Shown here one piece after another: positions 1 to 64,000 of a stretch of DNA of 64,000 nt. The stretch is from Colwellia psychrerythraea 34H (GTDB lineage: Bacteria > Pseudomonadota > Gammaproteobacteria > Enterobacterales > Alteromonadaceae): NCBI RefSeq assembly GCF_000012325.1, contig NC_003910.7, positions 744,001-808,000 on the forward strand, read 5' to 3'. A model generated the notes under the pieces. It searched no databases and was not told the DNA's origin. It worked only from the letters and a program-made list of their open reading frames with translations. How positions within the stretch are numbered: position 1 is the first letter of the stretch; each line of letters begins with the position of its first letter. Made by a program: the position numbers and the translations under genes.

Positions 1-859
1 AGTGCTCGCTGTTATTACCGCTATTTTTACCGGAATTTTTACGCTATACCTAGCGCCGTTAGCCTCAGAATATCAATATAAAGTTAAAGAGGAGCTTGCA
101 GCCGATTCTGGTCTAAGTGCACTGGTTTCCGGACGTTTCCAACAAACGGGAAATCAAGATGCGGTGGTTTTTATTCATGATAAAGACCGTGAAACTAATA
201 GTTTTAATAAAGTCTTTGTTGCTCAGTTACCTAAAGGTGACAATGTTGATGCCAGCATTATTAACTCAAGTTTAGTATACGCAAAAACAGGTAAGGTTTT
301 TGAAGATGATACTGGCTCTCAGCAGTTAGTGTTGGGTGATGGCATTCGTTATCACAGAGATATCGAATCTAAAGAATTCCAATCGGTGGCATTTAATAAA
401 TATTATATTCAAATAAAAGATCAAGAAGTTGAACATCAACACCGTAAGCTAAGTGCTATATCCACGCTCGAGTTGTATAACAATATGCCTCCAGAGTTAG
501 AATCCGCCTACCGCGCGACTATTCAATGGCGAATCGCTTTTCCTTTAGCCTGTATTATTCTCATTTTTATTGCCGTGCCGTTAAGTGTGGTCAATCCAAG
601 GCAGGGTAAATTTGCCAAAATGCTGCCGGCCTTGATGTTATTTTTAGGGTATTTATTATTATTAACTTCAATGCGCTCAGCTATTGAAAAGAACGCCATT
701 CCAAGTGTTGTTGGCTTGTGGCCCATACACATCAGTGCGTTGTTTATTGGGATGATGTTATTAATGAAAGAACGAAGTAGTGGGCGAATTATCAAAGCAA
801 AATTACCGAGCTTTAAACGCAAATCAATTAAAAAAATGACTGAAGGGAAAGAAAGTTAA
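1..859 (+). CDS. lptF: LptF, LPS export ABC transporter permease (5' truncated by window)
   Basis: This is the C-terminal 285 or so residues of LptF, one of the two inner-membrane permeases of the LptB2FG complex that extracts lipopolysaccharide from the inner membrane. The true start lies before the window; the first in-frame start-like codon at position 2 is internal. The visible part contains the periplasmic jellyroll region (QQLVLGDGIRYHRD and similar beta segments) and then three hydrophobic helices near residues 175-195, 210-225 and 240-255 before a basic tail. The order lptF then lptG is standard in gammaproteobacteria. The TAA stop overlaps the ATG of the following small frame (TAATG), suggesting translational coupling. 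Confidence 0.93.
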   Translation, partial: VLAVITAIFTGIFTLYLAPLASEYQYKVKEELAADSGLSALVSGRFQQTGNQDAVVFIHDKDRETNSFNKVFVAQLPKGDNVDASIINSSLVYAKTGKVFEDDTGSQQLVLGDGIRYHRDIESKEFQSVAFNKYYIQIKDQEVEHQHRKLSAISTLELYNNMPPELESAYRATIQWRIAFPLACIILIFIAVPLSVVNPRQGKFAKMLPALMLFLGYLLLLTSMRSAIEKNAIPSVVGLWPIHISALFIGMMLLMKERSSGRIIKAKLPSFKRKSIKKMTEGKES

Positions 860-993
860 TGCGCATTATTGATTTTTACATTGGTCGCTTTACTCATCAT
901 AGTGCCTCTACTACTTTTATTACCTTAGCTGTTTTTGTCGGTATCTGTGTGAGTGGTGTGGTGAGATTTCTTGAACAAGTTAAGGGTTATTAA
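859..993 (+). CDS. 44-residue partial duplicate of the LptG N-terminus, between lptF and lptG
   Basis: A 44-codon frame begins MRIIDFYIGR, exactly as the LptG that follows, and continues through ASTTFITLAVFV, SG, and a FLEQ segment matching LptG's FVEQ before stopping after VKGY. Relative to lptG it has in-frame insertions of about 9 and 6 nucleotides and substitutions, so it is diverged rather than a fresh copy. It overlaps lptF by one base (TAATG) and overlaps lptG by one base the same way, so ribosomes could pass from lptF through it to lptG. It would encode one transmembrane helix. It may be a decayed recombination scar or a retained single-helix microprotein; the preserved frame and both overlaps favour translation, but function is unknown. 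Confidence 0.6.
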   Translation: MRIIDFYIGRFTHHSASTTFITLAVFVGICVSGVVRFLEQVKGY

Positions 994-2060
994 TGCGCAT
1001 TATTGATTTTTATATTGGTCGTGTCATTGCTTCTACTACTTTTATTACCTTGGCTGTTTTTGTCAGCGTGAGTGGCATCATTAAATTTGTTGAGCAAATG
1101 CGCGCTATAGGTCGAGGAAATTATGATCTAGCCCATGCCGCATTATATGTGCTTTATGCGGTGCCTCGCGATGTGGAAGTATTTTTCCCGATGTCGGCAC
1201 TTATCGGCGGCTTAATTGGTATCGGTATGTTAGCGAGTAATAGTGAACTTATTGTAATGCAAGCCGCGGGTTTGTCGCGATTAGATATTATTAAGTCAGT
1301 GATGAAAACGGCTGTTTTATTGATTATTGTTAGCATGGCCATTGGTGAATGGTTGGCACCCAGTGGCGAGGCGAAAGCGCGTGAAATACGTGCTCAAGCA
1401 ATTTCAGGTGGTAGTCTAATTGCCGCTAAAAATGGTGTCTGGGCTAAAGATGGTGATTACTTTGTTAATATTGGTGAAGTGCTGGACAGAGGTCAATTAA
1501 AGAAAGTACAAATTTATGGCTTCAATGATGAGTTAAAAATTGATAGTTGGCTTTCAGCTAAAAGTGCCATTTATCAAGATAAAAGCTGGTTATTGACTGA
1601 TGTTGAAGAGTTTTCATTAACTGAAAATGAAATTATTACCAAAAGCCATAGTCAAAAAATTTGGAACTCCTCGCTAACACCGAAAAAGCTTGGCGTAGTA
1701 ACTGTTACCCCTGAGTCGCTTTCTTTAAGGGGCTTGATTGATTACTTAGATTATTTAGAGGCGAATGAACAAGATCCAAGTCGCTATAAGTTAGCTTTTT
1801 GGCGAAAAATAATGCAGCCATTAACGGTTGCGGTAATGCTGTTAGTGGCACTTTCTTTTATTTTTGGACCTTTACGCTCAGTTTCTATGGGGGCGCGCAT
1901 AATGATGGGCGTCTTTACCGGAATTTTATTCTTTATTAGTAATGAAGTCTTAGGGTCGTTAAGTTTGGTCTATCAGTTACCACCAATACTGGGGGCTATG
2001 ATACCTAGTCTGTTCTTTGTTGGTATTGCTTGGTACTTTATTGGTAAGAAAACCGCTTAG
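993..2060 (+). CDS. lptG: LptG, LPS export ABC transporter permease
   Basis: At 355 residues this is the usual length for LptG, partner of LptF in the LptB2FG lipopolysaccharide extractor. It has the family N-terminus (MRIIDFYIGR, first helix, SGIIKFVEQMRAIGRGNYD), two further helices before residue 120, the periplasmic beta-jellyroll (NGVWAKDGDYFVNIGEV onward), and three C-terminal helices from about residue 270, ending in a short basic tail. The start ATG at 993 overlaps the stop of the small duplicate frame upstream. The GRGNYD motif after the first helix is present here but missing from the upstream copy, which identifies this as the functional gene. Confidence 0.95.
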   Translation: MRIIDFYIGRVIASTTFITLAVFVSVSGIIKFVEQMRAIGRGNYDLAHAALYVLYAVPRDVEVFFPMSALIGGLIGIGMLASNSELIVMQAAGLSRLDIIKSVMKTAVLLIIVSMAIGEWLAPSGEAKAREIRAQAISGGSLIAAKNGVWAKDGDYFVNIGEVLDRGQLKKVQIYGFNDELKIDSWLSAKSAIYQDKSWLLTDVEEFSLTENEIITKSHSQKIWNSSLTPKKLGVVTVTPESLSLRGLIDYLDYLEANEQDPSRYKLAFWRKIMQPLTVAVMLLVALSFIFGPLRSVSMGARIMMGVFTGILFFISNEVLGSLSLVYQLPPILGAMIPSLFFVGIAWYFIGKKTA

Positions 2061-2188
2061 TTTCTGCTAGTTTTTCAAAACTCTTTAAGACTAGCAAAAA
2101 CATTAAATAGCGTTTGCTGTTAATAGCACTATTCTCTAGAGGAATATCGCTATTAACGGGGGCACATACTTTGTTAATAAAGTAGCGC

Positions 2189-2689
2189 TTATAAGCGGCC
2201 TCTATTTGCTTCCAGTGATAATACCACGACTTCAGTATTGGTAACTCTATCTTGTAAACTGAGTTTATTTTTTCTATCAACAATCACCCAAAGATTACCC
2301 AAGCCTAATAACGTTGGCAGTAACCGTTTAATTGCCGTTGTTTTGCTAAGCAGTGAACCATCACGGTTTTGTAAACGTAAACGCCATGCTCTCATACCCA
2401 ATGTTTGGCCTTTTTTAGACCAAAAGTATATGAAAAATAGACAAACCCAAGCAACACACCAAAAATTAAAGGCAACTTTATAAGCAAGATGAGTAGCATT
2501 CCAGTCAATACCAAAGCCACTTCTGGCAATTGAGATTAACCCCATTGCATCTAAAGCAACAAAAAGCGCTACGCATACGTAGCCTGAAAGCATAAATATA
2601 GCGATGATAATTAATAGATCATAAATCCATGAGCCAAAACGTCTTCTAAAGCCAGCTCGAGGAAAATTTGCAAGGGTAGTATCAGTCAT
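2189..2689 (-). CDS. RDD-family membrane protein
   Basis: A 166-residue inner-membrane protein with the RDD-domain signature: an Arg-rich start (FPRAGFRRRFGSWIYDLLIIIAI), two hydrophobic helices near residues 25-50 and 78-100, and the typical sequence GQTLGMRAWRLRLQNRDGS followed by an amphipathic segment and a short hydrophobic stretch with LLPTLLGLGNLW. RDD proteins are small multi-helix membrane proteins of mostly unknown role; some have been linked to ion exchange. It is convergent with lptG and stands alone. Family assignment is good; the function cannot be read from the sequence. Confidence 0.85.
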   Translation of the reverse strand: MTDTTLANFPRAGFRRRFGSWIYDLLIIIAIFMLSGYVCVALFVALDAMGLISIARSGFGIDWNATHLAYKVAFNFWCVAWVCLFFIYFWSKKGQTLGMRAWRLRLQNRDGSLLSKTTAIKRLLPTLLGLGNLWVIVDRKNKLSLQDRVTNTEVVVLSLEANRGRL

Positions 2690-2997
2690 TTAATGTTCTT
2701 TATGTTGGTAACAGTAAGTAGAGGCTGTAAAAATAATTTGGCAGTTTAACAAAATTTACCTTAATTGAATATCCTTGTTAACCCGAGCAAACCATGCTCT
2801 TCGTTGTATCTCTTTTTAAGGGAACAATCCTTAATAAAAAGATGAGCCTTGATCATTCATTACACAGGTATCCTGAAACTCAGATTTTGAAGTTTCATGG
2901 GTATAAACATAACTAAAAAGCCAATGTCCTCGTCCGAGAAAATTGGCTGTGTTGTGGCATATGTAAAATAAGCTGAGGGCTAGCTTATTAGGCTAAT
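2690..2997. other. Intergenic region between RDD gene and RND pump
   Basis: This 308-bp stretch carries the promoter region of the RDD gene (read leftwards), the terminator of the efflux operon (listed separately), and a short imperfect hairpin near 2874-2898 (TGAAACT ... AGTTTCA). I see no coding frame or RNA gene in it. Confidence 0.5.
2915..2948 (-). terminator. Intrinsic terminator of the RND efflux operon
   Basis: Read on the minus strand, a 7-bp outer stem (AGCCAAT/ATTGGCT) encloses a small inner stem (CTCG/CGAG) and is followed by TTTTTAG. It lies about 50 bp beyond the stop of the pump gene. Confidence 0.7.
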
Positions 2998-5900
2998 TTA
3001 TACAGGTTCTACTTGAACATCAGTGATTTTATAAAAACCACAATACAATGCAGGCACTACCGCTAAGGTTAATATGGTACCAATACCGAGACCAAAAGCT
3101 ATCACGTTTGCCATACCGTAAAACAACGGATCTTTACCAATAATTAAGGGTAATAATCCCATCACGGTAGTAATAGTGGTCATAGCTATTGGACGTAACC
3201 GCGTTAAACAGGCATCTACCACGGCTTGATAGTCAGACTTTCCTGATGCAGTTTCAATTTTAATCCGGTCAATCAGTACAATCGCATTATTAATGATAAT
3301 ACCCGCTAGACTATATAGTCCTAAGGTAACCATAAAGCCAAAAGGAGCTTGCATCAAAAATAGGCCTAATACAGCACCTATAAATGACAGAGGGATAGTT
3401 AAGGTGATCACCGCTGCTTGTCTAAAAGAATTAAACTGCGCCACTAATAATATTAATATTAACCCTAATACTATTGGCATACTTGCACCTAGCGCTTTTT
3501 GAGCGGCACGAGACTCTTTAATCACACCATCATATTCAATGTTATGGTTTATCGGTAAATCAGCCGCTAAAGCTTGAATCTTTGCATCAATAATTAACTT
3601 AAGATCTTCTGCGGCAACATCGGTGTTTCTCGCTTGAATGCTGATGGTACGAAAAAGATCCTCATGGTGAATAATAGAAAATTGATTATAGGGTGCTAAG
3701 TTCGCTACTTGGAACAAGGGCACCGTTTTCCCTGTTTTATTGGAATAAATATTTAGCGTTCTAAGTCTATCTAAACTTTGTCGTTCTGCTTGCTCTGCAC
3801 GCAGCACAACAGGGATAATGTTATCACCTTCTCGAAACTCAGTAATTTTCGAACCGGAGAAATAGGCATCGAGTGCCTGAGCTATTTCTTCAGAAGTAAG
3901 GCCTGAACGTTTGGCTCTATGCTGGTCTATCTGCACGTCAATTTTAGTGATCAGGTTTTCCCAATCGGTACGTATATCAATAGTATTGGGAACATCGTGT
4001 AAAACAGCCATTATCTGTTGTGCTTTTTTATAGATAACTTCTTTATCTGGTCCTTTTACTTGAATTTTAATGGTACTTGAATCGGAAGGCCCTAAAAACA
4101 TTTTTTTAACGCGAGCTGACACGTTAGGAAAATCATGTTCTATTTGCTCATCAAGTGATAACACCGTTGCACTAATATCCGTCTCATCTTTAACGTTTAA
4201 TACCATGAAACCCTTGTTTTGAGCTGGGTCTTCAGGGTTAAGTGACATCACAAATCTTGGGCCACTAAAGCCGACATAAGCAGAGTAACTCTCGATAAAA
4301 TCAAAACGTGTTTCATCTTCCAACCAAGTGAAAATATCTTTCATCTGACGGTTGGTTTCTGTGGATGAAGTGCCATTAGGTAAATCAATATTTACTAGTA
4401 TTTGAGTACGATCTGAATCAGGAAAAAATTGTTTGGCGACATATTTCATTGAAAGTATTGATCCAATGAACAGCGCTAACATTGCGGTCATAAATAAGGC
4501 TTTATGTTTAAGTAACCAATGCAAGAATGTTTCATAGTATCGGTAAAACTTACCTGGCTCTTCACGGGTAGACTCGTTATTTTCAACTTTAGCTTTTTTA
4601 TTTTCCGGTAGGGTAATAAAGAAATAACACAGTAGAGGGGTAACACATAAAGCCAATATCCAACTGGTAAGTAAGGTAATTAAAATAACCAGTGAGATAG
4701 AGCGGGTATACTCTCCTGCAACATGTTCAGCCAACATAAGTGGTAAGAAAAATAAAACCGTTGTCACTGATGAGCTCAGTAAGGGAATCGCTAACTCTTT
4801 GCTACCTTGCAACATGGCGTTATATCGATCTACGCCATCTTCTAAGCGACGCTTGAAATCTTCAGCGATAACAATGCCATTATCGACTAATAAACCGAGC
4901 GAGATAATAAGAGTAGCTAAGCTCATTCGTTCGAGTTTCATATCACTAAATTGCATTATGCTTAATGTGGTTAGCATAACAAAAGGCACAATAGCGCCAA
5001 CAATCAAGCCAGTACGTAAACCTAAAAATAGAATCACAACCACTAATACAATAGCCAAGGTTTGCAGTACATTAACAGAGACACCATTAATGGTTTTTGC
5101 CACTTGGTCGGCCTGATAAGTGGCAATTTCAAGATTATAACCAATAGGTAAACTTGATTCGATTTCATTGATTTTGTTTAATACACGCGGGGCATATTCC
5201 AAAAGATTATTTTCTGGCAACATCGAAATTGCAAAAAATATCGCCGATTGACCATTTAAATAAGCGGTTTTATCGGGTGGGTCGATAAAATCACGGCGTA
5301 GAGTCACGACATCTTTTAATGCGATAAAATCTTCAGTATTAGGAATGCTGATATAGGTATCACCAATCTCAACTAAGCTGTTGAAATTACCTGACGGCTC
5401 AACAATAAAACTGATGGCACCCGTGTTTACTTCACCGCCAGAACGGACAATATTTTGCTTTTGTAATTCATTGATAAGTGATTGCGGTGAAATACCTAAC
5501 TGAGCAAGTTTGGCATTTGAAGCTTCTAAAAATATACGTTCTTCTTGGCGACCTAATATTTCAATTTTTTTAGTACCCTCGACGCCATATAAGGTATCGC
5601 GAATATGTTGTGCAATATCATACATCTCACCCAGATCAAACCCATCAGCGGTTAGTGCTAAGGTAACAACAGATACATCACCAAACTCATCATTAACAAA
5701 AGGAGTATGGGTGCCAGAGGGCATTTTATTATGTGCTGCAGTCACTTTATTGCGCAGGTTCTGCCAAATATCATCAAGATTAAAATAGCGGTCGTAAATT
5801 TTAACGTGAATAATAGATATGCCAGTGGCTGAGCTAGATTTTATCTCTTTTACTTGCGGTATTTTTCGTATTTCTTCTTCTAATTTTTTAGTGATTAACT

Positions 5901-6084
5901 GCTCAATTCTATCGGGCGCCATACCAGGAAAAGAAGTACTAACAATCGCTTCACGAATGGTAATCGTTGGATCTTCTTGCGCGGGCAAAGTGAAGTAAGC
6001 AAAGAGGCCATTAATCAGTAACACAGCAATAATCAAAAACACGCTTTTTCGGTAGGTAAAAGCTACTTGGGTAATGTTCATCAA
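2998..6084 (-). CDS. RND-family efflux pump permease
   Basis: A 1028-residue inner-membrane pump of the AcrB/HAE1 superfamily. It has the first helix near residue 12-30, the porter-domain start (LPAQEDPTITIREAIVSTSFPG), two large periplasmic loops, and two six-helix blocks. The helix-4 region contains LVDNGIVIAEDFKRRLEDG, where the usual paired acidic residues are only partly kept (LVDN), as in many divergent HAE1-type pumps. The C-terminal half carries AGIIINNAIVLIDRI and LRPIAMTTITTVMGLLPL. It overlaps nothing but follows the adaptor gene by 11 bp, so both form one operon read leftwards, presumably repressed by the divergent TetR protein. The substrate cannot be predicted. Confidence 0.92.
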   Translation of the reverse strand: MMNITQVAFTYRKSVFLIIAVLLINGLFAYFTLPAQEDPTITIREAIVSTSFPGMAPDRIEQLITKKLEEEIRKIPQVKEIKSSSATGISIIHVKIYDRYFNLDDIWQNLRNKVTAAHNKMPSGTHTPFVNDEFGDVSVVTLALTADGFDLGEMYDIAQHIRDTLYGVEGTKKIEILGRQEERIFLEASNAKLAQLGISPQSLINELQKQNIVRSGGEVNTGAISFIVEPSGNFNSLVEIGDTYISIPNTEDFIALKDVVTLRRDFIDPPDKTAYLNGQSAIFFAISMLPENNLLEYAPRVLNKINEIESSLPIGYNLEIATYQADQVAKTINGVSVNVLQTLAIVLVVVILFLGLRTGLIVGAIVPFVMLTTLSIMQFSDMKLERMSLATLIISLGLLVDNGIVIAEDFKRRLEDGVDRYNAMLQGSKELAIPLLSSSVTTVLFFLPLMLAEHVAGEYTRSISLVILITLLTSWILALCVTPLLCYFFITLPENKKAKVENNESTREEPGKFYRYYETFLHWLLKHKALFMTAMLALFIGSILSMKYVAKQFFPDSDRTQILVNIDLPNGTSSTETNRQMKDIFTWLEDETRFDFIESYSAYVGFSGPRFVMSLNPEDPAQNKGFMVLNVKDETDISATVLSLDEQIEHDFPNVSARVKKMFLGPSDSSTIKIQVKGPDKEVIYKKAQQIMAVLHDVPNTIDIRTDWENLITKIDVQIDQHRAKRSGLTSEEIAQALDAYFSGSKITEFREGDNIIPVVLRAEQAERQSLDRLRTLNIYSNKTGKTVPLFQVANLAPYNQFSIIHHEDLFRTISIQARNTDVAAEDLKLIIDAKIQALAADLPINHNIEYDGVIKESRAAQKALGASMPIVLGLILILLVAQFNSFRQAAVITLTIPLSFIGAVLGLFLMQAPFGFMVTLGLYSLAGIIINNAIVLIDRIKIETASGKSDYQAVVDACLTRLRPIAMTTITTVMGLLPLIIGKDPLFYGMANVIAFGLGIGTILTLAVVPALYCGFYKITDVQVEPV

Positions 6085-6095
6085 TTTTCCTAAAC

Positions 6096-7196
6096 TTAAT
6101 TAAAACGCTGAACGTTATTATCAGTCAAACTGACCTGTTGGCCATCGCGCAAAAAGGCAACACCCGCTATCGCAATAATATCGCCTTGTTTTAAACCTGA
6201 TGAAATGAACACTTCATTTTTGAAAATGTTTTCTGTCTGCACTTGGGTTTTAATCACTTGTTGGCTGTCAGGGTTATAAACAAAAACATAAGCCTTTTGT
6301 TCTAACCCTGCACTTAGCGCAGTTGCCGGAATACGAAATACATCACCTGTATGACCTGTTCTTCCTGTTCCAGAAAAAGAAAAGTCCACCTCAGCCGTCA
6401 TACCTGCACGGAGTAAAGGATTATCACCCTCGAGTACTGCTGTAACAGGGAAGGCATTCGCATATTCAGCACGAGTACCAATTTCGGTAATTTGACCTTG
6501 CATCGTTAATTCAGGTAATACAGGAAAATGTATAGGGAGAATAGAAAGCTGTCTTAATTCACGAATGAGTGTTTCTGGTACCATGACATGAACTTCAAGG
6601 CCATGTTTACCTTCAATTTCAAAAAGGGATTGTCCTGCGGATATTTGCTGTGAAGGTTCATATAAACGTTTGGTGATAATACCGTCATAAGGGGCTAATA
6701 AAATACTGTCTTGCAAATTTTTACTAGCTATATCCAATTGTGCTTGTGCTACATCAGCAGCACTTTTACTAGCGTCATAAGTGGCCTTAGCATTATCAAA
6801 GCCTGATTGTGACACTACGCCTTGTTTAAGTAATTGTTCGTATCGTCTATGGCTATTTCTGGCATCAATTAATGTTGCTTTGGCTTGTTGGTATTGCGCT
6901 TGTGCAGACTGAAGCCCCAAGTTAAAGTTACGTTGATTTAAGCGCGCTAGCTCTTGACCTTTAACAACTTCATTACCAAGATTCACCTCAATGGTTTGAA
7001 TTTTTCCTTGAACTTCAAAGCTCAATTTAGTTGCTTCAACAGGAGCAACAATACCAGACAAGGTACGGATTTGTTCAAACGGAGATATTTTTACTTTGGT
7101 CCACATGATGGGACGTATTGGTTTAGTAATTTCTTTAGCTGGTTCATTACATCCAACGAGTATCAGAGCAATAAATATAAATGAGAGCGCGCGCAT
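6096..7196 (-). CDS. RND efflux periplasmic adaptor lipoprotein (MFP)
   Basis: A 366-residue membrane-fusion protein. Residues 1-16 form a lipoprotein signal with lipobox LVGC (Cys16). The beta-barrel/lipoyl start (GIVAPVEATKLSFEVQGKIQTIEVNLGNEVVKGQELARLN), an alpha-helical hairpin near 95-160 (YQQAKATLIDARNSHRRYEQLLKQGVVS), the second lipoyl half (LLAPYDGIITKRLYEPSQQISAGQ) and the C-terminal barrel are all visible. It is the first gene of the operon with the downstream pump and would bridge the pump to an outer-membrane channel, which is not encoded here. Its start lies about 60 bp from two operator palindromes in the shared intergenic region. Confidence 0.92.
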   Translation of the reverse strand: MRALSFIFIALILVGCNEPAKEITKPIRPIMWTKVKISPFEQIRTLSGIVAPVEATKLSFEVQGKIQTIEVNLGNEVVKGQELARLNQRNFNLGLQSAQAQYQQAKATLIDARNSHRRYEQLLKQGVVSQSGFDNAKATYDASKSAADVAQAQLDIASKNLQDSILLAPYDGIITKRLYEPSQQISAGQSLFEIEGKHGLEVHVMVPETLIRELRQLSILPIHFPVLPELTMQGQITEIGTRAEYANAFPVTAVLEGDNPLLRAGMTAEVDFSFSGTGRTGHTGDVFRIPATALSAGLEQKAYVFVYNPDSQQVIKTQVQTENIFKNEVFISSGLKQGDIIAIAGVAFLRDGQQVSLTDNNVQRFN

Positions 7197-7258
7197 ACGT
7201 GTTCCTTCAGTGCAGGGATGTCCCTGTGAGTAAAGTTCATTTTTGCTGAACTGTACAA

Positions 7259-7303
7259 TTGGTACTAGTCAGTACCGTATATTTTGGTACTATGTAGTAC
7301 CAA
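7259..7303. promoter_or_regulatory. Two tandem operator palindromes for the TetR-type repressor
   Basis: Two near-identical inverted repeats lie in the gap between the adaptor gene and the regulator: 7284-7303 reads TTGGTACTATGTAGTACCAA, a perfect 8-bp inverted repeat around 4 bases, and 7259-7276 reads TTGGTACTAGTCAGTACC with the same half-site. Their centres are 25 bp apart. Position between a TetR-type gene and the divergent pump it should control makes autoregulation and pump repression the likely role; binding is inference. Confidence 0.75.
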
Positions 7304-7337
7304 AGTCAACAATATAGTTACAATAACGGACAATCAC

Positions 7338-7958
7338 ATGGTTAAAGACAGCACTGTAGACATAAAAAAACTCAGCCCAAGGGGTCTATTGATTTTAGAT
7401 GCAGCACAAAACCTTTTTTATAATCTAGGTTTTGATGAAACGTCTTTAGCAATGATTATTAAGGACGCTGGCGGTTCAAGACGTTCTATCTACAATGAAT
7501 TTGGAAATAAGCACGGCTTGTTGATGGCCGTTATTCAACGGCAAGTAAAAACACAATCTGAAATTTTAACGTCGATAAATCGTGACCTCGAAGCAAAGGA
7601 AGCGCTCAATCAAGTATGTTTCAAGTTTGTAGTAGGCATGTTGTCACCAGAATTAATGTCACTATTTCGTTTAGTCGTTCAGCAAGTAGTGAAGTTTCCT
7701 GAGCTGGGTGAAATGATATATAAAAATGGTCCAATGACCGGCATATTGCCTTTAGTTGATTATTTAACCTGGTTGACTGAGCAAAAAATATTGAAAATTG
7801 ACAACTGCCATTTTAGTGCGCAAATGTTAATGGAAATGGCTAAAGGGCCGCTCCATACCCGCAGTTTACTATTGCCCGATAAACAAGTGAGTGATGAAGA
7901 AATCACTTATCAAGTGACTAAGGCGGTTGATCTCTTTTTACATGCCCACAAAATGTAA
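7338..7958 (+). CDS. TetR-family transcriptional regulator of the RND pump
   Basis: A regulator of 206 residues from the ATG at 7338. Residues roughly 10-60 form the TetR DNA-binding domain: RGLLILDAAQNLFYNLGFDETSL, then the helix-turn-helix DAGGSRRSIYNEFGNKHGLL. The rest is a helical ligand-binding domain of no recognisable specificity, with a TetR_C-like segment (LFRLVVQQVVKFPELGEMIY). A longer frame could begin with TTG at 7284, but that codon lies inside the operator palindrome, so the ATG is preferred. It is divergent from the adaptor-pump operon, the classic arrangement for local repressors of RND pumps whose ligand is often a pump substrate. Confidence 0.88.
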   Translation: MVKDSTVDIKKLSPRGLLILDAAQNLFYNLGFDETSLAMIIKDAGGSRRSIYNEFGNKHGLLMAVIQRQVKTQSEILTSINRDLEAKEALNQVCFKFVVGMLSPELMSLFRLVVQQVVKFPELGEMIYKNGPMTGILPLVDYLTWLTEQKILKIDNCHFSAQMLMEMAKGPLHTRSLLLPDKQVSDEEITYQVTKAVDLFLHAHKM

Positions 7959-7975
7959 GATGATTGCACAAATAA

Positions 7976-8000
7976 ACGACACTTGATGCCTAAGTGTCGT
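7976..8000. terminator. Hairpin downstream of the TetR gene
   Basis: A perfect 9-bp stem (ACGACACTT / AAGTGTCGT) with a 7-base loop lies 17 bp after the regulator's stop codon. It lacks a U-run, so its role as an intrinsic terminator is uncertain. Confidence 0.4.
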
Positions 8001-8018
8001 GAAGGCATGAAAAACTTG

Positions 8019-8046
8019 TTGCTTACTGGAATAAGTTTCGTATAAT
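8019..8046 (+). promoter_or_regulatory. Probable sigma-70 promoter for tRNA-Leu
   Basis: TTGCTT (8019-8024), a 16-bp spacer and a perfect TATAAT (8041-8046) are followed by a C-rich stretch (GCCCCCC). A GC-rich discriminator is typical of stringently controlled stable-RNA promoters. The mature tRNA begins about 134 bp downstream, so a long 5' leader would be removed by processing. Confidence 0.6.
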
Positions 8047-8179
8047 GCCCCCCATCTTTAGCTTGTAGCTAAAGTTATGAAGAAAATTAGATATACCAAA
8101 AGAAAAAAGTTTGTAAAGAATTTAGTTTTTAAATGAAAACTTAATTCTTTGCAAATTGCAAAAGTAGGGTAATACCTAT

Positions 8180-8264
8180 GCCAGCGTGATGAAATTGGTA
8201 TACATGGGGGATTCAAAATCCCCTGTCGCAAGACGTGTCGGTTCGAGTCCGACCGCTGGTACCA
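8180..8264 (+). tRNA. tRNA-Leu (anticodon CAA)
   Basis: A class II tRNA with a full fold visible: acceptor GCCAGCG pairs with CGCTGGT (last pair G-U), the anticodon stem GGGGA/TCCCC encloses loop TTCAAAA giving anticodon CAA, a long variable arm follows (TGTCGCAAGACG), the T-loop is GGTTCGAGTCC, and the 3' CCA is encoded. It decodes UUG leucine codons. Confidence 0.95.
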
Positions 8265-8272
8265 CTATTATA

Positions 8273-8305
8273 AAGCCCTGATTCGAAAGAGTCGGGGCTT
8301 TTTTA
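8273..8305 (+). terminator. Intrinsic terminator after tRNA-Leu
   Basis: AGCCCTGATTC and GAGTCGGGGCT pair (with G-U wobbles) around a GAAA tetraloop, followed by a run of six T. It begins 9 bp after the tRNA CCA end. Confidence 0.85.
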
Positions 8306-8365
8306 TGTGCAAAAGATAATAGTATAATAAATGAGTCATCAAGCGGTATTAAAAAGGTTTTTATC

Positions 8366-8644
8366 ATGGCAGCTACAGCGTACGCACTTCACATATTGGT
8401 TAAGCACAAAGAAATTGCAGAAGATATTATTGAGCAGTTAGGTAAAGGGGCCAAGTTTCAAACCTTAGCTAAAAAATATTCGTCATGTCCGTCTGGTAAA
8501 AAGGGCGGTGATTTAGGCGAGTTTAAACGAGGTCAAATGGTACCTCAGTTTGATAAAATAGCATTTAAAGGCGCACTATTAGAGTCTCATCTCGTTAAAA
8601 CTAAATTTGGTTGGCATGTAATTAAAGTGCTTTATAGGACCTAA
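8366..8644 (+). CDS. ppiC: Parvulin-type peptidyl-prolyl cis-trans isomerase (PpiC)
   Basis: A 92-residue single-domain parvulin without signal peptide, matching the size of cytoplasmic PpiC. The family landmarks are visible: [15 protein letters not shown] at the start (the A-x-HIL active-site histidine), [33 protein letters not shown] (including the Cys and GGDLG), and the closing [12 protein letters not shown]. It catalyses cis-trans isomerisation of prolyl bonds during protein folding. It is a monocistronic gene after the tRNA terminator. Confidence 0.93.
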
Positions 8645-9083
8645 TTTACAACGAGTTTTTTGGAATGTTCGTTGTTTAAAAGTTCCCTATCTTGTGTCTG
8701 GATATATTATGGGTAGATATGCATCTACTATCGTCTATATAGCCACAATATCCATCTCTATTATATTTAAGCCAATCAACAGCTTTCCCCTAGCGTAATT
8801 TTTAAAAAATAGTTCAAGATAAAAATAATTTACTAAACCACATTCACCATCAATTAATTATTTTTTGATGGTTTGAACAATTGTTCTACTTCGCTAAACT
8901 TCGGTTTCAACCTAAAGCACCTATCCTTCTTTAAGCTAAAATAAATGAACAACTGAAAAATTAACTAATATTACCTATTTCTCTGCTTTACAATGAATCC
9001 TAAAATGCGTTATATCTATGTTGTGAGCATTGAAAAACGTGATGTGTAAGTTAAATATTTAATTATTAGGTAACTGAATAGAA
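8645..9083. other. Intergenic region after ppiC
   Basis: No coding frame is convincing here. It contains a stem-loop with 7-bp arms (CCATCAA at 8847-8853, TTGATGG at 8865-8871), immediately followed by a perfect 12-bp palindrome GAACAATTGTTC (8875-8886). These could be a transcription end for ppiC and an operator, but neither role can be shown. Confidence 0.4.
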
Positions 9084-9377
9084 ATGATAAAAGTAATTAT
9101 TGAGCGTGTGCTCGCAGAAGATATGGAAACAACCTACGATAATGAAATTCGCAAAACCTTAGCAGCAATAATGGCAGCAAAAGGTTATATTTCTGGTGCG
9201 TCATACACCAATGTTGATAACCCTAATATCAGAACGATTATCACCGACTGGGATAATGTTGGTTGCTGGAATCGTTGGTATAAATCACAAACCCGTCAAG
9301 AAGTTAATAAGACAATTCATTTAATGCTCAAGCAAGATGAAAAAATTAAAGTATTAATGTCCCAATCGCTCTCATAG
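9084..9377 (+). CDS. Small ABM-like (antibiotic biosynthesis monooxygenase fold) protein
   Basis: A 97-residue soluble protein. The pattern of an opening beta strand (MIKVIIERVL), a helix (EIRKTLAAIMAAKGYISGASYTN), a middle strand with conserved Trp (RTIITDWDNVGCWNRWYKSQTR) and a closing helix resembles dimeric alpha-beta barrel (ABM-like) proteins, a group that includes haem-degrading enzymes and quinone monooxygenases. No haem or substrate residue can be assigned from the sequence alone. It stands alone, preceded by AT-rich DNA and followed by a transposase relic. The fold call is moderate; the activity is unknown. Confidence 0.6.
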   Translation: MIKVIIERVLAEDMETTYDNEIRKTLAAIMAAKGYISGASYTNVDNPNIRTIITDWDNVGCWNRWYKSQTRQEVNKTIHLMLKQDEKIKVLMSQSLS

Positions 9378-9394
9378 CGGCAGTGCCTAGAAAT

Positions 9395-9530
9395 AAAGGG
9401 GTCAGAGCTACTTTGAATTTGTTGTTTACCTATCTATCTATTTCACTCTTACCGCTTCATCCTTCAATTTTTGTTTTAAATTGATCGTTTCCTGAAGCCA
9501 AGCCCATGTTTATAGCTTTTCTGTGGACGT
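9395..9530 (-). pseudogene. Relic of a Y1/RAYT-type transposase end
   Basis: Read on the minus strand, the frame gives AINMGLASGNDQFKTKIEG before a stop, which resembles the C-terminal part of REP-associated tyrosine (Y1) transposases (pattern KGLALGxDRFKxxIE). The sequence ending in GGGGTCAGAGC (9399-9409 on the plus strand) is a motif I associate with ends of such elements in marine gammaproteobacteria. Nothing else of the transposase remains; both recognitions rest on memory of the family. Confidence 0.45.
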
Positions 9531-9795
9531 TCGGCCAATAGCAAGTTTCTCTGGTTAGTTTCTATTTTAGAGCTGCTCCATTAAAACTTGTCGGAGCAGT
9601 TAATGGCATGAAAAATCTGTGACCATCGGAAAATTTGTTAAAGAGTAATTAGTCAGCTGTTTGTAAGTACCGTAGAAGCCGAAGAAAATTGTGCAGTTAT
9701 GGGCGAAAGACTTTACTCTTTTGTAAAACAAAGAAAGCCCGATATAAGTTGCCTTATACCAGGTTGTTAGTTTTACTTTTTAGGTAATCATTTAC
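9531..9795. other. Rest of the gap before the first S8 protease
   Basis: A stem-loop with 7-bp arms CTGCTCC (9573-9579) and GGAGCAG (9593-9599) is visible. Otherwise I see no gene; the region may be further decayed mobile-element DNA. Confidence 0.35.
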
Positions 9796-12165
9796 TTATG
9801 GGTTATAAGTTACGTCTAAGCTAACACCGCTTGCTGCAGAGTAACCGTAAACACCTATATGCCAAGTATCAGCTGCTGGGTTGGTAAATGCACAAGCTTC
9901 AGTGTTACCACTTTTGTATGGACGACAATCATACGTTGAAGAGGTCGGTTGAGAACCACGTCTAATATACATATCCGCATCACCTGTACCACCGCTCATA
10001 GCAAAATCTAATGTCGCCATGCCAGCAGGAACGTCAATGGTGTAGTATGTCCAAGCTTGTCGAGCAACACTAATATCTGTTACTGAAGCACTGCCGCCAG
10101 TAGCGCCGCCACCTGTGGTAGGTTCGGTGAAACTGCCTGTTAAACTAACTCCCGTAAATGCTGAATAAGCAATCATTTTAACGTGGTAAGTACCTGCTTG
10201 AACGCTCGCTATTGGACAGCTTTCAGTGTTACCGCCTTTATATGGACGACAATCATAGCTGCTAGTTGTTGGTGCTGAACCAAATTTAACATAAAGATCT
10301 GCATCACCAGTACCACCAGCCATAGCAAAGTTTAACTCAGTGGCACCAGCAGGAACTTCCATAGTAAAGCTAAGTTCTGTGCTTGAGCCAAGGTTGGTTT
10401 TAGCTACACCATTAGTAAGCGTATTACCTGTTGGTGGTGGAGGTGTTGTACCGCCGCCACAACTAGCTGCTAAAGCATCAGACGCTGCTTTTGCTTGTAC
10501 TAAGCCAAATCCTGTTTTGTCATCACGACCTGCTGCATCTAAATCAACCGCAGTATTTTTCAATGCACTACGTACATCGTCGGCAGTACAGTTTGGGTTA
10601 TTGCTCCATACTAATGCTGCAACACCTGTGACATGAGGTGTTGCCATAGAAGTACCATTATAATAGGCATAATCTTGTGAGCTATTAACGGTTAAGCTAG
10701 CGTTAGACCCTAATTGGGTCATCAGTTGTTGACCTAATGCACGGCTAACAGAAACGGTTGGTACAGTTACGTCAGTATTTGCATCAACTAGGAAAGGATT
10801 TTGTAAGCCAGGACGAGTACTGTCACTATAAACGATAACAGCAGATGCGCCAGCATCAGCACAAGCTTTAGCTGGGTTGATCTCAGGGTAATTACTCCCT
10901 TTTTGGTTATCATTACGCTCAGCTAAACAAATATTGCCATTTACGTTTGAACAGCTGTAGCTGCTACCTGAAATAGTACAGCTTGATAATACGCCATTGG
11001 CAGCACCATCAACATTGCTAACAACGAAGTTACCAGCACTTTGAATGTAATGAGTTTGAGGAACAACACTGTCATTACCATAGGTTGTTGAACCGACAGT
11101 AATAAAACCTAAACGACCATCACCAGCCACAGTAGATAAAATAGCTTCGCCAGGTGCAGATACTTCAACTTGGCTAGTATATTGAGAGAACTCAGCATGT
11201 TGGTTATTGCTGTCTAATGCGCCAACAGCCATAACTGCATCGTAAGAAGCTGGATATGACAGAGTAGCGTTACCATCGTTACCTGAAGCAGCAATAAGCA
11301 ATACACCAGTATCAGCAGCAGCTTGTAAGGCATTTTTTTCAGTGTTACTTGAACCAGAACCACCCAAGCTCATATTGATAACTTTAGCGCCGTTATTTAC
11401 ACAAGTATCAACTGCGTCAGATAAGTCGCCAGAGTAGCCCCAACCTGCTTCGTTAAATACTTTTACAATATGTAGATTAACGTTAGTGCTTGGCAAAATA
11501 CCAACAACACCTTCGCTGTTATTTACCCCAGCAATAGTACCTGCTACGTGTGTTCCGTGAGAACCACCATTTTCATACCAGTTACCTGTACCCGAGTTAT
11601 TGGTACCTGCAGCATTGTTTGCATTTAAATCTGGATTGTTACGTTGATAACCTGAATCGATAATACATACCGTCATGTTAGCGGCGTCATTATCAGTTAA
11701 TTGATCAGACTGGGTTTTTGATATTCCCCAAGGTTGGTTTTGCGCCATTAAAAAACGTTGATAATCTGGTTCTATCGATACAACAGAAGGGTGCTTGCGT
11801 AGTTTTTCAATGAATTTCTCAACATCTTTTACCGCATGCATTTCATCAAGAGCAATTACATGGCTATTATTTTTTAATATTTTAACGTGTTTTAAATTTA
11901 AACCGATTTTTTTAGCTAGACCAGGAGGAACACTCTTACCTTGCTTCTTATCTTTAAAGGTAATAATTAAACGGTCAGTGTAATCAGTGCGTTCAAGTTT
12001 TTGTTGAGCACGCCACTGCGCAAAACTAAGTGTTGAAGACTGCGCCGTAGTCATTTTTTCTGCTTTATTAAGTTGCGCTTGAGGTGTTGCATTACTCGCG
12101 GCACTAGTCACGGCTAAAACGGATAAGGCTATGGTACTTAATACGAGCTTTCTATTATTTTTCAT
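9796..12165 (-). CDS. Secreted subtilisin-like (S8) serine protease with PA insert and two PPC domains
   Basis: A 789-residue exported protease. Residues 1-26 are a signal peptide; an inhibitor_I9-like propeptide spans about 60-140; the S8 catalytic domain follows, with Asp170 (CIIDSG), His203 (GSHGTHVAG) and Ser506 (NGTSMATPHVTG). A PA-like insert with cysteines sits between His and Ser (about 355-490). After a Gly/Pro linker come two pre-peptidase C-terminal (PPC) domains near 582-682 and 696-785, each with GGTGDADxY and YDCRPYK motifs; such domains are usually cleaved after secretion. It is divergent from a second S8 protease, and with two more nearby forms a protein-degradation cluster suited to marine organic matter. 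Confidence 0.93.
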   Translation of the reverse strand: MKNNRKLVLSTIALSVLAVTSAASNATPQAQLNKAEKMTTAQSSTLSFAQWRAQQKLERTDYTDRLIITFKDKKQGKSVPPGLAKKIGLNLKHVKILKNNSHVIALDEMHAVKDVEKFIEKLRKHPSVVSIEPDYQRFLMAQNQPWGISKTQSDQLTDNDAANMTVCIIDSGYQRNNPDLNANNAAGTNNSGTGNWYENGGSHGTHVAGTIAGVNNSEGVVGILPSTNVNLHIVKVFNEAGWGYSGDLSDAVDTCVNNGAKVINMSLGGSGSSNTEKNALQAAADTGVLLIAASGNDGNATLSYPASYDAVMAVGALDSNNQHAEFSQYTSQVEVSAPGEAILSTVAGDGRLGFITVGSTTYGNDSVVPQTHYIQSAGNFVVSNVDGAANGVLSSCTISGSSYSCSNVNGNICLAERNDNQKGSNYPEINPAKACADAGASAVIVYSDSTRPGLQNPFLVDANTDVTVPTVSVSRALGQQLMTQLGSNASLTVNSSQDYAYYNGTSMATPHVTGVAALVWSNNPNCTADDVRSALKNTAVDLDAAGRDDKTGFGLVQAKAASDALAASCGGGTTPPPPTGNTLTNGVAKTNLGSSTELSFTMEVPAGATELNFAMAGGTGDADLYVKFGSAPTTSSYDCRPYKGGNTESCPIASVQAGTYHVKMIAYSAFTGVSLTGSFTEPTTGGGATGGSASVTDISVARQAWTYYTIDVPAGMATLDFAMSGGTGDADMYIRRGSQPTSSTYDCRPYKSGNTEACAFTNPAADTWHIGVYGYSAASGVSLDVTYNP

Positions 12166-12620
12166 CTGACATTAACTCCATCATTGATATTTCACGCTTC
12201 TTGCAGCAATCATTTTGACTGTTGTTTTGCGCATTATTTTTATAGGTTGCTTTAAGTGTTTAACAAAAAATCAACATTTATCAGATTGAATCTTTAGATG
12301 ATATTTATCTAGCAAATAATGGACGAATAGTAATAAAAAACCGACATTCTATTTTTTGTTTATTAAGCTAAGTTATTGAAAGTAATGAGATCTGTTTTTA
12401 TTTGTCGTGTTTGTTCGAAAGTTTGTCGTAATATTACTAGAGGGAGTTTTAGCAACTGTTACTATCGAATTATGCAAGAGGCAGGGAGCCAAGTTAAGCA
12501 AATGTATATATTACGTGAAGCATATAAAAGGAGAACGGACCGTTCATCTAAGCAATTAATCAATAAGTTAATCTACATAATAAGACGACTTAATAAAATT
12601 AAAGCAATAGTGGAGTACAT
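12166..12620. promoter_or_regulatory. Divergent promoter region between two S8 proteases
   Basis: This 455-bp gap separates two divergently read protease genes. A perfect 13-bp palindrome GAACGGACCGTTC (12533-12545) lies about 75 bp before the rightward gene and is a candidate operator. A frame of 82 codons runs through 12376-12624 but has no protein-like features and is not called as a gene. Confidence 0.45.
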
Positions 12621-14450
12621 ATGAAAATTTCTAAGTTTACAACCTCAGTTCTTACCTTAGCAGTTACCGCTGCATTCTCAGCTCAAGCAGCTGACGACAG
12701 ATACATTATTAAAGTAGACAACAGTAAAAAAGGTGTTGTAAAAGCTTTAGCGAAGAAACTAGGTGCTGATCTTAAAGTTGATGGTAATGGTTTTATTGCT
12801 GCAGCATTTTCAGGAAAAAATTTAGCTGATGTTAAAGGTTTACTAAATAATCCACATATTCAAATGGTCGAAGAAGATCAACGTCGTATGCCTTTATCAC
12901 TTTATAGTGACGATGTGGGTAATGCGATGACTGAGCAGCTAACTCCGTATGCTGTAGTGCAATCACAAGCCGATCAAGTAGCCTTTAATGCCAGCGCTGG
13001 AATGAAGGTTTGTATCATCGATTCTGGTTTAGATCGCTCTAATCAAGATTTCGAATGGAATAATATCACGGGTGATAATGACTCAGGAACAGGTAACTGG
13101 GATGAAAATGGTGGCCCACACGGTACACACGTTGCCGGAACAATTGGTGCTGCTGATAATAACGTAGGTGTTGTTGGTATGGCACCTGGCGTAGATATGC
13201 ATATTATTAAAGTATTCAATACTGACGGTTGGGGTTACTCTTCAGATTTAGCGTATGCTGCTGATAAGTGTTCAGCAGCTGGCGCTAATATTATCAGTAT
13301 GAGTCTAGGCGGTGGTGGTGCAAATAGCACTGAAGAAAATGCTTTTAAAGCATTTACTGCTGCGGGAGGTTTAGTGGTTGCTGCTGCAGGTAACGATGGT
13401 AATGATGTACGTTCATTCCCAGCTGGTTATTCATCAGTAATGATGGTTGGCGCAAACGATAATAACAATAACATCGCCGATTTTTCACAATACCCTAGTT
13501 GCTCTGTAACCAGTGGTAAAGGTAAAAGACAAACAACAACGACTGATGAAACTATTTGTGTAGAAGTAACTGCTGGTGGTGTTGATACTTTATCTACTTA
13601 CCCTGCGGGTATGGCTACTAGCGCATCAATGTCTGCCAATGGCGTTGATTTTGCCAGCTCTTCTATGGAAAATCCGGGTAATGCTATAGGTAATACTTAT
13701 TACATGGGTACCGCTGAAGCGACAGATTCTGGCGCTAATGGCAACATCTGTGTAATTGACCGAGGCGTTATTTCGTTCCACGATAAAGTTGAAAATTGTG
13801 AAAACTCAGGTGGTATTGGTGCAATTCTTATCAATAATGAAGCCGGCATGCTTTATGGCACATTAGGCGATACTAATGCGACGACTATCCCAGCAGTAGG
13901 TGCAACATTTGAAGACAGGGCGGATCTGTTAGCTGCTACAACTGCCATTCTAACTATTGGTACAAGTGATTACGGTTTCATGAGTGGTACTTCTATGGCA
14001 ACGCCTGCAGTATCAGGAATGGCTGCGCTTATCTGGTCTAACCATAATGAATGTACGGGTACTGAGATCCGTGATGCACTTAAAGCAACAGCGCAAGATA
14101 GTGGTGCTATAGGTCATGATGTTAACTTTGGTAGCGGTATCGTTAAAGCTAAAGCAGCGAGTGACTACTTAACGGCTAACGGTTGTGGCGGTGGTGTAAC
14201 ACCTCCTCCAGCGGGTGATATTACTTTGGATACAACGACTGGTCGTGCTAAAGGTAAGAACTACGTGGATCTAAACTGGAGTGGTGCTTCAGCATCAAGT
14301 GTTGATATTTATCGTGACGGTTCTTTAAGAACTACAACAGCAAACGATGGCTCTTTTAGAGATAGCTTTAGAGCTTCTGGCTCATTTACGTATAAAGTAT
14401 GTGACCAAGGTAGTGATAATTGTTCAAGTGAAGTAACGGTAAACTTCTAA
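12621..14450 (+). CDS. Secreted S8 serine protease with PA insert and FnIII-like C-terminal domain
   Basis: A 609-residue exported protease. The signal peptide ends near residue 23 (AQA-A); a short I9-like propeptide spans about 27-90; the catalytic triad is Asp134 (CIIDSGLD), His167 (GPHGTHVAG) and Ser458 (SGTSMATPAVSG). A cysteine-containing PA-type insert (NGNICVIDRGVISFHDKVENCE) occurs between His and Ser. After a Gly/Pro linker a C-terminal domain of about 75 residues (VDLNWSGASASSVDIYRDG ... YKVCDQGSDNCSS) looks like a fibronectin type III or related beta-sandwich with a disulfide. The close similarity of its catalytic core to the divergent neighbour suggests an old duplication with different C-terminal domains. 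Confidence 0.93.
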   Translation: MKISKFTTSVLTLAVTAAFSAQAADDRYIIKVDNSKKGVVKALAKKLGADLKVDGNGFIAAAFSGKNLADVKGLLNNPHIQMVEEDQRRMPLSLYSDDVGNAMTEQLTPYAVVQSQADQVAFNASAGMKVCIIDSGLDRSNQDFEWNNITGDNDSGTGNWDENGGPHGTHVAGTIGAADNNVGVVGMAPGVDMHIIKVFNTDGWGYSSDLAYAADKCSAAGANIISMSLGGGGANSTEENAFKAFTAAGGLVVAAAGNDGNDVRSFPAGYSSVMMVGANDNNNNIADFSQYPSCSVTSGKGKRQTTTTDETICVEVTAGGVDTLSTYPAGMATSASMSANGVDFASSSMENPGNAIGNTYYMGTAEATDSGANGNICVIDRGVISFHDKVENCENSGGIGAILINNEAGMLYGTLGDTNATTIPAVGATFEDRADLLAATTAILTIGTSDYGFMSGTSMATPAVSGMAALIWSNHNECTGTEIRDALKATAQDSGAIGHDVNFGSGIVKAKAASDYLTANGCGGGVTPPPAGDITLDTTTGRAKGKNYVDLNWSGASASSVDIYRDGSLRTTTANDGSFRDSFRASGSFTYKVCDQGSDNCSSEVTVNF

Positions 14451-14463
14451 TTTGAACCAACTT

Positions 14464-14493
14464 AAGTACTTGATATTCTTCTTTCAAGTACTT
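14464..14493. terminator. Hairpin just after the second S8 protease
   Basis: A perfect 10-bp stem (AAGTACTTGA/TCAAGTACTT) lies 14 bp after the stop codon without a T-run. It is adjacent to the stronger terminator at 14495. Confidence 0.5.
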
Positions 14494-14494
14494 A

Positions 14495-14527
14495 ATATCC
14501 AGCTCATTTATGGGGCTGGATATTTTC
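14495..14527 (+). terminator. Intrinsic terminator of the second S8 protease gene
   Basis: A 9-bp perfect stem (ATATCCAGC/GCTGGATAT) is followed by TTTTCGTTT. It is stacked directly behind another hairpin. Confidence 0.7.
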
Positions 14528-14698
14528 GTTTAAGCGACATTAACTTTTAATATTTATCACGCTAGAAATAAAAGTCATTGTGGTTAGGGTATGTTTAGTC
14601 TATGTTTTGTAGCGATGTGATTTTTTGTAACTTATTTTTAACAATTAGATCTTAAGTAAAAATAGATACGACAAGATATAAACAAAAACACCCTAATG

Positions 14699-14726
14699 CT
14701 TTCAAAATATGTTGATATTTTGAAAG
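14699..14726. promoter_or_regulatory. 28-bp perfect inverted repeat upstream of the third S8 protease
   Basis: Arms CTTTCAAAATAT and ATATTTTGAAAG flank GTTG, and the repeat ends 25 bp before the ATG, with a GGGGAA ribosome site between. It could be an operator or a 5'UTR hairpin. Confidence 0.5.
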
Positions 14727-14751
14727 ATGTATTGGGCATAGGGGAATTAAA

Positions 14752-16455
14752 ATGTCGAACAACTCAGTAAAACAATTAATCAAACCATTCTCATTGTTAG
14801 GCGTTATTGGCTTATCAATTTGGCTTATCAGTTTATTATTAAATAGCACAGCTAATAATAAAACTCAGTCTTATATTATCAGCTCAGCCGATTACTTATT
14901 GTTAAAAGAAAAGGTCCAAGCACTTAACCTAGTACCTTCACATGAACTTGCCATTATTAATGCTGTAGCGGTTGATTTGAATCAATCTCAGTTATCTCAT
15001 TTACAGCAAAGTCTGACTATTACGGTCACTAAAAACCATAGCGTAGAATTGTCAGGCGGTAAAGCCTGGGGGAAACGTAAATGGCAGCCTAAATCAGTTG
15101 TTAATGACCTGATTGATGCTTCTCCTGCCCATGCCGCCCGCAATTTTGGCGACGGAGTAACCATAGGCTTTTTGGATACCGGATTAGATCAGTTAGAAGG
15201 GACCTCAAACGGGCTAGGCTTATCTACTGATTTATATGGGCGAGATAAGTTCTGGGGAACGTATGACGCGATAAATAATAACCTCAGTAATTATAGTAAT
15301 GAAGAAAGTGGCCATGGTACTCATGTTGCTAGTATTGCAGGGAATGCAGACTATGATGTTTACGGTAAGGTCTATGGTGTTGCTCCTAATGCGTCATTAG
15401 TGGGTATTAAAGCTTTTGATGCTGAAGGCAAGGCAACCTATGCAGACGTTATTCGTGGTATTGAATGGGCACTTCAAGTTAAGGATCAGATTAACTTAAG
15501 AGTTTTGAATATGTCGTTCAGTGGGCCTGCTCGTTCTTATTATTGGGAAGATCCTTTAAACCAAGCGGTAATGAAAGCATGGCAAGCAGGCATTGTTGTC
15601 GTGGCTTCTGCTGGTAACAGTGGTCCTGATCCCATGACCATTGGTGTTCCAGGTAATGTGCCTTATATCATTACGGTAGGAGCGATGACGGATAATTTTA
15701 CAGAATCAGATCCAAACGACGACAAGTTAGCGACTTTTAGTGCGGCAGGACCTACTTTTGAAGGTTTTGTTAAACCAGAAATTGTCGCACCAGGTGGGCA
15801 TTTATCAGGTTTAATGGCTTATGATTCTCAAATCGTTCAAGAACACCCAGAGTTTCATGATGGCGGACGTTATTTTGAAATGTCAGGCACTTCTCAAGCA
15901 GCTGGTGTAGTGTCTGGTGTTGTGGCATTGATGTTAACGCAAGATCCAGCATTAACTCCAGATCAAGTTAAGTGTCGCTTAATGGACAGTGCTCATGCAG
16001 CATTTAATAATAACGGTGAACTTGCTTATAGTGTTTTCCAACAGGGTTCAGGCCTAGTGAATGTCGCTGATGCATTAACAAGTACTGCATCAGCATGTGC
16101 GAATCAAGCATTAGATATTGCTCAAGACTTAGAGGGAAATGAACATTTCTTTGGACCTTCTAATATCAATGAGGATGGAAATTTTTATGTTGAAGGTTTA
16201 GGCGATGAATATGTGTGGAAGTTAGATGATAGTAACCTTGGTGGTGATACTATAATTTGGCGAATGAATTTTGCTGAAGATGCGCTAGACTGGAAAAATA
16301 CAGCATCAACAGATACCATAATTTGGCGAATGAATGTCGAAACTAACACGATAATTTGGAGAATGAATGTTGAGTCAGATACCATCATTTGGAGGATGGG
16401 TATAGCGGATAGTACTACCAACATTAATGTTAATAATTGGGTTGAGCAACAATAG
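14752..16455 (+). CDS. Membrane-anchored S8 protease with C-terminal TIIWRM repeats
   Basis: A 567-residue subtilase. An uncleaved-looking hydrophobic helix spans about 13-31. The catalytic residues are Asp142 (GFLDTGLD), His188 (SGHGTHVAS) and Ser381 (SGTSQAAGVVSG), so it should be active. The tail carries the hexapeptide TIIWRM four times, at 500-505, 522-527, 533-538 and 544-549; the last three have an exact 11-residue period, and a weaker relative (YVWKLD) lies near 487. Related short repeats with NIVWG occur in other S8 proteases (from memory), but I do not know this version. A good GGGGAA ribosome site precedes the ATG. The next gene, a propeller regulator, is only 90 bp away beyond a terminator. 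Confidence 0.9.
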   Translation: MSNNSVKQLIKPFSLLGVIGLSIWLISLLLNSTANNKTQSYIISSADYLLLKEKVQALNLVPSHELAIINAVAVDLNQSQLSHLQQSLTITVTKNHSVELSGGKAWGKRKWQPKSVVNDLIDASPAHAARNFGDGVTIGFLDTGLDQLEGTSNGLGLSTDLYGRDKFWGTYDAINNNLSNYSNEESGHGTHVASIAGNADYDVYGKVYGVAPNASLVGIKAFDAEGKATYADVIRGIEWALQVKDQINLRVLNMSFSGPARSYYWEDPLNQAVMKAWQAGIVVVASAGNSGPDPMTIGVPGNVPYIITVGAMTDNFTESDPNDDKLATFSAAGPTFEGFVKPEIVAPGGHLSGLMAYDSQIVQEHPEFHDGGRYFEMSGTSQAAGVVSGVVALMLTQDPALTPDQVKCRLMDSAHAAFNNNGELAYSVFQQGSGLVNVADALTSTASACANQALDIAQDLEGNEHFFGPSNINEDGNFYVEGLGDEYVWKLDDSNLGGDTIIWRMNFAEDALDWKNTASTDTIIWRMNVETNTIIWRMNVESDTIIWRMGIADSTTNINVNNWVEQQ

Positions 16456-16468
16456 CTTGACCAACTCT

Positions 16469-16499
16469 AAGCCACTGTAAAAGCAGTGGCTTTTTTATT
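16469..16499 (+). terminator. Intrinsic terminator of the TIIWRM-repeat protease
   Basis: GCCACTG and CAGTGGC pair around TAAAAG, followed by six T and ATTT. It ends about 47 bp before the next gene's GTG start. Confidence 0.9.
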
Positions 16500-16545
16500 T
16501 CATGCTGTAAACTTCTAAATATCATCAATTTATAAGAGCTGTTTT

Positions 16546-19500
16546 GTGAAAAATATTCTTCTTTTGTTATTTCTTATTAGTCTTCATTTCAGTGTTTTTG
16601 CACAAGAAGTCAAATTGTTTAAAAACTTTGGTATTGACAACCCAATGTCCTATAACTTTGTCAGAACAATTGTCCAAGATAAAGATGGTTTTATGTGGTT
16701 TGGTTCATCTGAGGGGCTAGACCGATTTGATGGCCACCAAACCCTAAGTTTTCAGCATGATAGCTCTCGGCCTAGTTCACTTAGCTCTAATGTAATCAGT
16801 CGTATTCTTATTGATAAACAACAACGTATTTGGGTGGGAACTTTCGGTGGGGGCTTGAATTTATATAGAGAAACAACTCAAGACTTTTTACATTTTACCA
16901 CTAAAACAAAAAATGCAACGTTAACTAATAATTCTGTGAATGCACTATTTGAGGATAGTGAAGGTAAAATTTGGGTTGCTACCGAAAATGGCTTAAATAT
17001 TCTCAGATCTCATGACGAAAAGTGGTCAACTCAGCAAATATTTCAAGAGCTAGGTAATCCTAATAGCCTTACGCATAATGCTGTACTTTCAATTATTGAG
17101 ACCCGCAATCAAGAAATTTGGGTTGGTACAAATGGCGGGGGTATTTCGGTATTTGATTTACAAGGACATTTTATTAAATCCATAAAGTACGGTGATCAAA
17201 ATAGTGCGACTTATGTAAACAAATTTGTCAGTAGTTTGCACTTAGATATTAATGAAAATGTTTGGATCGGCACAGTTGATAGCGGTTTGCTGAAGTATAC
17301 TCCTAGTACAGAGCAATTTATTCACTTTCAACTTAATGTTGATGATCAGTCAACGATTAGCAGTAATGCAATAAGTAACATTTTTCAGGATTCAGAACAA
17401 AACATTTGGATTGCCACAGATAATGGTTTATCTATTTATAATTACAAAACCAATCATTTCAGTCGATATAATTACTCTCCGAATAATCCATACAGTATAA
17501 GTAATGATTTTGTTCTCACTTTTTTTGAAGATAATCATAAGGTGATGTGGATAGGTACTTTTTCTGGAGTTAATCGTTGGGATCCTAACCTAGCGACTTT
17601 TCGACAATATAGTACTCAAACGGATCCTGTTTTAAAAAATCACAATATCACTAGTTTTGCTCAGTTCGATAAAGAAAATATATATTTTAGTACCTATAGC
17701 GCTGGAATTTATCGGTTGTCGCAATATGATAATTCAATTTCAACTGCCGACTTTAACGCTTCGTTTTCAGAATATAGAATTATGACTATGTTTGCCGATG
17801 AAAACACTTTATGGGTGGGGACGCGAGCTTCAGGATTGTTTTCAATAAATTTAACAACGAAGAAAGTTATTTCATATAGTCATGATGCTGAAAACAATAA
17901 TTCTATTTCGGCAAATAGTATTACGGATATTATTAAAGATAGGAATGGCAACCTTTGGGTATCTACTTTCCATCAAGGACTTAATTTATTAAATAAAGAT
18001 GGTACTTTTAAACGGTTTATAAAAAACAAGTTAAATAGAGAAAAAGGGCCTGGCAGTAATCATGTTGTACAATTGTTAGAGGATGACCAAGGCTTTATAT
18101 GGTTGGCTACTTTTGGTGGTGGGATAAGTCGTTTTGACCCTATGAAGAGAACGTTTAAACACTTTAGTCATGAGGAAAATAACCTTAATAGTATTTCTGA
18201 TGATTTTTCATGGATCATGCTGTTAGACAATAATAAAAACCTTTGGTTTGGTACTCAATCTTCAGGCTTTAGCATATTAAGCCGTGAAAATCGTCAGAAT
18301 AACAACTTTTCATTTACTCACCTTGATACTAAAGACGGTATGAAAAGTTTGACAGTATACGGCATCACTCAAGATGCTTATGATGATATTTGGTTTAGCA
18401 CCAATAAAGGTATATCTCGTTATTCATTGGGTGATAAAAGCTTTAAGCATTTCAACCTGACTCATGGCCTAGTTGATCTCGAGTACACTCACTCTGCTGT
18501 ATTTCGCTCGATGGATAACACATTATACTTTGGTGCAGGTAAAGGAATGAATAGTATCAATCCTGAAAAAATAAATACCAGTATTTTTTCACCCGAAGTT
18601 CGATTAACAAGTATTTTAAAATTGAATGAGCCGATGCCCTTAGGAAGCTCATTATCAAAATTAACCCAATTGGAATTTGACTACAGTGAACAACTGATCT
18701 CATTCGAATATGTCGGATTAAATTACGCAGCTCCAGAGTCAACACGTTATAAATACCGCTTATTAGGGTTTGACCAAGAATGGATAGATGCCGGTAAGTC
18801 ACGACGAGCCACTTATACCAATTTACCGGCAGGTAGCTACCAGCTACAGGTGATTGCTGCTAATAACGATAATATGTGGAGTGAACCAGGATTATCCCTT
18901 GATATTGTAGTTAAACCAGCCCCGTGGAATACTTGGTGGGCGTATGTGCTTTATGCCGCATTGATTGCCTTATTACTGTTAACTTATTCGCGTTTTTTAA
19001 ACCGAAAGTTACTTATTGAACAGCAACAAAAAGCTAATTTAAAGCAGCAAGTAAGAGATAAAACACAAGAATTTCATTTGAAGAATGTTGAGCTTGAACA
19101 GGCAAATAAACAGTTAGAGAATGCGGCAACGGTAGATAAAGTGACAGGCGTTAAAAGCCGTCGTTATTTAGATATTTATATCGAACAAGCTAGCCAACTG
19201 ATGTCTCAAATTCATGAAAATATTCTGCCCGTACAGCGCAGCCTATTACCACGCTTATACCTTGTCATGATAAAACTTGAGAATATAGAGCAAGTAACTA
19301 ATAGCCAATTGGTTAACCTTACTGACCTACTACTATATAGTCGAAATAATGAAGATTTGGTTATTCGGTGGGCTGATGACACCTTTGTTATTATCGGTTA
19401 TGAAAAAGATGATAACACCCGTGAGTTGGTAACTCGCTTAACGGATCGTTTTGCACAAGTATTGGGCCATGGCATTAAATCAAATGTGGCTTATTCTTTT

Positions 19501-19707
19501 TACCCGTTTAATTTTGAACAACCTATGGCGCTATCATGGGATCAAGTGAGTGTTATTGCTGAACATGCCTTAAAGGTTGCTCGAGATAATAACATGAATT
19601 GGCTGGGGCTTTATGCACCTAAGGTGCAGCCGTTTAACTATTTAGATGTTATTCAGCAACAAGATGTTGGCGAATTAAGTAAATTAGTCAAATTAAAGCA
19701 GGGTTAG
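16546..19707 (+). CDS. Periplasmic beta-propeller (Reg_prop/Y_Y_Y) sensor with degenerate GGDEF domain
   Basis: A 1053-residue protein starting at GTG. After a signal peptide (about 1-19), many Reg_prop repeats (patterns such as DKDGFMWFGSSEGLDRFDG, IWVGTFGGGLNLY) form two propellers to about residue 690; a Y_Y_Y domain follows (YKYRLLGFDQEWIDAGKSRRATYTNLPAGSYQLQVIA), then one helix near 800-820, a coiled coil, and a GGDEF-like domain beginning DKVTGVKSRRYLD. The signature position reads RWADDTF rather than R-GGDEF, so cyclase activity is unlikely. Proteins of this shape usually end in a kinase or active GGDEF domain. It may sense polymers or their fragments in the periplasm. It is convergent with the hybrid kinase, with 13 bp between stops. 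Confidence 0.88.
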   Translation: MKNILLLLFLISLHFSVFAQEVKLFKNFGIDNPMSYNFVRTIVQDKDGFMWFGSSEGLDRFDGHQTLSFQHDSSRPSSLSSNVISRILIDKQQRIWVGTFGGGLNLYRETTQDFLHFTTKTKNATLTNNSVNALFEDSEGKIWVATENGLNILRSHDEKWSTQQIFQELGNPNSLTHNAVLSIIETRNQEIWVGTNGGGISVFDLQGHFIKSIKYGDQNSATYVNKFVSSLHLDINENVWIGTVDSGLLKYTPSTEQFIHFQLNVDDQSTISSNAISNIFQDSEQNIWIATDNGLSIYNYKTNHFSRYNYSPNNPYSISNDFVLTFFEDNHKVMWIGTFSGVNRWDPNLATFRQYSTQTDPVLKNHNITSFAQFDKENIYFSTYSAGIYRLSQYDNSISTADFNASFSEYRIMTMFADENTLWVGTRASGLFSINLTTKKVISYSHDAENNNSISANSITDIIKDRNGNLWVSTFHQGLNLLNKDGTFKRFIKNKLNREKGPGSNHVVQLLEDDQGFIWLATFGGGISRFDPMKRTFKHFSHEENNLNSISDDFSWIMLLDNNKNLWFGTQSSGFSILSRENRQNNNFSFTHLDTKDGMKSLTVYGITQDAYDDIWFSTNKGISRYSLGDKSFKHFNLTHGLVDLEYTHSAVFRSMDNTLYFGAGKGMNSINPEKINTSIFSPEVRLTSILKLNEPMPLGSSLSKLTQLEFDYSEQLISFEYVGLNYAAPESTRYKYRLLGFDQEWIDAGKSRRATYTNLPAGSYQLQVIAANNDNMWSEPGLSLDIVVKPAPWNTWWAYVLYAALIALLLLTYSRFLNRKLLIEQQQKANLKQQVRDKTQEFHLKNVELEQANKQLENAATVDKVTGVKSRRYLDIYIEQASQLMSQIHENILPVQRSLLPRLYLVMIKLENIEQVTNSQLVNLTDLLLYSRNNEDLVIRWADDTFVIIGYEKDDNTRELVTRLTDRFAQVLGHGIKSNVAYSFYPFNFEQPMALSWDQVSVIAEHALKVARDNNMNWLGLYAPKVQPFNYLDVIQQQDVGELSKLVKLKQG

Positions 19708-19720
19708 TTGCTGCTATAAG

Positions 19721-22700
19721 TTAACAATCGGGAGTTGAGTTTTGTTGTGCCATTTTTTGTTGGTATTGTTTGGGCGTGCAATGATAACTTTCTTTAAAAC
19801 AACGGCCAAAATAGGTTTGTGATGAGAAGCCTACATCTAAAGCTATACGCCCAATTTGTGCACCACTGGTTAGTAATGCTTGTGCCTTTTTCAAACGAAA
19901 TTCTTTGATGAAGTTATTAGGCGTAGTGCCTAGTATCACTTTAATTTTTCGCTGTAATTGTCTTTCACTCATGGCGAGTTCTTTGGCAAGTAATGAGATA
20001 TCAAGCTCTGGCTCTGTGTAATGTTTAGCGATCAGCGCTTCAAGTTTATGTAAAAACTTATCTTCCAGACTGATTTGCTCAACGGTCTCTTGCGTTAAGT
20101 TTGCGACATTTTGTTGGCTGGTACTTTTTCGCTCTGCTTTTCGCTCTTCATTAAATTTTTGTAAATAGCGTTTTTGTAGCTGCTGCCTATTCGTAATTAA
20201 ATTTTGAATTCTCGTTAACAGTTCATGTTGATTGAAAGGTTTACTTAAATACTCATCAGCATTTAGGTTCAGGCCTTGTAACCTACTTTCAAGATCAGAT
20301 CTTGCGGTGAGTAATATTACCGGAATATGCGCGGTCATTTCATCTTGCTTTAACTGTGTTAACACTTCAAATCCATCAATACCGGTTAACATTAAATCGC
20401 AGACAATGAGGTCAGGGATATATTCTTGTGCTAATTGCAGGCCAAGCTCACCACTGCCGGCAAGAATGCAGTGATGTTGTTGTTCAATGACTTGTTTTAT
20501 ATGACTTTGCATATCCAGATTATCTTCTATCACTAAAACGACTTTCTGTGAATGATTGCTCTCAATATTCGCTACACAACGCTGTTCTGTGAGTAATGAA
20601 GTCACCTCATTCTCTGAGATACTCATCGATATTTCTGCCTCTACCTCATTTGCGGGTGCTAACGGTATTGAAAGGCTGAATTTACTGCCGTGGCCATGCT
20701 CGCTCACTAAGCTGATACGCCATCCGTGGGCTTTTACGAGTTCACTAACTAAAGACAAACCTATACCTACCCCAAAAGTTGCTTGGTTCTTTACATCGTC
20801 AGCTCGTTGAAAACGTCCAAATATTTTATCAAGAGAGTCTTTGTTGATACCTATACCTGAGTCGATAACGTTTAAAATAATAGTGTCTTGCTCGACATAA
20901 GCATTTACTTGTACAGAGCCTCCGTTAGGGGTGTACTTTATCGCATTAGCAAGCAAGTTAAAGATGATTTTTTCAAAAGCTTGGCCATCACAGTCTAACC
21001 ACAAGTCGTCAGGAATATTGCTCGTAAAGCTTAAGTTATTTTGTGATGCCATACGAGAAAATGAATCAACAGGCATCATCATTAGGGTTTGTAATCGATA
21101 AGTACTCAGCGATAGTTGTGGATTGTCACTTAAACGTGAAAGCTCTAACAGTTGCTCAACCATACGTACTAATCGAAGGCCATTACGCTTAGCAGTGGTT
21201 AATTCTTCACTTTCTAATTCATTGGTTGTTTTGGTTATATACCTATCGATAATGCCATTAATAATGGTGAGTGGTGTTCTAAACTCATGTGAAATGTTAG
21301 CGATGAATTTGTCTTTTAATTCTAAAGTTTGTCTTTCAGCATGCTTTCTTGCGGATAAATTAATGAAAGTTATGACAATAAGTGGTTGTTTAGCGCGATC
21401 AGCCCACTGTAACTCTGCTTGTGCTGGAAACTCTGTACCATCTGAACGTAGCGAAAGACACTCCACCGATATGCCTAAAGCTTTACGCTGCAATGAATAG
21501 ACATTGCTTTGAAAGTCAAAAAAGAAGTGCATTTCGTCTTTTTCTGCAAATAAGCGACTCACCGATATACCTTTTAATTCTTGCTCTAGGCTTTGAAACA
21601 TTTGTACTGCTGCGGGGTTAGCCGATAATATTTCACCAGTAATTGAAGTTGTTAATATGGCATTATTTGAAGCGTTGACTATCGCTTTATCTTCACTGTT
21701 AATCAGCGAATCGGTTAAGTCATTATTTAGACTATTAAGTTGCTGGTGTTGGTTTTTTTCTGAAAGTAAATTTTGCTTAAGCTTTTTAGTTTGGCTGCGA
21801 TGAGTGATTGCAATACCTGATAGTAAAGTGGCGCCAACAAATAACCAAAAAAGCAGGGTAATAGATTGCAGATTGCTATTAACACTATAAAACAACTTGT
21901 GCTCATAGCCATATAAATGAGCTGCGGTTGGTATAAGCATAAGCAGTAAAATATAGTGTTCTGGATGAGGTTCTTTTTCTATCGCGATAGGTAATTTACT
22001 TACTTTTAAGGTGATGTTTGCGGCGAGTATAAGTAAGAAATAGGGCAGCAAAGCAATAAGCTGAAGAGAATAGCTGTTGGTGCTAATGAAGACTGAATCC
22101 TTATCAATAAAGGCACTGATATTTCCTATCAGCAAAAAAACAGCACTCCCAGAAAGTAGTGCAAAGCTATAACGCCAGAAATTGTCTTTAACACTCACTA
22201 AACACTGTATTAATCTGGCGATAATAAGGCTATTTATTACTAGGTGAAATAACAAGGACGGTTTAGCTGTTTGGTATATCTTTCCCGAAAATTCGGCAGG
22301 TAATAAAATAAAATAACAAAAACAAATCAGCGTGAAAAATATAGCCGGAACTCTACCTCCAATATATTTATTAAGCGGGACATCACTTAAGTGAGGGTTG
22401 GTTTCTATTGCCAATAAAATAAAGAAATAAACAAAGAGCGAAGCAAAGTCTTGATACAACTGCTGGCTGACACTGGCAGGTGTACTATTTAATAATTTAC
22501 TTGCGACGATCGCGAGTGCAGCTAAAAGCAGATATTGCCAAAACAGTTTGAATGAGCGTGAGGTGTTTTTTTTAAAACAAAAAAATAAAAATATACTGCT
22601 AATAATTTGTAAAGTGAATAGAGCAAAATTTAATGCGCTTTCAAAATGCATTGTTAGCCAGTTGGCAACAAAAGGGTAAGGAATAAAGGTAACAAGGCAC

Positions 22701-22744
22701 ACTAAAGCTAAAGCTAAGGGTAATTGTCTAATTGGTCTTTGCAA
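19721..22744 (-). CDS. Hybrid histidine kinase with response receiver and AraC-type DNA-binding output
   Basis: A 1007-residue one-protein two-component system. About 320 N-terminal residues contain eight or so hydrophobic helices; a PAS-like domain follows (about 350-470), then HisKA with HISHEFRTPLTIING, HATPase_c (NLLANAIKYTPNGG, DSGIGI, GVGIGLSLV), a receiver (VIEDNLDMQSH, DLMLTGIDG, TARSD, KPF) and an AraC helix-turn-helix pair at the end (ISLLAKELAMSERQLQRKIK and IGRIALDVGFSSQTYFGRCFKES). It should autophosphorylate, pass phosphate to its receiver and bind DNA while anchored in the membrane. Target genes are unknown; the proteases and propeller protein alongside are plausible but unproven. 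Confidence 0.92.
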   Translation of the reverse strand: MQRPIRQLPLALALVCLVTFIPYPFVANWLTMHFESALNFALFTLQIISSIFLFFCFKKNTSRSFKLFWQYLLLAALAIVASKLLNSTPASVSQQLYQDFASLFVYFFILLAIETNPHLSDVPLNKYIGGRVPAIFFTLICFCYFILLPAEFSGKIYQTAKPSLLFHLVINSLIIARLIQCLVSVKDNFWRYSFALLSGSAVFLLIGNISAFIDKDSVFISTNSYSLQLIALLPYFLLILAANITLKVSKLPIAIEKEPHPEHYILLLMLIPTAAHLYGYEHKLFYSVNSNLQSITLLFWLFVGATLLSGIAITHRSQTKKLKQNLLSEKNQHQQLNSLNNDLTDSLINSEDKAIVNASNNAILTTSITGEILSANPAAVQMFQSLEQELKGISVSRLFAEKDEMHFFFDFQSNVYSLQRKALGISVECLSLRSDGTEFPAQAELQWADRAKQPLIVITFINLSARKHAERQTLELKDKFIANISHEFRTPLTIINGIIDRYITKTTNELESEELTTAKRNGLRLVRMVEQLLELSRLSDNPQLSLSTYRLQTLMMMPVDSFSRMASQNNLSFTSNIPDDLWLDCDGQAFEKIIFNLLANAIKYTPNGGSVQVNAYVEQDTIILNVIDSGIGINKDSLDKIFGRFQRADDVKNQATFGVGIGLSLVSELVKAHGWRISLVSEHGHGSKFSLSIPLAPANEVEAEISMSISENEVTSLLTEQRCVANIESNHSQKVVLVIEDNLDMQSHIKQVIEQQHHCILAGSGELGLQLAQEYIPDLIVCDLMLTGIDGFEVLTQLKQDEMTAHIPVILLTARSDLESRLQGLNLNADEYLSKPFNQHELLTRIQNLITNRQQLQKRYLQKFNEERKAERKSTSQQNVANLTQETVEQISLEDKFLHKLEALIAKHYTEPELDISLLAKELAMSERQLQRKIKVILGTTPNNFIKEFRLKKAQALLTSGAQIGRIALDVGFSSQTYFGRCFKESYHCTPKQYQQKMAQQNSTPDC

Positions 22745-23084
22745 TTGCTCTTCCTATTTGGTGTTTATTCTTTATTATTATTTTAAGTTACTCCTTCCTT
22801 TAAATAACCACTTAATGTAATTTATAGTAACACTTTATTAACATCAAGCTGATGAGTTTATCTAGCACTTTATTAAAGAATTTTGCTATTGGGGTATTTG
22901 TAGCCTTTATAATACAGTCTGAAATTAGCTGTTGAAGATAAAGTGAAAAATACGGAATTGATGGCTACTTCAAAAAATACTTTTAACTATCTTTTGAAGC
23001 AAGTAAAAAATATATTTGGAAAATTAAGGGGGAAGTAAATTAGGGCAATGGTTATATCATGACTATAACGCTGTATTGCTTGAA
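22745..23084. other. Intergenic region upstream of the hybrid kinase
   Basis: AT-rich, non-coding as far as I can see. It must hold the leftward promoter of the hybrid kinase. A dispersed-repeat copy begins at its right edge. Confidence 0.4.
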
Positions 23085-23271
23085 GTCATTCCCTTATAAA
23101 TCACAGTAACGATGAAGTGATGTAGCTCAAGCGCTTCTTCGATGGGTTTAAAATGACTTTATACGGCGTTAAATAATCAAACCATAGAATGACTATGCTT
23201 AAATAATTTTCTTTGCCTAAAGTCATTTTAATTCCCACTGATATTCTGCACTTTGAATGGTAACGGGTATA
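23085..23271 (-). repeat. Partial copy of the dispersed MITE-like repeat
   Basis: This 187-bp segment matches the reverse complement of the 52056-52362 element from its middle to its terminal repeat, including CGATGAAG, CTCAAGCGCTTCTTCGATGG, ACGGCGTTAAATAATCAAA and the end TTGAATGGTAACGGGTATA. The other half is missing or too diverged to see. Confidence 0.8.
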
Positions 23272-23325
23272 AACCATGAGAATAATAGAGTTAATATGCA
23301 GTTCAGTTTAAACGTTATCAACCTA

Positions 23326-24399
23326 TTAAACGTCAACACGCTCTACAATCGCGACTCCTTGTCGATAACCTAAGCCGCCATTTCCATGTATTAAACCAAG
23401 TTTTTCTGGGCCATCACATAATCGATGATGCATTAGCACTAGTGCATTAAGCGCCGGATTATTCCAGGCGGCTTTGGCCAAATTCATACCACCTGTTATG
23501 GTAATACTATGTTCAGCAAGAAAGTCTGGAATATCTTCTAAGACTTCAACCAAACCACTGACTAATAAAAAAGCCATTGGAACAACAGGGTAACAAGTAT
23601 AAGTTTCTAATAAGGCATCACCACCTTTAAACAACTGCACAAAGTCGATATTAGCTTCACTACAGGCTTGTTGATAAGCTTGCTGTAAGTGTTCATATCG
23701 AGAAATGTCGGTTAAGAACTCTCGCCCATCGCCATCAAGGCGGCTCAACCCTACGGCTTTGACCTTCAACCATTGGCTTTTATCAACGCCCAACTGCTCG
23801 GCGATATCTGCACGAGTCAATAATAATCGACCTGAAAAATCTACCATAGGATTAGCACAATCAACCCCTCTAAATAAATCTGTGATCGGTTTATGCCAAC
23901 GTAAATCGGGCAATAATTCTGGGGTAAAAGTATCAGACAAAGCGTTACGAAAACTGATTTGATAATTTTCAAACAGTGCACTAGAGAATTCTTTAAATTG
24001 TTGTTCTGTAATGGTGTGGTTGTCACTAAAAGCACGCGCTAAGTCGGTATAAGCTTGTGTTAATGGATAACTTTGTCCATAAACAGCCATTTTACTTAAC
24101 CGATTTTCTCGGCTATAACCCGTTCTGATATGATCTTCACCACTAATTACTACAGCAGCTTCACCATTTTCTATTAATCTTTTTGCTTCAGCCAAGGCTT
24201 CAATTGGAGCGCAACCACTTCTAAAGTGATGTTCTTTCTCAGGGCTATGCCAATCAGCCTCTAAAGGTTCTATCACTAAATGTTTAGGCGTAATACCACG
24301 TTGAAGTAATTGTGATTCGAGTAGTAAAACCTGATCAAGACTACCTACCTCATCTTGTTTTTTAGCTGCGCCAATAATAAATGCCGATGGAGTTTTCAC
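23326..24399 (-). CDS. Thiolase-like protein (acetyl-CoA acetyltransferase family)
   Basis: A 357-residue soluble protein of the thiolase superfamily. The segment FRSGCAPIEALAEAKRLIENGEAAVVISGEDH (Cys63) matches the nucleophile region of thiolases, and KGGDALLETYTCYPVVPMAF and SITITGGMNLAKAAWNNPALNALVLM match later core elements. The final active-site region reads HGNGGLGYRQGVAIVE; the second catalytic cysteine of canonical thiolases (CGG) is replaced by Asn, so it may act as an SCP2-like or degenerate thiolase. Canonical thiolases are about 390 residues. It lies next to a relic of mmsA, hinting at a former branched-chain or propionate catabolic cluster. Confidence 0.75.
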   Translation of the reverse strand: MKTPSAFIIGAAKKQDEVGSLDQVLLLESQLLQRGITPKHLVIEPLEADWHSPEKEHHFRSGCAPIEALAEAKRLIENGEAAVVISGEDHIRTGYSRENRLSKMAVYGQSYPLTQAYTDLARAFSDNHTITEQQFKEFSSALFENYQISFRNALSDTFTPELLPDLRWHKPITDLFRGVDCANPMVDFSGRLLLTRADIAEQLGVDKSQWLKVKAVGLSRLDGDGREFLTDISRYEHLQQAYQQACSEANIDFVQLFKGGDALLETYTCYPVVPMAFLLVSGLVEVLEDIPDFLAEHSITITGGMNLAKAAWNNPALNALVLMHHRLCDGPEKLGLIHGNGGLGYRQGVAIVERVDV

Positions 24400-24615
24400 A
24401 AGTTATTAAATCCAGAAAGAATGATAGTGGATAACTTTATGCTATTTATAGCAAAATTAAAAACCTAAAAGCAGTCAGTGAATTTTTAGCACTACAAAAC
24501 GACTAAATAACCACGAAAAAGTAACCATATTTGTTAGTGACGTTTTACTGTTTGTAAATAATGAGTGAGCTTAGGGAAATAAAAGAAAACAAAGAAAGGA
24601 AAGGGGAGGGACGAA

Positions 24616-24645
24616 AGTGCGACTTAATTTTAACTAAGCCGCACT
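24616..24645 (-). terminator. Terminator left over from the mmsA relic
   Basis: On the minus strand AGTGCGGCTTA and TAAGTCGCACT pair (one G-U) and are followed by TTTCG. It lies 21 bp beyond the relic's stop codon. Confidence 0.55.
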
Positions 24646-24666
24646 GATTTTGTTCAAGGTAGTTAA

Positions 24667-24954
24667 CTAAGCAAACGCAAAACTTGCGCCTTCACGCACG
24701 CCACTTGAAGGCCAGCGTTGAGTGATGGTTTTACGTTTGGTGTAAAAACGAACACCATCAGGGCCGTAGGCATGTAAGTCACCAAATAATGAGCGCTTCC
24801 AGCCACCGAAATTATGATAAGCAACGGGCACAGGCAGTGGAAAATTAATGCCAACCATACCTACCTGAATATTATCTGAGAAATAACGCGCTGCTTCTCC
24901 ATCACGGGTAAATATACAGGTACCATTGCCGTACTCATGGTCATTACAGTCTAG
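24667..24954 (-). pseudogene. mmsA: 3' relic of methylmalonate-semialdehyde dehydrogenase
   Basis: The frame 24667-25020 encodes 117 residues, but only the part from about [24 protein letters not shown] onward is enzyme-like: [29 protein letters not shown], then [12 protein letters not shown] and [11 protein letters not shown], which is the C-terminal end of the CoA-acylating methylmalonate-semialdehyde dehydrogenase (MmsA, about 500 residues). The first 35 or so residues are unrelated. The catalytic Cys and NAD-binding half are gone, so it cannot be an active enzyme. The C-terminal sequence is otherwise well kept, implying a fairly recent deletion. Confidence 0.85.
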
Positions 24955-25181
24955 TTTTGTAATTTTGCTGTGAGCTATAAAAACGTGTGATTTAATCAAG
25001 ATAGCAAGGGGATAGAGCATATTTAACTGATTCTTGTCATATTGGCGTTATAAAGTGACAACTAATAAGATTTATTAGCTGGTTTTAACTTTTGCGATTG
25101 AAGAAAATAAGAGGGTTGGGTAAAGTCTAATTAATCCGTTTGGTATAAGATGAAAGTTATGAAAGTTATGAGAGTGCTGCT

Positions 25182-25808
25182 GTGTTATTTGAAATTACCG
25201 ATGTAGTGAATATTATGGGATTGTCTGCAGTGGCAGTCTTTGCAATATCGGGGGCACTTGATGCCGCTCGCCAGAAAATGGATATTCTTGGGTTCATGCT
25301 GATTGGTACAGCTACCGGTCTCGGTGGTGGTACACTTCGCGATTTGTTGCTGGGTAATGTCCCCGTATTCTGGATACGAGAGCCGATATGGATCATCGTC
25401 TGTTTGGTTTCTACAGCAATAACCTATTTTATCGCACCAAAATTGGCTTCTATAACACGCGCATTGATCTGGATGGATGCGGTTGGTATTGCATTATTTG
25501 CCGTGGTTGGCACTGAGATTGCGCTAGAGTTTGGTACCTCCCCTTTGATCGCCATTTGTATGGGAGTAATGACAGCTAGCTTTGGTGGTATCGCACGAGA
25601 TGTACTTAGTGGTAGCAACCTTACACTGATGAACGAAGAGCTTTATATCACCACAACTGTGGCGGGTTCAGTTATGTACCTTTGGCTCAATACCTTAAGC
25701 CTACCGGCTAATTACGATTTGATTGGAGGTTTTTTTATTGCCTTTATTCTACGTGCATTGGCAATTAGGTTTCATATTAAACTACCAAATCACTATAGGA
25801 AGGACTAA
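25182..25808 (+). CDS. TRIC-family (UPF0126) cation channel-like membrane protein
   Basis: A 208-residue protein with seven hydrophobic helices, built as two repeats of three plus one. Each repeat has the family's glycine-rich motif: ATGLGGGTLRDLLLGNVPVFW in the first and TASFGGIARDVLSGSNLTLMNEELY in the second. Bacterial relatives of the trimeric intracellular cation channels share these. The first Met is a GTG at 25182; a direct repeat of ATGAAAGTT lies just upstream. The protein is probably a potassium-permeable channel, but its role in bacteria is not settled. It is a single gene between the mmsA relic and the gltB leader. Confidence 0.88.
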   Translation: MLFEITDVVNIMGLSAVAVFAISGALDAARQKMDILGFMLIGTATGLGGGTLRDLLLGNVPVFWIREPIWIIVCLVSTAITYFIAPKLASITRALIWMDAVGIALFAVVGTEIALEFGTSPLIAICMGVMTASFGGIARDVLSGSNLTLMNEELYITTTVAGSVMYLWLNTLSLPANYDLIGGFFIAFILRALAIRFHIKLPNHYRKD

Positions 25809-26681
25809 AGGCCCTAGCCAATGTTAGTAAATCAAAGCTGATATAAATGCTAAGTAAAGTTTAAGGTAGGAAAAGGCAAGTTCTTCGACTCAACTGAACT
25901 AAATTAATCATTATTAGGTAATACGCTCTAATTCACATTTAACAAGACTAATAAGAGTAATTGCACTAATGGGGTTATAAAGTCATTTTAAGGGCTAATT
26001 TAGCTTCTTAGAGCATGCTAATGCTATAGAGAGTGACTTTATTAGATTTTGCAGAGTCAATTATCCTGATTATATATTATTTGAATAACTATTCTCTCAA
26101 TCGATGACTTTCGTTTCTGTCTTTTCACTCTATCCCTAGCGGTAAGTAACTCAATAGACTTAGTACTATTTTATTCGTAGATAATATGTCGAGTAAAACA
26201 GTGATTATTACTCTAACCCTAGTGTAATGGGTGTTTTTTTTATTTTACAATAGGTGTGGCTTTTGGTTCTTTATGCGATGTTTCTGGCGTTTTATTCAAA
26301 CATTCAAGTGCGTGTGTGTGAGTGTACTACTAAATGTAGCTGCCATTTAGCGTAAATAGTAATAGTTTTCAATCGTTTCAAATCACTTTTATTGTTGTAT
26401 ATATTCAAATATGTCGTATATATATTCATAAAATGATTGACTCAGAACCATTTTGCGGGTAATTTTGCCGGCCGCAATTAATAATGACTTTCACAATTGC
26501 ATTCGTCTCAGAAAGACTCGGTAGAAGTCTGACGTTCGATGTTCAAGAAATTCTAAGTAATATTCTGAAGGATCAGCAGCGCACATTTTGAACATAAAGA
26601 ATATATAGCTTAATTAGCAAGCAGCTTAATTAGAAAGCAAAAGAAGCTAATAGAAATAGTTTGATGAAATAGGAATAAGCA
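25809..26681. other. Long leader/intergenic region upstream of gltB
   Basis: 873 bp without a convincing gene. Features seen: a segment at 26018-26040 (TAAAGTCATTTTAA) that resembles part of the dispersed repeat but is too short to call; a GT-rich run near 26310-26323; two AT-rich near-repeats (GTATATATTCAAATATG and GTATATATATTCATAAAATG) at 26396-26435; and imperfect hairpins near 26519-26545. The gltB promoter must be here. I see no recognisable riboswitch. Confidence 0.4.
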
Positions 26682-29600
26682 ATGAATGATATGAGCAAAA
26701 AATCCCAAGGCCTTTATCGCGCCGAGTTTGAACATGATAGTTGTGGTATTGGCTTTGTCGCCAACCTAAAGGGTAAAAAAACTCACGATATTATTGAAAA
26801 TGCACTCACCATGTTGAGTTGTATGGAGCATCGTGGTGGTACTGGTTTTGACGTCAAAAGTGGTGACGGTGCCGGTATTCTTATTCAAATCCCACACGAT
26901 TTTTTAAGCCAAGAAACCGAAAAATTAGGCTTTAGCTTACCAGATGCCGGAAATTACGGCGTTGGCATGATCTTCTTTCCGCGCGATAAAGCGCAAAGCG
27001 AAGCGTGTAGAGAAATTCTAAACCAAAATATTACTGAACTGGGCTTAACCTTATTAGGTTATCGTGATGTCCCGGGTGATAACTCTATGTTAGGTGCGGC
27101 TTCATTTGATAGCGAACCGAACATTGAGCAGGTATTCATTGCCAAACCTGCAGCATTAACGGCTCAAGAATTTGAGCGTAAGTTATTTGTTTTGCGTAAA
27201 TACACCTCGCATAAGATTAATGCTAGCGGTATCACAGAACGTGATGAGTTTTATGTTACCTCAATGTCATCAACCAAAATTGTCTATAAAGGACAATTTA
27301 CCACGCAGCAAGTTCGCCAATATTATCTTGACCTTCAAGACGAGCGTACTATCTCTGGTATGGCGATGTTCCACTCTCGTTTCTCAACGAATACTTTTCC
27401 AGCTTGGCGTCGTGCTCAGCCGTTCCGTTATATCGCCCATAATGGCGAAATTAACACAGTGCGCGGTAATATTAACTGGATGAATGCTCGTGAAGCATTG
27501 TTTAGCTCAGTTAATTTTAGCGATGCTGAATTGAAAATGTTAAACCCTATTTGTAATAACGATAACTCTGATTCAGCCAACCTTGATATGGCGATTGAGT
27601 TATTGGTGTTAAGTGGACGTTCGTTAGCCCAAGTTATGATGATGATGGTGCCAGAAGCATGGCAAACACAAACTGATATGGATGCAACTAAACACGCATT
27701 CTATGAGTATTATGCCTGCATCATGGAACCATGGGATGGCCCAGCTTCATTATCGTTTAGTGATGGTAATGTTATCGGCGCGACACTTGATCGCAACGGT
27801 TTACGTCCTTCACGTTACTTGTTAACTGAAGATGGTACTTTAGTGATGGGCTCTGAAACAGGCACCTTGTGTGTTGATCAGTCAACCGTCGTTGAAAAAG
27901 GCCGTTTACAGCCAGGTAAAATATTCATTGCTGATTTAAAGCAAGGTCGTATCATCAGTGATGATGAAGTAAAAGCACAAGTCAGCTCAGCTCAGCCTTA
28001 CGGTAAGTGGCTAGCAGATAACAAAGTTGAATTAGATAAATTACCAGTTCCAATAGCGTCTATTGCTCAACCGCCACTGGCAGAACTGCGTAAAATGCAA
28101 AAAGCCTTTGGTTATACTAGCGAAGATCTTAATTTAGTGCTTGCGGGTATGGTTGGTACATCTAAAGAGCCATTAGGCGCTATGGGTACAGATACGCCTT
28201 TAGCGGTATTGTCTAGCCGCCCACAACAATTGTCTCATTACTTTAAGCAATTATTTGCTCAAGTAACTAACCCACCAATCGATCCGATTCGTGAAGAGTT
28301 GGTTATGTCATTGCGTGGTTATATTGGTAAGTCGTTTAACTTACTCGATGAGACACCAGAGCATTGCCACAAAGTTGAAATTGAACAGCCGGTATTAACA
28401 ATCGATCAATTACGCAAGTTACAGTATATTGATAATAATCATCTGCAATCAAAAACCATTGCTATTACCTTTAAAGCTAGCGGTGAAGCTGGCGCACTTA
28501 AAAAGGCGCTTGACCGTGTATGTTTTAACGCAAAAAGTGCCGTTGAAGATGGTTATGAAATCCTAATTTTAAGTGATCGTGAAGTTGATAGTGACCATGT
28601 TGCTATTCCATCAGTATTAGCAACAGCAGCTGTTCATCATTACTTAATTCGCGAAAAATTACGTTCTGGCGCTGATATTATTTTAGAATCAGGAGACATC
28701 CGTGAAACTCATCATTTTGCTACCGTTATTGGTTATGGCGCGGCAGCGGTAAACCCTTACTTAGCGCTAGAAAGTATGTATGGCTTACGTGATGAAGGCG
28801 TACTTGACAGCAAGTTAACTGATGAAGAAATTGTTGCTAAGTACACAGCAGCAGTAGGCAGTGGTTTATTGAAAACTTTCTCTAAAATGGGTATTTCAAC
28901 GTTACAATCATACTTAGGTGCGCAAGTTTTTGAAGCATTAGGTATCAACTCTGATGTTATAGATGAGTACTTTACTGGTACGGTTAGTCGAATCCAAGGA
29001 TTAAGCTTAGATCAAATCGCCCAAGAAGCGTTATTACGTCATCGTGAAGGTTTCCCTGAAGCGAGCCGTATTGCTGTTGAAAACTTATTGCCAACAGGTG
29101 GTGAATATTCATGGCGTAATGATGGCGAACGTCATCTATTTAGCCCAACGGTTATTCGTTTACTGCAGCATTCAACGGCAAGTAACGATACCAATCAATT
29201 TAAGCAATACGCCAAAACAGTTGATGATCAAAGTAAAGAAGCCTTTACCTTACGTGGCTTACTTGAACTGAATAGCGATCGTCCTTCAATTCCATTAAGT
29301 GAAGTTGAACCGATTGAAAATATTTTCAAACGTTTTGCTTCAGGTGCTATGTCATTTGGTTCTATCTCATGGGAAGCACACACTACCTTAGCTATTGCTA
29401 TGAACCGTATTGGCGGTAAGAGTAACAGCGGTGAGGGTGGTGAAGATCCTATTCGTTATACACCGTTAGAAAATGGCGATTCAATGAATTCGCGCATCAA
29501 GCAAGTAGCTTCTGGTCGTTTCGGCGTTACCAGTCATTACCTAACTAATGCAGACGAATTACAAATTAAGATGGCGCAGGGCGCAAAACCGGGCGAAGGT

Positions 29601-31289
29601 GGTCAGTTACCTGGCGACAAAGTTGATGCTTGGATTGGTAAAACGCGTGGTTCAACACCAGGTGTTGGTTTGATTTCACCACCTCCACATCATGATATTT
29701 ATTCTATCGAAGATTTATCACAGCTAATTTTTGATCTTAAAAATGCTAACCGTGAAGCGCGTGTTAACGTTAAATTAGTATCAGAAGCTGGCGTAGGTAC
29801 TATCGCATCAGGCGTAGCGAAAGCCTATGCGGATGTAGTACTTATTGCAGGTCACGATGGCGGCACTGGTGCTTCACCATTGAGTTCAATTAAACATACG
29901 GGTTTACCGTGGGAACTTGGTTTGGCTGAAACCCATCAAACCTTGGTACGTAATCACTTACGTAGCCGTATTACTGTACAAACGGATGGTCAACTTAAAA
30001 CACCACGCGATTTAGCTATTGCAACATTACTTGGTGCAGAAGAATACGGTATGGCAACAACAGCTCTAGTGGTTGAAGGTTGTATCATGATGCGTAAGTG
30101 TCATTTAAATACTTGTCCGGTTGGCATTGCGACACAAGACAAAGGTTTACGAGATAAGTTTACTGGTCGTGCTGATATTTTAGTTAACTTCTTTACCATG
30201 ATGGCTGAAGGTTTACGTGAAATCATGGCTGAACTAGGTTTTAAAACCATTGAAGAAATGGTTGGTCAGACTCAGTGTCTTAAACAGCTTGAAAATGTTG
30301 ATCATTGGAAATACCAAGGACTTGATTTAACGCCGTTATTGCACAAAGAAGAATCTCACGAGAGTGAAACGCTTTATCAATCAATCAATCAGAAGCATTT
30401 AATTGACGATATTATTGATCGCAAGATGATAAAAGATGCGCAAGTGGCTCTTGATAGTCAGCAAAGCGTTTCTCTTGAATATGATGTTATCAATACAGAT
30501 AGAACGATTGGTGCGATGATTTCTAATGAAATCTCGAAGAAGTATCAAGCTGAAGGCTTACCAGAAAATACTATCAAGGTTAAGTTTAACGGCTCTGCGG
30601 GTCAAAGTTTTGGTTGTTTCTCAGCCAAAGGTTTGCATTTTGAACTGGAAGGCGATGCCAATGATTACTTTGGTAAAGGGCTGTCTGGCGCAAACTTGGT
30701 AGTATACCCAAGCAAGCAAGCTAAGTTTATAGCAAGTGAAAACATTCTAATTGGTAATGTTGCCTTCTTTGGCGCAACCTCAGGTAGTGCCTTTATACGA
30801 GGTATTGCTGGCGAGCGCTTCTGTGTTCGTAACTCAGGTGCTACGGCAGTTGTTGAAGGGGTTGGTGATCACGGTTGTGAATACATGACCGGTGGTAAAG
30901 CAGTAATCTTAGGCGCAACAGGTCGTAACTTTGCCGCGGGTATGTCTGGCGGTGTTGCTTATGTACTTGATGATAACAAAGACTTTGCACCTAAATGCAA
31001 CATGGAAATGGTTTCATTAGAAACAGTTGATACCGATGCAGAAAGCCTTGAGTTAAAAGCATTAATTGCAGAACATTTTGCCGCAACAGGCTCAGATGTC
31101 GCTAATGAATTACTTAATGATTGGGACAATAACGTGAAACGTTTTGTTAAAGTCATGCCAGTTGATTATAAGCGAATGCAAGGTTATATGAATGACGTGC
31201 GCGAAAGCGGTAAGTTCGAGTCAGAATATGACATTGCCGTTCAAGCATTCGATATCCATTTAAATAAACTAGCTAGCGCTAAAGCTTAA
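26682..31289 (+). CDS. gltB: Glutamate synthase (NADPH) large subunit
   Basis: A 1535-residue protein that makes glutamate from glutamine and 2-oxoglutarate together with GltD. The class II glutamine amidotransferase begins at Cys21 ([10 protein letters not shown]), the residue that becomes N-terminal after removal of a propeptide; [16 protein letters not shown] and [10 protein letters not shown] motifs follow. The synthase domain includes [10 protein letters not shown] and [12 protein letters not shown]; the iron-sulfur ligands are in [11 protein letters not shown]; the C-terminal GXGXG beta-helix ([25 protein letters not shown]) is complete. It is 20 bp from gltD, so they form an operon. 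A good AGGAA site precedes the ATG (AATAGGAATAAGCAATG). Confidence 0.97.
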
Positions 31290-31309
31290 GCTGCCAAGGA
31301 GAATATATT

Positions 31310-32800
31310 ATGGGAAATCCAACAGGATTTATCAACGTAGGTCGTGCCTTGCCAACTGAACGCAAAGCAGGTGAACGTTTATCTGATTGGCTTGAAGTCT
31401 ATGAAGAAATACCACTAAAAGCTGTAGAAAAACAAGCTTCTCGCTGTATGGACTGTGGCGTACCATTTTGTCAGTCGGCAAAATCAGAGTTTGCGCCTGC
31501 CGTGGCGGGTTGTCCGGTTAACAATGTTATTCCTGAATGGAATGACTTGATTTACCGAGGCCGTTGGAAAGATGCGATAGAGCTATTGCATAAAACCAAT
31601 AACTTCCCTGAGTTCACTGGGCGTGTGTGCCCAGCACCTTGTGAAGGCGCTTGTGTACTAGGTATCAATGCTGATCCTGTGGCTATTAAGTTACATGAAA
31701 AAGAAATTATTGATCATGCCTTTAAGGAAGGTTGGGTAGTCGCTCAACCACCATCAGCACGTACAGGTAAAAACGTTGCTGTCATAGGTTCTGGACCTGC
31801 TGGTCTTGCTGCTGCAGCACAGCTTAATAAAGCTGGCCATATGGTTACTGTCTATGAACGTGCCGATCGTATCGGTGGTTTGTTAATGTACGGTATTCCA
31901 AATATGAAGCTGCAAAAGGAATTAGTACAACGTCGCGTTGATATTTTAGCGGAAGAAGGCATTGTATTTGTTACTAATACCGAAGTAGGTAAAGACGTTA
32001 GTGTTGAGAAACTTGAAAGCGACTTTGATGCGATAGTGTTATGTATTGGCGCCACGGTGCCACGTGACTTACCTGTTGAAGGTCGAGAACTTAATGGTGT
32101 TCATTTTGCCATGGACTTCTTGAAAGCGAATACTAAAAGTTTACTCGATAGCGAACATAAAGATGGCCAGTACATTAATGCCCAAGGCAAAAATGTGGTC
32201 GTTATTGGTGGTGGTGATACTGGTACCGATTGTATCGGCACTTCATTACGTCATCAGTGTACAAATGCTTTACAACTCGAAATCATGCCGCGTCCACCAG
32301 AAAAACGTGAAGAGAATAACAACCCTTGGCCACAATGGCCAAAACGTTTGTTAGTTGATTACGGTCAAAAGGAAGCTATTGAGATTCAAGGTCAAGATCC
32401 TCGTCAGTATTTGGTGATGACTAAGAAAATTGAAAGTGATGTGCAAGGTAATGTTAAAGCGGTTCATACGGTTGATATTACTTGGGAACGCAATGACAAA
32501 GGTCAAATGTTCCCGCAGGAAGTTGCTGGCAGTGAAAAAGCTATTCCAGCCGATATCGTACTCATCGCAATGGGCTTTATGGGTCCTGAAGGTGGGTTAG
32601 TTGAGCAGTTTGGCCTTGAGCAAGATAATCGTTCTAACATAGCTGCAGAATACGATAAGTTTGCTACAAGCAAACAAGGCGTGTTCGCTGCTGGTGATGG
32701 TCGCCGTGGTCAAAGCTTGATTGTTTGGGCAATTGATGAAGGTCGTCGTTGTGCGCGTGAAGTAGACAGTTACTTAATGGGTAAGAGCTACTTACCTTAA
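31310..32800 (+). CDS. gltD: Glutamate synthase (NADPH) small subunit
   Basis: A 496-residue flavoprotein that passes electrons from NADPH to GltB. The N-terminal iron-sulfur domain has [15 protein letters not shown] and [12 protein letters not shown]; the FAD-binding motif is [15 protein letters not shown]; the NADPH-binding motif is [15 protein letters not shown]; the end carries [23 protein letters not shown]. It is co-transcribed with gltB, with a GGAG ribosome site (AAGGAGAAT) in the 20-bp gap, and is followed by a strong terminator. Confidence 0.97.
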
Positions 32801-33128
32801 GCAATTAGCGACTACCGCTATACTTTTAAAATAGCATCCTATAAAAATCCTACCGTGTGCATCACGGTGGGATTTTTTTATAAATTTTTTATTAATGTAT
32901 TACAATAGAAAAGGTGATGCTCGGTAACGTTTGATGCACTATCTCAACAATCGCTGGTTAGGTGTAGACTAAAGTTTTACCTAATTAATCAGTACCTTTC
33001 AGCGAAAGTGTTTATACTAGAACCAAACAATATTTTATTAATGTTGGAAATTTAACCATTGAAGAGTGGGAAGGGATCGCTTATTTCTTTGTTGTTTAAA
33101 TTTTTGCAAAATCTTAATAAGGATCCAT
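32801..33128. other. Intergenic region between gltD and the chemoreceptor
   Basis: Besides the gltBD terminator, this holds the chemoreceptor's promoter region and its AAGGAT ribosome site. TAAAGTTT at 32970 matches the -35 of flagellar sigma-28 promoters, but the expected -10 is not there. Confidence 0.4.
32846..32879 (+). terminator. Intrinsic terminator of gltBD
   Basis: AATCCTACCGTG pairs with CACGGTGGGATT (one G-U) around TGCAT, followed by seven T. It lies 45 bp after the gltD stop codon. Confidence 0.9.
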
Positions 33129-35114
33129 ATGAATTTACTTAATAATTTAGTGTTTAAACAAAAATTAATTTTACTTGTGTTGATACCCCTCTTAGCCACA
33201 CTGTATTTTAGTTTAAACAATTTAAATTCCTTAACTTCAAAACAAGGGCAGCTTGAAGAAATTCATGACTTGATTACGCTAACAGTTGCTAATAATGCAC
33301 TTGTTCATGAGTTACAAAAAGAGCGTGGTGCCACTGCTGTTTATCTAGGTAGTAAAGGTGAAAATTTTTCTTACGAGTTAAAAGAACAACGAAAACTTAC
33401 CGATAAAGCTCACACACTCTTAAATGCAAAGTTAAAAGTTTTCTCATCTGAGAATGACAAAGTAAATAATATTATCTTAACGGTTAAAAATGGTTTGTTA
33501 AAATTAGACAGGATTAGAGCTCGTTCTGATGAACTCTCAATTTCACTCAATGATGCTATTGGTTACTACACAACTCAAAACCATGAAATGCTTAGCTTAG
33601 CAGAGTTCTTTTCAACGATTAGTCCAACAGAAACAGTCAGTAACGCCATTGGGTATTATGTTCTTTTAGAAGCTAAAGAGCGGGCTGGTATAGAGCGGGC
33701 TGTTGCTAGTGGTGGTTTTGCCATGGATAAGTTCACACAAGCGGCTTTCCAAAAATTTACTAGCTTAGTGGCTTTACAAGATAGTTATTTAGAACAATTC
33801 AGCGCTAAAGCATCATCTAATACCATAAACGCTTATAAAAACAGCTTAAATAGTAATGCTGTAATTGAAGTTAATAGAATGAGAAACGTGGCAGTATCGG
33901 TTGGTCAAGCTGGTCCTTTCAATATTGATGCGAGTGTATGGTTTAAAAGCGCGACAGGACGAATTAATTTACTAAAAGATATTGAGAATCTCGTTGCTGA
34001 TGAGTTCATTACTGACATAGATAAACTGCTTCATGAAGCAAGTAGAGGAGTCAGTATTAATTTAATTATTATTATAATAACGTTCATTATGACTATTTTT
34101 ATTGTCTACGTTATTTTGACAAATTTAATTAAGCAATTGAATGAGATTTCAGTAACGATGGAAAAAGTCACTGAACATAATGACTTAACGGTACAGGCAG
34201 GTGTTTTTAGTACGGATGAATTGGGTAACATTGCCAAAGGCTTAAATAAAACACTTAGCACCTTTTCTAATGCCATCACCGAAATAAAAAGTAGTAGCAT
34301 TTCTCTCGCCGCTTCGGCACAACAATCATCTGTCATTGTGAATAATAACGTAGATAGTTTACAACAGCAGCGTGATGAAACCGCTCAAGTTGCTACTGCA
34401 ATAGAGGAAATGTCAGCAACGGTACAAGAAGTCTCTCGTAATGCCAATGAGGCGATGTCATCAACGCATCAAGTAAATACTCAAGCAATAGAGAGCCAAA
34501 CTGTTGTAGGCAACTCATTAGAAGCAATCAATAATTTAGCGACAGAAGTGTCGGAAATAGGCACGCTTATATCAGGACTGCACTCTACAACGTCAAATAT
34601 ATCAAATGTTATTGATGTTATAAAAGGTATTGCGGATCAAACTAACTTACTTGCCCTAAATGCAGCAATAGAAGCAGCAAGGGCAGGAGAGCAAGGGCGA
34701 GGCTTTGCCGTAGTGGCAGATGAAGTTAGGACCTTAGCTCAACGTACTCAAGACTCCACTATTGAAATTGAAGAAATTATCAATCAATTGCAAAGCGAAG
34801 CCAGCAATGCAAATACTATGGTGGCTGGTACCCAAAAACGTGCGGATGAAAGTATTGATGGTGCTCATCAAATTGAATTATCACTGACAAGTATCGTAAC
34901 GGCAGTATCGGATATAAACCTGATGATCGAACAAATTGCTACTGCAGCAGAAGAACAAGTTAGCGTCACGGAAGATATCAATAAAAATGTTAATGATATA
35001 GATAAGAAGTCTTCTGAAATAACATCGGGAGCACAAGATGTATCTCTGGCAGCTAGTGAGCAAGTAGAGATTGCTAATACGCTTGAAAGTCTGGCAGCAA
35101 AGTTTGTGGTATAG
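33129..35114 (+). CDS. Methyl-accepting chemotaxis protein with NIT sensor domain
   Basis: A 661-residue chemoreceptor from the ATG at 33129; an upstream in-frame GTG at 33066 is less likely because the ATG has an AAGGAT ribosome site and is followed directly by the first membrane helix (about 12-30). The periplasmic part contains the nitrate/nitrite-sensing (NIT) pattern [20 protein letters not shown] and [13 protein letters not shown] second helix lies near 307-330, then a HAMP domain and a cytoplasmic signalling domain with the conserved tip [20 protein letters not shown]. It would report to CheA/CheW. Its place next to gltBD fits nitrogen sensing, but that link is inference. Confidence 0.9.
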
Positions 35115-35732
35115 GTAAGTAGTGCAAATAAAATTTGCTTAGGAGAGAACCATTAACTTACTAAGTATTGGTAGTGGTTTTATCCCTAATGCCAGTATAA
35201 AGTGATTTTAAGTCAATCGAGTAAGCGTTAGAACGATCTCACTTTATCGTTACTGTGACTTATAATGAATTAATAATTATGAGGAAAAGTAACGCACATT
35301 TAAAATGAAATCACTAATAGTTTGTCATTTATTAATGGTAAGTTATTAGTGGATTTCTTCTATAACATCCTCATCAGTGCATAAAAACTCAAATATTTTT
35401 TCATTACTATCTTATCTATTATTCGATTCTTTATGGTTGAAGGTAGAAGTGAATTCGTTAAAAGGGGGTAATGAGTGAAATTAACGAATAGAGAGCTAAA
35501 GTTAACCGCTTATTAAAACAGTAAAATCATAAAAATTTATTTAGATATGTTGTTATCCTCAGATGATATATTTCGTTAATATACTCAATTCCCATTCAAC
35601 TAATTAGTCTTATTTCACTTGTAAATCATAATAATCAACAGTGACATATTCATTTATTGGAAAATAAAATCAAGTATGTTATAAGTGTTTTTGGGGTTTT
35701 ATTTATTAATAACAAAGAATTAAGTTTATTAT
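35115..35732. other. Intergenic region left of the TIR operon
   Basis: 618 bp without a gene. It holds a diverged dispersed-repeat copy (35187-35268), a large imperfect hairpin with arms at 35307-35319 and 35344-35357, and a 9-bp inverted repeat ATTCGTTAA (35453-35461) / TTAACGAAT (35481-35489). The promoter of the downstream operon should be near 35640-35730; I see no strong -35/-10 pair. Confidence 0.5.
35187..35268 (+). repeat. Diverged partial copy of the dispersed MITE-like repeat
   Basis: About 80 bp align to the central part of the 52056 element: AATGCC-GTATAAAGT-ATTTTAA, ATCGA-GAAGCG-like and TATCGTTACTGTGACTTATAA, the last being close to the 23085 copy (reverse complement). No terminal repeats remain. 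Confidence 0.65.
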
Positions 35733-37535
35733 ATGCGAACGGACTGTACGGGTAATATTCCATTTATTTTAGGAGTAACTGGGCATCGTGATTTATTCAC
35801 ATCTACTGAAAACTCACCTGAAGTGCTTAAAGGTCAAATAAGACAGGCACTCTCTTTTTGGCAAAAAAAAATTGGCGCTAATACTCCTCTTTGGTTATTA
35901 ACGGGTTTAGCAGAAGGTGCCGATTTACTTGTAGCAGAAACAGTATTAGCACTGCAAAGTGAGGGTGAAAATATACTATTACTTGCTTGTTTGCCTATGC
36001 CAGAATCAGCGTTTAGAAAAGACTTCGTTAATTCAGATGCGTTATCGACCTATACCAATATACTCGAGCGCATAACAAAAAGTGATAATAAGCTTTTTGA
36101 GTTAAAAAACCCACTTTCATCTAGAGAGTTTGAAATTGCAATTAATGACAATGAATTTGGAGCGCTGCGTAACGCTTTATATTTGAATCAAAGTCTTTTT
36201 GTTGCTAAATATTGTAATGCTTTATTGGCTTTATGGGATGGACACCAAAGTAAAGGTGCCGGTGGCAGTGCCGATGCAGTGCAATACAAACTTGGTAATA
36301 CACCTTCTTGGCCAGATAATATTATTGTTGATAAAAATCTATTGCCAGCCTCTGATTTTGACGGTCAAGTTAGCGGTGTTGTGCACCATATCCTTGTGCC
36401 TCGAAAGACAGACTCGTCGAAGCTGACGGAATTAACCGAATTTACGTCAATAGAAGTTGGCATTGGTAAACTTTATTCTTCAGTAGGGCAAACGAAGGGT
36501 AAAAATATACTAAATGATCTCATAGTGCATGAGTTTCAGTTAATGCTCGATGAAATGACGTTTTATAACCAAATAGCGCAAAATCATCCTGTTAAATCGA
36601 ACATTCAAAGTGATGGATTGAGTAGTACTAATGCCATTTTTGAAAAATCTGATGCCATTGCTATTGCTAATCAATCTAAATATAGAAATATAGTTAAAGC
36701 GTTTTTTAGCATCATCACCCCAGGTTTTATTGCTTATGAGCTTGCGGGTAACTACATCAACGAACTGAGCGGTGTGTACATACTTATTGTTGTTTTACTC
36801 GCTATGTTAGGTAGTGGGTTACTTATTAAATATGTGAGAAAAAATAATCCTAAATGGCAATATCAATTAGCTAGAGGGGTCGCTGAAACAATTCGAATTA
36901 GAGAGTTTCTAAATCTCGCTGATGTAGCGCCGACTGCAGAGCCATTAATTCCAAGGCGTTATCGTGAAAATTTACCCTTGTTAAATCATGTTATTCAACT
37001 TACAGAAATCCAGTGGTGGGACAAAAACTATCAAAGTAGTCCTGAGTCTATTAAAAGTATTTGGCTAGATGAACAAGTGAAGTTTTTAGACAGTAGACTT
37101 GTATTATCTGCCAATTCAGTCAGTGAACTATTATATAAACGGCCACGATACGCTGCTCATTTATGCAGTAAAATTGCATCCTTTAGTTTTTATACTGCAG
37201 TGGTGTTTGGTCTTATTTTATTGATGAATTTGAGTCTATTTTATGTTGTCGGTTTTGATTTTTTCAGTTCATTTAACGGCGCACTAATGTACATAGTGCA
37301 ATATGGATTGATGCTAGCGGGTATCGTTGTGCTATGGAGTGAAATTGCAGGATATGAGTCCACTACTTTAGGTTATAGCAGTCTCAAAACTTTATACGAG
37401 CGTGCGACAACACTGTTTGAAGAAACACCGGACAAAAGCAGTAAGAAAATGTTACTTGAGTTAGCTAAAGAAGCTGTATTTGAACACGTCACTTGGACAC
37501 GTTCAGAAATGGCTAGCGACTTGAAAGAAAGATAA
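35733..37535 (+). CDS. SLOG-like nucleotide-binding domain fused to a four-helix membrane (SLATT-like) effector region
   Basis: A 600-residue protein, first gene of a three-gene operon. The N-terminal ~200 residues look like a SLOG (Rossmann-like) domain: GVTGHRDL (14-21), LLTGLAEGADLLVAE (about 54-68), a hydrophobic strand ending ALLALWDG and a glycine-rich KGAGGSAD. SLOG domains bind nucleotides and sense signals made by TIR enzymes in Thoeris. The C-terminal half has helices near 318-336, 348-368, 482-503 and 516-537, with LARGVAETIRIREFLNLA between pairs and an amphipathic end, resembling SLATT two-helix effectors. It has no catalytic residues I recognise. Inference: a nucleotide-gated membrane-disrupting effector. 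The ribosome site is weak. Confidence 0.7.
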   Translation: MRTDCTGNIPFILGVTGHRDLFTSTENSPEVLKGQIRQALSFWQKKIGANTPLWLLTGLAEGADLLVAETVLALQSEGENILLLACLPMPESAFRKDFVNSDALSTYTNILERITKSDNKLFELKNPLSSREFEIAINDNEFGALRNALYLNQSLFVAKYCNALLALWDGHQSKGAGGSADAVQYKLGNTPSWPDNIIVDKNLLPASDFDGQVSGVVHHILVPRKTDSSKLTELTEFTSIEVGIGKLYSSVGQTKGKNILNDLIVHEFQLMLDEMTFYNQIAQNHPVKSNIQSDGLSSTNAIFEKSDAIAIANQSKYRNIVKAFFSIITPGFIAYELAGNYINELSGVYILIVVLLAMLGSGLLIKYVRKNNPKWQYQLARGVAETIRIREFLNLADVAPTAEPLIPRRYRENLPLLNHVIQLTEIQWWDKNYQSSPESIKSIWLDEQVKFLDSRLVLSANSVSELLYKRPRYAAHLCSKIASFSFYTAVVFGLILLMNLSLFYVVGFDFFSSFNGALMYIVQYGLMLAGIVVLWSEIAGYESTTLGYSSLKTLYERATTLFEETPDKSSKKMLLELAKEAVFEHVTWTRSEMASDLKER

Positions 37536-37567
37536 AAATTTGAATTAAGTAGTAAGGAAAACTAATT

Positions 37568-39835
37568 ATGACAACAGAAAAAGTAAGCTTTTATCAAACA
37601 CTGACTGATGATGAAATTGCTAAAGAGATTGTGAGGGAAGAACGTTTAGATAATAAATATAGATTAGAGTGGGGTGTAGATTCAAGCTTTACTATTTACT
37701 GTGATGATGAAGATGAACAAAAAACGTATACCCGCCACCTTGAATCCATAATTGGTGTACTACCACTAAAACATCCTAAAAATGAAGGCTGTTTTGTGAG
37801 CATAGGCTTAGAAAATAGTTTGCAAATATCCTTAAATCAGGGACCTCATCTGAAAACATTGATCGGCCACGACGAACGAGTTCTCGGCTTGATTGAACTT
37901 GATGACGGTAACTTGGTTTCTGCTAGTACGGATGGTTTTCTTCGCTTTTGGAATACTAAAAATGGGAAGATGCTTAGTGAAATAGAAACCTCACTTGAAT
38001 CATTAGAACAAGTTAAGTTTTTTCTCTATCACGATATCGTGGCAATCAAAGAAAATAACTCTGTGAGTATTTGGAAATTTTCAGGTGAACAATTAGTACA
38101 GCTCGAAGGTCAAAAAAAGCAACTGCAATCAGCTCATCAACTATCATCGGGCAACTGGCTAATCTGGACAGAAAATACTAAGCCAAGTCTATGGACAGGT
38201 GAAGGGAAATTAATTAAAACATTTTCTTTCTCCTTTCCTGTGTTCGGAGCATATTGTGAACTTGAATCGAAGCAACTACTAATTAAGCGAAGTGATTCGA
38301 TTATTTCATTGTTCGATGAAAACGGCACTTTACAAAGTGAACATCAAAACAATAAAGGTGTTGTCGACTTATTTGATCAATTAGCAAAAGGACTTCGAGA
38401 AACTGAGCAGTTTATAAGTAATAATCCAGATGTTAGCTACTTTCAGCACGCTAGAAATCTACTTGCCTCGAAAAAAAGCTTATTTCGTGCCCACGATGAG
38501 TTAGAAAAACAATCCTTAGATTTTGAAGATAATGCGACTGAACAAAAAGTTTGGAATTTCTTTAGCCGACCTATATTTGAAAAAATTAAAACGGCACTAA
38601 AATCAGTAATTAAAACCGCTCGCACTAAAGAGAAAGTACTCTTAACCTTGATTGAAGAGGGAGATACAAGAAAAACTCGTTATATATCCAAAAGAGGTAC
38701 TTTTGGTGCCATGGCCTGGGTTTTCATTGTCTTAGCATCTACTGCTGCAGGAGCGGGTTGGTTTTTATTACAACAACCAGGCTTACTTGAATCTATGGTG
38801 TCAGAGAACAGAGATTTATTGAGTATTGCTCAACAAAAACCGGAATTCCTTGTCTACATACCTGCGGTATTATTGTCTGTTTTTTGGTTGTTATTTTGGT
38901 CTAAATCACGAAAGCATAATAAAAATGCTAACCGTGAAAGCAACAATTTAGCCGTGCTAAATGTGTTGTTACCAGGATATTATCAACTGATTGAGAATAT
39001 TAAGAGCTATCGAAAAAAATTAACAAGTCAAATACCTGTATTACAGGAAGGTAGTAGAGATCTGTATCAAGGACAATTCATTCAAGCCCATATTGATGAA
39101 TTAATCAGTGGTAAAATTCAAGAATTGGCGATGAATGAATGTGGGTTAGATAAAGACGATATTATTTATAAAGATCAAGAACCAATTATTTTACCAACAT
39201 TTAGTTTAATTCAAGACAAAGAAAGACGCTCACAAGTTGCGAGTAAACTTGTTTTTGAAAATGAATATTCATTCTGGCCGATCAAAGGCGGTACGCTAGT
39301 AAGTGCTGTGCAATTTATTCAGTACACTTTCTTAACAAAAGATAAAATTGATGTGTTCACTACTTATTACGATTTTATAACTAATAAAGCAGTCGGTAAG
39401 GAAGCAAATGCCTTTTATTACAAAGACGTTACCAATATTGCGAAAAAAGAAGTGGATCGTGATGATTTCTGGGAAGATAAAAGTAAAGACATCTCAGCAA
39501 CTGAAATTGTTTTATCAGTTGCTAGTGGAGAGAAGATTCGCTTAACTATTTTAAATGAAGAAAGTTTGTCAAAAATACACCAACAGACTAAAGATGTTGA
39601 AACGATCAGCCCTGAAATGTTGATGCAAAAATTAGAAGATGAACGTATAAGCATTGAAGCTGATGACGACTTATCTGATGAAGAAAAAGAAGATGAGTTA
39701 AGAGTTGTTGATGGTCGTATAGCCGAAGCGAAAACAAGCTTATTTGAATTAGATTCTAGTCAAACAAGTAATAAAGCTGATGAAGCGATTAAGAATATTC
39801 GCAATCAATTACAGCAACACAAAAAGGAAAGTTAA
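37568..39835 (+). CDS. WD40-like propeller / two-helix membrane protein of the TIR operon
   Basis: A 755-residue protein of unknown function, 32 bp after the SLOG gene with an AAGGAAAA ribosome site. An N-terminal region of about 85 residues is followed by roughly five WD40-like blades (about 90-275); the first is clear (LIGHDERVLGLIELDDGNLVSASTDGFLRFWN), the others weaker. A helical stretch leads to two membrane helices near 378-400 and 427-445. The remainder, about 300 residues, is largely alpha/beta with an acidic coiled coil near 690-720 and a charged end; I do not recognise it. Propellers often bind partners, so this may be the sensor or scaffold for the TIR and SLOG proteins. Its stop overlaps the TIR start. 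Confidence 0.75.
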   Translation: MTTEKVSFYQTLTDDEIAKEIVREERLDNKYRLEWGVDSSFTIYCDDEDEQKTYTRHLESIIGVLPLKHPKNEGCFVSIGLENSLQISLNQGPHLKTLIGHDERVLGLIELDDGNLVSASTDGFLRFWNTKNGKMLSEIETSLESLEQVKFFLYHDIVAIKENNSVSIWKFSGEQLVQLEGQKKQLQSAHQLSSGNWLIWTENTKPSLWTGEGKLIKTFSFSFPVFGAYCELESKQLLIKRSDSIISLFDENGTLQSEHQNNKGVVDLFDQLAKGLRETEQFISNNPDVSYFQHARNLLASKKSLFRAHDELEKQSLDFEDNATEQKVWNFFSRPIFEKIKTALKSVIKTARTKEKVLLTLIEEGDTRKTRYISKRGTFGAMAWVFIVLASTAAGAGWFLLQQPGLLESMVSENRDLLSIAQQKPEFLVYIPAVLLSVFWLLFWSKSRKHNKNANRESNNLAVLNVLLPGYYQLIENIKSYRKKLTSQIPVLQEGSRDLYQGQFIQAHIDELISGKIQELAMNECGLDKDDIIYKDQEPIILPTFSLIQDKERRSQVASKLVFENEYSFWPIKGGTLVSAVQFIQYTFLTKDKIDVFTTYYDFITNKAVGKEANAFYYKDVTNIAKKEVDRDDFWEDKSKDISATEIVLSVASGEKIRLTILNEESLSKIHQQTKDVETISPEMLMQKLEDERISIEADDDLSDEEKEDELRVVDGRIAEAKTSLFELDSSQTSNKADEAIKNIRNQLQQHKKES

Positions 39836-40707
39836 TGAGCAAAGTATTTATCAGCTATAGCTCATCTGATAGACCTGCGGTAAAGCTATTGAAAGAGGCT
39901 TTAGAGCAACTTTCTTATGATGTTTGGTTTGATCAAGACGCTATATTACCCGGTGGTTATTACGCAAAAGATATTGCCACGGCGTTAAAAGATATTGATG
40001 TTTTTGTACTGATGACAAGCGCCAATTCAATAGGGGATAAAGTAAATAATATTGCGGGATCCAGTGAGGTGGCTAAAGAAGTCGTTTTAGCACAAAGTTC
40101 TTCTGCGGTTATTATTCCCGTTAAATTAGATGATTGTTGGATGGAAACAACCACTCATGATGAGTTTACTTATTTATTAGCCCGAACGCAGTGGCTGGAT
40201 GCGGGTTACTGCGACTCACCGACTGATTTTATGGATGTTGCCAAACGGATTGATAGTGCCTTAGTTTCGGGTAACTTTAAGTTTAATCATGATACAACAC
40301 TTGATGAGATCGATAAGTTATTGAAGCAAGGCTTCTTTGGGCAAGCAACATCACGAATGAATGCTAATGCATTCCCTGATATTGCGAGTGATAGAGTTGT
40401 ATTGATTAATTCAATACTTGCACTGTCAGCACGGCCTATATCAAGTCTAAGTAAGATAACGGTTGATAATTTAGTACGCGATCTTGTTCAGATTCGTAAT
40501 GAAAGCGTTAGACCTGCAGCTCTTTATTTACAGGGTGCTTTGTCAACATTCTATTACCAAACGAATGCTGTCTATGATCCAACAGGTGGGTTAGTTGCTC
40601 TTAAAAATGAAGCTTCGACTCTTGGTCGATTAAAAGCTAAATATGTAATGTCTATTGCGCACTTATTACCATCAGTTAACCAATACTCTTTACAGTGGTC
40701 GAAATAA
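39835..40707 (+). CDS. TIR-domain protein (probable NAD-consuming signalling enzyme)
   Basis: A 290-residue soluble protein. The first 140 residues are a TIR domain: KVFISYSSSDRPAVKLLKEALEQ, then SYDVWFDQDAILPGG, DIDVFVLMTSANS, and the helix SSEVAKEVVLAQSS with Glu82 in the position of the catalytic glutamate of NAD-cleaving TIRs. Bacterial TIRs in immune operons make cyclic ADP-ribose variants or destroy NAD. Residues 145-290 are helical and unrecognised. The ATG overlaps the stop of the previous gene (TAATG), so the three proteins are made together. Whether it makes a signal for the SLOG protein is inference. Confidence 0.85.
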   Translation: MSKVFISYSSSDRPAVKLLKEALEQLSYDVWFDQDAILPGGYYAKDIATALKDIDVFVLMTSANSIGDKVNNIAGSSEVAKEVVLAQSSSAVIIPVKLDDCWMETTTHDEFTYLLARTQWLDAGYCDSPTDFMDVAKRIDSALVSGNFKFNHDTTLDEIDKLLKQGFFGQATSRMNANAFPDIASDRVVLINSILALSARPISSLSKITVDNLVRDLVQIRNESVRPAALYLQGALSTFYYQTNAVYDPTGGLVALKNEASTLGRLKAKYVMSIAHLLPSVNQYSLQWSK

Positions 40708-40772
40708 TCGACTCTTTGTAGGGCTGATGTCTGGAATAAAATGAGCTCAAATTTATTTTGTGCAGTTAAATT

Positions 40773-40806
40773 GGTATCAGTTAAGGTTATAGCCTTAACT
40801 GATACC
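40773..40806. terminator. Strong hairpin downstream of the TIR operon
   Basis: A perfect 14-bp stem, GGTATCAGTTAAGG and its complement, around a 6-base loop. Only three T follow it, so it may act with Rho or be bidirectional. Its right arm overlaps the end of a reversed gene relic. Confidence 0.6.
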
Positions 40807-40989
40807 TTTGTAGTAGGTAGTTTTTGCGAGTCTTAGCATTGTAAGGCTTACGCCAGCGCCAAGTGTTATTGCTTCTCCTATATAATCAACGGCCGCATCT
40901 CCTTCTCCTCTTAATACATGTAATTTGGCTAATAAGATTGTTGAAGGTAAATGGGCCGGCTCTCCTTGTAATGCTTTTTCATAGCTGTC
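40795..40989 (-). pseudogene. Relic of a PrsT-like TPR gene
   Basis: On the minus strand a 65-codon frame reads SYEKALQGEPAHLPSTILLAKL, then LRGEGDAAVDYIGEAITLGAG and SLTMLRLA before a stop. This aligns with residues around 40-100 of the PrsT-like TPR protein encoded at 56061-58835 (pattern PxHLxSxILLAxL...AA...A..LGA), but is not the same gene. It has stops upstream and no start, so it is a fragment. Confidence 0.55.
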
Positions 40990-41101
40990 GGATTATTGAG
41001 CGATAACTAGAGTCGGAAAAATTATTAAAAACTAATTTAAAAATATGCGATAAAGGTATATCTAGTTTGTGTTATTGTTTTTTATTTTTTAAATCTGCGA
41101 T
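40990..41101. other. Gap before the AEC transporter
   Basis: AT-rich, no gene seen; it holds the transporter's promoter. Confidence 0.3.
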
Positions 41102-41113
41102 GTGAAGGATAAT

Positions 41114-42040
41114 GTGAATATATTTTTAATACTGTTAGTCAAAATTTTCCCACTATACATCAATGTAGGTTTAGGCTTTTTTGCGACAAAATATTTGGAT
41201 GTTCAAAGACATAGTGTTGCTGCTCTTCTTATTTATATCATAGGACCTATTGTTGTATTGTCTGCAACAATGAGTGTAGAAATTAATGCCAGTGTTGCCT
41301 TTTTACCCATTTTTTTATACATCTTCGGTTCTATCATTGCCTTCGCTACTTTGTTCATTTTTGGAAAAAATTGGAATGACCCAACAGGGAATATTTTAGC
41401 TTTTTCAAGTGGAACGGGAAACACTGGTTACTTTGGAATACCGCTTGCTCTGATCTTTTTCGATACAGCTTTAGCGAATATATATATATTTACGGTGTTA
41501 GCTTCTCTTTTATATGAAAATACTACAGGATTTTATGTCACTGCAAAGGGCAATTTCACCGCTAAACAAAGTCTTGTTAAGATAATTAAACTGCCAATTC
41601 TGCATGCTTTTATTGTAGGAATTACATTGAACATCATGGGAATAAAGCTTCCAGAAGAGTTAACATTTTACTCTGATCAATTTAAGAGCTCCTATGGGAT
41701 TCTAGGAATGATGATGTTGGGGATGGGGCTTCATGGTTTTAACAAAAGTGAAGACTTGGATGTTAAATTTATCAAAATATCTTTTATCATCAAATTCATT
41801 TTTTGGCCGGCTTCAATTTTGGCGCTTATTTACCTAGATAAAACATTTATTCAATTACTTAACGAAGATTTATACAAGGTACTGATTCTGTTTTCAATTG
41901 TACCACTTGCAGGCAATACCGTATCACTTGCTGTCTTATTAAATGCTAAACCAGAGAAAGCGAGCTTATCGGTGTTTTTAAGTACCGTACTATCCATTTT
42001 ATTCATACCATTAGCATTGTATTTATACGGTGGTTTTTAA
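41114..42040 (+). CDS. AEC-family transporter (auxin efflux carrier-like)
   Basis: A 308-residue inner-membrane protein with about ten hydrophobic helices in two halves, each with the family pattern; the first half ends LAFSSGTGNTGYFGIPLALIFF, the hallmark discontinuous region of AEC carriers, and the end LILFSIVPLAGNTVSLAVLLNAKPEKASLSVFLST is the matching second-half motif. Members move organic anions such as malate. The start is taken as GTG at 41114, with AAGGA at 41105-41109; a GTG at 41102 would add four residues. Confidence 0.85.
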   Translation: MNIFLILLVKIFPLYINVGLGFFATKYLDVQRHSVAALLIYIIGPIVVLSATMSVEINASVAFLPIFLYIFGSIIAFATLFIFGKNWNDPTGNILAFSSGTGNTGYFGIPLALIFFDTALANIYIFTVLASLLYENTTGFYVTAKGNFTAKQSLVKIIKLPILHAFIVGITLNIMGIKLPEELTFYSDQFKSSYGILGMMMLGMGLHGFNKSEDLDVKFIKISFIIKFIFWPASILALIYLDKTFIQLLNEDLYKVLILFSIVPLAGNTVSLAVLLNAKPEKASLSVFLSTVLSILFIPLALYLYGGF

Positions 42041-42205
42041 ATTTTTCAAGGTTCCTCAAATTAAAACTGCTCATGGGATCAGCTAAGTTAAGATTATTAT
42101 TTTCAGTTTTACCCTAACACCAACAATTATATATTAATCGACGGGTGTAACAGGGAAGGTATTGCTGTAAATTAGTCACTTGCTTACTCTCTTATACGAA
42201 TCACC

Positions 42206-43240
42206 ATGACATCAATTCGCTTGACTCAATACTCACACGGCGCAGGCTGTGGCTGTAAAATTTCTCCATCGGTACTTGATGTGATGCTAAAGTCATCACT
42301 TGCTTTACCCGTGAATGACGCACTTTTAGTGGGTAATAGTACTAAAGACGATGCGGCCGTTTTCGATATTGGTAATGATCAAGGTGTGATTTCAACCACT
42401 GATTTCTTTATGCCCATTGTTGATGACCCAACTGACTTTGGTAAAATTGCTGCCTGTAATGCCATCAGCGATATTTATGCCATGGGCGGAAAACCGATCA
42501 TGGCGATAGCTATTTTGGGCTGGCCAGTCAATCTTTTAGCACCTGAAATTGCCCAACAAGTACTTGATGGCGCTAGAGCTATCTGTGCTGAAGCGGGTAT
42601 CCCGTTAGCAGGCGGTCATTCCATTGATGCGCCAGAGCCTATCTTTGGTTTAGCGGTTACGGGACTAATTAATAATGCGCACATTAAGCGAAATAATACT
42701 GCAGAGGTTGGCGATCTTCTGTACTTAACCAAGCCATTAGGTATTGGCATTATGACCACGGCTGAAAAACAAGGGAAATTGTTACCTGAACATGCGCAAC
42801 TAGCACCACAAGCGATGAAGACCCTAAATGTCATTGGACAGAAGTTTGCAGAACTAGAGGTAGTTACTGCTATGACCGATGTAACCGGTTTTGCACTATT
42901 AGGACACCTTTTAGAAATGTGTCAGGGCAGTGGGGTTGCTGCAGTTATTGATTTTGAGCAAGTACCGCGTCTTGATTTCGTCAATGATTACATTGATCAA
43001 GGTTGCGTACCTGGTGGTTGTGAGAGAAACTTTATCAGCTATGGCGAGCATGTTGGGCCGTTAAGCCCCAAACAAAAAATACTTTTGTGTGACCCTCAAA
43101 CCAGTGGTGGTTTACTTGTGGCAGTGAAACCACAAGGCAAAGAAGCTTTTGAAGCGTTATGCCAAGAGAATGGTCTTAATCTACAACCTATTGGTGAACT
43201 CGTGGCGGCAACTTCGCCTACAGTGAGTTTGTTGTCATGA
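42206..43240 (+). CDS. selD: Selenophosphate synthetase
   Basis: A 344-residue enzyme making selenophosphate from selenide and ATP. The active-site region GAGCGCKI has Cys15 (not selenocysteine) and Lys18. Other family features are [28 protein letters not shown] (Mg-ATP ligands), [18 protein letters not shown] and [15 protein letters not shown]. It overlaps mnmH by four bases (ATGA), so selenophosphate is made with its user. No selA, selB or selC is present here, so the visible use is in tRNA selenouridine. Confidence 0.95.
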
Positions 43241-44355
43241 GCATAAATACCTCTGGAAAAATCACCTCAGCAACAGAGCGCGCCGATAGTGCTGATTTTC
43301 GCACTATCATTCGAAATAAGATCCCGTTAATGGATGTACGTGCCCCCGTTGAGTTTGGCAAGGGGGCTTTTGACCTGTCCATTAATTACCCCTTAATGAA
43401 CAATGATGAACGAGCAGACGTTGGTATTTGTTATAAACAAAATGGCCAAGAAGCTGCCATTAAGTTGGGTAATGCGCTAGTTTCAGGACAAAGTAAAGCC
43501 AGGCGATTGACACAATGGCAAACCTTTGCACGAGAAAATCCACAAGGTTATTTATATTGTTTTCGTGGCGGTTTACGTTCACAAACGGTACAACGCTGGT
43601 TAAAGGAATCAGGAATTAACTATCCACTCATTACAGGGGGATATAAAGCACTGCGTCAGTTTTTATTGAACGAACTTGAGCAACTAGCGTTACACCCTTT
43701 AACTATTTTAGCCGGTAATACCGGTAGTGGAAAAACGCCTTTTCTGGCCCATTGTGCAAACAGTTTAGATTTAGAAGGAGCCGCGGGACATAGAGGTTCG
43801 AGTTTTGGCAGCTTTGTTACACCGCAATCAAATCAAATAAACTTTGAAAATAAACTGGCTGAACAATACATCAGGGGTGATTTTTCTTTAGAGCAAAGGT
43901 TGGTCTTAGAAGATGAAGGCAGATTAATTGGAAGCGTTCATTTACCTGAAAGTTTACGTAACGCTATGACATTAGCACCACTCGTGGTGATTGAAGAAAG
44001 CTTAGAGTATCGACTTGAGCAGATATATCAAGAATACATCATAAAAATGACAGCCCAATACCAAGCTGCTTATGGCGTTGAACAAGGTTTTACCGCCTTT
44101 AGCGAGTATTTGGAGCATGGCTTATTCAAGGTACGAAAACGCCTTGGTACCCAGCGTTATGGGCAACTAAAGGAAATACAGAGTACGGCCTTAACTCAGC
44201 AGAACAAGGGTCAACCACAGTATCACTTGGATTGGTTAAAACCATTACTCAGCGAATACTATGATCCTATGTATCAATATCAATTAGGACTCAAGTCCGA
44301 CAGAGTTATTTTTCGTGGTAATAATTCGGAATGTTTAGCTTTTTTGCGCGATTAA
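43237..44355 (+). CDS. mnmH: tRNA 2-selenouridine synthase
   Basis: A 372-residue enzyme (also called SelU or YbbB) that replaces sulfur by selenium in the wobble uridine of certain tRNAs. An N-terminal rhodanese domain contains the catalytic Cys108 ([10 protein letters not shown]), and a P-loop domain has the Walker A motif [10 protein letters not shown] (about 158-167); the usual [11 protein letters not shown] motif is present as [12 protein letters not shown]. It is translated with selD through an ATGA overlap. Confidence 0.95.
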
Positions 44356-44383
44356 CACAATCCTTAAAACCCGTCTTATATGT

Positions 44384-44453
44384 TATATCCGTTACCAATC
44401 AAGATGAATGTTTCAGAGTGCGAGAGCTATTTCAATTCAAAGCGCTGTGATGG
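44384..44453 (-). repeat. Terminal fragment of the dispersed MITE-like repeat
   Basis: About 70 bp match one end of the 52056-52362 element (reverse complement): TATATCCGTTACCAATCAAG, then ATGTTTCAGAGTG and TTTCAATTCAA-GCGCTGTGATG. It lies between mnmH and the LysR gene, both ending there. Confidence 0.75.
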
Positions 44454-44472
44454 ATTAACAGGGATAGAACAT

Positions 44473-45402
44473 TCATTGTTCTTGCAAGAACTTAGCTTTT
44501 AATTTATTGATAAATAACCGTAGGACTAACGGTAACTGTTGCTGATAAGAATGCACCGCATAGACATTTCTTGGCTCACCCAAATAATCAGGTAGTACGC
44601 GTTGCAAAGCACCTGATTGTAGTTCACTTTTAATAAAAACTGACGGAATTAAACAGATACCCGCACCTGTTATTGCACTATTGATAGCGCTGGTTGAGGT
44701 ATTCATTTTCAGATATTTCAAGCTACTAAAAGTAATCGCGTTATTATCATTTTTAGTCAGAGAAAAATTATGTTGCCATGGCAGCATAATTAAATTTTGT
44801 AGTGATAAATTTTGCTCATTAATGCCTGTATGTTTAGCCAAATATTTTGGCGATGCAACTAACACACTTTCTAATTCCCCAATCAGTATCGCATGATACG
44901 AACTATCTTTTTGTGGTCCCACTGAAATGGCCAGATCAAGCTGATGTTTAAGTATATCTAAACGTTCATCGGTAAAAGTAAGCTCAGGTGTAAGTTTGGG
45001 GTATTCATCACATAACTCTGTAATGATTGGTGTGACTAAAGACGCCTCAAAAGCATGTGGAGCCGTTATTGCAATACGGCCCGCTGGTGCGATAGCACTC
45101 TCTTGTATTTCATCTAAAGTGACGGTTAATAACTCAAGTAATTGCTCACTACGTTTGGCAACTAACTGTCCTGTTGGCGTCAAATTTAAAGTACGGGTAC
45201 TCCTATTGAGCAAACGAACTCCTAAGGCTCGTTCAAGTTGACTGACATACTGACTAATTGCTGACTTAGTATGCCCTAGGCTATGAGCCGCTTCTGTAAA
45301 TGAGCCTTGTTTAAGCACTTCATCAAATACTAACATTTGGTAAGCTAAACGCTTCTGTTCACTTTTATTGAACATTGTTTTCATCTTTTGGCTAATTATC
45401 AT
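44473..45402 (-). CDS. LysR-family transcriptional regulator
   Basis: About 309 residues. The N-terminal helix-turn-helix is typical (LAYQMLVFDEVLKQGSFTEAAHSLGHTKSAISQYVSQLERALGVRLLNRSTR), and the rest is the usual substrate-binding fold. It is divergent from the isochorismatase fusion with 51 bp between, so it likely controls that gene. The true start may be Met7 (45384) or Met10, since the first ATG overlaps an inverted repeat ATTCTTTAGAAT (45401-45412) that could be its binding site. The inducer is unknown. Confidence 0.9.
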   Translation of the reverse strand: MIISQKMKTMFNKSEQKRLAYQMLVFDEVLKQGSFTEAAHSLGHTKSAISQYVSQLERALGVRLLNRSTRTLNLTPTGQLVAKRSEQLLELLTVTLDEIQESAIAPAGRIAITAPHAFEASLVTPIITELCDEYPKLTPELTFTDERLDILKHQLDLAISVGPQKDSSYHAILIGELESVLVASPKYLAKHTGINEQNLSLQNLIMLPWQHNFSLTKNDNNAITFSSLKYLKMNTSTSAINSAITGAGICLIPSVFIKSELQSGALQRVLPDYLGEPRNVYAVHSYQQQLPLVLRLFINKLKAKFLQEQ

Positions 45403-45412
45403 TCTTTAGAAT
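45401..45412. promoter_or_regulatory. Possible LysR operator
   Basis: ATTCTTTAGAAT, a 5-bp inverted repeat with a 2-base centre, in the short gap between the LysR gene and its divergent neighbour. Confidence 0.4.
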
Positions 45413-45453
45413 AACAATAAAATGATGCTTCTGAAATAACTAAGAGATAAAAA

Positions 45454-46404
45454 ATGAATCAAACAACATTAAACACTATTAGAAATTACGTTATGCAAGC
45501 TAGCGCTCAGTGGATCTCTGATTTTAATCAAGGGAATGTCCAAACATGTATTAACCGATATTTACCCAGTGCAACGATGCAAGTTCATCCCTTCGGAAAA
45601 TTCACTTCAATAGAGGCAATTGCTGATTTTTGGCTCGAGTTTGCCAAGAGTAACCCAAGTGACTTAGTTTATCGAAACATTGAGATCAAAGTATTAAATG
45701 ACCGACAAGCAGTACTTTCAGCGAATTGGCGCATGAATATTGCCAGTGGTTTTATTAGTAAAGAGTTGTGGACTCTGGCAGAAGACGGTCAGTGGTACCT
45801 TGAAGAAGACGACTTTACTGTTTTAGCACAGCATACAAAACCTGTTGACGATAAAAGAACGGCTTTAGTCTTGGTTGATCTACAAAATGATTATTTTAGT
45901 GGGGGTCGTTTTGAGCTTGATAATACTGATTCTGCAGCCAAACAAGCCAGTCAATTATTAGCACACTTTAGACAAAAAGAACTGCCTGTTATTCATATGC
46001 AGCATTTATTTGAAGAGACTAATGCCGCCTTTTTCAGTGCAAATACAGTAGGCGCTGAAATTGAATCAAGTGTTAAACCTACTGCAAATGAACCTGTCAT
46101 TATAAAGCATCAAATAGACAGTTTTATTGAGACAACATTGGAACAAACATTGGTTGAGTTAGGTATAGATAACTTAGTCATAGTCGGTGCAATGGCACAA
46201 GCGTGCGTGCAAACACTTTGTCGAAGTGCGGTCAATAAAGGTTATAAGTGCCAGGTCATCTCCGATGCGATTGCTGCACCTAAATTAGAATATCAGCAGC
46301 ACAGCTTTACTGGAGGGCAATTGGTTGCAGCTAACTTATTATCATTGTCATTTGGTGGCGCTGATATTACTGATACAAAAGGATGGTTACAAGAAAATAA
46401 GTAA
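45454..46404 (+). CDS. Fusion of an NTF2-like domain and an isochorismatase-family hydrolase
   Basis: A 316-residue two-domain protein. Residues about 10-125 look like an NTF2/SnoaL-type cone (SAQWISDFNQGNVQTCINRYLPSATMQVHPFGKFTSIEAIADFW ... WRMNIASGFISKELWTLAEDGQWYLEEDDF). Residues about 135-310 are a cysteine hydrolase of the isochorismatase family with the triad Asp142 (LVDLQNDYF), Lys218 (IIKHQIDSF) and Cys251 (GAMAQACVQT). These hydrolases act on nicotinamide, carbamates, isochorismate and similar amides; the substrate here is unknown. It is divergent from a LysR regulator that probably senses its substrate. Confidence 0.85.
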   Translation: MNQTTLNTIRNYVMQASAQWISDFNQGNVQTCINRYLPSATMQVHPFGKFTSIEAIADFWLEFAKSNPSDLVYRNIEIKVLNDRQAVLSANWRMNIASGFISKELWTLAEDGQWYLEEDDFTVLAQHTKPVDDKRTALVLVDLQNDYFSGGRFELDNTDSAAKQASQLLAHFRQKELPVIHMQHLFEETNAAFFSANTVGAEIESSVKPTANEPVIIKHQIDSFIETTLEQTLVELGIDNLVIVGAMAQACVQTLCRSAVNKGYKCQVISDAIAAPKLEYQQHSFTGGQLVAANLLSLSFGGADITDTKGWLQENK

Positions 46405-46424
46405 GTCATCGATTATAGAGTAAT

Positions 46425-46462
46425 AAAAGAGTAATTATTATTCAAAATAAGTACTCTTTTTA
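46425..46462 (+). terminator. Intrinsic terminator after the hydrolase fusion
   Basis: AAAAGAGTA and TACTCTTTT pair as the main stem, with further A-T pairs (TTATT/AATAA) inside, followed by T-rich DNA. It works in either direction in principle. Confidence 0.7.
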
Positions 46463-46578
46463 TTTACCAACGCATGAGGGGGAGCTTCTATATACCTATT
46501 GCATGACTGAAAGTAATTACTTTAGCCTGTTACTCAATTACAATAAATTCCATAGTAAGTATTTTATAATGGATTTAT

Positions 46579-47169
46579 ATGTCAAATTCGCACTGTATTC
46601 ACTGCCAACACATAGTAAAAGGCACATGTCGTATTTGCCCTATGTGTGGTGGTTCAATGAAACAAGAAATAGAGAATGAAAACCGTCAATGTCCTCGATG
46701 TAAAGAACCTTTAGTGGTTTTTCAGTTTAATCATTATCAATTAGACAAGTGCACAAGCTGTGAAGGTTTATGGTTAGAGCCAGATAAATTCAAAGTATTA
46801 ACCAGTGAATTTGACGTTTACCGTGATGATAATTCGGAGCCAAATTTTCTTAGGAAACCAACGCCAAAAGCTGAAGGGTATTTACCTTGCGCTTGTTGCG
46901 ATAAATTAATGTCCCGAAAAAACTTTAAAGCTATCTCTGGGGTGATTATTGACTCCTGCATTAGTTGTGGCATTTGGTTAGATAAAGGAGAGTTAAAACA
47001 GATCCGTAGTTTTATTGCCAGTGGTGGATTAGATCGATCACAAGACAGACAACTCGATAAACACTCACAACAAATTCAGGCGTTAGATGATCGTCTTTCT
47101 GATGTTGAATTAATGGAAAGAATGTTAAATAAATATAGTTTGAAACGCATCTTTTTTAGAGGTTTTTAA
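46579..47169 (+). CDS. Zinc-ribbon (TFIIB-type) protein
   Basis: A 196-residue soluble protein with at least three pairs of Cys-x2-Cys zinc ligands: CIHCQ and CRICPMCGG near the start, CPRCKEPL ... CTSCEGLWLEPDKF in the middle, and CACCDKLM ... CISCGIWLDKGEL. The last two are TFIIB-type zinc ribbons (zf-TFIIB family), typical of poorly studied bacterial proteins. A coiled-coil tail with QIQALDDRLSDVE follows. No function can be assigned. Confidence 0.8.
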   Translation: MSNSHCIHCQHIVKGTCRICPMCGGSMKQEIENENRQCPRCKEPLVVFQFNHYQLDKCTSCEGLWLEPDKFKVLTSEFDVYRDDNSEPNFLRKPTPKAEGYLPCACCDKLMSRKNFKAISGVIIDSCISCGIWLDKGELKQIRSFIASGGLDRSQDRQLDKHSQQIQALDDRLSDVELMERMLNKYSLKRIFFRGF

Positions 47170-47175
47170 ATTCAA

Positions 47176-47204
47176 TTAGCCCAGAAAATTTTTGTCTGGG
47201 CTAA
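47176..47204. terminator. Hairpin after the zinc-ribbon gene
   Basis: A perfect 10-bp stem (TTAGCCCAGA/TCTGGGCTAA) 6 bp after the stop codon; no T-run follows on the plus strand. Confidence 0.6.
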
Positions 47205-47244
47205 CTGTCATTATGGGTTTTTTGTTTTCACAGCCCTATTGTAC

Positions 47245-47326
47245 TGACTATGCTTAAATTATTTTCTTTGCTTAAAGTGGTTTTAATTCCCACTGAAATC
47301 CTGCACTTTTAATTGTGACGGGTATA
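47245..47326 (-). repeat. Terminal fragment of the dispersed MITE-like repeat
   Basis: About 80 bp match the end of the 23085 copy: GACTATGCTTAAATTATTTTC, TTTTAATTCCCACTGAAAT, CCTGCACTTT and GACGGGTATA. It lies just upstream of the export operon's control region. Confidence 0.75.
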
Positions 47327-47374
47327 AATCTCAAGTAGTCATGTATCACAATTGCGACTTACTACAATTAAAAC

Positions 47375-47392
47375 TGTGCCGAAATTGGCACA
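47375..47392. promoter_or_regulatory. Candidate enhancer for the sigma-54 response regulator
   Basis: TGTGCCGAAATTGGCACA, a perfect 6-bp inverted repeat with a 6-base centre, about 72 bp before the sigma-54-type -24 element. The spacing fits an upstream activator site of an NtrC-family protein, of which one is encoded in the same cluster. Confidence 0.55.
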
Positions 47393-47464
47393 CCTCTTCA
47401 TGTTAAAATAATAAAATTAAAATAAAATACATTAAAATCAAAGTATTATATCTTACCTCTACTG

Positions 47465-47480
47465 TGGCACAAGACTTGTA
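47465..47480 (+). promoter_or_regulatory. Sigma-54-type promoter of the export operon
   Basis: TGGCACAAGACTTGTA matches the -24/-12 consensus (TGGCAC-N5-TTGCA) except for one base in the -12 box. The start codon at 47518 lies about 38 bp beyond. A sigma-54 activator is encoded downstream. Confidence 0.6.
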
Positions 47481-47517
47481 ATAACTAATCATCTCATTTA
47501 CGAATATAAGATGAATC

Positions 47518-48774
47518 ATGGATATACAGAGAGAAGCCGTTCAAAAACCACTTTGGAAAAAATATTGGTTTGTTTTACCAGTATTTATTTTACTCATCGG
47601 CACTTATTCATTAAGAAATGTTTTAGGTAACGCCTCTTACTTTATTGAACGAAGCGCTGTTGTTACTGCCAAGGTAGAGCAGGGTGATTTTCGAGTGAAT
47701 GTACGTGCAACAGGTGTTTTAAAACCACTTAATATTCGTTGGGTATCTTCACAAGTTTCAGGTAGAGCAGAGCAAGTTCTTGTTAAAGCAGGCGCAAAAG
47801 TCAATAAAGGTGATGTGCTTGTACAATTATCTAACCCTGAACTACATCGTAATTTAGAAAAGGCGCGTTGGGAACTCGAAGCAAAAAAAGCTGAAAGTCA
47901 TGTTGCTTTTGTGATGCTAGAATCTCAGATGGTTGATTTAGAAAATTCAGTATTGTCCGCAGAATACAGCTATCAATCAGCGAAACTAAAACTTGATGCA
48001 GAGACTGCATTATTAGCACAAGGTAATGCGACAGTTTCTGCGCTTGAATACCAAAGAAGCCAATTAACCGTTAAGCAGCAAATGCAATATTGGCGCGCTC
48101 AGCAACAAAAAACTGAAAAAATGAAAGCGAATATGGCGGCAACAAAAATTGCTCAACAAGCCCGTATTGGTTTAGTTGAAAATAATTATCAGCGGGTGCA
48201 AGAGCAAGTCGCAGCGCTGCAAGTGAGATCATCTACATCTGGTGTTGTTCAACAAGTATCATTAGAGCTCGGTGAACGTGCTCAAGTGGGAGATAGTGTT
48301 GCTTTAGTGGCTGATCAAAATACTTTGTTTGCAGAACTACAAGTGCAAGAGGTTAGAGTAAGAGATATTGCCCTAGGCCAATTGGTGACTATTGATACTC
48401 GCACCACTGAGATTATTGGTGAAGTGACGCGTATCGACCCAGCGGTAAAATCTGGCATGGTGTTAGTTGATGTTAAGTTAATCGGTGATCTACCAGCAGA
48501 AGCTCGTCCTGAATTAACAGTTGATGGCTTAATTGCCATTAGCAATATTGAAAATGCTTTATATGTAAAACGTCCTGTTTATGCGCCAAGACATACTAAA
48601 GTTGGCCTGTATAAACTGAGCCAAGATCAGCAATTTGCGAGTAAATATTCTGTTGGTTTAGGTCAAAGTTCTGTGAATAAAATTCAAATTATTGATGGTT
48701 TGATGCTTGGCGATGAAATTATTATTTCAGACACGTCAAGCTGGCAAGAACATCAAGAGATTAAGATCAATTAA
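47518..48774 (+). CDS. HlyD/MacA-type periplasmic adaptor
   Basis: A 418-residue membrane-fusion protein anchored by one helix (about 15-33). The first lipoyl/beta part is VKVEQGDFRVNVRATGVL-like (AKVEQGDFRVNVRATGVLKPLNIRWVSSQVSGRAEQVLVKAGAKVNKGDVLVQLSNPEL), a long helical hairpin follows (about 115-235), then VRSSTSGVVQQVSLELGERAQVGD and a beta-barrel. With the ABC pair downstream it forms a MacAB-like tripartite exporter. It is the first gene behind a sigma-54-type promoter. Confidence 0.9.
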   Translation: MDIQREAVQKPLWKKYWFVLPVFILLIGTYSLRNVLGNASYFIERSAVVTAKVEQGDFRVNVRATGVLKPLNIRWVSSQVSGRAEQVLVKAGAKVNKGDVLVQLSNPELHRNLEKARWELEAKKAESHVAFVMLESQMVDLENSVLSAEYSYQSAKLKLDAETALLAQGNATVSALEYQRSQLTVKQQMQYWRAQQQKTEKMKANMAATKIAQQARIGLVENNYQRVQEQVAALQVRSSTSGVVQQVSLELGERAQVGDSVALVADQNTLFAELQVQEVRVRDIALGQLVTIDTRTTEIIGEVTRIDPAVKSGMVLVDVKLIGDLPAEARPELTVDGLIAISNIENALYVKRPVYAPRHTKVGLYKLSQDQQFASKYSVGLGQSSVNKIQIIDGLMLGDEIIISDTSSWQEHQEIKIN

Positions 48775-48877
48775 TGGTCTATTACCAATAATACTTAATG
48801 AATTGTTACTCAATACACACTACTCAAAAAATGAAAATCAGCAGCAAGTAACTTGCTGATACGATATGGGAATAATT

Positions 48878-49609
48878 ATGACTGCACTTATCACCTTAAA
48901 AAATATTAGCAAAAAATTCTTAACTGAAGAGATAGAAACGCGGGCTTTAAATACTATTAACCTAGAGATTAATAAGGGGGAATACCTGTCACTCAGTGGT
49001 CAGTCAGGTTGTGGTAAATCAACCTTACTCTCTTTACTAGGATTATTAGATGCACCTAGTTCAGGACATTATCATTTAGCAGGTAGTGATGTTTCAGCTT
49101 TAACACGGGATCAACGAGCAAAAATACGCAGTGAACAAATAGGGTTTGTTTTTCAATCGTTTAATTTGATTTCAGATCTCACGGTATTTGAAAATGTTAT
49201 GTTACCGTTGACGTATCAAACAGGAAAGTCTAAAAAAGCCATTGAAGCTAAAGTGAATGAAGTATTAGCGAAAGTAGAAATGGGACATCGTAAAAATCAT
49301 TACCCTTCACAATTATCTGGCGGACAACAACAGCGTGTTGCCGTTGCTAGAGCCTTAGTTAATGACCCTGCAATTATTCTTGCCGATGAACCAACAGGTA
49401 ACTTAGATTCAAAAAATGCCGAGGCAGTTTTACAGCTATTCGATCAACTTCATCATGATGGCGCAACTATCTGCATGGTGACCCATGATCCCTCGTCAGC
49501 GAAGAGAGCGAGTAGGTGTTTAGAAATGTTTGATGGGCAACTGATCAAAGACAATATCAATCATGATCGTCAAGTAACGCTTAAACCAGTTGAATTGGCT
49601 GCGGGCTAA
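48878..49609 (+). CDS. ABC transporter ATPase (MacB/LolD type)
   Basis: A 243-residue ATPase: Walker A is [10 protein letters not shown], the Q-loop VFQSFNLI, the signature LSGGQQQR, Walker [15 protein letters not shown] and the H-loop VTHD. The ATG at 48878 is chosen because GGGAA lies 5 bases before it; an in-frame ATG at 48866 would add four residues. It pairs with the permease that starts 18 bp after its stop. Confidence 0.93.
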
Positions 49610-49626
49610 ACCTTAGGAGAAGTACC

Positions 49627-52050
49627 ATGTCGATGTTAATAGATATTAAATACGCTTTTCGCTTGTTATTTAAAGCGCCTAAATTTACTGCGATGACCTT
49701 GGGGGTATTAATCGGTGGATTATCGATTAGTTTATTCACCTTCTCATTTTTATATACCATGGTTTACAAACCTCTACCAATACCTGAGGCTGAAACGGCA
49801 AAAGCGATTACTGTTGAATTTGACGGTAACTACAACTTAATCACGGGTTATGAATATAACAATGTTAAAGAGAGTGTAACCAGTTTTGCCGAGTTTGGTG
49901 TTTATGATAATCGTAATATTCGTTTGTCTGTTGAACAATCAGGTAAAGATATTTCAGGAAGCTATGTCCAAAATGGTTTTTTTGAGTTCAGTCGTACTGA
50001 ACCTATTTTAGGTCGAACGATACAAACCCAAGATAACAAAATAGGTGCATCGCCAGTCGCATTAATTAGCTATGAAATTTGGCAGTCTGAACTTAATGGC
50101 GATGAAGGTGTTTTGTCAAAAAGCCTGATGCTAAATGGGGTGATTACTGATGTTATTGGGGTTATGCCAAAAGGATATCTATTTCCTAATACTTCACAAA
50201 TTTGGTTGCCACTGTCTGACAGCGTTTTTAATGCTACCGCAGAGCAAAGTGAAAACTATTTTGCCTATGGCCGAGTTAACGCTGGTACCACTATTGAACA
50301 AGCTGAATTGGAGTTGGGGCAAGCCATTAACCAAGTTTATCAACAGAATGTAGCATTATATAACATGCCTGAGTTTGAAAAAGGCGCGAAGCTGATGTCA
50401 TTCCAAGCGGCGCAAACCAACGGTCAAGGCAGTATTGTTTTTGTCTTTTTAAACGCCATTTCATGGTTGATTTTATTACTTGCTTGTATCAACGTCGGCA
50501 ATTTATTACTCGCTCGTACCATTGAACGTCAAAAAGAAACCGCTATTCGCGCTGCTTTGGGGGCAACTAGCTCTCGCTTAGTTAGCCAGTTAATGTGGGA
50601 AGGCGTTATCATTTCAACGGTTGGTGGCATTTTGTCATTACTATTGGTTGGGGCTGCTTTAGATTATACCGAAATTGCTTTTCACTCGTGGATTCCAGGT
50701 GGAGGTTCCTTTTGGTGGCATTGGAGTATGGATCTACAAACGTTGTTAATGGGCATTGCATTTACCGTGGTTACTATTTTACTGTCAGCTTTTTTACCGG
50801 CATGGCGCTCTGCAAATCAAGACATTAATACCACATTAAGAGATGGAACCCGTGGTGCTCAAAGTAAAAAAGCAGGCAGGATTTCTCGGATATTAGTCAC
50901 TAGCCAAGTCTTTTTGGTCGCCACTTTAATGTTAATTGGCTCTGTTTCTGCCTACATATCACATAAATTGATTAACCTTGAAATGGGCGATGATTATAGC
51001 TATGTGATGTCAGCAAGAATGTCGATACCTGAAAATAAATACCCAGAGCCTATGCAGCAATTAGCATTATTTCAATCGTTAAAAGAAAACATTGAGCAAC
51101 ATCCTCAAGTGGTTGGTGTTGTTGCAAACGATTGGCGACGTCAATCGACAGTGACTCTAGAAGGTAAGGATTATGCCTCTGAAGAGAGCAAACCTAAAAT
51201 TGATACGATTACGGTTATTGGTGATACCAAAACAGTGGGTATTGACTTAGTCGCAGGGAGACAATTTACTCACCTTGATAAGTTGGGTCACCGTAAAACG
51301 GCTATGATTAGCCAATCTATGGCTAAACGTTATTGGCCGGGAGAGTCTGCTTTAGAAAAAAGTTTTCAGGTGAAAATAGATGATAAAAATGAAAAAGTTT
51401 TTATTGTTGGCGTTGTTACAGACCGTCTTAATGCTTCTACTATGTTTGCTCGATTAGATAGTGCTGATGAAGTTTATGTATCAGGATTACAATTTATCAA
51501 TAGCTTCCAAATTGTTTATTATCGTACTTTACCCAATACGCAAAACGCGGAAGAAATTTTCTATCAAGCCATGTTTGATACCGATCGCTCTATTGAGATG
51601 ACATATTCGGTTCAATTAGCGAGTAAGAACAGAAACATGATGCGAGATTCAATGGGCTTAATGTCGAATGTAACCTTTGGTACTGGCTTCTTTGCTTTAT
51701 TATTGGCCATGGTGGGTATTTATGGCTTAACGGCAAATTCAGTGGCTCAGCGTACCCATGAAGTAGGTATTAGGCGTGCTGTTGGCGCTAGTGATAAAAA
51801 TATTACACAGATGTTTTTAAAGCAGGGGGCTCGTCAGTTAGTTATTGGTTTAGGCTTGGCGGTGGTACTGTTTGCTTTAATCTCTTTTGGTTTTCATAAG
51901 TTTACTGAAGAAATATTCCCGGTATACCTCTACTTTGGCATTGCTATTACGGTAGTTTCGGTGCTTTCAGTCATTGTTATGTTGGCAATTTTTGCACCAA
52001 CCAAACGTGCCGTTAAAATGGAACCGAGCATAGCGTTACGCTACGAATAA
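49627..52050 (+). CDS. MacB/FtsX-type ABC transporter permease
   Basis: An 807-residue permease with the double layout of ADOP-like proteins: an N-terminal helix (about 20-45), a periplasmic MacB-PCD domain, an FtsX block (about 275-400: NLLLARTIERQKETAIRAALGATSSRLVSQ), a second helix and periplasmic domain, and a C-terminal FtsX block (about 680-790: RTHEVGIRRAVGASDKNI). It works as mechanotransmission partner of the ATPase and adaptor, probably exporting a peptide or small molecule. A MITE-like element begins 6 bp after its stop. Confidence 0.92.
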   Translation: MSMLIDIKYAFRLLFKAPKFTAMTLGVLIGGLSISLFTFSFLYTMVYKPLPIPEAETAKAITVEFDGNYNLITGYEYNNVKESVTSFAEFGVYDNRNIRLSVEQSGKDISGSYVQNGFFEFSRTEPILGRTIQTQDNKIGASPVALISYEIWQSELNGDEGVLSKSLMLNGVITDVIGVMPKGYLFPNTSQIWLPLSDSVFNATAEQSENYFAYGRVNAGTTIEQAELELGQAINQVYQQNVALYNMPEFEKGAKLMSFQAAQTNGQGSIVFVFLNAISWLILLLACINVGNLLLARTIERQKETAIRAALGATSSRLVSQLMWEGVIISTVGGILSLLLVGAALDYTEIAFHSWIPGGGSFWWHWSMDLQTLLMGIAFTVVTILLSAFLPAWRSANQDINTTLRDGTRGAQSKKAGRISRILVTSQVFLVATLMLIGSVSAYISHKLINLEMGDDYSYVMSARMSIPENKYPEPMQQLALFQSLKENIEQHPQVVGVVANDWRRQSTVTLEGKDYASEESKPKIDTITVIGDTKTVGIDLVAGRQFTHLDKLGHRKTAMISQSMAKRYWPGESALEKSFQVKIDDKNEKVFIVGVVTDRLNASTMFARLDSADEVYVSGLQFINSFQIVYYRTLPNTQNAEEIFYQAMFDTDRSIEMTYSVQLASKNRNMMRDSMGLMSNVTFGTGFFALLLAMVGIYGLTANSVAQRTHEVGIRRAVGASDKNITQMFLKQGARQLVIGLGLAVVLFALISFGFHKFTEEIFPVYLYFGIAITVVSVLSVIVMLAIFAPTKRAVKMEPSIALRYE

Positions 52051-52055
52051 AGCTG

Positions 52056-52362
52056 TATACCCGTTACCATTCAAAGTGCAGGATTTCAGTGGGAATTAAA
52101 ATGACTTTAGGCAAGGTAAATAATTTAAACACCATTCTATGTTTTGATTATTTAACGCCGTATAACGTCATTTAAACCCATCGAAGAAGCGCTTGAGCAA
52201 CATAACTTCATCGTTGCTGTGATTTATAATGACGCTACATGGATGGTGTTATTAGAGAATGCAGGAGCATATTCTCCTGAATTACCATTATTTCATCACA
52301 GCGCCTTGAATTGAAACTGCTCAAACACTCTGAAACATGCATCTTGATTGGTAATGGGTATA
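52056..52362. repeat. Full-length copy of a MITE-like dispersed element, 307 bp
   Basis: The left end TATACCCGTTACCATTCAA and the reverse complement of the right end, TATACCCATTACCAATCAA, agree at 17 of 19 positions, so the element has terminal inverted repeats. It has no coding frame. Other, partial copies occur at 23085, 35187, 44384 and 47245. It separates the permease gene from its regulatory genes; TA at each edge could be a target duplication. Confidence 0.8.
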
Positions 52363-52447
52363 GTCATCTAATTCTTGTGCCCTTACTCGATATTACTTAC
52401 AGTGAAGACATTACCTCGGAAACTTAATTACTTATGAATAAACGCTT

Positions 52448-53833
52448 GTGAATAAAAAAATACTGATCGCAGATGATGATATTAATATCATTGCCAGTTT
52501 AAAATTTGTTTTAGCTGATGAAGGCTTTGATATTGTGGCGGTCACAACGCCACAAGCGGCTTTAGAGAATTTAAAAATTCAGAGTGTTGATTTAATTCTG
52601 CTTGATATGAACTTTCAGCAAGACACAACCTCTGGTGCTGAAGGTGTTCAATTAGTGGAAGCAATCACCGAACTTGAACTTAATGTTCCTATTATCGTGA
52701 TGACTGGCTGGGCGACTATTGATATTGCTGTTGAAGCCATGCAAGCTGGCGCAAAAGACTTCATCCAGAAACCGTGGAAAAATGAACGTATGCTCAGCGC
52801 AATTGACAATCAATTAGCGTTAGCAAAATCAGATAAAAAAGCCCAACGACTGAGTCAGCAAAATCAGCTACTTACCTCACAAGCCCACCCTGGTAGTCGT
52901 GCAGGCATCATTGCACAGTCTCAACCGATGCAAGAACTATTGTCGACCCTTGATGACTTAGCTAAAAGCGATATGAGCATTTTATTAACTGGTGATAATG
53001 GCACCGGTAAAAGCATGCTTGCAGCTTACGTACATAGTGTTTCTAGTCGAGAAAAACACTCTTTTGTGCCGGTTAATATGGGCGCAATACCTGAATCACT
53101 TTTTGAAAGTGAAATGTTTGGCCATGTAAAAGGAGCGTTTACTGACGCCAAAGAAAATCGAATTGGCCGCTTTGAAATGGCGGAGCAAGGTACTTTATTT
53201 TTAGATGAACTTGCCAATATTCCTTTTGCACAACAAGCTAAACTGTTGCATGTGCTCGAAGCACAACAATTTGAGGCGGTTGGCAGTAGTAAATCATTAC
53301 ATGCCGACGTACGTATAATATCGGCCACTAACAGTGACTTATTGGCTGATATTAAAAACAATACCTTTAGACAAGATCTGTATTACCGATTAAATACTAT
53401 TGAGTTGAGAGTGCCATCGTTAAGCGAACGCGCGGAAGACATCCCAGCGCTCGCGGCCCACTTTCTAGAGTCTTTCAGCGCTAAATACCATCGAGCGTGT
53501 CCTAAACTGACTGACCAAGCTATTAATGCGATGCAACAATATGACTGGCCGGGTAATATTCGTGAACTTAGTCATATGATGGAACGGGTGCTGTTTACCT
53601 GTAAAAAAGACAGTATTGAGACCGCAGAGCTGATGTTAACAGGCGCTAATAATGCTGAAAATGGTGCCGTTGAATCTTTAGATGATCCCACGTTAAGCCT
53701 TGATGAAATTGAAAGAAAAACGTTAATTAAGCGCCTGAAGTTTCACCGTGGAAATGCCACTGAAACAGCGAAGTCTTTAGGGTTAAGCAGAAGCGGTTAT
53801 TATCGACGTTTGAGTAAGTATGAACTGGATTAA
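52448..53833 (+). CDS. Sigma-54-dependent response regulator (NtrC family, GAFTDA variant)
   Basis: A 461-residue activator: receiver (DD9-11, phospho-site Asp53, Lys108 in KPW), AAA+ domain with Walker A TGDNGTGKS (about 181-189), the sigma-54-contact loop GAFTDA at 229-234, Walker B TLFLDEL, and a Fis-type helix-turn-helix at the end (GNATETAKSLGLSRSGYYRRL). Gly-to-Asp in GAFTGA is unusual but found in some activators. Its gene overlaps that of the sensor kinase by 14 bases, so these are partners; the likely target is the export operon just upstream, which has a sigma-54-type promoter. Confidence 0.92.
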   Translation: MNKKILIADDDINIIASLKFVLADEGFDIVAVTTPQAALENLKIQSVDLILLDMNFQQDTTSGAEGVQLVEAITELELNVPIIVMTGWATIDIAVEAMQAGAKDFIQKPWKNERMLSAIDNQLALAKSDKKAQRLSQQNQLLTSQAHPGSRAGIIAQSQPMQELLSTLDDLAKSDMSILLTGDNGTGKSMLAAYVHSVSSREKHSFVPVNMGAIPESLFESEMFGHVKGAFTDAKENRIGRFEMAEQGTLFLDELANIPFAQQAKLLHVLEAQQFEAVGSSKSLHADVRIISATNSDLLADIKNNTFRQDLYYRLNTIELRVPSLSERAEDIPALAAHFLESFSAKYHRACPKLTDQAINAMQQYDWPGNIRELSHMMERVLFTCKKDSIETAELMLTGANNAENGAVESLDDPTLSLDEIERKTLIKRLKFHRGNATETAKSLGLSRSGYYRRLSKYELD

Positions 53834-55226
53834 AAAAAGCTGGCAATTACTCTTGGGTAAGTCAAAAAGTCAACGCGGTGATAACCAACATAAATTGTTA
53901 CTGTTGGTGTGTATACCGTGCTTTCTCATCACAGCCACTGCACTTTTCTTAACGCAAATATCAGGCTATTTAATTGCATTTATCCTTATTGTTTTATTTC
54001 TGCTCTGTAGCTTTGTCATCGTGGCGAGTAGACAAAATTCACAATATCAAATCCGTACCTTATCTAACTTAATTGAGTCGATGATCGATGGTGACTACAC
54101 GTTAAGAGGACGACTTCAAACCAATCAAGCGTTTCAAGAACTGCTTAGTTCAGTTAACGTTTTAGCGGATACTTTGTCGAAACATAAAATTGAAGCCAAA
54201 GAATCTCGTTTGTTATTAGAGCGCATCATGGAACAAATGGATGCCATGGTTTTAGCAACCGACGAGCAAGGTTTTGTCGTTATGGCGAATGCGTCGGCGC
54301 ATAAACTTGTTTTGGGGCAGGTCGATAATGAGGTCGGTAATATAACCAATATTCAATTAGCAACTTTACCTATTGGTGCTGAAATTATTAGCGCCAATGC
54401 GGGCATTATTGAATTTAAAGAAGGGCTCATTACCGGCGAGCACTTTTTATCTAAAGAGTCTTTTTTAAGTGATGGCAAACAGCATCAACTTTATACCCTT
54501 ACTAATGCCGAACGTCTCTTGATGGAAAAAGAACGTAAAGCTTGGCAAAGCTTACTGCGCGTATTAAGCCATGAAATGAATAATTCATTAACGCCCATTG
54601 TTGCTATCAGCCAATCAATGCAAAAAAAGTTACAAAGGGCTGATAGTGAAATCGACAAAGTGCCTTTACTTGATGGCATTAACATTATTAATGAACGTGC
54701 AGACTCATTAAGCCAATTCATTGCCAGCTATAGTCAGCTATCTCAGTTACCCAAACCGAATAAATCAGCATTTAAATTAGCATTGTTGATTGATAATCTT
54801 TCGACACTTTATCCACAATGTAAAATACAGTGTGAAATAGACGACGAATTATTAATTGAAGCGGATAAAAATCAGCTTGAACAAGTGTTGATAAATTTAT
54901 TTAAAAACTCGGTTGAAGCTATGAGCAAAATAGATGAAAAAGTCATTGAGATCAACAGTTCTCAAGAAGGCAATTGGCAGCATATATCTATTCGAGATTT
55001 CGGCTCAGGCATTGCAAACTTAGCTAATGTTTTCGTGCCATTTTACACCACAAAACCTCAAGGCAGTGGTATTGGTTTAGCACTGTGTAGACAAATTTTA
55101 TTTAACCATAATGGCTCGATTAAAATAGACAATTATCAAGGTTTACTTCAAGGGAGTGATAAAGACTCTCCTTATGTTAAGCAAGGTGTTGAAGTGGTTT
55201 TATCGCTGCCAATATATGTTGCGTAA
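53820..55226 (+). CDS. Sensor histidine kinase (NtrY-like)
   Basis: A 468-residue kinase with two membrane helices (about 24-45 and 48-69) and almost no periplasmic loop, a HAMP-like linker, a PAS-like region (about 135-230), the phospho-acceptor His251 in VLSHEMNNSLTPI, and an ATPase domain (NLFKNSVEAM, FGSGIAN, PQGSGIGLALCRQI). With such a small extracytoplasmic part it may sense the membrane or the transporter itself. It is translated together with the response regulator. Confidence 0.92.
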   Translation: MNWIKKSWQLLLGKSKSQRGDNQHKLLLLVCIPCFLITATALFLTQISGYLIAFILIVLFLLCSFVIVASRQNSQYQIRTLSNLIESMIDGDYTLRGRLQTNQAFQELLSSVNVLADTLSKHKIEAKESRLLLERIMEQMDAMVLATDEQGFVVMANASAHKLVLGQVDNEVGNITNIQLATLPIGAEIISANAGIIEFKEGLITGEHFLSKESFLSDGKQHQLYTLTNAERLLMEKERKAWQSLLRVLSHEMNNSLTPIVAISQSMQKKLQRADSEIDKVPLLDGINIINERADSLSQFIASYSQLSQLPKPNKSAFKLALLIDNLSTLYPQCKIQCEIDDELLIEADKNQLEQVLINLFKNSVEAMSKIDEKVIEINSSQEGNWQHISIRDFGSGIANLANVFVPFYTTKPQGSGIGLALCRQILFNHNGSIKIDNYQGLLQGSDKDSPYVKQGVEVVLSLPIYVA

Positions 55227-55354
55227 AGTTGAAGTTTTCTAGAGATGAAATCACAACACTCTCGCTATAGCTGATATCATTAACTCAAAATTAAAGAAGC
55301 CTCAAAAACCTCTATTAACGACCATTAATTGAACACTACTCTGTAACTAATCTT

Positions 55355-55966
55355 ATGAACGCAAACTCTCTAATAATCCTCGATTTTGAAACAACCGGTC
55401 TGTCACCTGATAATGGCGATAGAGCCATTGAAATTGGTGCGGTAAAACTTGAAAATGGCGTGGTAACTGATCGTTTTCAAGAGTTGATGTATCCTGGGCG
55501 ACCGGTAAGTCACTTTATTGCTGATTACACTGGCATCACTAATGTAATGCTAAGTAAAGCCGCGCCATGTCATGAAGTCATGGATCGTTTTAGCGGTTTT
55601 ATTCAAGGGCAAAACCTCGTTGCTCATAATGCATCGTTTGATAAGCGTTTTTTAGATAGTGAGCTAAAGCGTATCTCGTCGGGTTATGATGGGCAGTTTG
55701 CCTGCTCGTTATTGTTATCTCGTCGATTATATCAAACTGCACCTAACCATAAGTTAGGTACATTAATTAACTATAAAGGCATTGCCTCAAATGGCAGTTT
55801 CCATAGAGCATTATACGATTCTGAAATGACAGCAAAGCTTTGGGTTGCGATGTTAGATGATATTCAGCAACAAGCTGGTATTGATGAAGTGCCATTTTCT
55901 TTAATTCAGAAGTTAACTAAAACGACTAAAGCGAATGTTGGTAAGCTTTTAGCTAACTACAGATAA
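55355..55966 (+). CDS. DnaQ-like 3'-5' exonuclease (DEDDh)
   Basis: A 203-residue nuclease with the motifs Asp10-x-Glu12 (LDFETTGL), AHNASFDKRFL (motif II) and HRALYDSEMTAKL (motif III, DEDDh type). Similar in size to stand-alone epsilon-like nucleases; it is not the polymerase III epsilon subunit by context. It probably trims 3' ends in repair. Single gene, convergent with the TPR gene. Confidence 0.88.
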   Translation: MNANSLIILDFETTGLSPDNGDRAIEIGAVKLENGVVTDRFQELMYPGRPVSHFIADYTGITNVMLSKAAPCHEVMDRFSGFIQGQNLVAHNASFDKRFLDSELKRISSGYDGQFACSLLLSRRLYQTAPNHKLGTLINYKGIASNGSFHRALYDSEMTAKLWVAMLDDIQQQAGIDEVPFSLIQKLTKTTKANVGKLLANYR

Positions 55967-56060
55967 TCCGTAATAGCTGGATAACTACATTAAGTTAATC
56001 GCTTAATTAAAGCCAATAAAAGCTAATAAAACAGTAGTCTACATTCTTGGACTTTTATCC

Positions 56061-58835
56061 TTATTTTAACCATTGCTTCAATAAGACATCCGCATCAGCT
56101 TTTTGGGAATAATCTGAATTCACTACATCTACCATTAATTTTATTGCCTCTTTATCTCTATTAAGAGCTTTGAGTGTTAACGCTAAATGATACTTCACCG
56201 CCGGATTTGAATTATTGATGGCTAACGCTTTTCTAAATAGAGGTAAGGCTTTATTAAATTCTTTGGTGTGATAATAAACCCAGCCTAAAGTGTCTAAAGA
56301 GTCAGGCTGATTATCAACAAGTGCCAATGACCTTTTTACCAATGCTTCAGCTCGTGGGTAATCAGATAGATTCAAAGCCACATAACTGGCATTATTTAAT
56401 ATTGCCGGTTGCTTAGGGTACAGCTGAACTAATGTTTGATATATCTTATCTGCATTGAGCCATTGAGATTGGTCGATATAAAGCTCAGCTAATGCTGTAT
56501 TCAAGAATAAACTGTTTGGCCTGTCATTTAACGACGTTGTTAATAAGTCTACTGCTTTACTGGTTCGTTTAGTCGCTCTGTATATTAAGTTTAAACCAAC
56601 TACGCTACTGTCATTACTAGCTAATTTAATACGTTTTTTATAATACATTTCAGCTAGTTTATATTGATTTATACGTAAATAGGAATTAGCTAAAACTTCG
56701 ACTAATTGGGCAGATAACTGATGATTAACTTCAAACGATTTAATTAATTTTATTGCACTGTCAGTATCATTTTCTGCATTATAAAGTTGCGCTAATCCTA
56801 TGATCGCTTTATCGTTATCTCCATCCCAAGCCATCGATTTTTTATAGGCAGTGATTGCCTCAGGTACTTTAGAAAATCGTTGATAAGCATGGGCTATTAA
56901 CAAATAAATTGTCCCTTTATCTCCGTCTTGTTTTATCGCCGATTTATACGCACTAACTGCAGAGTTCACATCTGAATTCATTATTTGTAAACTTGCCAGC
57001 ATGAGATAAAGCTCAACTGTTTTTCTTTGATTCAATAAATAAGTATTCAATGTTTCAATAGCAAGCATCAGCTGTTTATCGCCAACATAACTAACAATTA
57101 AGTTTTTTAATAATTCTTCATTTTGATTATCAAGCTTAAATGGTTCTTCTAGTAAGATGACGCTAGCAGCTGAATTATTAGTACGGTTATAAAACTTAGC
57201 TAAAGCTGTAATTAAATCAATATCGTTTGCTGAGATTATTAATGCTGCTTTTAAACGATCAATAGCAATATCAGCGTTACCCTTTTGATAATCGAGGTTA
57301 GCTAAGCTAATAATGGATTTGGCATGATTGGGTTCAATTATCAATGCTTGTTCAAATTGATGTTTTGCCTTCTCTATTTCACCTGAAATTTGGTAAATAT
57401 AACCAAGATGATGCTGAATATTTGCATTGTCTGGCATGTTTTCAGCTAAGTTTTTTGCAACACTAATGCCTTTATTCATTTTTCCAGACTTAATATAAGA
57501 CTCAACCAATAATAAACCAACCACTGTTGGATCATATTCTGCTGCAGAGGCTGTTAACAAATGCTTAATCGCTTTTTCGGGCTTTCCTGTTGCTAAATAG
57601 CTTTGTGCAAGTTGAGTGTCTGCGATTCCTAAATTAGGCTTCAGCTCTTTAACTTTTGCAAGGTAGAAGTGAGCTTTTTCATACTGCCTTAGCTCTAAGT
57701 AGGTCATGCCTAGCATAGATAATATTTTCGGGTTATCAGGGTCTAAAAAATTAGCTCTACTTAACAACGTTTTAGCTTGCATTGGTTTTTTTTCTACTAA
57801 TTCAATAGTGGCAGCAAGTGTTAAAGCGTTTATATTATTTTCATCTATCAATAAATAGTCATCTATATATTGTCTTGCTGCTTCATGTTTTTGTTGGTGA
57901 AATAAAATAATACTGGCTAAATAATAATAAGAAGGATTTGACCGCAACACATCTTCACTCAGGTGATCCAGTACTTGTGCAACTGTTTCTATTGCACTTT
58001 CAAAGCCAGCATTTTCATTTTTCCTAACCTGTACCATAGCTTTAATAAATTCAGCTTTAGGTTCATTCGGCACTTGCTCTAATACGGTATCGGCGTATTT
58101 TTCTGCTAACTCAAACTGCTGTAATTCGATGTTTATAGTACTTGCAAAAATTAGTGATTGAATATTGTTTTTATCAATCAGCAGCGCTTGGTTAATTGCA
58201 TTAAGAGCAAGTTCGTTATTGCCTAAACTTTGCTGAATACTCGCTTTCAAATTCCAAGCTTTAATGGGGGGAATATACCCAGATAACACCTCATCAACGA
58301 GTTTTTCTGCCTGATGGAATTGAAAATAATTAACTGCAATTTGCGCTAATCCCAACTTGGCATCTATGTTTTTGGCATCAAAAGCTAACGCTGTGTTGTA
58401 ATCATTTTGTGATAGCTTTAATTGTCGTAGCCCCAAATGCGCATCACCACGAAGTACATAAATTTTCGCTGCTAATTTGTCGTCATTAGTTTGCTCTGGT
58501 AGGTAATCCAAGGTTTTATTATATTGCCCTTGCATAATGTAGGATTCTGCAAACAATAGTCGTAACTGCTTCTTATTTGCACCTAGAGAAACAGCTTTAG
58601 TTAATGATGCTTCTGCCGCACTAGCACTACCGTCTGCGAGCAATATTTCAGCTATTAAAATATTTGAGGCTAAGTGCTCTGGTGATATTTTTAGTATATT
58701 TTTTACGTGTATCAGTGCTTCACTATATTTGTTGTCGTTTAATGCACTACGAGCTGCTTCATAAAGTTTATCTTCCTGTGAGGCAGCTAACGAAGAGGAA
58801 ATGAGTAGTAAAAATATATACGGATAAGCTTTCAA
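56061..58835 (-). CDS. prsT: Long TPR protein of PrsT type (PEP-CTERM-associated)
   Basis: A 924-residue exported protein: a signal peptide (about 1-17, ending SSSLAAS) followed by more than twenty tetratricopeptide units (for instance AKHQFEQALIIEPNHAKSIISLANLDYQKGN). The length and style match PrsT, the TPR protein that travels with the PEP-CTERM/exosortase system; PrsT is often called a lipoprotein, but no lipobox cysteine is seen here. It is divergent from a PEP-CTERM protein, supporting the assignment. The exosortase itself is outside the window. Confidence 0.75.
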   Translation of the reverse strand: MKAYPYIFLLLISSSLAASQEDKLYEAARSALNDNKYSEALIHVKNILKISPEHLASNILIAEILLADGSASAAEASLTKAVSLGANKKQLRLLFAESYIMQGQYNKTLDYLPEQTNDDKLAAKIYVLRGDAHLGLRQLKLSQNDYNTALAFDAKNIDAKLGLAQIAVNYFQFHQAEKLVDEVLSGYIPPIKAWNLKASIQQSLGNNELALNAINQALLIDKNNIQSLIFASTINIELQQFELAEKYADTVLEQVPNEPKAEFIKAMVQVRKNENAGFESAIETVAQVLDHLSEDVLRSNPSYYYLASIILFHQQKHEAARQYIDDYLLIDENNINALTLAATIELVEKKPMQAKTLLSRANFLDPDNPKILSMLGMTYLELRQYEKAHFYLAKVKELKPNLGIADTQLAQSYLATGKPEKAIKHLLTASAAEYDPTVVGLLLVESYIKSGKMNKGISVAKNLAENMPDNANIQHHLGYIYQISGEIEKAKHQFEQALIIEPNHAKSIISLANLDYQKGNADIAIDRLKAALIISANDIDLITALAKFYNRTNNSAASVILLEEPFKLDNQNEELLKNLIVSYVGDKQLMLAIETLNTYLLNQRKTVELYLMLASLQIMNSDVNSAVSAYKSAIKQDGDKGTIYLLIAHAYQRFSKVPEAITAYKKSMAWDGDNDKAIIGLAQLYNAENDTDSAIKLIKSFEVNHQLSAQLVEVLANSYLRINQYKLAEMYYKKRIKLASNDSSVVGLNLIYRATKRTSKAVDLLTTSLNDRPNSLFLNTALAELYIDQSQWLNADKIYQTLVQLYPKQPAILNNASYVALNLSDYPRAEALVKRSLALVDNQPDSLDTLGWVYYHTKEFNKALPLFRKALAINNSNPAVKYHLALTLKALNRDKEAIKLMVDVVNSDYSQKADADVLLKQWLK

Positions 58836-59017
58836 ATATCTATCCTAAATTGCAAATGAAGATTAGATAGTGATTATGTCAAAATTATTGGAATAAAGAT
58901 AACACCGTATTATATAACCTTTTTTACACTGTCTAGGAATTTTACACTTTTTGTTATTTTGATAATTAAAAGTCACAATAAAAAAATAAATCATTATATA
59001 ACAACAAATTAAAAAGC

Positions 59018-59033
59018 AGGCATGATTTTTGCT
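59018..59033 (+). promoter_or_regulatory. Sigma-54-type promoter of the PEP-CTERM gene
   Basis: AGGCATGATTTTTGCT keeps the GG and GC of the -24/-12 elements at the right spacing. It is 58 bp before the chosen ATG. PEP-CTERM genes are known to be controlled by the PrsK-PrsR two-component system with RpoN. Confidence 0.6.
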
Positions 59034-59091
59034 TTTGTGAATGTTAATGATTATGATAAGTGCATAATTGAATTATTTTTAGGTGAATATA

Positions 59092-59814
59092 ATGTTTTCA
59101 AAGAACCTGTTTTCAAAGGCTATATTAATAGGGGCTTCTCTTTTCAGTAGCTTTTTTGTTAATGCTTCCTTAACCCCTGTCGGTGATTTACTCCAAGTAT
59201 CAATATTGATTGCAGAGACTGAACAGGGAAATAAGAAAAATGATTGTAGTGGTTATTTTGGTCAAGGATTTGAGCAATGTAAAATTACCCATGTACCAAC
59301 TGTTGGCTCCCCTGTATTTGCTGAGATTATGGGGAAATTCGATGGCGATGGAGCGACAAAGTTTGCAGCTCCATCACAGGCTTCTGATTGGAATTTTGAT
59401 GTTAATAATCTAACAAATCAAACCAACCCCGGAGAAAATGGTACTGGAACATGGAACTACTCTGGAGCTGAATATCCAGGCGTTTCATATTGGGTAGCAA
59501 AAGCAGGATCTGCTGGTTTTATTTTGAACTGGATGATTGTTGATAACGATGCAAATAATTTGACTTGTGCATCTCCTGATGAGTTTTCTGTAAACTGCCT
59601 AGATTTAGCGGTTAGTGTCTCAACAGGAACTTGGACTACTCCGTTAAATGGTAACAACCCAAGGGATCTGTCTCACATCTCCTTTTATGGGAACAAATGT
59701 GATAATAACTGCGGAGGAGGACCACCAGCAAGTGTACCTGAGCCATCATCTATTGCATTATTTGCTTTAGCCTTACTTGGTATTTCAGCTAGACGTAAAA
59801 ACGTCACTTCATAA
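59092..59814 (+). CDS. PEP-CTERM domain protein
   Basis: A 240-residue exported protein. The signal peptide is about 1-25 (ending FVNAS); the mature part is rich in Gly, Asn and Asp with several cysteines; the end carries VPEPSSIALFALALLGISARRK, a complete PEP-CTERM sorting signal (PEP motif, helix, Arg-rich end) recognised by exosortase. Start: the ATG at 59092 has AGGTG six bases before it, better than the GTG at 59083. Its middle part has no known domain. Such proteins are sorted to the surface with exopolysaccharide. Confidence 0.88.
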   Translation: MFSKNLFSKAILIGASLFSSFFVNASLTPVGDLLQVSILIAETEQGNKKNDCSGYFGQGFEQCKITHVPTVGSPVFAEIMGKFDGDGATKFAAPSQASDWNFDVNNLTNQTNPGENGTGTWNYSGAEYPGVSYWVAKAGSAGFILNWMIVDNDANNLTCASPDEFSVNCLDLAVSVSTGTWTTPLNGNNPRDLSHISFYGNKCDNNCGGGPPASVPEPSSIALFALALLGISARRKNVTS

Positions 59815-59842
59815 ATTAGCTTGGTTAAAACTAAGTCTATTT

Positions 59843-59873
59843 AAAAAGCCCGTCAGTTTATGACTGGCTTTTT
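59843..59873 (+). terminator. Intrinsic terminator of the PEP-CTERM gene
   Basis: AAAAAGCCCGTCA pairs with TGACTGGCTTTTT (one mismatch), followed by further T-rich DNA. It lies 29 bp after the stop codon. Confidence 0.85.
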
Positions 59874-59957
59874 ATCTTTGAGTACTTTTCTCGTAGTACA
59901 CTGCTTTGCGTTACCGTAAATATAATTGCATTGCCAAGGTAACTGTTAAGATATCCC

Positions 59958-60031
59958 GTTGAAAAATATTCCAACAACCTTATAAAGTTATTGTGGAACT
60001 GAACCTTAAGTCGCGTTGAAAATATTCCAAC
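59958..60031. repeat. Twin copies of GTTGAAAA(A)TATTCCAAC between two genes
   Basis: GTTGAAAAATATTCCAAC (59958-59975) and GTTGAAAATATTCCAAC (60015-60031), 57 bp apart, each an imperfect inverted repeat. They lie in the gap after the convergent PEP-CTERM and TrmH-like genes. Confidence 0.5.
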
Positions 60032-60080
60032 ACGTTTGAGTCTCTGGTTTTTAATCATCGACTCTTACAACATGTTAGCC

Positions 60081-60623
60081 TTATGGCAGTTTTCTAATTT
60101 GATTAGCACATTCGGCTAAGACAATAGCACCAGCGGTAGACACATTGAGTGAGTTACCCATGCCAAACATGGGAATATGTATTTGTTGAAGGCTTAATTT
60201 CAATGCTGCTTCACTCACGCCTTTGCGTTCATTGCCTAATACTAATACGCATTTAGCAGGATAAGTTACCTTAGTGTAATCAACCGACTCATGACATAGC
60301 TCAACACTGTAAATGGCATGTCCTTCATCTAATAATGTTTGTAAGCTTGCTGTAGTACTATCGCTATATTCAACGCAAACCCATTTCGCTTCATTTCTCG
60401 AGGCTTTTTTCATTTTCTTATCTGAAATTGTTAGCGCGCCACAAACTATGACTTTTTCGATAGCAAAAGCATCAGCCAAACGAATAAAGGCACCAATGTT
60501 GTAGCTGTTAGTGACATTATCTAATACCACTATCAAGGGGATTTTTGGCTTAGTTAAATATTCATCTCGTGTTGGCTTATTCTTTCTAAGATCTTCTTTG
60601 GTAAGTTGTATTTTTGAATCCAT
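60081..60623 (-). CDS. TrmH-family (SpoU) RNA methyltransferase
   Basis: A 180-residue SPOUT methyltransferase. Motif 1 is LDNVTNSYNIGAFIRLADAF, motif 2 VLVLGNERKGVS and motif 3 IPMFGMGNSLNVSTAGAIVLAE, which forms the knotted SAM-binding site. It methylates a ribose in tRNA or rRNA; the target cannot be told from sequence. It is a single gene. Confidence 0.92.
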   Translation of the reverse strand: MDSKIQLTKEDLRKNKPTRDEYLTKPKIPLIVVLDNVTNSYNIGAFIRLADAFAIEKVIVCGALTISDKKMKKASRNEAKWVCVEYSDSTTASLQTLLDEGHAIYSVELCHESVDYTKVTYPAKCVLVLGNERKGVSEAALKLSLQQIHIPMFGMGNSLNVSTAGAIVLAECANQIRKLP

Positions 60624-61055
60624 TATTTCTACTCTGATTACTTAACATGACTAGGCGCCGTCTGAATTAGGTACTTACTGCGTTACGTATGCCTAGGGTA
60701 ACTGGTTACTAATTTATATAGTTACATAATTGCTCTGACTTGTATCTCAGGGCTTATGTCAGTGCGTCATTATAAGGTGTTATTTTAGGTGTTAGCTCTT
60801 GGCGAGGATTGTGCGACTTTATCTGCTGAAGATCAAATGAATGTTAGTAGGAACTCGCCATTTTATGCTAAATGGCTCAATAAAAATTTCCATTGGTAAT
60901 CGCTTAGCTCTCAAGTATTTTGCTTAAGTAAGCTTAAAATTTCATGATCATGTTTTATTTAGTAGTAATCATCGACAATATTTTTTTAGATAAACCTTGC
61001 TGGTTAAGAAAATATAGCGATAATCGGGCAAGGTTTTACTTGCTGAGTTAATTAA
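60624..61055. other. Intergenic region between TrmH-like and M50 genes
   Basis: 432 bp. It must hold the promoters of both divergent genes; I see no hairpin, relic or RNA gene in it. Confidence 0.4.
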
Positions 61056-62144
61056 GTGCAATTATTAGAAATAGAGTGTTTAGGTCAAACACTACGGTTA
61101 GAAGGTTCAATGGCTGGATGGCAGCAACTATTTTGGGGTGATAAATGTGTCTCTCAGATTAATGCTAATGCCAATAGTGAGACATTTTCACATCAATTTT
61201 CTTTGCAAAGAGAGGGAAGTGAACAGAGAGAACTACAAGTTGAACTCAAAGGATCATTACAGTGGCAGCCCTTTGACCTGCAGTTTCAGCTTTTAGTCAA
61301 TGAGGAGCTGTTACATGAAAATACCCTCAATGAAAAAGACATAGAACAACGTCAAGTCACGCAAGGTGAAAAGCAACCAATTAAATTTAGCTTTGTTGGT
61401 ATGGCTGGTCTTGGTTTAAAACTATTGAAAAGTGCCAAGGTCATCAAAGTGTTGTTCGCTGCTGGTAGTTTGGCTGCTTATAGCTGGTTGTTTTCTATTG
61501 AGTTTGCTATCGCACTAATCCTCTGTTTAGTCTTTCATGAGTATGGCCATATTAAAGCGATGAAATATTTTGGTTTGAAAACCAAAGGTATTTATCTCAT
61601 TCCCTTTGTTGGTGGCTTAGCACTTAGCGATGACAAAATTAATACTCGCTGGCAAGATATTGTCATTTCCATTATGGGGCCTTTCTTCGGCTTGATACTG
61701 TCTATCGCCTGTTTAGTTGGCTATTGGCTTACCGATATAGAAATACTCGCTGGTTTAGCGGTATTTAATGCGCTACTTAATTTATTTAATATGTTGCCGG
61801 TATTGCCGTTAGATGGTGGACACGTGCTTAAAAGTATTGCGTTTTCAATCAACTCTAAAGTGGGTTTAGTCGCATGTGTATTAGGTGCAGCATTGGGGGT
61901 ATATATCAGTTACCACTTCGGTTTAGCCTTGCTAGGTTTTTTACTGGCTATTGGTAGCATTGAAATATTCTTTGAATACAAGCGTCGACATTTAAGTGAT
62001 CTATTACCCTTAAATCGCTATGCGCAAATCGTATCAGCTCTGTGGTATGTCATTACTGTCGGTGGTTTAAGTGCCATTATTTGGTTTGTTGGTCAAACAG
62101 CTAATGACGCCTTGTCATTACCGCTTAAAATACTCGGTAGTTAG
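61056..62144 (+). CDS. M50-family (site-2 protease-like) membrane metalloprotease
   Basis: A 362-residue membrane protein starting at GTG. The first 110 residues are soluble and beta-rich with no known domain. Helices follow from about 130; the zinc site is His161-Glu-Tyr-Gly-His165 in VFHEYGHIKAM, and the second metal motif is VLPLDGGHVLK (Asp near 253). Site-2 proteases cut transmembrane segments, often of anti-sigma factors; the target is not apparent here. The start codon is GTG with a poor ribosome site, so it may be weakly expressed. Confidence 0.85.
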   Translation: MQLLEIECLGQTLRLEGSMAGWQQLFWGDKCVSQINANANSETFSHQFSLQREGSEQRELQVELKGSLQWQPFDLQFQLLVNEELLHENTLNEKDIEQRQVTQGEKQPIKFSFVGMAGLGLKLLKSAKVIKVLFAAGSLAAYSWLFSIEFAIALILCLVFHEYGHIKAMKYFGLKTKGIYLIPFVGGLALSDDKINTRWQDIVISIMGPFFGLILSIACLVGYWLTDIEILAGLAVFNALLNLFNMLPVLPLDGGHVLKSIAFSINSKVGLVACVLGAALGVYISYHFGLALLGFLLAIGSIEIFFEYKRRHLSDLLPLNRYAQIVSALWYVITVGGLSAIIWFVGQTANDALSLPLKILGS

Positions 62145-62561
62145 TCTTATTTACAGGAGATATCACTGTGTTGGTGAGTAAATACGTGCTAATCAAAACC
62201 AGCTATCCAGCTGGTTTTTTGTGCCTATAATTATGAGGATATTTGAGCATAATTAAAAGGTTGTGTGGTTTGTCAAAATCAATGAGACTTCTATTTAGTC
62301 ATTTAAAATATTATCGAAGCAAACCTCACAACAATAAAAGTATGATTCTAGCTATACATGTCATCTGTAAAATTCCGATTGTAGAGTTTCAATGTTTTGT
62401 TGGTCAAGTGTTCGTTATAGCGAACATTTATGGTGTGGAAAGGTTAACTACTGCCACAATACAGTCTTTAACTCCTGATAAAGACCATACTTAATCTGTT
62501 CAGGTAAGTGCCCCACAGGTCTTCAACCTAGTGGTTTAACCGTTGTATCATCATTTGCAAA
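62145..62561. other. Intergenic region after the M50 gene
   Basis: It contains the M50 terminator, then 340 bp with no convincing gene; a frame of 83 codons at 62243-62494 has no protein-like features. The final 50 bp belong to the end of the IS110-like relic. Confidence 0.4.
62195..62221 (+). terminator. Intrinsic terminator of the M50 gene
   Basis: A perfect 10-bp stem (AAAACCAGCT/AGCTGGTTTT) around ATCC, then TTT. Confidence 0.9.
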
Positions 62562-62861
62562 TCAGGTTTGCATTCTAACTTCGAATGCTTGTTTGGTTGA
62601 CAGTACCGACCATGCGATACGTGCTAGTTTGTTCGTTAATGTGACTACCGCGACGTTATATGGTTTTCGTGAGAGTAACTCTAATATCCAGTTGCCAAAG
62701 ATAGCGACTGCTTTTTCTAGCCTTACAAGAACAGCTCTTGCACCGTGAATGAATAACTCTCGTATGCCTTTATTTCCTCGTTTGCTTATACCGAATAACC
62801 TTGGCTTTCCTCCCGTTGAAAACTGACGAGGGACCAAGCCAATCCAGGCGGCTAATTACTG
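62562..62861 (-). pseudogene. Truncated IS110-family transposase (C-terminal part)
   Basis: The frame reads AAWIGLVPRQFSTGGKPRLFG, ISKRGNKGIRELFIHGARAVL and KPYNVAVVTLTNKLARIAWSVL, the C-terminal transposase_20 part of IS110/IS1111 elements. The N-terminal DEDD domain is missing and a stop precedes the remaining region, so it is inactive. The other element end is lost between 62861 and about 63300. Confidence 0.85.
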
Positions 62862-63303
62862 CCACCAAATAGGTCATTACGTGCAGGTATAATTTATGCG
62901 AAAATGAAAACAGCTTTATAATTCTTTGAGCTTAAAGGGCTCTTCATCATAAAAATTGTCTTTCTTAAGGGCGCATCTAGATCGTGGTCTTATTTTTCGA
63001 TCTCAAATTAAGCAAGAATAATACTAATCTTAAATCTAGGGTTTCTGAAATAATAAATTGCGATTTAGCAAAAGGTTACAAACATATATTACATAATTGG
63101 TTAACTACGAAGTACTGAAACTAGTAAGATATCAGTATCAATAGGTTTTGTTAGTACATCTAAACTTGAATAAATTTTTTAAAATTTATTTTCATGTTAA
63201 TGAATAGCTTAGAATAACAAGTCTATTTTTGTCTGTTTTTTGATCGATTATATTTGGATATCTTCTTAAGAATGTACTAGAATTGCGGCGAACAGCACAA
63301 GAA
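62862..63303. other. Gap between the IS110 relic and the riboswitch leader
   Basis: About 440 bp of AT-rich DNA without recognisable genes. Some of it may be lost IS DNA. The promoter for the riboswitch transcript is probably in its last part. Confidence 0.35.
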
Positions 63304-63370
63304 GGTCAAATTAACCTTGAGTTTAATCTGACCAACTACTTAGTAATTTATAATATAAATTACTAAGTAG
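63304..63370. promoter_or_regulatory. Two adjacent inverted repeats upstream of the riboswitch
   Basis: First, GGTCAAATTAACC and a near complement at 63321-63333. Second, a perfect 17-bp inverted repeat centred on one base, 63336-63370 (arms start CTACTTAGTAATTTATA). They may be operators or hairpins; a terminator for upstream transcription is possible but there is no T-run. Confidence 0.5.
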
Positions 63371-63376
63371 CTGTAA

Positions 63377-63460
63377 TTGAAAAGAGCAAAACTTTCGAAA
63401 GAAAGTGGCGCAAAGTCACCGGTCTACGGGAATAATTCTACGACAGCGGAACTGCCAACT
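63377..63460 (+). ncRNA. Cyclic-di-GMP-I (GEMM) riboswitch
   Basis: The aptamer matches Vc2-type GEMM RNAs part by part: GAGCAAAA, a hairpin with CTTTCGAAAGAAAG, then GGCGCAAAGTCACCGGTCTA, a second arm (ACGGGAATAATTCTACG) and closing ACAGCGGAACTGCCAACT. The conserved GCAAA, CGAAAG, CGCAAAG and GCGG elements are present. It lies about 90 bp before the protease start, so c-di-GMP should control that gene; whether it turns it on or off cannot be told. Confidence 0.9.
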
Positions 63461-63536
63461 ACCAGCATTATTGTGCCAATAATAATGTGCAATGACAGGC
63501 ACTAAGAAGTAATAGGTTTTCTGTAGACTTCACACA

Positions 63537-63550
63537 TTGTGGAGTCACAA
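63537..63550 (+). promoter_or_regulatory. Ribosome-site hairpin of the riboswitch-controlled protease
   Basis: TTGTG GAGT CACAA folds into a 5-bp stem whose loop shows most of the GGAG ribosome site, immediately before the ATG at 63552. Confidence 0.45.
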
Positions 63551-63551
63551 A

Positions 63552-64000
63552 ATGAAGTACGTTAGTAACAATCAAATCGAAATCAGCTCACTAATAAAAC
63601 GCCAAAGCAAAAGTTTTGTACTAGGCTCATTATTATTACCCTTAACTTTCAGCAATTTCGCGATAGCGAATCCTCCTGAACATTCAGCAGCTTTTGCAAA
63701 AGGTCAAATTTTAGTACAACCACAACCGGGCTTATCAGAGCAGAACTTCCAAAAGATCCTAGGCAAGCACAAAGCCAGCTCAAAAGGTAAGCTTCATCAA
63801 TTACGCACCCACATTATCAATGTACCGGCAAATGCAGAACAAGCTATTGTTAAAGCGTTATCTAATAATCCAAACATTGAATTTGCTGAGGTAGACATAC
63901 TCGTTAAACCAAGCGAAATTATCGCCAACGACACCTATTACAACAATGCTTGGCACCTTAATAAAATGCAATTACCTACTGCTTGGGAAACAGCAAAGGG
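63552..64000 (+). CDS. Secreted S8-family protease (3' truncated by window)
   Basis: The first 149 residues are visible. After a basic N-region and a hydrophobic core (SFVLGSLLLPLTFSNFAIA) a signal peptide ends near residue 40; an I9-like propeptide follows (KGQILVQPQPGLSEQNFQKIL ... NNPNIEFAEVDILVKP), then the start of the mature protease, DTYYNNAWHLNKMQLPTAWETAKG, which matches the region just before the catalytic Asp of subtilases. The gene sits behind a c-di-GMP-I riboswitch. Confidence 0.85.
   Translation, partial: MKYVSNNQIEISSLIKRQSKSFVLGSLLLPLTFSNFAIANPPEHSAAFAKGQILVQPQPGLSEQNFQKILGKHKASSKGKLHQLRTHIINVPANAEQAIVKALSNNPNIEFAEVDILVKPSEIIANDTYYNNAWHLNKMQLPTAWETAK

Follow-up and report, generated by a model that had tools for sequence, protein, structure and literature searches.

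The window analysed here is a stretch of 64,000 nucleotides from Colwellia psychrerythraea 34H (NC_003910.7, positions 744,001 to 808,000 of the forward strand); all coordinates given below are those of the window. It contains three consecutive genes on the plus strand, designated A, B and C. Gene A (35733-37535, +) is an open reading frame of 600 aa with a predicted SLOG-type sensor and two SLATT-like hairpins of two transmembrane helices each. Gene B (37568-39835, +; 755 aa) codes for a WD40-like propeller followed by a pair of membrane helices and a C-terminal domain, and gene C (39835-40707, +; 290 aa) for a TIR domain followed by a C-terminal part. A and B are separated by 32 bp, and B and C overlap by one base. 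The common orientation and the junctions described in an earlier sequence-only reading of this locus thus agree with the ORF coordinates.

A candidate promoter and leader (35641-35732, +) with a sigma70-like element, GTGACA-18-TAAAAT at 35641-35670, precede gene A. Promoter-like sites are not in excess in this region (14 found, 22.6 expected from shuffles), and the promoter is therefore argued better from conservation: from about position 35648 up to A the DNA is near-identical in four Colwellia genomes, and farther upstream it diverges. The element and its leader likely represent the promoter of the operon. A terminator-like hairpin with a 15-bp stem lies 3' of gene C (40773-40806, +); its sequence differs in three close Colwellia relatives. 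An Rfam scan of positions 34500-42500 returned nothing at gathering score.

Protein A carries its SLOG-type domain at about residues 10-219 (35760-36389, +). The motifs GVTGHRD, GLAEGADLL and GAGG, from which a SLOG-like domain had been proposed, are present and largely invariant across the homologues. A direct family match was not obtained: in Pfam and NCBIfam scans the protein of the window reached no family at its cutoff and had no direct match to a SLOG family. The affiliation is indirect, through the homologue at locus L023, which shares 25% identity over A residues 11-403 and matches the DprA family at 3.9e-6 (26.6 bits, below the cutoff of 29.6). The DprA family is a member of the SLOG superfamily. 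A weak YpsA SLOG match (0.045) was found in one of 11 A members. A profile of A matched no chain in the PDB, the solved SLOG domains of ThsA included, and this counts against the reading that we favour below.

The four-helix membrane region proposed for A was recovered in averaged hydropathy (residues 320-342, 341-369, 480-513 and 516-536), and together with the SLATT matches it can be refined to two predicted SLATT-like hairpins. Hairpin 1 (residues 320-369; 36690-36839, +) lies within a weak match of the window protein to the NCBIfam model SLATT_3 at residues 301-388 (0.0026, 17.8 bits, cutoff 45), and such weak SLATT_3 matches recur in 9 of 11 A members. Hairpin 2 (residues 480-536; 37170-37340, +) is predicted from hydropathy, and in the Caballeronia homologue the corresponding segment scores above the SLATT_1 cutoff. 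Seven SLOG-membrane homologues were scanned with NCBIfam. The Caballeronia protein (L088) passes SLATT_1 with 45.3 against a cutoff of 41, the homologue L085 comes near it with 38.4 and two stretches, and the remaining five gave four weak SLATT_3 matches and one blank. By hydropathy, all of 15 A-family proteins have three to four helices at two shared positions, and in three of the 15 a further hydrophobic segment lies close to the N-terminus. A SLATT_3 search of 79 family genomes gave no match, but 14 controls were equally blank, and the search is hence uninformative. Taken at sequence level, the proposed fusion of SLOG to a SLATT-linked membrane region is supported as a SLOG-type domain joined to SLATT-like hairpins.

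Protein B consists of a WD40-like propeller at about residues 40-262 (37685-38353, +), two membrane helices predicted by hydropathy at residues 377-407 and 423-447 (38696-38908, +), and a C-terminal domain, the most conserved part of the protein, at about residues 580-665 (39305-39562, +). The propeller matched the WD40 repeats of PDB entry 2ymu at 5.1e-40 (phmmer); Pfam WD40-type models matched down to 1.3e-6, every one below its cutoff. No usable family match was obtained for the C-terminal region in Pfam or in a profile search of the PDB. Phmmer, hydropathy and family scans agree with the architecture first proposed, a propeller with two helices and a C-terminal domain of no family. From its strand pattern alone this domain is perhaps PH-like. 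Its profile found nothing convincing among the other proteins of loci of at least 5 kb, a set from which some overlapped genes were left out; the best match outside B was a DUF4062-STAND protein of locus L027 (0.02). Sub-cutoff Pfam matches to Sec8_N and XAP5 were taken as chance.

Protein C affiliates with Pfam TIR_2 (residues 4-123; 3.9e-17, 63.3 bits, cutoff 28) and continues for about 150 C-terminal residues of no assigned fold. The glutamate at the catalytic position, Glu82 (codon 40078-40080, +), is kept in all 13 A-B-C copies, and all 15 TIRs of an alignment that includes other loci have Glu in its column; the TIR domain and its catalytic-position residue, both read from the sequence at the outset, are thus well founded. 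Thoeris or retron TIR models of PADLOC and NCBIfam match C weakly. The best PADLOC match to a ThsB model was 1e-4 (19.5 bits), which speaks against our preferred reading, the NCBIfam model ThcB4 gave 28.9 bits against a cutoff of 220, and Pfam ThsB_TIR was absent among the matches at E<=1.

The order A-B-C recurs in 13 genomes of Colwellia, Marinomonas, Ferrimonas and others, among them a copy in C. ponticola (45/33/26% identity), and the survey that the sequence-only reading had called for thus found the three genes conserved together. None of the 13 copies has an internal stop; A-B gaps range from 12 to 93 bp and B-C junctions from -20 to +81 bp. Comparison of the window with three Colwellia relatives gave a dN/dS of 0.06-0.11 for each gene. 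Judged by these ratios, A, B and C are under purifying selection, and since the order is kept in 13 genomes as well, the arrangement is beyond chance. In seven representatives, chosen by dropping near-duplicates, the correlation of pairwise identities is strongest between B and C (r 0.87, Mantel p 0.0006), followed by A and C (r 0.57, p 0.009) and A and B (r 0.45, p 0.04). B and C hence move as the tightest pair, with A more loosely tied to them, in agreement with the loci that lack A.

The cassette occupies an interval (35115-41101, no strand assigned) between a chemotaxis-receptor-like gene ending at 35114 and a permease-like gene starting at 41102, both names being our own reading of these flanks. 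In a related Colwellia genome (G007) the same two flanking genes, the upstream one ending at 2201 and the downstream one running from 2397, are separated by 195 bp without A-B-C, and A was found nowhere in that genome at E<=0.001. Because both flanking genes are present there without the cassette, A-B-C was gained or lost as a whole. The flanking genes vary among distant A-B-C copies. The idea that A-B-C is a piece of a larger operon was rejected on these grounds, since distant loci differ in their flanks and the empty site is a single intergenic region.

A scan of genome contigs with an alignment of the B C-terminal part yielded 11 loci. In all of them C lies directly 3' of B, and in ten A lies directly 5' of B; the exception is Alishewanella (L044), in which a 266-aa gene without Pfam family precedes B. 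B and C were also present in three Vibrio plasmid records. In the two of these with a long enough stretch, L015 and L016, a TPR-S / TRAFs-binding gene then follows, identified by domain scan in L015 and by annotation in L016. In two of the three records the reading frame of B is broken into two parts, and a tblastn search of A against all plasmids returned no Vibrio record. With A missing beside B-C in both Vibrio and Alishewanella, a partnership with the TIR protein is more probable for B than one with A. These A-less pairs also tell against our preferred reading. B is rare: a search at E<=1e-12 gave it in 4 of 295 genomes of the family, and one of 369 class genomes had it, that of the window itself.

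The family of A is not confined to A-B-C sets. Four overlapping chromosomal surveys of 99, 394, 340 and 299 genomes, run at differing E limits, gave 25 distinct loci when combined. At 18 of the 25, the A-family gene has B-C or a different TIR or DUF4062 gene close by, a raw count in which close Colwellia copies are non-independent. Eight loci have B and C (G000, G038, G032, G026, G012, G534, G636 and G675). Ten are close to another TIR or DUF4062 gene: TIR in G203, G716 (two genes), G934, G1223, G052 and G688, and DUF4062 in G093, G115, G1060 (with WD40) and at a second copy in G000. At this second G000 copy the DUF4062 gene is convergent with the A homologue, and a short ORF lies between them. 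The TIR gene of locus L080 overlaps a longer reverse frame and came to light when all frames were searched with a broader TIR profile. The order-wide search (394 genomes, E<=1e-30) accounts for eight loci in seven genomes, four of them with B and C and four close to a different TIR or DUF4062 gene.

Five further loci of the 25 adjoin an Ion_trans gene (two each in G030 and G087, one in G010), and no TIR or DUF4062 gene was detected there by profile in the available stretch. The last two, in G973 and G1249, lie on contigs of less than 5 kb with neither TIR/DUF4062 nor Ion_trans in sight; the A homologue of G973 is beside a gene for an MscS channel with a cyclic-nucleotide domain. In all, six homologues of a deep branch of the A family lie beside an Ion_trans channel gene (assigned by Pfam in the three that were scanned, the other three being 54-97% identical to one of these), and five of the six are without TIR/DUF4062. 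This goes against our preferred reading, and the ion-channel neighbours of the deep branch caution against assuming a role in defence only.

The genomic neighbourhood was sampled as 104 flanking proteins of 120-700 aa from nine loci, seven with A-B-C (the window, L037, L038, L040, L042, L043 and L054) and two with B-C (L044 and L015). Nearness to known defence genes had been suggested as a check, and it was found in part. Ten proteins were checked singly, and among the matches listed (25 of 153 matching PADLOC families) defence genes were confirmed beside at least two of the nine loci. Upstream of the C. ponticola copy (L043), within about 4 kb, are type II genes for a methyltransferase and for a restriction enzyme along with a PDC-M11B candidate, and in the Pseudomonadales copy (L042) a CARF/Csx1-like gene precedes A at a distance of 243 bp; at the other seven loci no defence gene was confirmed among the matches listed, a point against our preferred reading. 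GajB/DRT-type PADLOC matches beside the Marinomonas copy trace to a UvrD/Rep-like helicase and were left out of the defence count. A and the C-terminal part of B had no match in 50,697 phage records, which tells against our reading, nor in a pattern scan of IMG/VR.

Two plasmids carry related gene sets. On the mobilizable Caballeronia plasmid pSBC2-4 (L088), genes for a SLOG-DUF4231/SLATT protein, a TIR protein and an nSTAND1-WD40 protein are consecutive on one strand. This triad has the same three kinds of parts as A-B-C, adjoining and on one strand; it differs in order (A, TIR, WD40) and in the STAND NTPase of its WD40 protein, which showed nothing beyond chance in comparison with the middle and C-terminal parts of B. 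The Bacillus subtilis plasmid pBS72 groups a caspase and a ThsB-type TIR with a protein of 162 aa, a set resembling type IV Thoeris as outlined in the available excerpt of PMC12847820. The 162-aa protein shares 28% identity with the SLOG part of A (2e-6). Both sets tie the SLOG class of A to TIR signalling.

Conflict systems of the SLOG-SLATT and TIR-SLATT type were reportedly predicted in the founding 2015 paper of Aravind and colleagues; we know of no experiment on SLOG-SLATT. Animal TRPM2 is an ADP-ribose-gated channel in which a SLOG-class domain is fused to membrane helices. A is predicted to share this fusion with TRPM2, but carries SLATT-like hairpins and not the voltage-channel fold. 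As far as the excerpts of the following papers go, Thoeris types I, II and IV combine the TIR protein ThsB with a SIR2-SLOG, TM-macro or caspase effector (PMC12948488, PMC12847820), ThsB needs its catalytic Glu to stimulate ThsA, whose SLOG domain binds 3'cADPR (PMC10022894), and type II Thoeris disrupts the membrane (PMC12948488). Like Thoeris, A-B-C has a TIR gene and a separate, putatively nucleotide-sensing effector in one operon, and the SLOG-type domain of A recalls the SLOG sensor of type I as described there. In contrast to Thoeris, A joins the SLOG-type domain to tandem SLATT-like hairpins and has no SIR2, and A-B-C adds a conserved third protein, B. A had no PADLOC match, no match to a Thoeris model of NCBIfam and no PDB profile match, and B had no PADLOC match, which likewise counts against our preferred reading; the sequence models do not place A-B-C in Thoeris. 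With models absent for A and B and only weak matches for C, the initial impression that no named system has these three parts held.

From the excerpts at hand, SLATT is predicted as an ADPr-regulated effector of membrane permeability and occurs in TIR-SLATT gene neighbourhoods of firmicute phages (PMC9503650), and SLATT genes accompany TIR-bearing GTPase systems (PMC7159879). Similar to these predictions by Aravind and colleagues, A-B-C combines TIR, SLOG-type and SLATT-like parts, whereas the propeller-membrane partner is not mentioned in the excerpted descriptions. A component made of a propeller region and a membrane segment is the third member of the beta-propeller MoxR-vWA ternary systems, a predicted conflict operon (excerpt of PMC7159879), and B resembles it. 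No MoxR or vWA gene was seen in the A-B-C operon among its ORFs or by Pfam.

Our preferred reading, to which we give a probability of about 0.6, is that A-B-C, an immune-type signalling operon complete in itself and spread by horizontal transfer, functions in the manner of Thoeris through a messenger and SLATT hairpins. B would hold the TIR enzyme C near the membrane. Upon a presumed trigger, B, with its propeller as sensor or scaffold, would let C cleave NAD+ and form a putative ADP-ribose-type messenger, which the SLOG domain of A, its presumed receptor, would bind. The two SLATT-type hairpins of messenger-bound A would then assemble into a putative pore, making the inner membrane permeable; a cell under infection would halt or die ahead of release of the phage, the supposed target. 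That B senses the trigger is something that we infer, and its presumed control of C follows from the tighter co-evolution of B and C and from the B-C pairs without A. The sequence B to C to signal to A was obtained by laying the literature on ThsB/ThsA, type II Thoeris and SLATT onto the operon. The reading as a whole draws on the domains, the catalytic-position Glu, the helices, co-conservation, purifying selection and the presence or absence of the unit as a whole, and further on the linkage of the A family to TIR/DUF4062, the two defence-gene neighbourhoods and the pSBC2-4 and pBS72 parallels. More tentatively, the operon may represent a new type of TIR immunity in which B, a membrane-anchored propeller protein with its own C-terminal domain, acts as switch for the TIR enzyme, and a tandem-SLATT channel gated by SLOG opens in response to the messenger.

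The pairing of B and C without A in Vibrio plasmids and Alishewanella suggests that these two may form a functional unit, and together with the invariant catalytic-position Glu it lends some weight to an alternative in which C itself is the killer. Once freed by B, C would destroy NAD+, and A would be an ADP-ribose sensor or brake, or a membrane tether, without any pore. We regard this as unlikely, as the membrane region of A resembles SLATT, predicted in the available excerpt as signal-regulated membrane effectors (PMC9503650), and its three to four helices are retained at the same two places throughout the 15 A-family proteins by hydropathy. Somewhat less probable still is a stress or ion-homeostasis unit in which B senses the membrane or osmotic state, C makes cyclic ADP-ribose and A gates ions in the manner of TRPM2. 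The six deep A homologues adjoining voltage-type ion-channel genes fit this idea, as do the homologue beside the MscS channel with a cyclic-nucleotide domain and the origin of most named hosts, whose ecology we take to be marine. At five of the six channel loci, however, the genes lie on opposite strands and share no transcript, and the patchy distribution (A in 7 of 394 order genomes at E<=1e-30, B in the single class genome of 369), the empty site and the restriction and CARF neighbours speak against it as well. Relatives of B-C or A on plasmids, finally, could mean that the genes merely co-travel around a non-enzymatic TIR scaffold with another role such as competitor killing or plasmid exclusion, which we consider very improbable given Glu82 in every one of the 13 copies and 15 aligned TIRs.

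The logic of TIR, SLOG and SLATT is already in print as a prediction, as seen in the excerpts of PMC9503650 and PMC7159879. The novelty appears to lie in protein B and in the fixed set of three parts, and a search of the open-licence PMC literature, as far as its excerpts reach, found no description of the A-B-C unit. To our knowledge, there has been little direct testing of SLATT proteins as nucleotide-gated membrane effectors. A compact marine operon with a conserved catalytic residue, in which sensor, enzyme and membrane parts adjoin, is a clean object for testing these SLATT predictions. Protein B would bring a new kind of control element into TIR signalling. If the more tentative reading of a new type of TIR immunity is true, A would represent a ligand-gated pore of bacteria that shares its sensor class with animal TRPM2 and belongs to a family whose other members adjoin true ion channels.

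The 600-bp gap between the upstream chemotaxis-receptor-like gene and gene A, the first of the cassette (predicted SLOG domain and two SLATT-like membrane hairpins), contains a 19-pair hairpin at 35311-35352. Just 3' of the cassette, a 59-codon open stretch on the reverse strand (40813-40989) reads like a TPR-repeat fragment and may be what is left of a gene next to it.

All three Vibrio records that carry homologues of genes B and C (L015, L016 and L017) have an intact TIR gene. Gene B, encoding the WD40-like propeller protein, is whole in L015 and broken into two frames in the other two, both from Vibrio coralliilyticus plasmids (L016, 8010-10178; L017, 7920-10218).

A second homologue of A in the window's own genome (L027, 3410-10179; 37% identity) is convergent with a DUF4062-STAND gene, and the short ORF separating them reads like a transposase. 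At locus L080 (6886-10395), a TIR gene (593 aa), itself overlapped by a longer reverse frame, is followed directly by an A homologue on the same strand. The Caballeronia plasmid pSBC2-4 (L088, 2530-9930, and L086, 908-4062) encodes SLOG-SLATT, TIR and nSTAND1-WD40 proteins in consecutive genes, and the product of a gene a few kb from this triad has a TPR-S domain and matches a cyclase below the cutoff. In the B. subtilis plasmid pBS72 (L087, 4629-6483), a ThsB-type TIR protein, a caspase and a free-standing SLOG-like protein of 162 aa are encoded consecutively, a unit that resembles type IV Thoeris and in which the SLOG-like gene is separate.

A voltage-type ion channel gene (Ion_trans) adjoins the SLOG-SLATT homologue in 6/6 deep-branch loci (L023, 6935-9708; L024, 8147-10920; L025, 7309-10219; L026, 6899-9731; L028, 8833-11624; L029, 10203-12923). 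These homologues share 22-28% identity with A, and their channels 54-97% with that of L023. L028 alone has both genes of the pair on one strand; in the remaining five loci they lie on opposite strands. Another A homologue, in L079, adjoins the gene for an MscS channel that bears a cyclic-nucleotide domain. Separately, a single row of genes at locus L021 (10124-17875) encodes a DUF4062-STAND protein, a TrkA_N (potassium-channel-type) protein and a homologue of A, possibly representing a variant with a separate channel.
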